Notes under the pieces: generated by a model | What the model was told of the DNA's origin: nothing | The model's database searches: none | Seen by the model: only the letters and a program-made list of their open reading frames with translations | Made by a program: the position numbers and the translations under genes | Assembly: GCA_945896925.1 (NCBI GenBank) | Contig: CAMDEV010000004.1 | Coordinates: 1 to 39,715, forward strand | Length of the DNA: 39,715 bases | From: Auritidibacter sp. Marseille-P8566 | GTDB taxonomy: Bacteria; Actinomycetota; Actinomycetes; Actinomycetales; Microbacteriaceae | Reading direction: 5' to 3' | Shown here: piece after piece, positions 1-39,715 of the stretch | Numbering within the stretch: position 1 is the first letter of the stretch | Layout of the letters: every line of letters starts with the position of its first letter

Positions 1-2438
1 TAATAGGAATATGCGACTATTCCCCGTTTGATCTTGTCAATCGAGGCCTCTGCAGCCTCAGAAAGCTCATCCTGATGCACTTTGGCTATCTGTTCTAGAA
101 GGTCAATTGTCTGCTTACACCAGCGTATGAAGTCTCCAGCCAGCATGCCAGTGGCGGTCAAGATGCTGTCCAGCCTTGCCCCTGTTGCCCAACGATACAT
201 CTGCAATGCCATTGCCGAATCAGGCTCACTGGTGAGCGGAAGATTGTGAAATCTAGAAACTTCCTGGAGGTCATCCCAGACATTCAACGTGTTATCAAAG
301 ACTTCAACGAAGGCACCTTTTGGATGCTTAGGAGTTATGTTTTCATCGTCTCTACGTGATTCATAAACCAACGCTGAGGCTATAGCTGCAAGGGTTGGCG
401 CATCAACGTTATGCCAGACCTTGCGTCGAAGGCACTCTGCGACCAGTAGATCTCTTTCACCATAAATCTTGGCTAGTTTTTTACCTGACTCGGTGACCTC
501 GAGATCACCCTCGCTCACTTCTAAGTAGTTGAGCTCGACAAGCATGTCGCTGATGCGGTCAAAGGTCTTAGCCACTTGGTTAGTTCTTGATTCGATTTGG
601 CGAATGATGGCTTTAGTTTCTTTCTCAAGTTTCCACCAGCGTTCACCCCAGCGTGCATGCACCTCACGATCAGGGCAGGCGTGGCAAGGATGTGATCGAA
701 GGTCTTTCTTCAAGTTTGCAAGTTTGAGTTCCTGAGCCCTTCTCCCCTTGGTCTGCCTCAGGTCATTTCTTCTTGCCTGTCGGCCAGCCTGAGCTGACTC
801 TCTTTCAAGCTCATTAGTTTCTTTGCGAAGCCTTGCATACTCCCGGAAATCCCCAAGGTGACACTTCATTGATTGCTCATAGCCATCGAGCGCCTCTTGC
901 TTCTCACGAATACCTCTAGCAAGTCCAACTACTGATCTGTCAGCTTGGAATTGCGCGAAAGATGTTTCTAGAACATCTCTAGACCTTCGCTGACCGAATG
1001 CTTCGATTAGGTTGACGGCCATGTTGAACGTCGGCTTGAAAGACGAATTGAGCGGATATGTTCGTTTAGAAGCAAGCGAGGCAACATATGTTGGGTCTAG
1101 GTTGGCAGCCCACTGAATCACGGAGTGACCTTCAGTATCAATACCTCTTCTACCCGCACGGCCAGTTAGCTGCGTGTATTCACCAGGGGTGATCTGAACT
1201 CTTCCCTCACCGTTGTATTTATCCAAACGATCAAGAACAACAGTTCTTGCTGGCATGTTAATTCCAAGTGCGAGAGTTTCAGTTGCAAAGACAACCTTGA
1301 CTAATTTTCTGAGGAACAGCTCTTCAACAACTTCTTTGAATGCAGGCAGTAAGCCAGCATGGTGAGCAGCAACTCCTCTTTCAAGGGCGTTGAGCCATTC
1401 AAAGTAACCTAGCGCTGACAAATCTTCGTCAGCGATGGTCGCACACTTCTCCTCAGCGATACGTCGGATCAGCTGCTTGTCTTCAGGTTTGGTTAGCCTG
1501 ATGCCCGACGCTAGAACGGATTGGACCGCAGCTTCACAACCCGCACGAGAGAAGATGAAGAAGATTGCCGGAAGCAAGTCAGCTTCATCGAGAATCGCAA
1601 TGATTTCAGGCTTAGTGACTTTCGGTATTCGGCTCAGATTCCGATCATTTAGCCCAGCATGACCTCTTCTACCCCTGGTTGGTTTGTTTATTGGCTGACG
1701 CATCTTGTTGGCATGACGCTGAACTAGATCGACGTTTACTCTTGTCTGTTGAGATTCATCATCAAAGAGCGGGATAAGTTCATCGCCAAACAGCACGTGT
1801 TGATTTAGAGGGACTGGGCGAACTTCAGAAACAATTACTGAAGTGTCTCCCCTGACTTCGTCAAGCCAAGCACCAAACTCTTCAGCATTAGAGACCGTTG
1901 CACTCAGTGAGACAATCTTCACGTCCTTAGGCAGGTGAAGAATTACCTCCTCCCATACTGCTCCCCTAAACCTGTCTGCCAGATAGTGAACTTCATCCAT
2001 CACCACATAGCCAAGGCTGATTAGTGCGTTCGAATTGGCATAGATCATGTTTCGCAAGACTTCGGTTGTCATAACCAATATCTGTGCATCCGAGTTGATG
2101 TTGGTGTCGCCTGTGAGTAACCCAACAGACTCTTCACCGTAGCGAGCCTGAAGCTCAGCAAACTTTTGGTTACTTAGGGCTTTGATAGGTGTTGTGTAGA
2201 AGACTTTCAAAGATTTCTCAACGGCAAGGTGAATCGCGAATTCACCAACGATGGTTTTACCTGCTCCAGTGGGTGCTGCAACGAGCACACCTTGACCCAG
2301 AACTAAAGCTCGGCAGGCTCTCTCTTGGAAGTCATCCAAGGGAAATTTGAGTAGCGATGTGAAATTATCTAAGCTCGCATGCCTCTTAGTTTGTTTAGCC
2401 TTGGCAAATCTCTCTGCAGGGCTTAGTTCTTCTGACAT
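1..2438 (-). CDS. helY: DEAD/DEAH-box RNA helicase, Ski2/Mtr4-like (HelY family), 3' end truncated by window start
   Basis: Manual minus-strand translation from ATG at 2438: MSEELSPAERFAKAKQTKRHASLDNF...VLVAAPTGAGKTIVGEFAIH (Walker A), VVMDEVHYLADRFRG (DEVH), LSATVSN, QLTGRAGRRGID (motif VI). Frame is open to base 1, so the ORF tool missed it. Lies downstream of tatC as in other actinobacteria. Confidence 0.93.
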   Translation of the reverse strand, partial: MSEELSPAERFAKAKQTKRHASLDNFTSLLKFPLDDFQERACRALVLGQGVLVAAPTGAGKTIVGEFAIHLAVEKSLKVFYTTPIKALSNQKFAELQARYGEESVGLLTGDTNINSDAQILVMTTEVLRNMIYANSNALISLGYVVMDEVHYLADRFRGAVWEEVILHLPKDVKIVSLSATVSNAEEFGAWLDEVRGDTSVIVSEVRPVPLNQHVLFGDELIPLFDDESQQTRVNVDLVQRHANKMRQPINKPTRGRRGHAGLNDRNLSRIPKVTKPEIIAILDEADLLPAIFFIFSRAGCEAAVQSVLASGIRLTKPEDKQLIRRIAEEKCATIADEDLSALGYFEWLNALERGVAAHHAGLLPAFKEVVEELFLRKLVKVVFATETLALGINMPARTVVLDRLDKYNGEGRVQITPGEYTQLTGRAGRRGIDTEGHSVIQWAANLDPTYVASLASKRTYPLNSSFKPTFNMAVNLIEAFGQRRSRDVLETSFAQFQADRSVVGLARGIREKQEALDGYEQSMKCHLGDFREYARLRKETNELERESAQAGRQARRNDLRQTKGRRAQELKLANLKKDLRSHPCHACPDREVHARWGERWWKLEKETKAIIRQIESRTNQVAKTFDRISDMLVELNYLEVSEGDLEVTESGKKLAKIYGERDLLVAECLRRKVWHNVDAPTLAAIASALVYESRRDDENITPKHPKGAFVEVFDNTLNVWDDLQEVSRFHNLPLTSEPDSAMALQMYRWATGARLDSILTATGMLAGDFIRWCKQTIDLLEQIAKVHQDELSEAAEASIDKIKRGIVAYSY

Positions 2439-3247
2439 CACTCAACTTCATCTGGGACATAGTTTGTGACTAGATCAACTTCGTCAACATTCTTCTGACG
2501 CATCGCTCGTCTCTTGTCGTTCAAAAGTGCGATACCAGCGGAGAGGTAGAAGAAAGCGATCAGTGGAATCATCAGTAAAAACATAGACATAGGGTCAGAC
2601 ACTGGAGTTGCTATGGCACCAATCAAAGAAATCAAGAAGATTGCTGGTCGCCAACCTTTAAGAATCGTTTTACCTGAGATAGTTCCCAATGCGTTTAGCA
2701 AGACAAGAATTGCCGGGAGAACAAAAGCAATACCGAAAACAAGAAGCACTCGAACAGTGAAGAGAACATACTCAGCAGCATTAATCATGTTGGCGCTACC
2801 TTCAGGCGTGAAAGAGAGAAAACTTCTCACAAAGCCTGGGAATAACCACCAACCGAAGTACGCTCCACCAAGAAATAAGGGTGAACTGATAAGCACGAAA
2901 ACAACGGCGTAGCGACGTTCACGCTTCTTTAGTGCAGGAGCAAAGAATGACCAAATCTGGTACAGCCAAATCGGGCTTGTTATAAAAACACCAATGAAGA
3001 AAGCGATCTGCATGTGGAGATCGAAAGCGGAAACCACTGAGCCAAAGTTGATTTGAGCATTTACGTTTTGATCTTCAGCTAAAGCCTTAATGGGCTTCTG
3101 GAGTTCGGCAAACACCAAATCGAACAGAACCCAACCTGCGATTGTGCCAGCGACAATTGCTAAACCGGCTTTGAATAACCTGTTGCGAAGTTCACGGAAG
3201 TGTCCCGATAGCTTCATTTTCTTCTCGGGATTGCGGCGAGATGCCAT
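2438..3247 (-). CDS. tatC: Sec-independent (Tat) protein translocase subunit TatC
   Basis: 269 aa, multiple TM segments, KLSGHFRELRNRLFKA N-terminus, ATPVSDPMSMFLLMIPLIAFF near the C-terminus; adjacent to tatA. Confidence 0.96.
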   Translation of the reverse strand: MASRRNPEKKMKLSGHFRELRNRLFKAGLAIVAGTIAGWVLFDLVFAELQKPIKALAEDQNVNAQINFGSVVSAFDLHMQIAFFIGVFITSPIWLYQIWSFFAPALKKRERRYAVVFVLISSPLFLGGAYFGWWLFPGFVRSFLSFTPEGSANMINAAEYVLFTVRVLLVFGIAFVLPAILVLLNALGTISGKTILKGWRPAIFLISLIGAIATPVSDPMSMFLLMIPLIAFFYLSAGIALLNDKRRAMRQKNVDEVDLVTNYVPDEVE

Positions 3248-3450
3248 TAGTCGTCTTTAGGTTGTTCTTTCTCAGGAGTAGCCTTTTTGTCTTCAGCTCT
3301 CTCATCACCTAGCTGCTTCATCTCTTTTCTAAAGATGCGCATCGACTGGCCAAGGCTCTTAGCAAAACCTGGAAGCTTTGGAGCACCCCAAATAACAAGC
3401 ACTACAAGCACGATAAAAATAAAGTGCCAACCCTCTAGACCTCTAAACAT
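3247..3450 (-). CDS. tatA: Twin-arginine translocase subunit TatA
   Basis: 67 aa: MFRGLEGWHFIFIVLVVLVIWGAPKLPGFAKSLGQSMRIFRKEM, the TatA/E TM plus amphipathic helix pattern; TAATG junction with tatC. Confidence 0.95.
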   Translation of the reverse strand: MFRGLEGWHFIFIVLVVLVIWGAPKLPGFAKSLGQSMRIFRKEMKQLGDERAEDKKATPEKEQPKDD

Positions 3451-3458
3451 CTACTGCC

Positions 3459-3695
3459 TTACTCTTCTAAATCGATTTCATTGGAACTACTACCATCTAG
3501 CCTACGCTCTCTAGCGAGCCTTGAGCGCTTTAGAGAGCTAACTTCGATAGCTAAGGCCTTCACCTTTACTCCAATTGGAGCATATGACCTAGCAACCCGC
3601 TTTGAGGATTGGTTTAGTCGATAGCCGGCAAAGCTTAGCGCCACTGCAGCTAGCAGGGCCAGACCGCCAAAGACGTAGAGCCAGAGATAATCCAT
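3459..3695 (-). CDS. Small single-TM membrane protein of unknown function
   Basis: 78 aa ORF with N-terminal hydrophobic helix (YLWLYVFGGLALLAAVALSFAGYRL), tightly packed between pafC and tatA. Confidence 0.7.
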   Translation of the reverse strand: MDYLWLYVFGGLALLAAVALSFAGYRLNQSSKRVARSYAPIGVKVKALAIEVSSLKRSRLARERRLDGSSSNEIDLEE

Positions 3696-4687
3696 TACTC
3701 GGCATCCTCTGGCGGTGCACTTGGAATCTCTCCCATAGCCTTCAGGGCGAAATCCCTTACAGCCGCTCTAGCTTCTTCTGGAGCAACAACTTTGGCTGCT
3801 CCGCCGTATCTAGAGATGATTCGACCTAGGTTCCTAACATCTCCTACCAAAATCTTGAAGCTCTTTACATATTCTGAGACGGTAACTGGTTCATCCACTG
3901 GTCTGAAATCGACCATCAGGCTAAATGCCTCAGGTTCAACTTCGATTGTCACCAAAGTATCTGTCTCTGCTGGGTGATAAACCTCGTCGTCCAACTCCGC
4001 ATTTAGAGCTTCTCGTGAAATAGGAACTTCGGTTAGCTTGGCGTTGCGCATGCGGTCTACTCGAAAAGATCTGACGTCCTTATTTTCAGGACTCCAACCC
4101 TTTAGATATATCAGTTCACCACGAAGATCAATTCGAAGAGGCTCAATCACTCTCCCAATCCTCATCTCCCCCTTTAGGTTTAGATAGTCACAAATAATCG
4201 ATCTGCCGAGTTTAATCGCCTGCCTAATAGTGATTAGGTCGGCATCTCTTGAACCTGGTTGAACTATTACCTCAGGAGCATTACCCCTGGAGTCTCCAGT
4301 GGAAAGAATATTTTGCAGAGCAAGAATCTCTTCGCTTTCAGCAAGTCCTGGTAGCGAACTCAGATACACCAAACCAGCAGCCAAGGCTGAGGCTTGTCTA
4401 GAGGAAAGTCTTGGAACATCTTCAACAACGTTTTCGAGGTTGTATGAGATTCGGACAAGACCTTCTTCAAGAGCGTCGTAGTCCACAACATATCGGTCTG
4501 GGTTCTGGAAGTTGGCAAGATCCATGAAGCCGATGTTTTTTACAGCTTTGACTATCTCGTCTGGAGTTACCTCAAAACGCTCTGCCAATTCAGTAACTTC
4601 ATACTCATCTTCTTGAACTAAGAAACCAGTAAGAGAAAGCATTAGGTTATAGCGATCGGAATCATCCAATCTTTCTGGGTTAGGCAT
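3695..4687 (-). CDS. pafC: WYL-domain transcriptional regulator PafC
   Basis: 330 aa WYL-family protein with N-terminal helix-turn-helix-like region; follows a second WYL protein and precedes tatA, the canonical pafB-pafC-tatA-tatC order. Confidence 0.88.
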   Translation of the reverse strand: MPNPERLDDSDRYNLMLSLTGFLVQEDEYEVTELAERFEVTPDEIVKAVKNIGFMDLANFQNPDRYVVDYDALEEGLVRISYNLENVVEDVPRLSSRQASALAAGLVYLSSLPGLAESEEILALQNILSTGDSRGNAPEVIVQPGSRDADLITIRQAIKLGRSIICDYLNLKGEMRIGRVIEPLRIDLRGELIYLKGWSPENKDVRSFRVDRMRNAKLTEVPISREALNAELDDEVYHPAETDTLVTIEVEPEAFSLMVDFRPVDEPVTVSEYVKSFKILVGDVRNLGRIISRYGGAAKVVAPEEARAAVRDFALKAMGEIPSAPPEDAE

Positions 4688-5684
4688 GATCGTTAGCTAC
4701 CCTTTCGTAACCTGCCTGAACTACCTGAATCAAAATCTCAGGCTTCAAAACCTTTACTTGCCCCGCATACTCTCGAAGCTGTTCAGCTAATACATAGACA
4801 TCGTGGTAGTTGATAGTCACCTCATCAGAGGTGCCATTTCCTTGAAGATCTAACTCAAATTTGAACCAAGCTTCAGAGTCGCGCTCCACTTTGATTTTTG
4901 CGGTCTGTTTCGCGCCCAATGAATCAAGATCCTCAACTGCCATGAGTATTTGTTCTTGTGTTGGAGGGTCAAATGGCTTCACACCTTTGACGGAAGTTAC
5001 TTTACTCACAATTCTTCGGAGCATGAAGTTTCGGGTGTCTTGCTTATCCTCATCCCAACCCATCACAATCCATTGCCCTGCAACAAGCCTCAGCAACCAG
5101 GGTTGGAGTGTTCTCTTCTGGATTTCAGAGGTTTGAGGCTTTCGATACATAAAGCTAACGACCTGGTGGTCGGAAATGGCATTGTTCAAATCTCTGAAGG
5201 ACGGTTCAGATGCCTGAATTCTAGGAGCGATTCCAACAATGTCTGAATCCTCACCCACAGCACCCATCGCCCTTAACTTGGTGATACCTCGGCTAGCTGC
5301 AGTTGAGAGAGAGCCTCCAGCCCAGGCATCAGCAGCTAGGTTCAGAAGAGCCATCTGACGTGGAGTGAATTTAACATTCTTAGGCCAGTAAAAACTCTCA
5401 CGCTTAATCGAATAGACAGTTACCTGATTATTCTCATCCTCGTGAGGTGGAATAGTCACTTCTAGTTGAATTCCGTTGTGAATCAGACTTGACTTGTCTC
5501 TTTCGAACTTACGCTCTAAAGAAGAGTTGTCACCGCCGTCAACGTATTCATTTTCATAGCCAGGCACAGACCGCAGAATCTCATTCTTAGTCAGACCATT
5601 GCGCGTGTAGAGCAGAGCACAAGTCAAATTAAATAAGCGCTCAGGCTTAGTTATTTTGTATGGACTGGACTTAGATTCGCTCAT
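4680..5684 (-). CDS. pafB: WYL-domain transcriptional regulator PafB
   Basis: 334 aa: KPERLFNLTCALLYTRNGLTKNEILRSVPGY (HTH), WLLRLVAGQWIVMGWDEDKQDTRNFMLRRI (WYL-like); overlaps pafC by 8 nt. Confidence 0.88.
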   Translation of the reverse strand: MSESKSSPYKITKPERLFNLTCALLYTRNGLTKNEILRSVPGYENEYVDGGDNSSLERKFERDKSSLIHNGIQLEVTIPPHEDENNQVTVYSIKRESFYWPKNVKFTPRQMALLNLAADAWAGGSLSTAASRGITKLRAMGAVGEDSDIVGIAPRIQASEPSFRDLNNAISDHQVVSFMYRKPQTSEIQKRTLQPWLLRLVAGQWIVMGWDEDKQDTRNFMLRRIVSKVTSVKGVKPFDPPTQEQILMAVEDLDSLGAKQTAKIKVERDSEAWFKFELDLQGNGTSDEVTINYHDVYVLAEQLREYAGQVKVLKPEILIQVVQAGYERVANDHA

Positions 5685-5699
5685 TGCACCAATTCGTGA

Positions 5700-6668
5700 T
5701 TATTTTTTGACACCTAGGATGTCAATAACGAAAAGCAGTGTTGCGCCACCAGGGATTGAACCACCATTACCATCTGCGCCGTAACCGTCAGTTGCGGGCA
5801 TCGATGCAATCACCTGTGAACCAACAGTTTCACCGTCAATAGCCTTGACGAAACCAGGAATCAAACCACCGTCCCCAGTTTTTAGAGTGAAAGTAGCAGG
5901 ACCATTTCCTGAATCCCATGACGAATCAAAAGGCGCACCGATCTCTGTTCCCCAAACCCAGCCAACGTAGTGAACAGTGATTGAATCGCCTGCCTTAACG
6001 GTTTCGCCTGAACCCTTAATCAAGGTTGCTTTCTGAAAATCTTTAGGAGCTGAGAAGGATGGTGCAACCAAACCAGGCTGACCAGTCTTAGGTGCACGAA
6101 CAACAGAAGGTAATCCGCTAGGAAGAGGCTGAATTGATCCATTTGCGTGTGGAAGGTAAACCTTCTTCAACTCAAGTAAGTAGGTTGTTCCGTTGACATC
6201 GGCTTCTGACTTCGGGTTAGCGAAGACAACTAGGCTGCCTTCTTTAACTCCAGTTATTGCATCGCAGAATACTTTTGTTGCTGAAGAATCAAATACTTCG
6301 CTTGCAGCATCAGTGCCGTCAAACTTGCTGTTCGCTAGAACTTCTCCAGTGGACGAGTTGACAATTACGTATTCGATAGTCACCAACTGGTTGCCTGTAA
6401 ATGCTGGCCCACTTCCTTCTTTGACAACCTTCGTCTGAGAAGTCTTGATCAATGATAGCTGTGAGGTTCCATCCCCCTTAGTTGGGAACTTAACTGTTGG
6501 AACTTTGCCTTCGGCTGATGTAACTTCAACCTGCTCGATTTCAGCACCACCTTTGTATGACTCACAAGACTGGGTAATGCCCGCGTATGAGTCAGTACCG
6601 CTGGTGCAGCCTGCGAGCAATAGTACTGAAGCGGCAGCTACCGCGAGGATTGATTTAGATCTAGACAA
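5700..6668 (-). CDS. FKBP-type peptidyl-prolyl isomerase, predicted lipoprotein
   Basis: Lipobox LLLAGCTSG; C-terminal FKBP domain (GDSITVHYVGWVWGTEIGAPFDSSW...LIPGFVKAIDGETVGSQVIASMPATDGYG...LLFVIDILGV) plus a degenerate N-terminal FKBP-like repeat. Confidence 0.92.
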   Translation of the reverse strand: MSRSKSILAVAAASVLLLAGCTSGTDSYAGITQSCESYKGGAEIEQVEVTSAEGKVPTVKFPTKGDGTSQLSLIKTSQTKVVKEGSGPAFTGNQLVTIEYVIVNSSTGEVLANSKFDGTDAASEVFDSSATKVFCDAITGVKEGSLVVFANPKSEADVNGTTYLLELKKVYLPHANGSIQPLPSGLPSVVRAPKTGQPGLVAPSFSAPKDFQKATLIKGSGETVKAGDSITVHYVGWVWGTEIGAPFDSSWDSGNGPATFTLKTGDGGLIPGFVKAIDGETVGSQVIASMPATDGYGADGNGGSIPGGATLLFVIDILGVKK

Positions 6669-6700
6669 GGAGGAACTTCTTTCTAAAGGTTTCTAGAAGT

Positions 6701-7690
6701 TTACTCTCCAGAGCTGTCCGAATCCTGACTTTTAGCGCTCGCAGCACTCTGTGCCGAGCGGACTGACTTCCGCAGCCTCTTCTCACTAACACTTCGCTCC
6801 CCTAGATGTTCAGGATTCCAGACCGCTAGGTCCTCATCTGCAAACTCTGGCTTCGCTCTTCTAGAGAAGCTCGGCAGCACGGTGCCAGGGGCCAGTCTTC
6901 TCGCAGTCAGTAAGAAGCCAGTGTGACCACCCATACGGTGCTCAGGACGCACTGCGAGCCCTTGGAGGTGCCAGCCACGAACCAGTGACTCAAATGCTTC
7001 AGGTTCTGCATAGTTCCCGGAAGCTTTGATCTCCTCCGCTACACGGGACAGCTGAGTAACGGTCGCAACATAGCAAATCAATACTCCGCCTGGGGCTAGG
7101 GCATGAGAGACAGACTCGATGCATTCCCAGGGTGCAAGCATGTCTAGAACGATTCGGTCGATAGAACCAGGTTCAACCGCAGTCATAAGTTCATCCTGAA
7201 GGCTGCCAAGTTGAATACTCCAGTTAGTGGGAACAAACCCAAACTGGGTCTCCACGTTTGCCTTTGCAATCTCAGCGAATTCTGCTCTTCTTTCAAATGA
7301 AGTTAGAGCGCCGGTTTCTCCTATGGCTCTAAGCAAATACATGCTCAATGCTCCCGATCCAACACCGGCTTCAACAACTCTTGCACCCGGAAAGATGTCT
7401 CCCATAGTGACGATGCTGGCGGCATCCTTTGGATAAACAATTGCGGCACCTCTAGGCATGGACAGAACAAAGTCGGTAAGCAAAGGTCGAAGAGCTAAAT
7501 ACTCGACCCCGGCTTGATTAGTTATTACAGATCCGTCAGGTTTACCGATGATGTCATCGTGCTTTATGTCCCCTCGATGCGTTCCAAAGACAGCGCCTAC
7601 TCGAAGTGTGATTGTGTTCAAACGCCCCTTAGGGCCAGTGAGTTGAACCCGCTCCCCTGCTCTAAATCCGCCTCGCACGATGTTTGTCAT
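6701..7690 (-). CDS. trmI: tRNA (adenine-58-N1)-methyltransferase TrmI
   Basis: 329 aa, SAM-binding VVEAGVGSGALSMYLLRAIG, IDRIVLDMLAPWECIESVSHALAPGGVLICYVATVTQLSRV; matches the actinobacterial TrmI/Rv2118c family. Confidence 0.93.
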   Translation of the reverse strand: MTNIVRGGFRAGERVQLTGPKGRLNTITLRVGAVFGTHRGDIKHDDIIGKPDGSVITNQAGVEYLALRPLLTDFVLSMPRGAAIVYPKDAASIVTMGDIFPGARVVEAGVGSGALSMYLLRAIGETGALTSFERRAEFAEIAKANVETQFGFVPTNWSIQLGSLQDELMTAVEPGSIDRIVLDMLAPWECIESVSHALAPGGVLICYVATVTQLSRVAEEIKASGNYAEPEAFESLVRGWHLQGLAVRPEHRMGGHTGFLLTARRLAPGTVLPSFSRRAKPEFADEDLAVWNPEHLGERSVSEKRLRKSVRSAQSAASAKSQDSDSSGE

Positions 7691-8346
7691 TTAGAGAACT
7701 TTCTAAGAGTCTTAAAGTTAACTCCCTGCATGGTTGGCCAGATAATTCGACCTTCCTGCTCTGGGATTGGAACTATGTTCTGAATACCGATAGCAATAGT
7801 GCCAGCAGCCTCAGCTGAGGTTATTCCAGAAATGGAATCTTCGAAAGCGAAACAGTTCTCCGGAGCAAACCCGAGGAGTTCAGCAGCCTTGAGATAAGGC
7901 TCAGGGTGAGGTTTACCCCGTAGAACGTCATCACCAGCAACGATGATGTCAAAGGCAGGGAAATCAATGGCGTCAACAACCTGTTGAGCCATCCTGCGTA
8001 AAGACATAGTCACAAGAGCGGTCTTAACGTTGTGTTTCTTTAGATCGAAGAGTAATTCTCTAGCACCCGGTCGCCATGGAATAGTTTTCTCTAGTTGATG
8101 CTGAACATCAGAGGTAAGCCTGGTCACGATTTCCTGGGGCTCTAAATCAATATTCGCCTTGTCTTTGAAGAGCTTAGAAGACTCATCTAGGCTCAATCCC
8201 ACGACCGATAATCCATCCTCATGGGTCCAGATTCCGTTGTGTTCCTTTGCCAAAGCCTGCTCGCTAGCTAGCCAATACGGCTCAGAGTCGATAAGAGTTC
8301 CATCCATATCGAATAGGACAGCGAAAGAGGGAGAGCGACCAAACAT
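7687..8346 (-). CDS. HAD-superfamily phosphatase (beta-phosphoglucomutase-like)
   Basis: FDMDGTLIDSEPYW (motif I), TALVTMSLRR, GKPHPEPYLKAAELLG, FEDSISGITSAEAAG; ATGA overlap with trmI. Confidence 0.92.
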   Translation of the reverse strand: MFGRSPSFAVLFDMDGTLIDSEPYWLASEQALAKEHNGIWTHEDGLSVVGLSLDESSKLFKDKANIDLEPQEIVTRLTSDVQHQLEKTIPWRPGARELLFDLKKHNVKTALVTMSLRRMAQQVVDAIDFPAFDIIVAGDDVLRGKPHPEPYLKAAELLGFAPENCFAFEDSISGITSAEAAGTIAIGIQNIVPIPEQEGRIIWPTMQGVNFKTLRKFSK

Positions 8347-8401
8347 AATGCGAAAAGTCTAACTGCGTTCAATGAAATAGAGTTCTAACTAAGAGAATCC
8401 T

Positions 8402-9286
8402 TTGAAATGGTGGAAATTGAACGAGAACCAAAGCCCATTTAGCGGTCGAGTACTAATTGTTGCCCTTGATGGCTGGACTGACGCCGGTGCTTCAGCAAGC
8501 TCTGCCGCTACTTACCTGCGTGAGCGAATGAACGCTGAACAACTCATCTCCATAGATGACCAAGACTATTTCGATTACTCAAGACAGCGACCAATCATCG
8601 TTCTAGATGAACACGGTGAAAGAGACTTTGTTTGGCCAAGTTTGGATCTTTGGGGCCCTTCAAGTCAAACCAAACTGGCTAATCCAAATCTTCAGCTCTA
8701 CTTCCTTATCGGACAAGAACCAGCGCTTCATTGGCAATATCTTCGGGATGAGATTGTTGAGATAGTTGAAGATCGCGATATTGATTCAGTGATTATGCTC
8801 GGCAGTCTTGCCTCTGAAGCTCCACACACTAGACCGATCAGGATTTATAAGAATAGCCAAACCGCTAAGGTTAGGAACTTCTACGGCATTGAGAGAAGTA
8901 ATTACGATGGCAGATCTGGATTCTTATCGGTAATCGGTCATGCACTAGAGAAAGCTGGCCTACCAACAATCTCTATCTGGGCTCAGGTTCCTCACTATGT
9001 TGCTTCAATGCCATCACCTAAGGCAACTCTTGCTTTGATAAATGATCTCGAGATCATGTTGAATTTCTCTGTTGATCACAAGCCACTTCTGGACGCTGCT
9101 TTTGAATGGGAAAGATCTGTAGATGATTTTGCTGAAGGAGACGAAGACCTCCAGAACTACATTACGAGTCTAGAAAAAGCCAGAGACGAGTCTGAGGCAG
9201 AAGAATTAAACACTGATCAGTTAGCTCTTGAGTTTGAGAAGTTCCTTCGCCAAAACGAAGGCGAATCAGGAACTGAAAAAAACTAG
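8402..9286 (+). CDS. PAC2-family protein (proteasome-assembly-chaperone-like fold)
   Basis: 294 aa, VLIVALDGWTDAGASASSAATYLRERM, VIMLGSLASEAPHTRPIRIY, GLPTISIWAQVPHYVASMPSPKATLALI; TTG start. Confidence 0.88.
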   Translation: MKWWKLNENQSPFSGRVLIVALDGWTDAGASASSAATYLRERMNAEQLISIDDQDYFDYSRQRPIIVLDEHGERDFVWPSLDLWGPSSQTKLANPNLQLYFLIGQEPALHWQYLRDEIVEIVEDRDIDSVIMLGSLASEAPHTRPIRIYKNSQTAKVRNFYGIERSNYDGRSGFLSVIGHALEKAGLPTISIWAQVPHYVASMPSPKATLALINDLEIMLNFSVDHKPLLDAAFEWERSVDDFAEGDEDLQNYITSLEKARDESEAEELNTDQLALEFEKFLRQNEGESGTEKN

Positions 9287-10122
9287 GCTGCCAATACCCC
9301 GAGTGCGAGTAGCACTAGAAGCGTTAGTCCAACTAATACTCGCCAGATAACAAAAGGCAAGAATGAGCCTTTAGCTAGATACTTCAAAAGTCCTGCAATT
9401 ACTAAATACCCAACGACAAATGATGTTGCCGTTGCAACAACGGTTCCGGCAAGAGTTTCTTTTTCTAGGTTTTGGTAGCTCTGGCCAAACTGGAGCAGTC
9501 CACTTGCCAGCACTGCTGGGATTCCAATCAGAAAACTGAATCTGGCAGCGCTGGCTCTGTTGAATCCTGCAAAAAGTCCGAAACTTATGCTGGCACCAGA
9601 TCTCGATACACCTGGAATCAATGAAAGCATTTGACCTAAACCAAAACCGATAGCCGTCTTAGCGTTCAATTGTTCAACTGCCTTAGCCTTTGATCCGATT
9701 CGATCGGCAACGAGAAGGACTAGTCCAAAGAAGATCAGGGTAAAGCTGATAACCCAAAGGTTTCTAACGGTGTCTTCGATGAAGTGTCTGAACATCAATC
9801 CAGCTACACCGACGGGGATTGAGCCAATGATTACGTAGAGTGCCATTTTGAAATCTGCAGTTGCTCGTGACGCCTTGTTGAAAAGACCTGCAAAGAATGC
9901 TCTTACGAGTCGGATGATGTCTTTACCGAAATAGAGAAGAACTGCTGCCTCTGTGCCTAGTTGAATGGTTGCAATGAATGCTGTCGTAGCTGAATTTGTG
10001 TCAGCAAGGCCTGGAACCTTCATCAGCTCAGAGACAATCTGAACGTGGGCACTTGATGAGATAGGCAGGAATTCAGTTAAACCCTGAACTATTCCAAGCA
10101 CTATAGCTTGGAATAAAGTCAT
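9283..10122 (-). CDS. uppP: Undecaprenyl-diphosphatase UppP/BacA
   Basis: 279 aa: IVQGLTEFLPISSSAHVQI and SLIPGVSRSGASISFGLFAGFNRASAARFSFLIGIPAVL signature motifs. Confidence 0.97.
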   Translation of the reverse strand: MTLFQAIVLGIVQGLTEFLPISSSAHVQIVSELMKVPGLADTNSATTAFIATIQLGTEAAVLLYFGKDIIRLVRAFFAGLFNKASRATADFKMALYVIIGSIPVGVAGLMFRHFIEDTVRNLWVISFTLIFFGLVLLVADRIGSKAKAVEQLNAKTAIGFGLGQMLSLIPGVSRSGASISFGLFAGFNRASAARFSFLIGIPAVLASGLLQFGQSYQNLEKETLAGTVVATATSFVVGYLVIAGLLKYLAKGSFLPFVIWRVLVGLTLLVLLALGVLAA

Positions 10123-10337
10123 GACCAGTCTTCGTCTTCCTCAACCAGTTCCATCGGCAAAATCTCTTCATATTCATCGGAAAGAGCTTCTTCGTAATCC
10201 AGGAAAGCAGCCTTGAGATGCTCGTAGGTTGCAAGGACAGCAGGATCTTCAGTACCCCTGCCAGAAGAAGCGGCCTCAAAATGTCTTTCGAGAGCTGCGA
10301 CGAACTTGTTCAATGCACTTCTAGCTTCGTTTGCCAT
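10119..10337 (-). CDS. Small acidic protein of unknown function
   Basis: 72 aa acidic ORF, 4-nt (ATGA) overlap with uppP start; leading position in a likely uppP operon. Confidence 0.65.
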   Translation of the reverse strand: MANEARSALNKFVAALERHFEAASSGRGTEDPAVLATYEHLKAAFLDYEEALSDEYEEILPMELVEEDEDWS

Positions 10338-10442
10338 AAGCCAAAACTACCCTTACTTACTTAAAAAAGGCAGAGGCAAGACCAAATTCAAATACTGCGC
10401 ATTAGTAGTAACATTTAGAACTGTTGCTCAAAAAATCCTTCA

Positions 10443-10525
10443 GTCCGGGTGGCGAAATGGTAGACGCGCTAGCTTGAGGTGTTAGTCCTCTCACGAGGGT
10501 AGGGGTTCAAGTCCCCTCTCGGACA
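10443..10525 (+). tRNA. tRNA-Leu (anticodon GAG)
   Basis: 7-bp acceptor stem GTCCGGG/CTCGGAC, anticodon loop CTTGAGG (GAG at 10476-10478), long class II variable arm (CTCTCACGAGGG), T arm AGGGGTTCAAGTCCCCT, discriminator A. Confidence 0.97.
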
Positions 10526-10547
10526 CGTAGTTTGAGACAGCTACCTT

Positions 10548-10581
10548 TATAGCCCCGACTTCTTTGGAAGTCGGGGCTATA
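10548..10581 (+). terminator. Hairpin terminator downstream of tRNA-Leu
   Basis: Perfect 15-bp inverted repeat TATAGCCCCGACTTC-TTTG-GAAGTCGGGGCTATA followed by ACTTTT. Confidence 0.88.
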
Positions 10582-10617
10582 ACTTTTAAGGCCTTTACCA
10601 AAGTTAGACTTGTCGCA

Positions 10618-11466
10618 ATGTCTCCAAATCCTCAAAACCCAAATGAGCTATCTGATGCCGCCTCCTATTCAATTGAGGCTGCTCGGCGTATTTTGGCTGG
10701 GAAGAAACTATTTGTGATGACCGGTGCTGGTATCAGCACAGATTCGGGTATTCCCGACTATCGAGGCGAGGGCAGAGTTGCCCGCCACCCGATGACCTAT
10801 GACGTATTCATGGGTGCTTTTGAAGCTAGACAGCGGTACTGGGCAAGAAGCTATGTCGGCTGGTCTCGAATTGCATTGGCAAAGCCAAACCCAGGACATT
10901 TTGCTCTAGCCACCGCTGAATCTGAGGGTGCACTCAACTACCTCGTAACCCAGAATGTTGACGGCTTACATCAAGAAGCAGGTAGCAAGGCTGTTGTTGA
11001 TCTTCATGGTCGTTTAGATAGAGTCGTCTGTTTGAGTTGCAGGAAGTTAATCACTCGATTTGAGATGGATGAACTGTTACAGGAACTCAACCCGGGTATC
11101 ACTAAAGACAACACCGTTGAGTTCACGCCTGATGGTGATGCTGAGATTGAGGGAACTGCAAACTTTCGAGTTCCAAACTGTCAATCTTGCGATGGAATCC
11201 TCAAGCCTGATGTGGTCTTCTTTGGTGAATCTGTTCCAACTCAGCGGGTCGAGCAAGCACTGAATCAATTAGCATCCTCTGATGCCATGTTGGTCGCAGG
11301 TTCTTCACTGACAGTGAATTCCGGATTTAGGTTTGCTAAACAAGCAGCCAAATCAGGTAAGCCCTTGGTTATTGTGAATATCGGACCGACTCGAGGAGAT
11401 ACCTTGGCAATTGCCAAGATTGAAGCCAACACGTCCCTAGCTTTAGAAAGGCTACTCATTGACTGA
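10618..11466 (+). CDS. Sir2-family NAD-dependent deacetylase (sirtuin)
   Basis: FVMTGAGISTDSGIPDYRGEGRV, TQNVDGLHQEAGS, DLHGR, zinc cysteines CLSC...CQSC, KPDVVFFGESVP, VAGSSLTV. Start moved from 10564 to ATG 10618 because the upstream ORF start lies in the terminator hairpin. Confidence 0.95.
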   Translation: MSPNPQNPNELSDAASYSIEAARRILAGKKLFVMTGAGISTDSGIPDYRGEGRVARHPMTYDVFMGAFEARQRYWARSYVGWSRIALAKPNPGHFALATAESEGALNYLVTQNVDGLHQEAGSKAVVDLHGRLDRVVCLSCRKLITRFEMDELLQELNPGITKDNTVEFTPDGDAEIEGTANFRVPNCQSCDGILKPDVVFFGESVPTQRVEQALNQLASSDAMLVAGSSLTVNSGFRFAKQAAKSGKPLVIVNIGPTRGDTLAIAKIEANTSLALERLLID

Positions 11467-12052
11467 GACTCACCTAGGTTTACTTCGTCACGGTCAAACT
11501 GATTGGAACATTGATCTTCGACTCCAGGGTTCAAGTGATATTCCCCTTAACGAAACCGGCATCCGCCAAGCAGAGCTAGCCGCAAAATATCTAAAATCAA
11601 ATGACTGGGATTTGGTGCTCTCCTCTCCGCTATCGAGAGCGCTTGACACAGCAAAGAAAGTTGCAGCTGTGCTTGGCTTGAATCTAGTAGTCGTTCCAGA
11701 ACTAATAGAAAGATCGTTTGGCGTGGCTGAAGGCATGAGTCACAGTGAATGGCGAACTCTCTACGAGTCGCACGCGGAGATTCCTGGAATTGAGTCTCTA
11801 GAGGCTTTGCAAACTAGAAGCGAAGCATTGCTCAGACTCCTTGCGACAGAGTATGACGGTCAGAGAATACTTGCAGTGTCACACGGTGCGCTGATTAGGA
11901 AGCTGATGAAGATAGTCAGCTCAGGTGTATACCCGCTGGACGGCGATCGTTTAGGAAACGTATCGCTCAATCGTTTCACGTTCTCAGACGGCATCTGGAC
12001 AGTCAGTGACTACAACCCGATTTCTCTATCGGATCTCCCTAAAGATATTTAG
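11459..12052 (+). CDS. Histidine phosphatase (phosphoglycerate mutase-like) family protein
   Basis: LGLLRHGQTDWNIDLRLQGSSDIPLNETG (RHG motif), SSPLSRALDTA, RSFGVAEG, VSHGALIRKL; TTG start. Confidence 0.94.
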   Translation: MTETHLGLLRHGQTDWNIDLRLQGSSDIPLNETGIRQAELAAKYLKSNDWDLVLSSPLSRALDTAKKVAAVLGLNLVVVPELIERSFGVAEGMSHSEWRTLYESHAEIPGIESLEALQTRSEALLRLLATEYDGQRILAVSHGALIRKLMKIVSSGVYPLDGDRLGNVSLNRFTFSDGIWTVSDYNPISLSDLPKDI

Positions 12053-13096
12053 TAGAGATTCAGCCGAGCTTCCCCAGCTGAATCTCTTAGCCTGAGCCAG
12101 GGATTCCTCTGAGGTTTTCTCCCAAGCACGTGAGCCATCAAGTTCCTCAACTCGCTTAGCGAATTGCACTGCATCATCAGCTTGAAAGTAGCTTCCAGCC
12201 CTTCCAGCAACCTCATGGAATATCTCCAAGTCCGAAACTATGACCGGTGTCCCCTGTTGCATGGCTTCAACCAGTGGAATTCCAAACCCTTCATCTTTGC
12301 TTGCTGTGACTAATGCGAATGAATCTTTGAGTAGAGCTAAATACTCAGAGTCGGATACCCCACCGTGGAACACAACTTTTGCATCTAGGTTCTTGGCCAA
12401 TGCGGAAAGCTCAGCCTCTCTTGATGAGTCAATCTTGCTCAGTAGGTGAAGTTCAAACTCAGGAAGCAGTGCTACTCCCCTAATCAGCGTCTCCACGTTC
12501 TTGTATGGCATGAATGAGCCAATGTAAAGAAGCTTTCTAGAAGCTGGGAATACTCTCGGCTTCGAGGCAGGAGTTCCAGGAGCCGCGTTGTAAACAACGC
12601 CAACCGGTCGTTTGGTGAGTCGATTTTCCTCAATAAGTCTCTTAGTGGTTTCTGAGACAGTAGCTATTGCATCTGCTCTGTTTAACAAGAGTTTCTGTGG
12701 AAGGTACGACAGGTGATAAAGACGCCAGATTAACTGAACTAAAAGGTTTAAGTCTTGAGGTGGCTTTCTGTGGCGATAGTAAATCAGATCATGCAGAGTG
12801 AGAACTAATTTGTATTTTCTTCCAGTGGTTCCCATGATCTGCATCGGCGAGAAGACATGTGTAGCACCAAGTTTGTTTAACTTTCTAGCGATTGAAATTT
12901 CTGTAACTGATTGCGGATTGTTCAGTAAGACGAACTCGATACCTTTAGGTAACTGTTCCAGTTGCCTAAGGTCATAGATGATTGCAACAACTTTTACCTT
13001 TTCAACGAGTGCTTGAATCAGTTCAACTGAAAACCTCGAGATGCCATCGTGGTGATCTAGTCGGATAAACCGTGCATCAAAGTGAAGAGTTTGCAT
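12026..13096 (-). CDS. Glycosyltransferase family 4
   Basis: LLYIGSFMPYKNVETLIRGVALLPEFELHL, VVFHGGVSDSEYLALLKDSFALVTASKDEGFGIPLVEAMQQGTPVIVSD (GT4 signature). Confidence 0.94.
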   Translation of the reverse strand: MQTLHFDARFIRLDHHDGISRFSVELIQALVEKVKVVAIIYDLRQLEQLPKGIEFVLLNNPQSVTEISIARKLNKLGATHVFSPMQIMGTTGRKYKLVLTLHDLIYYRHRKPPQDLNLLVQLIWRLYHLSYLPQKLLLNRADAIATVSETTKRLIEENRLTKRPVGVVYNAAPGTPASKPRVFPASRKLLYIGSFMPYKNVETLIRGVALLPEFELHLLSKIDSSREAELSALAKNLDAKVVFHGGVSDSEYLALLKDSFALVTASKDEGFGIPLVEAMQQGTPVIVSDLEIFHEVAGRAGSYFQADDAVQFAKRVEELDGSRAWEKTSEESLAQAKRFSWGSSAESLLNIFREIR

Positions 13097-13098
13097 AA

Positions 13099-14001
13099 TT
13101 AGTCGAGTTCACTAATGAAGGTGCTAATCACATCAACAGTCTCTTGGGCTGCTTCGTAGTGCACGAGATGTCCACAATTATTAATAACGTGGACGCTGGA
13201 TTTAGGCATCTTCTTCGCTATCTCTTGGACAGCTGAGACTGGAGTGATCTCATCCATGTCTGCCGCTACCAAAAGAATCGGCTTCTTTATTGAAGAGATA
13301 TATGGCTGGAGTGTATTGGAAATTGAAGCGATGTATGACTCCCAAACCACAGCAGAATTAGCAAAACTGTTGAAGTAATAACTGTGTTGCAATTTGATCC
13401 AAGAGCGTAACTCTTTGTCTTGAGATTTGGTTGTGTAGCTACTCATCGAATCAACTAGCAATCTGGTCTTCAACATTCGAAGACCTAGGTTCTTTGGAAT
13501 TACGTGGGCTACCCAGTAGAAAGCTTTTACGAATTGCATTAGAAGCCAAGATGTTCCCTTGGTTACTCCTCCAGCTACTGGATTAATGCAAATCAGAGCT
13601 TTACTGAACTTATATTTTGATTCAGCACCTGAAACGATGAGAGTTCCAAAGGAATGACCAATGGCAATTGGCTTGTTCAGATCAACAACCTTCAGAAAGT
13701 CATTGAACCAGTCGATGTAGTTGTTTAGGGTGTGCTTCACGGTCAAGGGAGCTGAAGATCCAAACCCAGGTAGGTCAGGAGCGTAGATGTTGAATTGCTT
13801 TAGACCACCGGCAAAAGACTCCAGCCCCTTGTGAGTACCTCTATATCCATGAACTAAAACAATGTCTTGAGCTTTGTCTTGCTTCGTTACCTGAGCGGGA
13901 TAGAACCAGTAATCGCAGGGAAAACCATTTACTTCTACTGTTCGCTTAGTTGCGCGAGACTCAGCCAGTTGCATTAGTTCAGCAGCGGTGCTCATCATCA
14001 A
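13099..14001 (-). CDS. Alpha/beta hydrolase
   Basis: VLVHGYRGTHKGLESF, APDLPGFGSS, AIGHSFGTLI nucleophile elbow (GHSFG), C-terminal NNCGHLVHYEAAQ His. Confidence 0.93.
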   Translation of the reverse strand: MMMSTAAELMQLAESRATKRTVEVNGFPCDYWFYPAQVTKQDKAQDIVLVHGYRGTHKGLESFAGGLKQFNIYAPDLPGFGSSAPLTVKHTLNNYIDWFNDFLKVVDLNKPIAIGHSFGTLIVSGAESKYKFSKALICINPVAGGVTKGTSWLLMQFVKAFYWVAHVIPKNLGLRMLKTRLLVDSMSSYTTKSQDKELRSWIKLQHSYYFNSFANSAVVWESYIASISNTLQPYISSIKKPILLVAADMDEITPVSAVQEIAKKMPKSSVHVINNCGHLVHYEAAQETVDVISTFISELD

Positions 14002-14081
14002 TCCTCAGTAAATTCCAATACCCAGACAAGTCTAATCAGCGACTGTTTCTAAAAGGCTTTGTCCAAGGTCACTACTAGTCT

Positions 14082-14822
14082 TTGAAGGTGAACGAAAATA
14101 ACACAAAGTTAGAACTTCCCTCCTGGTTGGACACAATTGCTGTCTTTGACACCGAAACTACTGGGTTGAATCTTCGCGAAGACCGTATTGTTACCGCTTC
14201 GATTCAGCGCTTGAACTCAAACGGGGATCTGCTACCAGGAGGCAGAGACTGGGTAATCAACCCTGGCATTCCCATTCCAGAAATTGCTAGCAAGGTTCAT
14301 GGCTTCTACGACAAAGATGTGCTCGATTCGCCTGTTGCAGCAGTCGCTATCCCAGAGATACTAGACGCGATCAATGCCTGCTTCGCTGAGGGCATTCCTG
14401 TCCTCGCTTACAACGCCGCCTACGATTTCACCATCCTGCATTATGAAGCAGTTAGATATGGGCTTCACCCAGTTGAGTTTGGAAACGTAATTGATCCTCT
14501 GGTTATCGATAAAACAATCGATAAATATCGCAAGGGTAAAAGAACGCTGGCAGCAGCTGCTGAGCGTTACAGCGTCTCCCTGGAAAATGCTCACACGGCT
14601 AAGGATGACGCCATTGCTGCAGGGCACGTTGGTTTAGCGATGCTTCGATACTTCAAAGCTCAAACTCAGCCCGTTGTGCCATTCCCGGCTTCACTTCAAG
14701 AACTCCACGACCTTCAAGCAAAATGGGCGGATGAAATTGAAGCTAGTTACGCTAAGTGGCGTCAGACAGATGTTCCTGATTACAAGCCACTATTTGGCTG
14801 GCCTGTAAAGAACTTCGGTTAA
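14082..14822 (+). CDS. DnaQ-like 3'-5' exonuclease domain protein
   Basis: AVFDTETTGLNLREDRIV (ExoI), VHGFYDKDV, LAYNAAYDFTILHYEA (ExoII), NAHTAKDDAIAAGHV (ExoIII). TTG start. Confidence 0.93.
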   Translation: MKVNENNTKLELPSWLDTIAVFDTETTGLNLREDRIVTASIQRLNSNGDLLPGGRDWVINPGIPIPEIASKVHGFYDKDVLDSPVAAVAIPEILDAINACFAEGIPVLAYNAAYDFTILHYEAVRYGLHPVEFGNVIDPLVIDKTIDKYRKGKRTLAAAAERYSVSLENAHTAKDDAIAAGHVGLAMLRYFKAQTQPVVPFPASLQELHDLQAKWADEIEASYAKWRQTDVPDYKPLFGWPVKNFG

Positions 14823-14826
14823 AACA

Positions 14827-14854
14827 AAAATGGACTCCCAACGGAGTCCATTTT
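14827..14854. terminator. Bidirectional hairpin terminator between convergent exonuclease and rpmE2
   Basis: Inverted repeat AAAATGGACTCC-CAAC-GGAGTCCATTTT, located directly after the plus-strand stop and before the minus-strand stop. Confidence 0.88.
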
Positions 14855-14869
14855 CTTTGTGACCAGAAC

Positions 14870-15127
14870 CTAGTTCTGTGCACCGAACTTCTTGTAACGT
14901 GCGTTGAAGCGCTCAACACGACCTGCTGAGTCCATGATTCTCTGCTTACCTGTGTAGAACGGGTGAGATTCAGATGAGATTTCAACGTCGAATACTGGGT
15001 AGGTGTTACCGTCTTCCCACTCGATGGTCTTGTTGCTAGTGACTGTTGAACGAGTCAAGAATGCAACGCCAGAAGCTAGGTCACGGAAAACCACTGCCTC
15101 ATACTTTGGGTGGATGTCAGCCTTCAT
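14870..15127 (-). CDS. rpmE2: 50S ribosomal protein L31 type B
   Basis: [64 protein letters not shown]...; lacks Zn-binding CxxC. Start placed at the internal Met (15127) rather than the ORF-track Met at 15142. Confidence 0.96.
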
Positions 15128-15212
15128 AGGAAAATCTTTCAATTCAAATGGGATTTAGTGCTCTACGCACCAGTTAGAAACTATACCAGAGTGTTGGGGT
15201 CTTAGCCAGAGC

Positions 15213-15995
15213 CTACTTAGCTCTAACTGCAAACCTTCCCCCAACGAAGACTACTTCCAGAGGGATTCCATAGGCTTCACTGAGCTTTTCGGTGGTCAGT
15301 GTCTGGGTTATTGGTCCAGAAGCCGAGATTTGCCCGTCTTTCAGGATTAGAGCATGGGTAAATCCGGTTGGGATCTCCTCCAGATGGTGGGTCACCATAA
15401 TGATGGCTGGAGCTTCAGGATGTGAGGCGTATCCCCCAAGAATCTTTATAGTGGCCTCTCTAGAACCAATATCTAGGCTTGCAACGGGTTCATCTAGAAG
15501 AAGAAGCTCTGGGTCTGGCATTACCGCTCTGGCGATTTGAACTCGTTTACGTTCACCGTCACTAAGTGTTCCAAACGGTCTGTCGGCATGTTCAGCTAGG
15601 TGCCATTCACTCAAGACCCGCTTGGCACGTTTGATGTCGACCTCTTCGTAAGTCTCTTTAAACCTGCCTGTGATGGCATAGCTGGCTGTCATTACTGCAT
15701 CCAATACTGGCTCTGAATTAGGAATTCGATTAGCCACTGCCGTTGACGCAAATCCGATTCTGGTTCTAAGCTCAAAGACATTTACCTCTCCCAGGGTCTT
15801 GCCTAGGACGACTGCGTTCCCTTGCCTTGGCTGCAGGTGAGTTCCGGCGACTCTTAGCAAAGTAGTCTTACCTGCTCCATTTGGTCCAACGATGACCCAA
15901 CGCTCGTTTGGCTTTACCTGCCAGGTGATGTTTTGCAGGATTGTCTTGCCGCCACGGGTGACAGACACATTGTCAAAATTAAGAACATCGTTCAT
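15213..15995 (-). CDS. ABC transporter ATP-binding protein (no adjacent permease)
   Basis: WVIVGPNGAGKTTLLRVAGT (Walker A), TLSDGERKRVQIARAVMPDPELLLLDEPVASLD (signature + Walker B). Confidence 0.93.
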   Translation of the reverse strand: MNDVLNFDNVSVTRGGKTILQNITWQVKPNERWVIVGPNGAGKTTLLRVAGTHLQPRQGNAVVLGKTLGEVNVFELRTRIGFASTAVANRIPNSEPVLDAVMTASYAITGRFKETYEEVDIKRAKRVLSEWHLAEHADRPFGTLSDGERKRVQIARAVMPDPELLLLDEPVASLDIGSREATIKILGGYASHPEAPAIIMVTHHLEEIPTGFTHALILKDGQISASGPITQTLTTEKLSEAYGIPLEVVFVGGRFAVRAK

Positions 15996-16092
15996 AGTTT
16001 TTTTAGCCTAGGCGAGAAAAGCTCAACCCTTTGCTAGACACTCAAGGACTTAAACGAACCGAAGGACCGCTGATTACTTATATAGTTTGTTT

Positions 16093-16743
16093 ATGACTAA
16101 AGACAACTCAAGAGCTACGATGCTCGTTGTCTTCGATGTTGATTCAACCCTCATTCAGGATGAAGTCATCGAACTATTGGCTGATCATGCAGGTAAGCGA
16201 GCAGAGGTTGAAGCCGTAACAGAACGAGCCATGGCTGGCGAACTTGATTTTGAGGGAAGTCTTCGGGCCAGGGTGGGTAACCTAAAAGGTCTACCTAAAT
16301 CAGTAATAGACGACACCCTATCCAGAATTCAACTCACTGCCGGTGCCTTGGAGGTAATTGAATATATTCACAGCATTGGCGGTAAAGCCGGAGCTGTTTC
16401 GGGCGGCTTTGTCGAATTACTCGAACCACTATCTAAAACTCTAAAGCTAGATTTTTACCGTGCTAACGAGCTAGAAATTATTGATGGTGTTCTTACCGGA
16501 AATGTAATAGGGCAAATCATTGATAAGCCTGCAAAAGCTCGCGCACTTAGAGAGTGGGCAACCCAACTTGGGTTGTCAGAAGATCAGTGTGTTGCTGTTG
16601 GCGATGGTGCCAATGATCTGGACATGATGAGTGTTGCTGGATTAGCCGTTGGCTTTAATGCAAAACCTCGGGTTAGGGCTCAAGCGGATATTCTCCTTGG
16701 GTCGCAAGACCTGAGAGATTTAATTCCTCTGCTTGGTCTTTAG
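16093..16743 (+). CDS. serB: Phosphoserine phosphatase SerB
   Basis: VVFDVDSTLIQDEVIELLADHAGK, GKAGAVSGGFVELLEPL, CVAVGDGANDLDMMSVAGLAVGFNAKP. ATG at 16093 preferred; TTG at 16087 is also possible. Confidence 0.93.
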   Translation: MTKDNSRATMLVVFDVDSTLIQDEVIELLADHAGKRAEVEAVTERAMAGELDFEGSLRARVGNLKGLPKSVIDDTLSRIQLTAGALEVIEYIHSIGGKAGAVSGGFVELLEPLSKTLKLDFYRANELEIIDGVLTGNVIGQIIDKPAKARALREWATQLGLSEDQCVAVGDGANDLDMMSVAGLAVGFNAKPRVRAQADILLGSQDLRDLIPLLGL

Positions 16744-17507
16744 TGGCCGGTTGAGTGCAATCCACCGTCAACGTGAATGATTTCACCAGTTGTCTTCGGG
16801 AACCAATCACTTAGTAGGGCAACAATTCCTCGTGCGGCTGGCTCCGTGTCTGATAGCTCCCAGTGCAGAGGTGCACGATCAACCCAGATATCTTCCATCG
16901 AAGAGAAACCAGGAATGCTCTTACCTGCTGGAGTTCTTAGCGGTCCTGCTGAGATTAGGTTCACTCGGATGTCGTCTTTACCTAGGTAACGAGCAAGATA
17001 TCTTGAGGTTGACTCGAAGGCAGCCTTAGCAACACCCATCCAGTCATATACAGGCCATGAAACAGAGGCATCAAAGGTCAAACCAGCAATTGATGAACCA
17101 GGCTTCAAAATAGGCTTAGCTGCCATGGTGATTGACTTCAAAGAATAAGCAGAAACCTGAACTGCAGTTGCAACATCAGGCCATTCGGTCTCTAGGAAGT
17201 TTCCTCCTAGAGCAGTTCCTGGAGCGAAAGCGATGGCGTGAACAATGCCATCAAGGTAAGGAAGATGTTCCTGGACACGGGCAGGAAGTGCAGCTAGATC
17301 TTCATCGCTGGTGGCATCTAGTTCAATAACAGCACATGGCTTAGGTAAACGAAGAGCAATCTTCTCGGTGATCGGAAGCATTCTGCCGTAAGAGGAAAGC
17401 ACGATGTCAGCACCTTGCTCCTGAGCTAACTTGGCAACTGTGAAAGCGATGGAAGCTTCGGTTAGAACACCGGTGATTAGTAGTTTCTTGCCTTCTAGGA
17501 TTCCCAT
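16740..17507 (-). CDS. fabI: Enoyl-[acyl-carrier-protein] reductase (NADH) FabI
   Basis: MGILEGKKLLITGVLTEASIAFTVAKLAQEQGADIVLSSYGR, LDGIVHAIAFAP, AKAAFESTSRYLARYLGKDDIRVNLISAGPLRTPAGKSIPGF. Confidence 0.96.
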   Translation of the reverse strand: MGILEGKKLLITGVLTEASIAFTVAKLAQEQGADIVLSSYGRMLPITEKIALRLPKPCAVIELDATSDEDLAALPARVQEHLPYLDGIVHAIAFAPGTALGGNFLETEWPDVATAVQVSAYSLKSITMAAKPILKPGSSIAGLTFDASVSWPVYDWMGVAKAAFESTSRYLARYLGKDDIRVNLISAGPLRTPAGKSIPGFSSMEDIWVDRAPLHWELSDTEPAARGIVALLSDWFPKTTGEIIHVDGGLHSTGH

Positions 17508-17576
17508 TTGCTGTTCTTTCTCTCTTCTTGAAGTTGTTACTTGTCTTATTCTGCCAGTGCGCAGAAGAATTCTGGG

Positions 17577-18287
17577 CTAATGACCCATGCCTAGGCCGCC
17601 ATCGACTGGGATTACTGCACCTGAAATATAAGCAGCGTCGTCACCTGTGAGCCAAACCACAACGTTGGCTACCTCTTGAGGTGAGGCAAATCTACCAGCA
17701 GGAATCTTGCGCTTGTATTCCTCTTGAGTTTCGGCGCTTAGTTCTGCAGTCATATCGGTATCGATAAAGCCTGGAGCTACTACGTTTGCTGTGATTCCTC
17801 GACCACCTAGTTCACGGGTGAGAGATCTAGCCATACCTACCAGCCCACTCTTGGCAGCTGAGTAGTTCACCTGTCCAGCACTACCTAGGAGTCCAACCAC
17901 TGAACCGATGAAAACAACACGTCCATACTTGGCCTTGATCATTCCCTTGGTCGCTCTCTTGAGGACTCTAAAGGCACCTGAAAGGTTTGTATTTAGTACT
18001 TCTTCGAACTCTTCGTCGGTCATACGCATCAGCAAGGTGTCTCGAGTTATTCCTGCGTTAGCCACGAGAATCTCAACTGGACCTAACTTCTCTTCTATTT
18101 CTGCGAAAGCCATATCTAGAGAGGCAGCGTCAGTGACGTCAGCTTTAACGCTGAGGGTTCCAGCAGGTCCTTCTCCGCTTCGGACAGTTACCGCTACTCG
18201 ATGCCCTTGGGCTACGAAGGCTTCAGCGATAGCTTTACCGATACCGCGATTTCCACCGGTTACTAAAACAGTTCTTGGTTGTGTCAT
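17577..18287 (-). CDS. fabG: 3-oxoacyl-[acyl-carrier-protein] reductase FabG
   Basis: SDR: VLVTGGNRGIGKAIAEAF, LVANAGITRDTLLMRM, GSAGQVNYSAAKSGLVGMARSLTRELGGRGITANVVAPGFIDTDMT; adjacent to fabI. Confidence 0.95.
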   Translation of the reverse strand: MTQPRTVLVTGGNRGIGKAIAEAFVAQGHRVAVTVRSGEGPAGTLSVKADVTDAASLDMAFAEIEEKLGPVEILVANAGITRDTLLMRMTDEEFEEVLNTNLSGAFRVLKRATKGMIKAKYGRVVFIGSVVGLLGSAGQVNYSAAKSGLVGMARSLTRELGGRGITANVVAPGFIDTDMTAELSAETQEEYKRKIPAGRFASPQEVANVVVWLTGDDAAYISGAVIPVDGGLGMGH

Positions 18288-18400
18288 TTTTAGATTTCGC
18301 CTTAGCAGTTAAGAGAGATAATTGGCGTACAAGTAAAAAGTATATAACTTGGCTTGAATTTGCCTCTGATTTGAGAGGTTAGCGATCAAAAAGGAAAGAA

Positions 18401-18712
18401 TTGGCCCAACCACAGGCAGTTACATCAGTTGAAGAATCCCCTCAACAAGAGCGTCGCTCACGTTTCATCAAGTACACAATTGCCATGGTTATCAGGGTTA
18501 TCTGCATCATTCTGGCCGTTGCAATCCCTGTGAGCTGGTTAACTTTTGTATTCGTAGCTGGAGCAGTCTTTCTCCCATATTTCGCAGTTGTTATTGCCAA
18601 TGCTCAAGGCCCAGGCACTGCTTCTAAGCGAGCACCTGTGGCTGAAGCGCCAACCCTGAGCATCACAGCAGATGCTTTTAGAACCCCAAGCTCTTCAGAT
18701 GATGGCAAATAG
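18401..18712 (+). CDS. DUF3099 family membrane protein
   Basis: 103 aa with two TM segments (AMVIRVICIILAVAIPVSWLTFVFVAGAVFLPYFAVVIANAQG); TTG start preceded by AAAGGAAAG; upstream of SURF1 as in many actinobacteria. Confidence 0.8.
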   Translation: MAQPQAVTSVEESPQQERRSRFIKYTIAMVIRVICIILAVAIPVSWLTFVFVAGAVFLPYFAVVIANAQGPGTASKRAPVAEAPTLSITADAFRTPSSSDDGK

Positions 18713-19496
18713 AGCCACTACAACTCGCTGGTTGACTTGGATTTCCTTGGCAACAGTGTTCGCCACTGCTTGCTGGTTTCTCTCCCAGTGGCAGTTTGCT
18801 AGAGCCGAAGAGGTTCAGAAAGCAAATGAAATAGTTCTGGCTAACTACGACCGCACCCCGGTAGCACTTGAAGAGTTACTCCCCCAAGAATCATCTTGGA
18901 ATAAGAAGATTGAGTATCGTCAGGTTAAAGTCTCTGGAAACTACTTACCTGAGCACACTTTCCTAATCAGGAATAGACCTAATTCCGGCTACCCAGGTTT
19001 TCTACAGCTTGTTGCTTTCAAAACAGATAGTGAGAGCATCATTTGGATTGAAAGAGGTTGGCTTCCAACTGGAAACAAACAGGACGCTCCAGATTTAGTT
19101 CCTAATGTGGATAACACTCATCGAGAACTCACACTTCGACTTCGTCCTACCGAACCGAAGCTTGATCGTGGCGCTCCAGCAGGTCAACTCCCAAGTATCG
19201 ACCTTGTCACAGCAAATGAAGGACTATCCGATTCTGTATATACCCAGGCATACGGTCGGCTTGTTTCCGAGTTCCCTGAACTTCCTGCCGGCGAACCAAT
19301 GCCTATGCCTGAACTTAACCAAGGAAATCACCTTAGTTATGCACTGCAATGGATACTCTTCGCGCTGATGGCTTTTGGTGCTGTTTACTGGACTATCAAT
19401 CAAGATAGAAGAAGAGCAGCAGGTTTAGCTCCTAAGAAACTCAAGTTCTTAACCAAAGATGCCGATGCGGAAGCTGAAGACAAACTCCTAGGTTAA
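18699..19496 (+). CDS. SURF1 family protein (cytochrome oxidase biogenesis)
   Basis: YRQVKVSGNYLPEHTFLIRNRPNSGYPGFLQLVAF...WIERGWLP..., NHLSYALQWILFALMAFGAVYW; start at ATG 18699 or 18702, not 18672. Confidence 0.9.
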   Translation: MMANRATTTRWLTWISLATVFATACWFLSQWQFARAEEVQKANEIVLANYDRTPVALEELLPQESSWNKKIEYRQVKVSGNYLPEHTFLIRNRPNSGYPGFLQLVAFKTDSESIIWIERGWLPTGNKQDAPDLVPNVDNTHRELTLRLRPTEPKLDRGAPAGQLPSIDLVTANEGLSDSVYTQAYGRLVSEFPELPAGEPMPMPELNQGNHLSYALQWILFALMAFGAVYWTINQDRRRAAGLAPKKLKFLTKDADAEAEDKLLG

Positions 19497-19502
19497 ACAA
19501 AA

Positions 19503-19526
19503 ATGACCGCACCGAAGTGCGGTCAT
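19503..19526. terminator. Bidirectional hairpin terminator between SURF1 gene and rhodopsin gene
   Basis: Perfect inverted repeat ATGACCGCAC-CGAA-GTGCGGTCAT flanked by ACAAAA and CTTT. Confidence 0.88.
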
Positions 19527-19538
19527 CTTTGCTACTAC

Positions 19539-20249
19539 TTAGTCCTTCTTGAATGCCTTAAGAGCAAAGATTCCAAAACCAACCTTGTTCACAACATCTG
19601 CAATCACGTAGATGATTGCAGCTGAACAAACTGCAAGTTTCACTGTCTCCGCATCAGAGTTGTTCAGCTCCAAGATCTCCTGGATTGCTGTGCCAATTGG
19701 GTAAACCATCCAACCGAAGATAACGAACTTCTTCATGTTTTCAACAGCAGCCTTAACAGCAACTGTCCCCTTTGTTGGCTTTAGTTGCCAGAGTGTGTAT
19801 GCGATGTATACCCACGCTGCTGATGAGATCACGAAGTTGACGACGTTACCGGCAGAACCTGCAACACCAATCTCACCGAAGTATCCTGTGACAATCATTA
19901 CGATGTCGGCTAGTACCAAGCGGTATGTCAGCCCCTTTTCAGCGCCAGCAAGACTTGCAATCAAACCAAACTCAATCAATAGCAATGGAGTGGTTAGCAC
20001 CCAGTCGAGATATCGGACTGGCATGGTGTTGGCAATAAGTGAAACATCGCCTGGGAATGGGAAGGCAACCATGTCCTTCATTTGCCAATACAAGATGGCA
20101 GCAATAAAAGTAATTAGAGCAGCGTATGTTGCGCTGGTACGACCTTCACCCTTTAGTTCACCACGTTCAAGTACGAAGTAAAAAGTTCCAGCTGCCATAG
20201 CGACAAAGCCAAGCATGAACATGGCCTGTGTGAGAGTTAGTAGATCCAT
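19539..20249 (-). CDS. Microbial type-1 rhodopsin, predicted outward proton pump (proteorhodopsin-like)
   Basis: 236 aa, 7 TM; helix C RYLDWVLTTPLLLIEF (D82/T86/E93, Leu at the spectral tuning site), helix G IADVVNKVGFG with retinal Lys222; helix D/E GYFGEIG and WVYIAYTLW. Confidence 0.97.
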   Translation of the reverse strand: MDLLTLTQAMFMLGFVAMAAGTFYFVLERGELKGEGRTSATYAALITFIAAILYWQMKDMVAFPFPGDVSLIANTMPVRYLDWVLTTPLLLIEFGLIASLAGAEKGLTYRLVLADIVMIVTGYFGEIGVAGSAGNVVNFVISSAAWVYIAYTLWQLKPTKGTVAVKAAVENMKKFVIFGWMVYPIGTAIQEILELNNSDAETVKLAVCSAAIIYVIADVVNKVGFGIFALKAFKKD

Positions 20250-20310
20250 TTATTAGTTCCTTTCGGGTAACTTCCTTTTCAACCCTATTGGCACTACTTA
20301 GGAAATGTGT

Positions 20311-21909
20311 TTAGGAAAGAACAATCAAGTCGCGGTAGCCTTCGTTCCAAAGGTCTTCCTGACCATCTGGCATAACTAGAACACGCTCAGGATTTAGTGC
20401 ATCGACAGCACCGACATCGTGTGAAACCAGAACCACTGCGCCGGTAAATGAGGCCAATGCACCGAGAATCTCTTCGCGGCTAGCTGGGTCAAGGTTGTTG
20501 GTCGGTTCATCTAGAAGAAGCACGTTAGCTTTAGAGACCACCAGAGACGCTAGAGCTAATCTCGTTTTCTCTCCACCGCTTAGAACTCCCGCAAGTTTGT
20601 TGACATCGTCACCGCTGAATAGGAATGAACCCAATACTTTTCTTGCATCAGTATCGGCAAGCTCTGGAGCAGCGCTTTGCATATTCTCAAGAACTGTCTT
20701 GGTGACATCAAGAGTTTCGTGTTCCTGAGCGTAGTAACCAATCTTGAGCCCGTGACCTGGATCGATGGAACCCGTATCAGGACCCTCTACTCCTCCAAGA
20801 ATTCTCAACAGTGTTGTCTTACCCGCTCCGTTTAGTCCAATGATGACAACCTTTGAACCTCGGTCGATTGCGAGATCAACTGCGGTGAAGATTTCTAATG
20901 ACCCATAACTCTTACTGAGATTGTGCGCAAACAGTGGTGTCTTGCCACAGGCCTGTGGCTCCGGGAAGCGAATCTTCGCAACCCTGTCAACTTCTCTGAC
21001 ATCATCAAGGCCGCTGAGAAGCTTCTCTGCTCTTCTAGCCATCTGGTGAGCTGCTGATGCCTTAGATGCTTTAGCACCGAACTTGGCGGCTTGGAGTTGC
21101 AGAACGCTTGCCTTCTTTTCAGCAGTTGCTCGTTCGCGTTTTCGTCGCTCTTCGTCAGACTCACGTTGCTTTAGATACTGCTTCCAACCCATGTTGTAAA
21201 TGTCGATGACAGCTCGGTTGGCATCCAAATAGAAAACTCTGTTGACTGTTTCTTCGACGATTTCAATATCGTGACTGATGACTATCAGACCGCCTTGGTA
21301 GTTCTTCAAGAAATCCCTCAGCCAAATAATGCTGTCGGCATCTAGGTGGTTAGTTGGCTCATCGAGGATCATGGTGGTAGCTGCGGAGAAAAGAATTCGA
21401 GCAAGCTCAATTCTTCTTCTTTGACCACCAGAGAGGGTTCCAATTTCTTGGGCTAAAACGTTTGGCTTCAAACCTAAGTTAGAAGCGATAGAGGCAGCCT
21501 CTGCTTCAGCAGCGTAACCGCCATTGGACTCAAACTGCGCCTCTAAGCGCTCATAACGAGCCATCGCGGCTTCATAGACCTTCTCATCAACTGAGGCCAT
21601 CTCTTGACGAGTTTGCTCGAGTTTTCTCATGATTGTTCCTAATCCTCTGGCATTGAGGATTCGATCTGAAGCTAATTCATGGATGTCCCCGGTTCTTGGG
21701 TCTTGAGGTAGGTAGCCAATCTCCCCAACACGATCGATAGTTCCTGCACTGGACTGGAAATCGCCTGCAATAACCTTGGTCAAAGTAGTCTTACCAGCAC
21801 CATTACGACCGACGAGACCCACCTTGTCCCCCTTAGACACCTGGAATGTTACCCCAGACATTAGGACTCTTGGACCAATCGTGATCTCAAGGTCACGCAC
21901 GCTAATCAT
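20311..21909 (-). CDS. ABC-F family ATP-binding protein (translation factor type)
   Basis: Two ABC domains: GLVGRNGAGKTTLTKVIAG ... LSGGQRRRIELARILFSAATTMILDEPTNHLDADS and GLNGAGKTTLLRILGG ... LSGGEKTRLALASLVVSKANVLLLDEPTNNLDPAS. Start MISVRDLEITIG (21909) preferred over 21939. Confidence 0.95.
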   Translation of the reverse strand: MISVRDLEITIGPRVLMSGVTFQVSKGDKVGLVGRNGAGKTTLTKVIAGDFQSSAGTIDRVGEIGYLPQDPRTGDIHELASDRILNARGLGTIMRKLEQTRQEMASVDEKVYEAAMARYERLEAQFESNGGYAAEAEAASIASNLGLKPNVLAQEIGTLSGGQRRRIELARILFSAATTMILDEPTNHLDADSIIWLRDFLKNYQGGLIVISHDIEIVEETVNRVFYLDANRAVIDIYNMGWKQYLKQRESDEERRKRERATAEKKASVLQLQAAKFGAKASKASAAHQMARRAEKLLSGLDDVREVDRVAKIRFPEPQACGKTPLFAHNLSKSYGSLEIFTAVDLAIDRGSKVVIIGLNGAGKTTLLRILGGVEGPDTGSIDPGHGLKIGYYAQEHETLDVTKTVLENMQSAAPELADTDARKVLGSFLFSGDDVNKLAGVLSGGEKTRLALASLVVSKANVLLLDEPTNNLDPASREEILGALASFTGAVVLVSHDVGAVDALNPERVLVMPDGQEDLWNEGYRDLIVLS

Positions 21910-22009
21910 CGGTCTCCAATGGGTTGATTGCAAATTCAAACTGAATTGCGTTTGAGTGCAGGTTCTACCCTAGTATTAATCAAAACGTTATCTTGACGAA
22001 AGGCCCGCT

Positions 22010-22600
22010 GTGTCAATTGCACAAACCCAAAACATCACCCTTATCGACAAATTGGTTGCTAGAACCCTAATCAATAACATCATCTTGGTGGTTGCCGGTG
22101 TTGCACTCACAGCCCTTTCAGCTCAGCTGAGCATCCCTGCTCTTCCAGTGCCATTCACATTCCAGACTCTTGCTGTTCTAGTTATCGGTTCAACTTTCGG
22201 TGCTGCTAGAGGCGCAATCACTATGGGAACCTACGCTCTGGTTGGTGCCCTAGGTCTGCCTGTTTTCGCAGATGCAAGTTCTGGTTTCAACGTTCTATTT
22301 GGTTATTCAGGTGGATTCATTATTGGATTCATCTTCGCTGCAGCTCTCGCAGGACGCCTTGCAGAACTTCAGTGGTCGTCAAATGTACTCAAGGCCCTAG
22401 TTGGTTTTGCAATGAGCACAGTGGTTATCTACGGCCTTGGTATTCCAGTGCTTGCTATGAACGCATACAACTCTGATCTGCTAGCAGCAACCCAGGGTAT
22501 GTTGCCTTATCTTGGTTGGGATTTTGTTAAGGCAGTTATCGCCGCAGGTCTTATTCCAAGTGCTTGGTTACTTGTAAAGAAGCTAGATAAGAAAAACTAA
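22010..22600 (+). CDS. bioY: Biotin ECF transporter S component BioY
   Basis: GVALTALSAQLSIPALPVPFTFQTLAVLVIGSTFGAARGAITMGTYALVGALGLPVFADASSGFNVLFGYSGGFIIGFIFAAALAG; GTG start. Confidence 0.94.
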   Translation: MSIAQTQNITLIDKLVARTLINNIILVVAGVALTALSAQLSIPALPVPFTFQTLAVLVIGSTFGAARGAITMGTYALVGALGLPVFADASSGFNVLFGYSGGFIIGFIFAAALAGRLAELQWSSNVLKALVGFAMSTVVIYGLGIPVLAMNAYNSDLLAATQGMLPYLGWDFVKAVIAAGLIPSAWLLVKKLDKKN

Positions 22601-22926
22601 ATAGCAAAGCCGATTGCGCGCATTTGCTCTTTACCGTCGTCGGTGATCTTCTCTGGACCCCAAGGTGGCATCCAAACCCAGTTGATTCTGAATGCTTCAA
22701 CAACACCATCTAGTGCCATACCCATTTGCTCTTCAATGACATCAGTCAATGGACAACCTGCTGAAGTTAGCGTCATGTGAATAAGTAGTGAACCATCTTC
22801 AGAGAGCTTCAAGTCATAGATAAGACCAAGGTCAACGATGTTGACACCAATTTCAGGGTCAATAACTTCCTTGATGGCCTCTAAGACCTGGTCATACTTT
22901 TCTGGGGTTAGATCTAATTCAGTCAA
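22597..22926 (-). CDS. sufT: SufT / MIP18-PaaD family Fe-S assembly protein
   Basis: VLEAIKEVIDPEIGVNIVDLGLIYDL, HMTLTSAGCPLTDVIEEQM; last gene of the SUF cluster. Confidence 0.93.
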   Translation of the reverse strand: MTELDLTPEKYDQVLEAIKEVIDPEIGVNIVDLGLIYDLKLSEDGSLLIHMTLTSAGCPLTDVIEEQMGMALDGVVEAFRINWVWMPPWGPEKITDDGKEQMRAIGFAI

Positions 22927-22929
22927 AGA

Positions 22930-23682
22930 CTAAGCCTTTACGTAACGGTCGTAGCCTTCAGCTTCTAGACGATCAGCTAGTTCTGGGCCGCCCTCTTCAG
23001 CTACTTTTCCAGCAACAAAAACGTGCACGAAGTCAGGTTTGATGTATCGAAGGATTCTGGTGTAGTGAGTAATGAGCAAGACACCAAGATCAGATGCTGC
23101 ATGTGCTCGGTTAACACCTTCAGAGACAATCTTCAGTGCATCAACGTCAAGACCTGAGTCAGTCTCATCAAGGATTGCAAAGCGAGGCTTTAGAAGTTCT
23201 AGCTGAAGAATCTCGTGACGCTTCTTCTCACCACCAGAGAAACCTTCATTCACATTTCTCTCGGAGAAAGCAGCATCAATCTTCAGGTTGTCCATAGCTT
23301 CGCGAACATCCTTGATCCAAGTTCTAAGCGCAGGAGCTTCACCGGTAACTGCAGTCTTAGCTGTTCTCAAGAAGTTTGAAACTGAAACGCCGGGAATCTC
23401 AACCGGATACTGCATGGCTAGGAACAGACCTGCACGAGCACGCTCGTCAACGCTCATCTCTAAAACATTCTCACCTTCGAGAAGAATCTCACCATCGGTG
23501 ACGTTGTATTTAGGGTGACCTGCGATTGAGTATGCAAGTGTTGATTTACCTGAACCGTTAGGTCCCATTACAGCGTGAATCTCACCACTTCTAATTGTTA
23601 GGTCAACACCTCTGAGGATCTCTTTGGCACCCTGATCGGTGTCAACAGATACGTGCAGGTTCTTTACTTGAAGAATGGACAT
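22930..23682 (-). CDS. sufC: Fe-S cluster assembly ATPase SufC
   Basis: HAVMGPNGSGKSTLAYSIAGHPKYNVTDGEILLEGENVLEMSVDERARAGLFLAMQYPVEIPGVSVSNFLR, FSGGEKKRHEILQLELLKPRFAILDETDSGLDVDALKIVSEGV. Confidence 0.97.
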   Translation of the reverse strand: MSILQVKNLHVSVDTDQGAKEILRGVDLTIRSGEIHAVMGPNGSGKSTLAYSIAGHPKYNVTDGEILLEGENVLEMSVDERARAGLFLAMQYPVEIPGVSVSNFLRTAKTAVTGEAPALRTWIKDVREAMDNLKIDAAFSERNVNEGFSGGEKKRHEILQLELLKPRFAILDETDSGLDVDALKIVSEGVNRAHAASDLGVLLITHYTRILRYIKPDFVHVFVAGKVAEEGGPELADRLEAEGYDRYVKA

Positions 23683-23700
23683 GTTCTCTTTCCTTGTGGC

Positions 23701-24015
23701 CTAAGCCTGATCGTATTCAATAAAAATTTCATCGTTTTCTACCATGACTTCATAAACCTTCACTGGTTCATAAGCTGGCAAAGATAGCGGAGCACCAGTC
23801 TCCAATGAGAACTTAGCTCCGTGAGCCCAGCACTCAATAGTTTCATTGTCAACGAAACCTTCGCTTAGAGAAATCTCACCGTGTGAGCACTTGTCATCGA
23901 TTGCGTGGAATGAACCATCAGGGCTGTGCACGATTGCTAGAGCGTGATCGCCTATCTTCACTCTGATAGCCCGACCAGGTTTAATGTCGCTAACATTACA
24001 AATTCTCAGTGCCAT
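23701..24015 (-). CDS. Non-heme Rieske [2Fe-2S] ferredoxin
   Basis: 104 aa with Rieske ligands CSH...CWAHG; located between sufD and sufC. Confidence 0.93.
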   Translation of the reverse strand: MALRICNVSDIKPGRAIRVKIGDHALAIVHSPDGSFHAIDDKCSHGEISLSEGFVDNETIECWAHGAKFSLETGAPLSLPAYEPVKVYEVMVENDEIFIEYDQA

Positions 24016-24017
24016 AA

Positions 24018-25178
24018 CTAACCTCTGTTCAATTTCTCTTCGAGTAGTGCAGTCATACTTTCAATAAGCTCAGCAATGCCAGTCTTCTGAATTACTTCAA
24101 CCAGGAATCCAAGCACAACTAGTCTTCTGGCCTCATCAGGCGTGATTCCTCTAGCCTGAAGGTAGAAAAGGTGCTCATCATCGAAACGTCCAGATGCACT
24201 GGCGTGACCTGCTCCTTCGATCTCACCGGTTTCAATCTCAAGGTTAGGAACTGAGTCAGCTCTCGTGCCATCAGTTAGCAGAAGGTTTCTGTTCAGTTCG
24301 TAAGTGTCAGTTCCTTCTGCGATCGCACGAATAAGAACGTCACCAATCCAAACAGTGTGTGCCTTATCGCCCTGAAGCGCACCCTTGTATGTAACGCGAG
24401 ATTTACAGTTCGGTGCAGCGTGGTCTACGAATGGTCTGTTTTCAAGGTGCTGACCCGCTTCAGCGAAGTAAACACCGTTCAGTTCAACTTCAGATCCAGG
24501 ACCTGTGAAGGTTGCAATCGGAGTTACTCGAACTAAATCTCCACCAAAGGATGCGACAGTGTGCTTTAGGAATGAGTTTCTTCCCAACTTCGCATACTGA
24601 GCTGAAACGAGAGCAGAGCCACTCTCCCAGTTTTGCAGTGAGACAAAGTTTAGCTTTGCTTCATCGGCAACTGAGATTTCAACGTTCTCAGCAAGAACAC
24701 CTAAACCTGAGTGCTCTAGAACAAGTGTTGTGCTGCTGAACTTCCCTGCCTCAACGAAAATGTGCAGGGCTGATGCAGTTGAAGAGTCACCCTTGACAGA
24801 AATTGTGATTTTCTCTTCACTAACCAATTCATTTGCAATCTTCACCAAAAGAGTTTTACTTGCATTGGTGTAACCGGCAGCACTAACTCTGTCTTCTGGG
24901 ACACCAATTGAACCAACTGGTTCAGCTGAACTCAAAATCCAATCGAAACTAACGCCTTGAGGGCCTGAGTAGCTGACCTGCTCTGAGTACTCAGCTAGAA
25001 CATCTGAATCAAGACCCTTGAGTTGATCTGCGTTTAGATATCTCCAAAGATCTTGCTGCTGTGTAATCGCAGGAAAGTCTGCAACTGAAGTTGAACGCGG
25101 ACGGTCACTTCTAATCTGCAGTGGAACACCAGCGCCATGGCTGTGCTCGGATAAACCGTGTTGAACTGGAGCGCTCAT
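24018..25178 (-). CDS. sufD: Fe-S cluster assembly protein SufD
   Basis: 386 aa, C-terminal GEIEGAGHASASGRFDDEHLFYLQARGITPDEARRLVVLGFLVEVIQK; between sufB and the Rieske gene. Confidence 0.96.
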   Translation of the reverse strand: MSAPVQHGLSEHSHGAGVPLQIRSDRPRSTSVADFPAITQQQDLWRYLNADQLKGLDSDVLAEYSEQVSYSGPQGVSFDWILSSAEPVGSIGVPEDRVSAAGYTNASKTLLVKIANELVSEEKITISVKGDSSTASALHIFVEAGKFSSTTLVLEHSGLGVLAENVEISVADEAKLNFVSLQNWESGSALVSAQYAKLGRNSFLKHTVASFGGDLVRVTPIATFTGPGSEVELNGVYFAEAGQHLENRPFVDHAAPNCKSRVTYKGALQGDKAHTVWIGDVLIRAIAEGTDTYELNRNLLLTDGTRADSVPNLEIETGEIEGAGHASASGRFDDEHLFYLQARGITPDEARRLVVLGFLVEVIQKTGIAELIESMTALLEEKLNRG

Positions 25179-26596
25179 TAACCGACAGCGCCTTCCATTT
25201 GCATTTCAATCAACTTGTTAAGTTCAAGTGCATATTCCATTGGTAGTTCTTTAGCAATCGGCTCAATGAAACCACGAACAATCATTGCCATTGCTTCGTC
25301 TTCTGCCATTCCTCGTGACTGGAGGTAGAACAGCTGCTCATCGCTTACACGGGAGACAGTAGCCTCGTGACCCATTGTCACGTCGTCTTCTCGGACATCA
25401 ACTGCAGGGTAAGTATCGCTTCTTGAGATTGTGTCAATCAACAAAGCATCACAGCGAACTGTATTGGCTGAGTGGTGTGCACCAGGATTTACACGAATCT
25501 CGCCGCGGTAAGAAGTTCTACCGCCACCACGAGCAATTGACTTAGAAACAATTGAAGATGAAGTGTATGGAGCTAGGTGAATCATCTTGGCACCAGCATC
25601 CTGGTGCTGTCCCTCTCCTGCGAAAGCCACAGAAAGTGTCTCTCCCCTTGCGTGCTCTCCAGCCAAGATAACTGCTGGATACTTCATGGTTACCTTTGAA
25701 CCGATGTTGCCATCAATCCACTCCATGGTTGCACCTTCGTGCGCGACCGCACGCTTGGTAACCAAGTTGTATACGTTGTTAGACCAGTTCTGGATGGTTG
25801 TGTAGCGAACGCGAGCATTCTTCTTCACAATGATTTCAACTACAGCTGAGTGCAATGAATCGCTCTTGTAGATAGGTGCAGTACATCCCTCAATGTAGTG
25901 AACGTAAGAACCTTCGTCAGCAATGATCAGAGTTCTCTCAAATTGGCCCATGTTCTCAGTGTTGATGCGGAAGTAAGCCTGAAGTGGAATCTCTACGTGA
26001 ACACCCTTAGGAACATAAACGAATGAACCACCTGACCAAACTGCAGTGTTTAGGGAAGCAAACTTGTTATCTCCCGCAGGGATTACGGTTCCGAAGTATT
26101 CCTGGAATAGTTCAGGGTGCTCCTTTAGAGCTGTATCGGTGTCTAGGAAGATAACTCCCTGTTTCTCAAGTTCCTCGTTGATCTGGTGGTAAACCACTTC
26201 AGATTCATACTGAGCTGCAACACCAGAAACTAGTCTTTGACGCTCTGCCTCAGGAATGCCTAGCTTCTCGTAAGTGTTCTTGATGTCTTCGGGTAGTTCA
26301 TCCCAAGTGTTTGCTTGCTTCTCGGTTGAACGAACGAAGTACTTGATGTTGTCGAAATCAATGCCGGTTAGATCAGAACCCCAGGTCGGCATTGGCTTCT
26401 TCTGGAAATATGAGAAACCCTTCAGACGAAGATCAAGCATCCATTGAGGCTCACTCTTCTTCTCCGAGATGTCTCTGACTACCTCATCGTTGATACCGCG
26501 TCTAGCGCTAGCCCCCGCAGCATCCTGGTCTGACCAACCAAACTCATAAACGCCTAGGCCTTCAAGTTCTGGATGTGAAACTGCAGCGTCAGTCAA
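25178..26596 (-). CDS. sufB: Fe-S cluster assembly protein SufB
   Basis: [76 protein letters not shown]. Start re-assigned to TTG 26596 with upstream AGAGG Shine-Dalgarno; the ORF-track start at 26677 adds an implausible 27-aa extension into the divergent promoter. Confidence 0.95.
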
Positions 26597-26745
26597 GACA
26601 TAACCTCTTTCATAGGTTTGAAAACATGGTGGTTGAGTGAAAATCTCAACCCGAAATGCTAAAAATCTGAGTGCCAATTAAGCGATTTCTGGCTTCGCGA
26701 GTAGTCTAAGTTTATCTAAACGTTACCCAATGTGTAACCCCCGAA

Positions 26746-27651
26746 ATGCCACGAAAGGCAATGTTTTTGTTGAATGCTATTCTCGGCCCAGCCAGATTGA
26801 AGCTCTATGTCTGGGCTTCCCTAGTCAGCCAGATTCTTATTGTTGTAACTGGTGGTGCAGTCAGGCTAACTGGTTCAGGTCTTGGCTGCCCGACCTGGCC
26901 TGAATGTGAACCTGGTTCCTACACCAATGTTCCAGAATTAGGCATTCACGGAGTTATCGAGTTCGCAAACCGACTGCTCACCTTCGTGCTTTTGCTAGTT
27001 GCGATCCTCACCTTCCTAACCATCATCAGATTGCCTAAGGCAGAGAAGTTTGGTTTAGTTTGGCCCGCCTTTGCCTTAGGGCTTGGAATCGTCGCTCAGG
27101 CAATCATCGGAGGTATCACAGTCCTAACCGGTCTAAATTCCTGGATTGTTGGTGCTCACTTCCTAGTTTCAGGGGTTCTCATCGCCATCGCTGTTGTACT
27201 GGTATGGCGTTTTTACGCCGAATGGAGCTTTGAAGCAAATAAGACTATAAAGCTACTCAACCTAATTTCTTTCCCTATCGGAGTATTAGCGATTGTTATC
27301 GGTGTCATAGTTACTGGTTCTGGCCCTCACGCAGGAGATGCTGAAACACCTAGAAACGGCCTCAACTCCGATCTTCTGGTTCACATTCACTCCTACCCTG
27401 CATACATCCTTCTGGGACTAGTTCTTCTTCAACTCTTAGTCCTCCACAGAACATCAGCACCTCGCTTTGCTCTCAAAGCTGGTTACGTATTCCTAGGACT
27501 TCTTGCCATGCAGGCAGCAATTGGAATTCTTCAGGTAAGAATCGGATTACCTGTTGCTCTAGTTGCTCTTCACATGTTTGGTGCTTGCCTCATCATGAGT
27601 TCTCTCACTCTGCAAATGCTTATCTCTAGAAACTGGCTAGCAAAGAAATGA
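26746..27651 (+). CDS. ctaA: Heme A synthase (COX15/CtaA)
   Basis: TGGAVRLTGSGLGCPTWPECEPGSY, EFANRLLTFVLLLVAI, GVIVTGSGPHAGD, HIHSYPAYILLG. Start could be 26746 or 26761. Confidence 0.95.
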   Translation: MPRKAMFLLNAILGPARLKLYVWASLVSQILIVVTGGAVRLTGSGLGCPTWPECEPGSYTNVPELGIHGVIEFANRLLTFVLLLVAILTFLTIIRLPKAEKFGLVWPAFALGLGIVAQAIIGGITVLTGLNSWIVGAHFLVSGVLIAIAVVLVWRFYAEWSFEANKTIKLLNLISFPIGVLAIVIGVIVTGSGPHAGDAETPRNGLNSDLLVHIHSYPAYILLGLVLLQLLVLHRTSAPRFALKAGYVFLGLLAMQAAIGILQVRIGLPVALVALHMFGACLIMSSLTLQMLISRNWLAKK

Positions 27652-29012
27652 GCGTTATCTTTTGGTTTCGCAAGGATCTAAGACTTCAGGACAATGAAGC
27701 CTTAGTTGCTGCGAGCAAAGAATCGAAAGATGTTTACCCGGTTGTTCTAGTGAACCTCGCAAACTACGAAACTTTAGAAGGCATCAGACAGCACAGCCTG
27801 ACCGAATCCTTCAAAGCGCTGGATGCCTCTATTGGAAACAAGCTAAGCGTCAAGACCCTCCAAGGTTCAGAGGATGCAGGTAAAAAGCTTGTTGCTGCAG
27901 CGAATGCAGTTTCAGCAGATTTTGTATTTGCTATGAAGCGATTTGATCCTGAAGGCGTTGCAGAGCAGAGCGCTGTAGGTTCGGCTCTATCTAGTGCTGG
28001 TGTTCAACTCAAGTTAATTGGGTCTGCCTATGCAGTTGAGCCGGGCACTGTGAGAAAACCAGATGGCACTAACTACCGTGTATACACACCGTTCTTCAAC
28101 AACTGGAACCCGCTCAGCAACCAAGCACCTTTTGAACTTGATGTCAAGGCCATCAACTGGCTGCAGCTTTCAGATTCTGAGTCAATTCCAACTCCTTCCA
28201 AGGACTCTCCTATCAAGGTAATTGCTGGTGAATCTTTTGCCCTTAGAACCTTTGAGAGATTCCGCAAGCGAGCACTTGTTAAATACAGCGATGACCGTAA
28301 TCGCGCGGATCTAAGCGGAACTTCGCACCTATCGCACGCTCTAGCGCACGGTGAGATTCACCCTAGAACTCTCTTAGCTGATCTTGGAAGTGACGAAGGT
28401 GCTTGGGTGTTCCGCAAGGAGATTGCTTGGCGCGAGTTCTATGCAGACGTACTCCACCACTATCCGAATACCTTAGATGACTACTACGAACCTAAGTTCA
28501 AAAAACTCAGGTATGACAGTGGTGCTATTGCAGAAGAGAGATTCCAAGCTTGGTGTGAAGGTAAAACCGGTTATCCAATGGTTGATGCAGGCATGCGCCA
28601 GTTGGTTACCGAAGGCTGGATGCACAACAGAGTTCGCATGATTGTTGCCTCGTTCCTAGTCAAAGATCTACACATCGAATGGACTAGAGGTGCAGAGTTC
28701 TTTGAGAAGCACCTAAGTGATTTTGATCCTGCATCAAACTCGCACGGTTGGCAGTGGACTGCGGGTTGTGGAACTGATGCATCACCTTATTACCGAATCT
28801 TTAATCCGGTGATGCAGGGATTGAAATTTGATCCTGATGGCAACTATGTTCGCAAATATATTCCAGAACTTAGACATCTAACCGGTGCTGATGTTCATGA
28901 ACCTTGGGAAAGATTTGATGGATATAACCTCGGTTACCCAGATCAGATTGTTGATCACTCTGCCGAGAGAAATGAATCGCTAGCCAGATTAGAAGAACTG
29001 AAACAGGCTTAA
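27648..29012 (+). CDS. phr: Deoxyribodipyrimidine photolyase (cryptochrome/photolyase family)
   Basis: [130 protein letters not shown]. Confidence 0.97.
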
Positions 29013-29941
29013 AACAACTTGACGAAGAGCAACGGGTCAACGCCGATTGCAATGAACAGAACTGTTAAGTACGAAATAGAAATGTGGAATAACCGCATTG
29101 GGTTGTTCTCAGTTCCAGACTTGGTCTTCTTCTGCAAAAGATGTGCTTCGAAAATAAACCAAGCGCCACCTAGCAATGCAGTTGCTGTGTATATGAGCCC
29201 CATAGGTGCGATTGGAATAAGCACAAAGGTGCTTATAACCATTGCGTAGCTGTAGATCACAATTTCAAGGGCAACTCTGTTTGGATTTGCTACTACTGGA
29301 AGCATTGGAACACCTGCAGCCTGATAGTCATCCTTGTATTTGATAGACAATGGCCAGTAATGCGGTGGAGTCCAGAGGAAGATGATCAGGAACAGGGCTG
29401 CCGCCGACCAACTGAGGCTATTTGTGACCGCGCTGAAGCCAATTAGCACTGGCATTGCGCCAGCGGCACCGCCCCATACGATGTTTTGAGAGGTTCTTCG
29501 CTTTAGGAGCAGGGTGTAAATGAAGATATAAAAGAGTTCGGCAGCCAAAGCCAGACCTGCGCTGAGCCAGTTAACGAAGAAACCTAGCCAAAGCACTGAA
29601 ACAACGCCCAGAACAGTGGCAAACACTTTGGCTTGGAGGCTTGAAAGCTGAGCTGTGACTAGTGGGCGATTCTTAGTTCGACCCATAATCTTGTCGATAT
29701 CGGTGTCAATAATGCAGTTGAAGGCATTCGCTGATCCTGCGCTCATCGCACCACCTATAAAGGTGGCTAGAACTAACCAAAGCTCAGGAACGCCTCGTTG
29801 AGCCAATATCATGACCGGAATGGTAGTAATCAACAGTAATTCAATAACCCTGGGCTTGGTTAGGGCCAAATAGGCCTTAGCCAAGGACAAGCCTTTTGCC
29901 CGCGGCAAGGCGGTTACAGAGGTTTTGGCTTGGGGAATCAT
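29009..29941 (-). CDS. ctaB: Protoheme IX farnesyltransferase / heme O synthase (COX10/CtaB)
   Basis: [74 protein letters not shown]. Start at MIPQAKTSV (29941) preferred over 30046. Confidence 0.95.
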
Positions 29942-30129
29942 TCCCTCAAGTCTAAACCAATTTACGACAACCGTTACATGTCCGTAATCAAATGTCGATG
30001 CGGGTATAGACTTCATTTGCACCAATTCGAGTCCAGAAATCATCATTTCTGGCCATTTCTAGAGCAATACTCGCAGAGCGATGAAGCTGATCTGTGTTTG
30101 ATTTTGCAAATTGATTTAAGGAGAACCCA

Positions 30130-32220
30130 TTGTCGCTAATTTGGGATGAAGTTGATTCACGAGCAGTAGATACTGCAAGAGTTCTAGCAGCAGATGCAGT
30201 TGAAAAGGTTGGCAATGGTCACCCAGGTACTGCTATTTCACTTGCTCCAGTTGCCTACCTACTGTTCCAGAAGGTAATGAACCACGATCCTAAAGATGAG
30301 CACTGGGTTGGAAGAGACCGCTTCATCCTCAGCGTTGGTCACTCCTCACTAACTCTCTACAACCAGCTTTATCTTGCTGGTTTTGGTCTTGAACTCGATG
30401 ATCTAAAGGCTCTAAGAACCTGGGGATCTCTAACTCCTGGCCACCCAGAATACGGTCACACCAAGGGTGTTGAAATTACGACCGGTCCCCTAGGTCAAGG
30501 TTTAGCATCAGCCACCGGTTTTGCTTACGCTTCTAGATTTGAACGTGGACTATTCGATCCAGCAACAGAGCAGGGACAGAGCGCTTTCGATCACTTTGTA
30601 TATGTAATCGCAGGTGACGGTGACATGCAGGAAGGTGTAACCAGCGAAGCAGCTTCCCTTGCGGGACATCAGGAACTTGGCAACCTCGTTGTGATCTACG
30701 ACAGCAACCAGATTTCAATCGAAGATGACACCAACATCGCTTTCACAGAAGACCTAACCGCTCGCTACGAGTCTTACGGTTGGCACACTCAGACAGTTGA
30801 CTGGAAGAAAACCGGCAACTACAAAGAAGACCTAGTCGAGCTCTATGACGCAATTCAGAAAGCAAAGGCTGTAACCAACAAGCCTTCTCTGATCACTCTT
30901 AGAACTATCATTGGTTGGCCTTCACCTAAGAAGCAGAACACCGGAAAGATTCACGGTTCAGCTCTTGGTGCGGAAGAACTTGCTGGTCTAAAGACTGCTC
31001 TTGGATTCAACCCAGAACTAACTTTCGAAGTTACTGACGAACTAATCGGCCACACTCGTTCAAATGCCGCAAAGCGTGCAGAAGATGCTCGCTCAGTTTG
31101 GCAGGCAAAGTTTGATGCTTGGGCTGCAGCTAACCCAGAACACAAAGCACTCTTTGATCGCGTTGAAAGCGGCAGCACTCCTAAAGAACTAGTTTCAGCT
31201 CTTCCTAACTTCGAATCAGGTACTGAAATCTCAACTAGATCTGCCAGCGGAAAAGTTATCAACGCAATTGCGAAGGTAATGCCTGAGCTTTGGGGTGGTT
31301 CTGCTGACCTAGCCGAATCAAACAACACTACAATCGAAGGTGCGAAGTCATTCGTACCAGCGAAGTGGTCAACCCACGAGTGGACCGGTGACCAGTATGG
31401 TCGAGTACTTCACTTCGGTATCCGCGAGCATGCAATGGCGGCAATTCTTAACGGAATCGTTCTGCACGGTAAGACTCGTGCTTTTGGTGGAACTTTCCTA
31501 ATCTTCAGCGATTACATGCGTCCTGCTGTGCGTCTAGCAGCTCTGATGGGTGTTCCTTCGATTTTCGTTTGGACTCACGACAGCGTGGCTCTTGGTGAAG
31601 ACGGTCCAACACATCAGCCAATCGAGCAGCTGGCAACTCTTCGCGCAATTCCTGGACTAGACATTGTCCGTCCTGGTGATGCCAACGAGGTTGCTCACGC
31701 TTGGAAGACCATGTTGGAAAGACGTCAAGGTCCAGCAGGTATCGCGCTTACTCGTCAGAACATCCCCGTATTCCCTCGAGGTGCCCAGGATGAAACCGGT
31801 GCAACCTACGCATCTGCAGAATTAACTGCTAAGGGTGCATATACCTTGGTGGACGCTTCAAACTCCAAGCCAGCGGTGATTCTGATTGCTTCTGGTTCGG
31901 AAGTTCAACTTGCCGTCAACGCTCGAGTTGCACTTGAAGCGAAAGGCGTTCCAACCAGGGTTGTTTCAGCTCCGTGTTTGGAATGGTTCGAAGAACAATC
32001 AGCAGAATACAAAGAGTCTGTATTACCAGCTGAAGTCACAGCGAGAGTTTCAGTCGAAGCTGGTCTTTCACTTGGTTGGCAGAAGTTTGTCGGAGGCAAG
32101 GGCGAGAGTGTCTCAATCGAACACTTCGGAGCTTCAGCTGACTACAAGACGCTCTTCAGAGAATTTGGCATCACCACCGAAGCAGTTATCGCAGCTGCTG
32201 AGAAATCTTTAAGTAACTAG
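30130..32220 (+). CDS. tkt: Transketolase
   Basis: [77 protein letters not shown] start with AAGGAG Shine-Dalgarno. Confidence 0.98.
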
Positions 32221-32233
32221 AAGAAGGAAACAC

Positions 32234-33340
32234 ATGAACAGCCCATTAGCCCAACTAGCAGCAAACGGCGTCAGCATCTGGCTTGATGACCTTTCACGCA
32301 CAAGGATCAATTCAGGGGCACTTGCTGCACTTATTGAATCGAGAAGCGTCTCAGGTGTTACCACTAACCCAACCATCTTCGCCGGATCAATTGGCAAAGG
32401 CGATGGATATTCAGAGCAGGTAGCAGATCTTGCGAAGGCTGGTGCGAGCGCTGCTGAGGCAATCTTCGAGATCACAACTAAAGATGTTGCAGATGCCTGT
32501 GACATCTTTGCCGGTGTTTACTCAGCAAGTCATGGTTTCGATGGTCGTGTGTCAATTGAAGTTGAGCCTGGTCTTGCTAATGACACTGCTAATACTGTTA
32601 CACAGGCAAAAGAACTGTTTGCAAAAGTTAACAAAGAGAACGTCATGATCAAGATTCCTGCTACCAAGGCCGGTCTTGCTGCGATTACCGAGGTTATTTC
32701 AAATGGAATCAGCGTAAACGTAACTCTCATCTTCTCTCTCCAGAGATACAAGGAAGTTATTGCTGCTTACCAAGCAGGCATTGCTTTGGCTAAAGCAAAC
32801 GGCCATGACCTAAGCAAAATCCACTCGGTAGCGTCTTTCTTCGTTTCCAGAGTTGACACAGAAATTGACAAGAGGCTAGTTGCTATCGGATCTGATGAAG
32901 CACTGGCACTTAAGAGCAAAGCAGCTTTGGCTAACGCACGTCTCGCCTACGAGGTTTATGAGCAGGAATTTGCAACTGAAGGTTGGTCAGCGCTTGCTGC
33001 AGCCGGAGCTAATAAGCAGCGTCCACTGATGGCTTCAACTGGCGTCAAGGACCCAGCACTGAGTGACACTCTGTATGTCACAGAGTTGGTTGCTCCAGAA
33101 CTTGTAAACACCATGCCAGAGAAGACGATGGAAGCTGTCTTTGATCACGGAGTTGTTCCAGCAAACAGTATTCAGGATCACTACGAAGATTCGCGGCGCA
33201 TCTTGGCTGAACTAGCTGCTGTTGGCATTAGCTACGACGACGTGACTGAGCTTTTGGAGACCGAAGGTGTCGATAAATTCATCATCTCTTGGAACGAACT
33301 AGTCGCATCAGTTGAGGCTGCACTGGAGGCTGCAAAGTAA
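32234..33340 (+). CDS. tal: Transaldolase
   Basis: [92 protein letters not shown]. Confidence 0.97.
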
Positions 33341-34929
33341 TGTCACTTAAAGTAAACGTTCAGGGTCTTGCAGCTGATGCTGTAAAGAACACCATTGACG
33401 AGTTGGTTTCACAAGGCATTGCTAGTCGCATAGCAAACAAGGACTTTACTGTTTGGGGTAAGGAAGCTGAATCTGAATCAGCAATTCGTCTCGGCTGGGT
33501 TAACTCAGCAAGCGACTCTGCTCCCCTAATTCCCGAGATTCTCGCTCTACGCGAATCCTTCTTGAACGCTGGCGTAAACCGTTTTGTTTTGTGTGGCATG
33601 GGTGGCTCATCGCTTGCTCCTGAGGTTATAACTAAGAACTACGGTGTTGAACTAGTAGTACTAGATTCAACTGAGCCTGAGCAGGTGCGCAATGTAGTTG
33701 CTAAGGACATCGAAAGAACTGCAATTGTTGTTTCTTCTAAGTCTGGATCAACTGTTGAAACAGATTCACAGAAGAGAATCTTCGAAGAAGCCTTCACTAA
33801 GGCTGGAATTGAGAAGACTGAGCGAATCATCATTGTCACTGACCCAGGCTCTCCAATGGAAGCAGCTGCCAAGGCAGATGGCTACCGTATCTTCAATGCA
33901 GACCCAGCTGTTGGTGGACGCTACTCAGCGCTAACCGCATTTGGTCTAGTGCCATCAGGTCTTGCTGGTGCAAATATCGCAGAACTTGTTGAACAGGCAC
34001 AGTCAGTGTCTGCTCTGCTAGCTTCAGATGACTCAGCTAACCCAGGTCTAGTGCTCGGTGCGGCTATGGCTAGAACTGCTGGTCTCTCAACATACAAGGA
34101 CAAGTTAGGCCTACTAGCAGACCCATCTTTGCCTGGGTTTGGTGACTGGGCAGAACAACTAATCGCGGAGTCAACTGGAAAGATCGACAAAGGTATTTTG
34201 CCAGTAGTGCTAGAGGCAAACAGTTTTGAAGTTTCTGCAGCGCAGAAGGATCTCTTGGTAGCGAAAGTCTCTGCAAACGCGAACAATTCAGGAGATCTTT
34301 CTGTCAGCGGCCCATTAGGAGCGCAGTTCCTGCTTTGGGAGTATGCAACAGTAGTTGCTGGCTATCTACTCGGAGTGAACCCATTCGATCAGCCAGATGT
34401 TGAGTCAGCAAAGATTGCTGCTCGCGGAATGCTTGAGCAGCGCGCTGCTATCTCGTCCCCTGCATTCGTATCTGGCGGCATTGAAGTTCGTGCACTAAAT
34501 CTAGATTTTTCTGCTCACACAGATGTGGCTTCATCAATTGCTGCACTTCTAGGTCAGCTTGCTGAAGATGGCTTCGTTTCAGTTCATGCCTACCTAAACC
34601 GTGAGTCTGATCTTTCAGCAGAGCAACTTCGCAACGCTCTTGCTAGCAAGAGCTCTCGTCCAACCACCTTCGGTTGGGCTCCTAGATTCCTGCACTCAAC
34701 TGGTCAGTATCACAAGGGCGGACCTAAGCAAGGCGTTTATCTGCAGTTGATCTCAAAGAATGACGTTGATGTTCAGGTTCCTGGCCGAGACTTCACTCTT
34801 GGAGAATTGATCGCGTCTCAGGCTGCTGGAGATGCAAAGGTGCTTGCAGATCTCGGTAGACCAGTTTTGAGCTTGACACTAAGCAACCCGATTTCTGATT
34901 ACGCAGCAATTGTGAAGGCTATAGGTTAA
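33340..34929 (+). CDS. pgi: Glucose-6-phosphate isomerase
   Basis: FVLCGMGGSSLAPEVI, VVSSKSGSTVETDSQ, DPAVGGRYSALTAFGLVP, LHSTGQYHKGGPKQGVYLQ; 1-nt overlap (TAATG) with tal. Confidence 0.94.
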   Translation: MSLKVNVQGLAADAVKNTIDELVSQGIASRIANKDFTVWGKEAESESAIRLGWVNSASDSAPLIPEILALRESFLNAGVNRFVLCGMGGSSLAPEVITKNYGVELVVLDSTEPEQVRNVVAKDIERTAIVVSSKSGSTVETDSQKRIFEEAFTKAGIEKTERIIIVTDPGSPMEAAAKADGYRIFNADPAVGGRYSALTAFGLVPSGLAGANIAELVEQAQSVSALLASDDSANPGLVLGAAMARTAGLSTYKDKLGLLADPSLPGFGDWAEQLIAESTGKIDKGILPVVLEANSFEVSAAQKDLLVAKVSANANNSGDLSVSGPLGAQFLLWEYATVVAGYLLGVNPFDQPDVESAKIAARGMLEQRAAISSPAFVSGGIEVRALNLDFSAHTDVASSIAALLGQLAEDGFVSVHAYLNRESDLSAEQLRNALASKSSRPTTFGWAPRFLHSTGQYHKGGPKQGVYLQLISKNDVDVQVPGRDFTLGELIASQAAGDAKVLADLGRPVLSLTLSNPISDYAAIVKAIG

Positions 34930-34938
34930 GGAAAACAA

Positions 34939-36480
34939 TTGAGCCCAGTAAAGATAGCTCCTGGTCAGAACCCACTCCGTGATCCTGCTGACAGAAGACT
35001 AAACCGCATTGCGGGACCTTCGGGCCTAATCATTTTCGGTGTTACCGGTGACCTTAGCCGTAAAAAGCTAATGCCTGCCGTTTATGACCTGGCTAACCGT
35101 GGATTACTTCCACCAGGTTTCTCGCTAGTTGGTTTTGCGAGACGAGATTGGGAAGACCAAGACTTTGGTCAGGTAGTTCACGATGCTGTTAGACAGTATG
35201 CGAGAACTCCTTGGAGCGAAGAAGTTTGGGCTCAACTATCTCAGGGCATCAGATTCGTCTCTGGTGAATTCGGCGACGATGCTGCCTTCGACAAGCTCAG
35301 GGAAACCATCGAAACCCTAGATGCTGAACGTGGCACCAACGGCAACCACGCTTTCTATCTAAGCATTCCCCCAAAGGCCTTTCCTCTGGTAACTCAGCAA
35401 CTTTCAAGATCAGGTTTGGCGGATCCAAAGCCTAATCAGTTCAGACGTGTTGTTATCGAGAAACCATTCGGTCACGACCTCCAGTCAGCAAGAGAACTTA
35501 ACGAAGTTGTTGAATCTGTTTTTCCTGCAGATTCAATCTTCCGTATTGACCACTACCTCGGTAAGGAAACAGTTCAGAACATCCTTGCATTGAGATTCGC
35601 AAACCAGCTCTATGAGCCGCTTTGGAACAACAACTACATCGACCACGTACAGATCACAATGGCTGAAGATATCGGTGTTGGTGGTAGAGCTGGATACTAC
35701 GACGGCATCGGTGCTGCTCGTGACGTTATTCAAAACCACTTGCTCCAGCTACTTGCTCTAACAGCAATGGAAGAGCCGGTTTCATTCGATGCTTCTGATC
35801 TTCGTGCTGAGAAAGAGAAAGTTCTCTCTGCGGTCCGTCTACCTGATGACCTCGGTAGATACACAGCACGCGGTCAATACACCGGTGGCTGGCAAGGTGG
35901 CGAAAAGGTTGAAGGCTTCCTAGAAGAAGAAGGAATGAACCCTAAGTCTGTCACAGAGACTTTCGCTGCCATGAGACTGGATATCAACACCCGTCGTTGG
36001 GCGGGAGTTCCTTTCTATCTACGTGCGGGTAAACGCCTAGGTAGAAGAGTTACTGAGATCGCGGTTGTATTCAAGCGTGCTCCTCAGCAGATCTTTGGTG
36101 AGTCTCAGACTTCAGCTCTAGGTCAAAACGCTTTGGTTATCCGTGTTCAACCAGACGAAGGTGTGACCATCCGATTTGGATCTAAGGTTCCTGGTGTTGG
36201 TATGCAGGTAAGAGATGTGACCATGGACTTTGGTTACGGACACGCATTCACGGAGGCTTCCCCTGAAGCCTATGAGCGTTTGATTCTTGACGTCCTGCTA
36301 GGTGATCCACCTCTGTTTCCTAGACATGAAGAAGTTGAACTTTCTTGGAAGATCCTCGACCCGATTGAAGAATTCTGGGCAAAGGCAGGTAAGCCTGAGC
36401 CTTATCGCCCTGGCACATGGGGTCCAGCTTCAGCTGACCGCATGATGGCAATTGACGGCAGAGCTTGGAGAAGACCATGA
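34939..36480 (+). CDS. zwf: Glucose-6-phosphate 1-dehydrogenase
   Basis: IIFGVTGDLSRKKLMPAVYDLANRGLLPPGFSLVGFARRDW, RVVIEKPFGHDL, FRIDHYLGKETVQNILALRFAN; TTG start. Confidence 0.98.
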   Translation: MSPVKIAPGQNPLRDPADRRLNRIAGPSGLIIFGVTGDLSRKKLMPAVYDLANRGLLPPGFSLVGFARRDWEDQDFGQVVHDAVRQYARTPWSEEVWAQLSQGIRFVSGEFGDDAAFDKLRETIETLDAERGTNGNHAFYLSIPPKAFPLVTQQLSRSGLADPKPNQFRRVVIEKPFGHDLQSARELNEVVESVFPADSIFRIDHYLGKETVQNILALRFANQLYEPLWNNNYIDHVQITMAEDIGVGGRAGYYDGIGAARDVIQNHLLQLLALTAMEEPVSFDASDLRAEKEKVLSAVRLPDDLGRYTARGQYTGGWQGGEKVEGFLEEEGMNPKSVTETFAAMRLDINTRRWAGVPFYLRAGKRLGRRVTEIAVVFKRAPQQIFGESQTSALGQNALVIRVQPDEGVTIRFGSKVPGVGMQVRDVTMDFGYGHAFTEASPEAYERLILDVLLGDPPLFPRHEEVELSWKILDPIEEFWAKAGKPEPYRPGTWGPASADRMMAIDGRAWRRP

Positions 36481-37430
36481 TCAAAGATTTACCTAATACC
36501 ACAATCTCAAAAGTCTCTAAAGAGCTAGTTCAGATTCGTGAAGAAGGTGGCGCTGTCGCGTTGGGTCGTGTACTAACCCTTCTTATCGAAACTGATTTCA
36601 AAGACCTAGAAGATTCAATCCTGGCTGCCAACGAGGCATCAAGAGCTCACCCTTGTCGAATCATTGTTCTAGCTAACAACGAGAAGGCAACTAAACAGTC
36701 AAGACTTGATGCTGAGATACGTGTTGGTGGAGATGCCGGAGCCTCAGAAGTAATCGTTCTCAAGGCCTACGGTGAGGCTTCAAGCGATCCAGAGTCTCTA
36801 GTGACTGGCTTACTTCTCCCAGATGCACCAGTGGTTGCTTGGTGGCCAGGTATCGCACCAGCAAAGCCATCAGCCTCTGCTATTGGAAGAATTGCTCAGC
36901 GAAGAATCACTGACGCTGCAGCCCAAAAAGATCCTCACGCTTGGCTGTCTAACCTTGCTAAAAACTATGCACCTGGTGACAGCGACTTCGCCTGGACCAG
37001 ATTGACGCTGTGGCGTGCTCAGCTGGCAGCAATTCTAGATCAGCCACCATACGACCCTGTTACCAGCGTTGTTGTGACCGGTGCAGTTGACTCCCCTAGT
37101 ACAGACCTGCTGGCTGCTTGGCTTGAAATGAAACTTAAAGTTGAAGTCAGTTTGGTTAGAACTGTTAGAGGTAAAGCAGTCGCAGGCATCAAGGGAGTGA
37201 AGTTGATCCGTAAGTCCGGAGATGTTGAAATTGTTCGAAATGTTCCAGATGTTGCAACGCTAATTCAGCCTGCTCAACCAACGAGAGACATTAGTCTTCC
37301 TAGAAGATTACGTCGTGACTGTTTAATTGAAGATCTGCGTCGCATGGATAGTGACGACGCTTTCGGAAAGCTGATTACTAAGGGATTTGGCACCAACCGC
37401 CAGGCTCCTAAGGTGTCAAACAAGAAGTAA
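36477..37430 (+). CDS. opcA: Glucose-6-phosphate dehydrogenase assembly protein OpcA
   Basis: ASRAHPCRIIVLANN, LLLPDAPVVAWWPGIAP, RRITDAAAQKDP, located between zwf and pgl; ATGA overlap with zwf. Confidence 0.94.
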   Translation: MIKDLPNTTISKVSKELVQIREEGGAVALGRVLTLLIETDFKDLEDSILAANEASRAHPCRIIVLANNEKATKQSRLDAEIRVGGDAGASEVIVLKAYGEASSDPESLVTGLLLPDAPVVAWWPGIAPAKPSASAIGRIAQRRITDAAAQKDPHAWLSNLAKNYAPGDSDFAWTRLTLWRAQLAAILDQPPYDPVTSVVVTGAVDSPSTDLLAAWLEMKLKVEVSLVRTVRGKAVAGIKGVKLIRKSGDVEIVRNVPDVATLIQPAQPTRDISLPRRLRRDCLIEDLRRMDSDDAFGKLITKGFGTNRQAPKVSNKK

Positions 37431-37432
37431 TC

Positions 37433-38173
37433 ATGGAAACTTCAACTGAGATTCGAAGAGCATTAAATTCTGCTGAGGTCGCTCAACTTGCAGCAAGAGA
37501 AATCATCGAGACACTTGAGCATGCCCTGACAAGTAAACCTATAGTAAATATTGCTCTTACTGGCGGCACTGTCGGAATCTTGACTCTCGCTGTCTTGGCT
37601 GAGCAGCCAGATCTTTCTCGCTTAGATTTCTCAAGGGTGCACTTCTGGTGGGGTGACGAGCGATACGTTGAATCAAATAGTTCAGATAGAAACGCTAATC
37701 AAGCAAGAGCTGCGTTTTTCGACAAGGTATCTGTTTCGGAAACTAACATCCATGAGTTCCCTGCTCGAGATCTTTCTGGAAAGCTTTCTGAAGGAAAGAA
37801 AGTCTTTGAACAGGATTTAGCTAAACACTTTGGTCCTGGAACTCCAGTTTTTGACCTAACTATTCTTGGCATGGGTCCTGACGGACACATTGCCTCGCTA
37901 TTCCCTGGCCATGAGGAACTCTCCGTTGGTGAAGTGGTTGTTGCTGAAAGTAATTCCCCTAAGCCACCGTCAGAACGTTTGAGTTTGAGCTTTAACGTGC
38001 TAAACGCTTCAGTAAAGATTATTTTTGTTGTCTCTGGTTTAGACAAGTCATCAGCTGTGACAGCAGTTCATACTGATGAGAATTGTGAGTTGCCAGCTGC
38101 AAAGATTCAAGCGCAGGGTGAAACAATTTGGTTTATCGACCAGGCTGCTGGTCAAGAATTTTGGAGCTGCTAA
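37433..38173 (+). CDS. pgl: 6-phosphogluconolactonase
   Basis: VNIALTGGTVGILTLAVLAE, VHFWWGDERYVESNSSDRNANQARAAFFDKV, FDLTILGMGPDGHIASLFPGHEEL. Confidence 0.95.
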   Translation: METSTEIRRALNSAEVAQLAAREIIETLEHALTSKPIVNIALTGGTVGILTLAVLAEQPDLSRLDFSRVHFWWGDERYVESNSSDRNANQARAAFFDKVSVSETNIHEFPARDLSGKLSEGKKVFEQDLAKHFGPGTPVFDLTILGMGPDGHIASLFPGHEELSVGEVVVAESNSPKPPSERLSLSFNVLNASVKIIFVVSGLDKSSAVTAVHTDENCELPAAKIQAQGETIWFIDQAAGQEFWSC

Positions 38174-38577
38174 GCCTTTCTGGTTTTAGCGGCTTTCTTA
38201 GCCTCTGCCTTAGCTTCAGCTAGTAAGCGCTCTCTTCTCTCACGAACAGCGGCTACTGCCTCTTCTAAAAGTTCTCTAGCTTCAGCTGCGGTGCGACGTT
38301 CTTTTACGTAAGCAAGGTGAGTCTTATATGGCTCATGCTTAGCAATCTGAGGTGGGTTGTCTTTGTCTAGACCTGAAGGTAGACCACAGTGAGGGCAATC
38401 TAATTCGTTAGGGAGTTCTGCCGCGTCTACGCTTGCTGCGAATGATGGACTGAAAGAGTGGTTATTGAAGCAGTAGAAGGTTCTAGTGATTCGCTCAGCT
38501 TGAAAACCATTATCTTGCTCTCCCATTGGCCCCGCACCAACGCGAGAACCCCTGATTGCGCTTCCGTTACCGCTCAA
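38170..38577 (-). CDS. rbpA: RNA polymerase-binding protein RbpA
   Basis: AIRGSRVGAGPMG, Zn-ribbon-like C..NNHSF...LDCPHCG, KTHLAYVKERRTAAEARELLEEAVAAVRERRERL; actinobacterial RbpA architecture. Confidence 0.92.
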   Translation of the reverse strand: MSGNGSAIRGSRVGAGPMGEQDNGFQAERITRTFYCFNNHSFSPSFAASVDAAELPNELDCPHCGLPSGLDKDNPPQIAKHEPYKTHLAYVKERRTAAEARELLEEAVAAVRERRERLLAEAKAEAKKAAKTRKA

Positions 38578-38580
38578 GAG

Positions 38581-38829
38581 TTATGCCCAAGAATAGGTTG
38601 ATGCAAGACCCAGGATCACAATTGTGACTACCCAGACCAGACCAAGGATTACGGTGATTCGGTTAAGGTTACGCTCTGCAACACCTGAAGATGTCATAGT
38701 TGTGTTAATTCCGCCACCGAACATGTCGCTCAGGCCGCCACCGCGACCCTTGTGAAGAAGGATCAGCAGGGTTAGCAGCAAGCTGGTAACTCCAAGGAGA
38801 ATTCTTAGAGCAATGAAAATACCGGTCAT
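38581..38829 (-). CDS. secG: Preprotein translocase subunit SecG
   Basis: 82 aa: LLTLLILLHKGRGGGLSDMFGGGINTTMTSSGVAERNLNRITVILGLVWVVTIVILGL. Confidence 0.96.
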   Translation of the reverse strand: MTGIFIALRILLGVTSLLLTLLILLHKGRGGGLSDMFGGGINTTMTSSGVAERNLNRITVILGLVWVVTIVILGLASTYSWA

Positions 38830-38876
38830 TTGAGAACTTTCGTCAATTATTAGGCTAAAAAACCTTACCTACCCAA

Positions 38877-39665
38877 TTATAAGGTCAGGTGCTTTAGAAA
38901 ACGGGCGATGCCAGAGAACTCATCAACGTCTAGGCTGGCTCCACCAACCAAAACTCCGTCAACTTCAGGGCTTTTCAGGAAACCAGCAACGTTAGCTGCC
39001 TTTACTGAGCCACCGTAGAGAATCCTTGTTGATTGGGCCAAATCAGCGCTAAAAGCCTCTGAAATAGCCTCTCTAATATTCAAAGCGACATTTGCGGCCT
39101 GTTCCGGGGTAGCAATCTGGCCGGTGCCAATAGCCCAAACAGGCTCATAGGCAACGATGAATTCGCCTAGCTTTTCATGGCCCGCTAGAGCTGCCAGAAT
39201 CTGTCTAACTGGGACTGCGGAAGGGCCCTCAGATTCCAACTCCTCTAGGGTCTCACCTACACAGATCACCGGGGTTAGACCGTGCTTGAAGGCAGCAGAC
39301 ACTTTAGCTTGGATAACTTCATCAGTCTCGCTGTGGTAAGAACGTCGCTCTGAGTGCCCAACCAAAACATATTTGGCGTCTAGTTTCTTCAGGAATGCAC
39401 CTGAGATTTCACCGGTGTATGCACCCGAATCAAACTTGCTTAGGTCCTGTGCACCTAGCTTGATTTCGAATTTCTCTGCATCAATTAAAGTCTGAACGCT
39501 TCTTAGATCGGTGAAGGGTGGGAAAACTGCCACTTCAGTCTTGGAGTAATCGTGATTAGCATCACTGAGTGTCCAAGCCAGCTTCTGAACCAATGCAATT
39601 GCTTGCTGGTGATCAAGGTTCATTTTCCAGTTACCCGCAATAAACGGAATACGCTCAATACTCAT
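38877..39665 (-). CDS. tpiA: Triosephosphate isomerase
   Basis: FIAGNWKMNLDHQQA, VLVGHSERRSYHSETDEVIQAKV, VAYEPVWAIGTGQIATPEQA, ILYGGSVKAANVAGFLKSPEVDGVLVGGASLD. Confidence 0.98.
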   Translation of the reverse strand: MSIERIPFIAGNWKMNLDHQQAIALVQKLAWTLSDANHDYSKTEVAVFPPFTDLRSVQTLIDAEKFEIKLGAQDLSKFDSGAYTGEISGAFLKKLDAKYVLVGHSERRSYHSETDEVIQAKVSAAFKHGLTPVICVGETLEELESEGPSAVPVRQILAALAGHEKLGEFIVAYEPVWAIGTGQIATPEQAANVALNIREAISEAFSADLAQSTRILYGGSVKAANVAGFLKSPEVDGVLVGGASLDVDEFSGIARFLKHLTL

Positions 39666-39715
39666 CGCAATACTTCCAAACCAGGCATAGCCTTACCTTC
39701 TAAGAACTCGAGGCT
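39662..39715 (-). CDS. pgk: Phosphoglycerate kinase, C-terminal fragment (truncated by window end)
   Basis: Manual minus-strand translation ...SLEFLEGKAMPGLEVLR*, the typical Pgk C-terminus; ATGA overlap with the tpiA start. Confidence 0.85.
   Translation of the reverse strand, partial: SLEFLEGKAMPGLEVLR

Follow-up and report, generated by a model that had tools for sequence, protein, structure and literature searches.

The acceptor site of proteorhodopsins is a His-Asp pair that has been stated to be fully conserved, and it has been proposed that this pair stores a proton and explains the failure of proteorhodopsin at low pH; His-to-Met proteorhodopsin mutants regain both the M state and function under these conditions (PMC12002130). 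For ESR, the corresponding mutation H57M raised the pKa of Asp85 from below 2 to 6.3 and made the colour strongly pH-dependent, from 517 to 565 nm, as summarized in a review (PMC10743670). The ESR donor mutant K96E still pumps, with M decay slowed approximately 10-fold (PMC8387761).

The lineage described here is already partly known from Pontimonas and Rhodoluna (PMC6106888, PMC12422013). A Pontimonas protein was placed by Cho 2018 in an 'Exiguobacterium subcluster', and its host has retinal synthesis genes (PMC6106888). This protein was expressed by Inoue et al. 2021, who measured its absorption at 538 nm; the four proteins for which that study showed ion transport were red-shifted by at least 20 nm, and the Pontimonas protein was not among them (PMC7979833). 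West 2025 described an 'ESR Type-1' clade from several Rhodoluna species, for which lateral acquisition was proposed; this clade matches the present lineage in genus and in grouping with ESR, but the main text of that study gives no residue analysis, locus or empty-site evidence for these genes (PMC12422013).

The rhodopsin gene and its locus

The window, meaning the whole stretch of DNA analysed, is 39,715 nucleotides long and belongs to a lake bacterium (Rhodoluna) carrying a gene of this little-studied rhodopsin branch. An initial annotation had described a proteorhodopsin-like proton pump, apparently without an antenna fenestration, and had proposed a distinct or horizontally acquired lineage. 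What it observed was confirmed and its interpretation was partly supported, but it had overlooked the absence of the acceptor His. The coordinates that it gave for the gene are correct, and the strand is the minus strand, on which the ORF is intact, encodes 236 aa and begins with an ATG at 20249; the plus strand of 19539-20249 is closed by many stops. The features of the locus are:

19539..20249, minus strand: rhodopsin gene (P0001), of an ESR-related lineage of Microbacteriaceae
20311..21906, minus strand: ABC-F ATPase gene, flanking the insertion site upstream
18672..19496, plus strand: SURF1 gene for cytochrome oxidase assembly, convergent with the rhodopsin gene and flanking the insertion site downstream
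19505..19524, minus strand: likely rhodopsin terminator, a perfect 8-bp stem with a 4-nt loop followed by ATTTTTGTTT
20280..20291, minus strand: upstream element CCAATAGGGTTG, a possible promoter of the gene's own

The likely terminator was recognized by eye and is absent from the consensus-scan list, the promoter and terminator scan having returned nothing above chance. Most carriers have a recognizable form of the CCAATAGGGTTG element, NNAATAGNGT, after the stop of ABC-F and ahead of the rhodopsin start.

The predicted protein matches Pfam Bac_rhodopsin with 139 bits against a cut-off of 24.6. Eleven Rhodoluna-type relatives are 62-93% identical to it, and the dN/dS ratio of 0.03-0.07, which is approximate because dS is near saturation, indicates that the gene is under strong purifying selection. 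An AlphaFold model built from a 12-sequence alignment had a mean pLDDT of 87.5 and a pTM of 0.84, and its best structural match in the PDB was the ESR crystal structure (4hyj; 41% identity, TM 0.84), with MAR, NM-R1 and GPR next in order. Since relatives of this identity exist, the dN/dS ratio is low and the model matches ESR best, a chance origin of the reading frame is excluded.

A DNA photolyase/cryptochrome-family gene is located in the window at 27648-29012, adjoining COX15 and heme o synthase genes, and a heliorhodopsin (284 bits) is encoded on another contig of this genome (G000:C12:339-1106). Actinorhodopsin was not found in this assembly, which is 71% complete.

Relationships, distribution and gene history

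Similarity searches placed ESR closest to P0001. The phmmer scores were 148 bits for ESR, 99 for NM-R1, 90 for GPR and 55 for xanthorhodopsin, and a clade profile gave 185 bits for ESR, 120 for NM-R1, 108 for GPR and 94 for MAR. The initial annotation had noted segments that look closer to proteorhodopsin than to actinorhodopsins; the nearest known relative of the protein is ESR (148 vs 90 bits, and 185 vs 108) and not GPR. In the phylogenetic trees the Rhodoluna sequences formed one clade (100/99-100) outside the xanthorhodopsin/actinorhodopsin group, which was itself separate at 99/94 to 100/100 in three trees. With the smaller sequence set this clade was sister to ESR at 94/89 and in 97% of bootstrap trees; with the wider set the same position was not rejected (AU p 0.445), but long branches meet there and these trees single out no exact sister group. 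For MAR, the comparison consisted of its profile and fold scores and of its His51, as stated in the literature.

Membership of the classic actinorhodopsin clade was rejected (AU p 9e-6 with the first set, 4e-73 with the wider set), so that the protein belongs, as had been suggested, to a lineage distinct from actinorhodopsin. A position as sister to GPR alone was also rejected (AU p 0.027 and 0.013, respectively). Viral, phage or plasmid carriage was likewise discarded: viral contigs and phages yielded no relative, and the plasmid matches were only about 28% identical. The NDQ motif known from sodium pumps occurs in two related rhodopsins, L006 (from a genome in the same order) and L075.

When the clade profile was run against 400 genomes of the family, it recovered 31 more full-length members from six further genera, scoring 240-332 bits, compared with about 90 bits or less for other rhodopsin types. 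The lineage is therefore Microbacteriaceae-wide, in at least seven genera, and is distinct as the initial annotation had it but not unique to this genome; the same search overturned the idea of a lineage confined to Rhodoluna. The class and phylum samples contained no clade member outside the genus. One complete genome has a broken clade copy (G1124:C1:1091028-1091608) in two pieces, with residues 107-143 missing, which is either decaying or frameshifted. The Pontimonas salivibrio rhodopsin (C3B54_11643 / WP_104913209.1) is very probably the clade member at L162.

Within Rhodoluna, the gene lies between ABC-F and the convergent SURF1 in 13 genomes, including a contig-end fragment in G035 and a copy split over two contigs in G044. 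In 27 relatives without the gene, the ABC-F and SURF1 alignments end -3 to 123 bp apart, and the empty site in the close relatives G040 and G032 is a gap of just 14-16 bp. Copies in two other genera (L162, L155 and L158) are found near PNPase; in L162 and L155 the opposite neighbour is an M16 peptidase. The single insertion site, the empty sites in relatives and the PNPase location in two other genera make the horizontal acquisition of the Rhodoluna copies plausible, and the source was likely a member of the same family. No compositional sign of recent transfer was detected, the GC content being 0.46 for the gene vs 0.46-0.49 for its flanks.

On an ABC-F gene tree the carriers require two changes, one for a main clade and one for G023, which falls among non-carriers. 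The simplest history is a single family-internal insertion in Rhodoluna, followed either by loss or by spread through recombination of the flanks. The G023 copy (L122) is the most divergent of the genus at 62% identity and has a GC content of 0.57; it occupies the same ABC-F/SURF1 site in a host outside the main carrier clade, and reflects either a gene that was present early and lost many times or one that was transferred by way of the flanks.

Blh and RPE65 were absent from the 13 Rhodoluna carriers searched, with Blh positive controls from one other genome of the genus and four more distant actinobacteria. Host-made retinal was rejected for these carriers on this ground, and function of the rhodopsin in them therefore needs retinal from outside. 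Most carriers have a phytoene synthase, but none was found in the 71% complete genome studied here. West et al. described blh as rare and reported retinal auxotrophy (PMC12422013). An opsin working independently of light, for example in phospholipid scrambling, would suit hosts that cannot make retinal and are without Blh and RPE65, and an actinorhodopsin does scramble lipids without retinal or light (PMC12805836). Scrambling alone, however, would not require the retinal Lys, the counterion Asp and the pocket Trp and Tyr residues, all of which are invariant in the clade, and Pontimonas has genes for retinal synthesis (PMC6106888) and a protein that binds retinal (PMC7979833). We consider such a role very improbable and favour a retinal-binding pump.

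Pump residues and the antenna site

The residues on which a pumping function would depend were located by alignment:

20004..20006, minus strand: Asp82, Schiff-base counterion and predicted proton acceptor
19992..19994, minus strand: Thr86, middle of the DTE motif
19980..19982, minus strand: Leu90, at the GPR L105 spectral tuning site (green)
19971..19973, minus strand: Glu93, predicted cytoplasmic proton donor (Lys96 in ESR)
19584..19586, minus strand: Lys222, retinal Schiff-base lysine

The proton-pump anatomy and the green tuning residue are present as initially described: Asp82, Thr86, Leu90 and Glu93 align with D97, T101, L105 and E108 of GPR, and Lys222 aligns with the Schiff-base Lys. 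The features of a proteorhodopsin-type pump extend to the whole clade, with the Asp and Thr of the DTE-type motif, Arg79, Tyr54, the helix-G Asp (Asp218) and Lys222 kept in all 39 members and the donor Glu in 38. The remaining member, L173, has Ser at the donor position (LLLVSF), a natural DTS variant. No demonstration of pumping was found in the literature searched for any clade member. Judged by these residues and by its relationships, P0001 is probably a retinal-binding, green, outward proton pump, ESR-related, with a lone Asp as acceptor and without an antenna.

Two positions bear on the antenna:

19833..19835, minus strand: Phe139, aligned with the fenestration residue Gly156 of xanthorhodopsin; Phe in all 39 members of the clade
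19689..19691, minus strand: Thr187, at the position of the carotenoid-site Tyr207 of xanthorhodopsin (PMC12308411); Thr in 38/39

A carotenoid site is marked chiefly by Gly at xanthorhodopsin position 156 and secondarily by Tyr207 (PMC12308411), and neither residue occurs in P0001. The alignment of Phe139 with F152 of GPR, proposed at the outset, was reproduced, and Gly156 of xanthorhodopsin falls on the same residue. With the fenestration filled by Phe139 and Thr in place of the carotenoid-site Tyr, P0001 would bind no carotenoid antenna, and by sequence the no-antenna reading of the initial annotation holds across the clade.

It could be argued that an antenna is bound in another way, given that the proteorhodopsin-family pumps KR1 and EINA29G6 (PMC12308411) and NM-R1 bind xanthophylls, so that family membership alone does not exclude one. 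However, NM-R1 has Gly at the fenestration, as does HeimdallR1, and Kin4B8 no longer binds zeaxanthin when its Gly153 is exchanged for a bulkier residue (PMC12308411); with Phe at the first site in every clade member and Thr or Val at the second, this possibility appears remote, and an antenna-free pump is preferred.

Gly occupies the fenestration in RlActR and in the eight Rhodoluna actinorhodopsin loci compared, and nine genomes carry both an actinorhodopsin with the antenna-type Gly and the Gly-less pump. Such two-pump Rhodoluna species suggest that, in a common freshwater group, the two rhodopsins divide their work according to light colour, carotenoid supply or pH. The same actinorhodopsins (L013, L014, L016, L018, L019, L022, L026, L027 and RlActR) have Asp for the near-universal Glu in GYxGE, and Phe at the Tyr207 position. 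Trp is found at the fenestration in the xanthorhodopsin-like actinobacterial pumps L077, L079, L080, L083, L084 and L085, a second way to close the antenna site.

The acceptor position, the release side and known pumps

The clade departs from other pumps at the following sites in the extracellular half of the protein:

20091..20093, minus strand: Leu53 codon, aligned with His57 of ESR, His75 of GPR, His62 of RlActR and His62 of xanthorhodopsin
19617..19619, minus strand: Ala211, seven positions ahead of the helix-G Asp; Ala in all 39 members vs Glu, Gln or Asn in 37/37 other pumps
19677..19682, minus strand: Gln190-Glu191, a polar pair peculiar to the clade, where helix F ends on the extracellular side; both positions hold only Q or E in all 39 members

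Position 53 is Met in 24 clade members, Leu in 12 and Phe in three, and His, which occupies the equivalent position in all 37 of the other DTE/DTK pumps compared, is found in none (0/39). In ESR, GPR and RlActR this His is the partner of the acceptor Asp. The His-Asp acceptor of proteorhodopsins is thus missing from the entire clade, with Leu, Met or Phe in its place in 39/39. Two further positions differ on the release side: the Tyr or Phe of other pumps at position 187 is replaced by Thr in 38 of the 39 members and by Val in one, and the Thr, Ser, Asn or Ala at position 215 is replaced by Val or Ile in all 39. Glu189 of MAR, which is part of the MAR release path (PMC12002130), would map to Ala211, judged by its spacing from the helix-G Asp.

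These residues lead us to infer an outward pump whose sole acceptor is Asp82 and whose donor is Glu93. Each half of this scheme has separate experimental backing, the donor in ESR K96E and the acceptor in the His-to-Met mutants. Light would isomerize the retinal on Lys222, and the Schiff-base proton would then pass to Asp82, which may act alone as in bacteriorhodopsin because its usual His partner is Leu, Met or Phe. Glu93 would reprotonate the Schiff base from the cytoplasmic side, and release would probably proceed via Arg79, Tyr54 and Asp218, with Gln190 and Glu191 possibly standing in for the polar residue that gave way to Ala211. The altered release side could make the protein a weaker pump.

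The loss of conserved polar groups in the extracellular half would also fit a light sensor, in which the missing His and release-side polar residues slow the cycle and allow signalling to a partner. The neighbours, ABC-F and SURF1, however, include no transducer or signalling gene. Sensors usually lose the donor carboxylate, which 38 of the 39 clade members keep. Cho 2018 cites a report of an Exiguobacterium rhodopsin that pumps poorly and serves as a sensor, but found no transducer in Pontimonas (PMC6106888). A sensory role is therefore improbable, and we return to a pump with Asp82 as the lone acceptor.

The protein may be an ordinary ESR/proteorhodopsin pump in which Leu, Met or Phe is neutral and only the pH tuning differs, with no new mechanism; the core pumping residues are all kept, single His-to-Met mutants are functional (PMC12002130) and ESR K96E pumps (PMC8387761). 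The replacement of His is, however, fixed in seven genera and accompanied by the changes of Tyr to Thr and of Glu/Gln/Asn to Ala and by a new Gln/Glu pair, which looks co-ordinated, and we think an ordinary pump somewhat unlikely. The wider proposal is that the clade, in at least seven Microbacteriaceae genera, has exchanged the His-Asp acceptor for a lone Asp and rebuilt its release side in a bacteriorhodopsin-like convergence, and so would pump over a different pH range from other proteorhodopsins; we regard the chances of this as even. By analogy with the mutants, the pH dependence of P0001 is predicted to differ from that of ESR and GPR. The direction is left aside, since reports on loss of the His diverge (a higher pKa in ESR vs restored low-pH pumping in proteorhodopsins) and the sign of the effect is not safely predictable.

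An absent acceptor His with an altered release side was not found described in the literature searched, a search that most subscription papers fell outside. The clade offers a natural test of whether the proteorhodopsin His is needed for pumping: a His-less lineage under strong purifying selection, with engineered counterparts in ESR H57M and K96E, makes the His-Asp claim testable in a protein tuned by evolution.

Among known systems, RlActR (9hfk), which comes from the same genus, and xanthorhodopsin (3ddl) are likewise DTE proton pumps, but they belong to a separate clade, with a fenestration Gly and with His62. GPR (7b03) shares the DTE motif, the tuning-site Leu and the Phe at the fenestration, and MAR (5jsi) shares the DTE motif, but proteorhodopsins have the His-Asp pair (PMC12002130) that the clade lacks. 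The Pontimonas protein at L162 has the same key residues, with a non-His residue (Met) at position 53 and Phe at 139, and differs in that its gene adjoins PNPase and the M16 peptidase, not ABC-F and SURF1. ESR (4hyj) has in common with P0001 the counterion Asp, the Thr, the tuning-site Leu, the retinal Lys and a fenestration without Gly, where ESR has Tyr147 and P0001 has Phe139. The Lys donor and counterion-interacting His57 that characterize the ESR family are replaced by Glu93 (Lys96 in ESR) and Leu53, and the polar residue of helix G by Ala; P0001 is best read as a natural counterpart of the engineered ESR mutants H57M and K96E.
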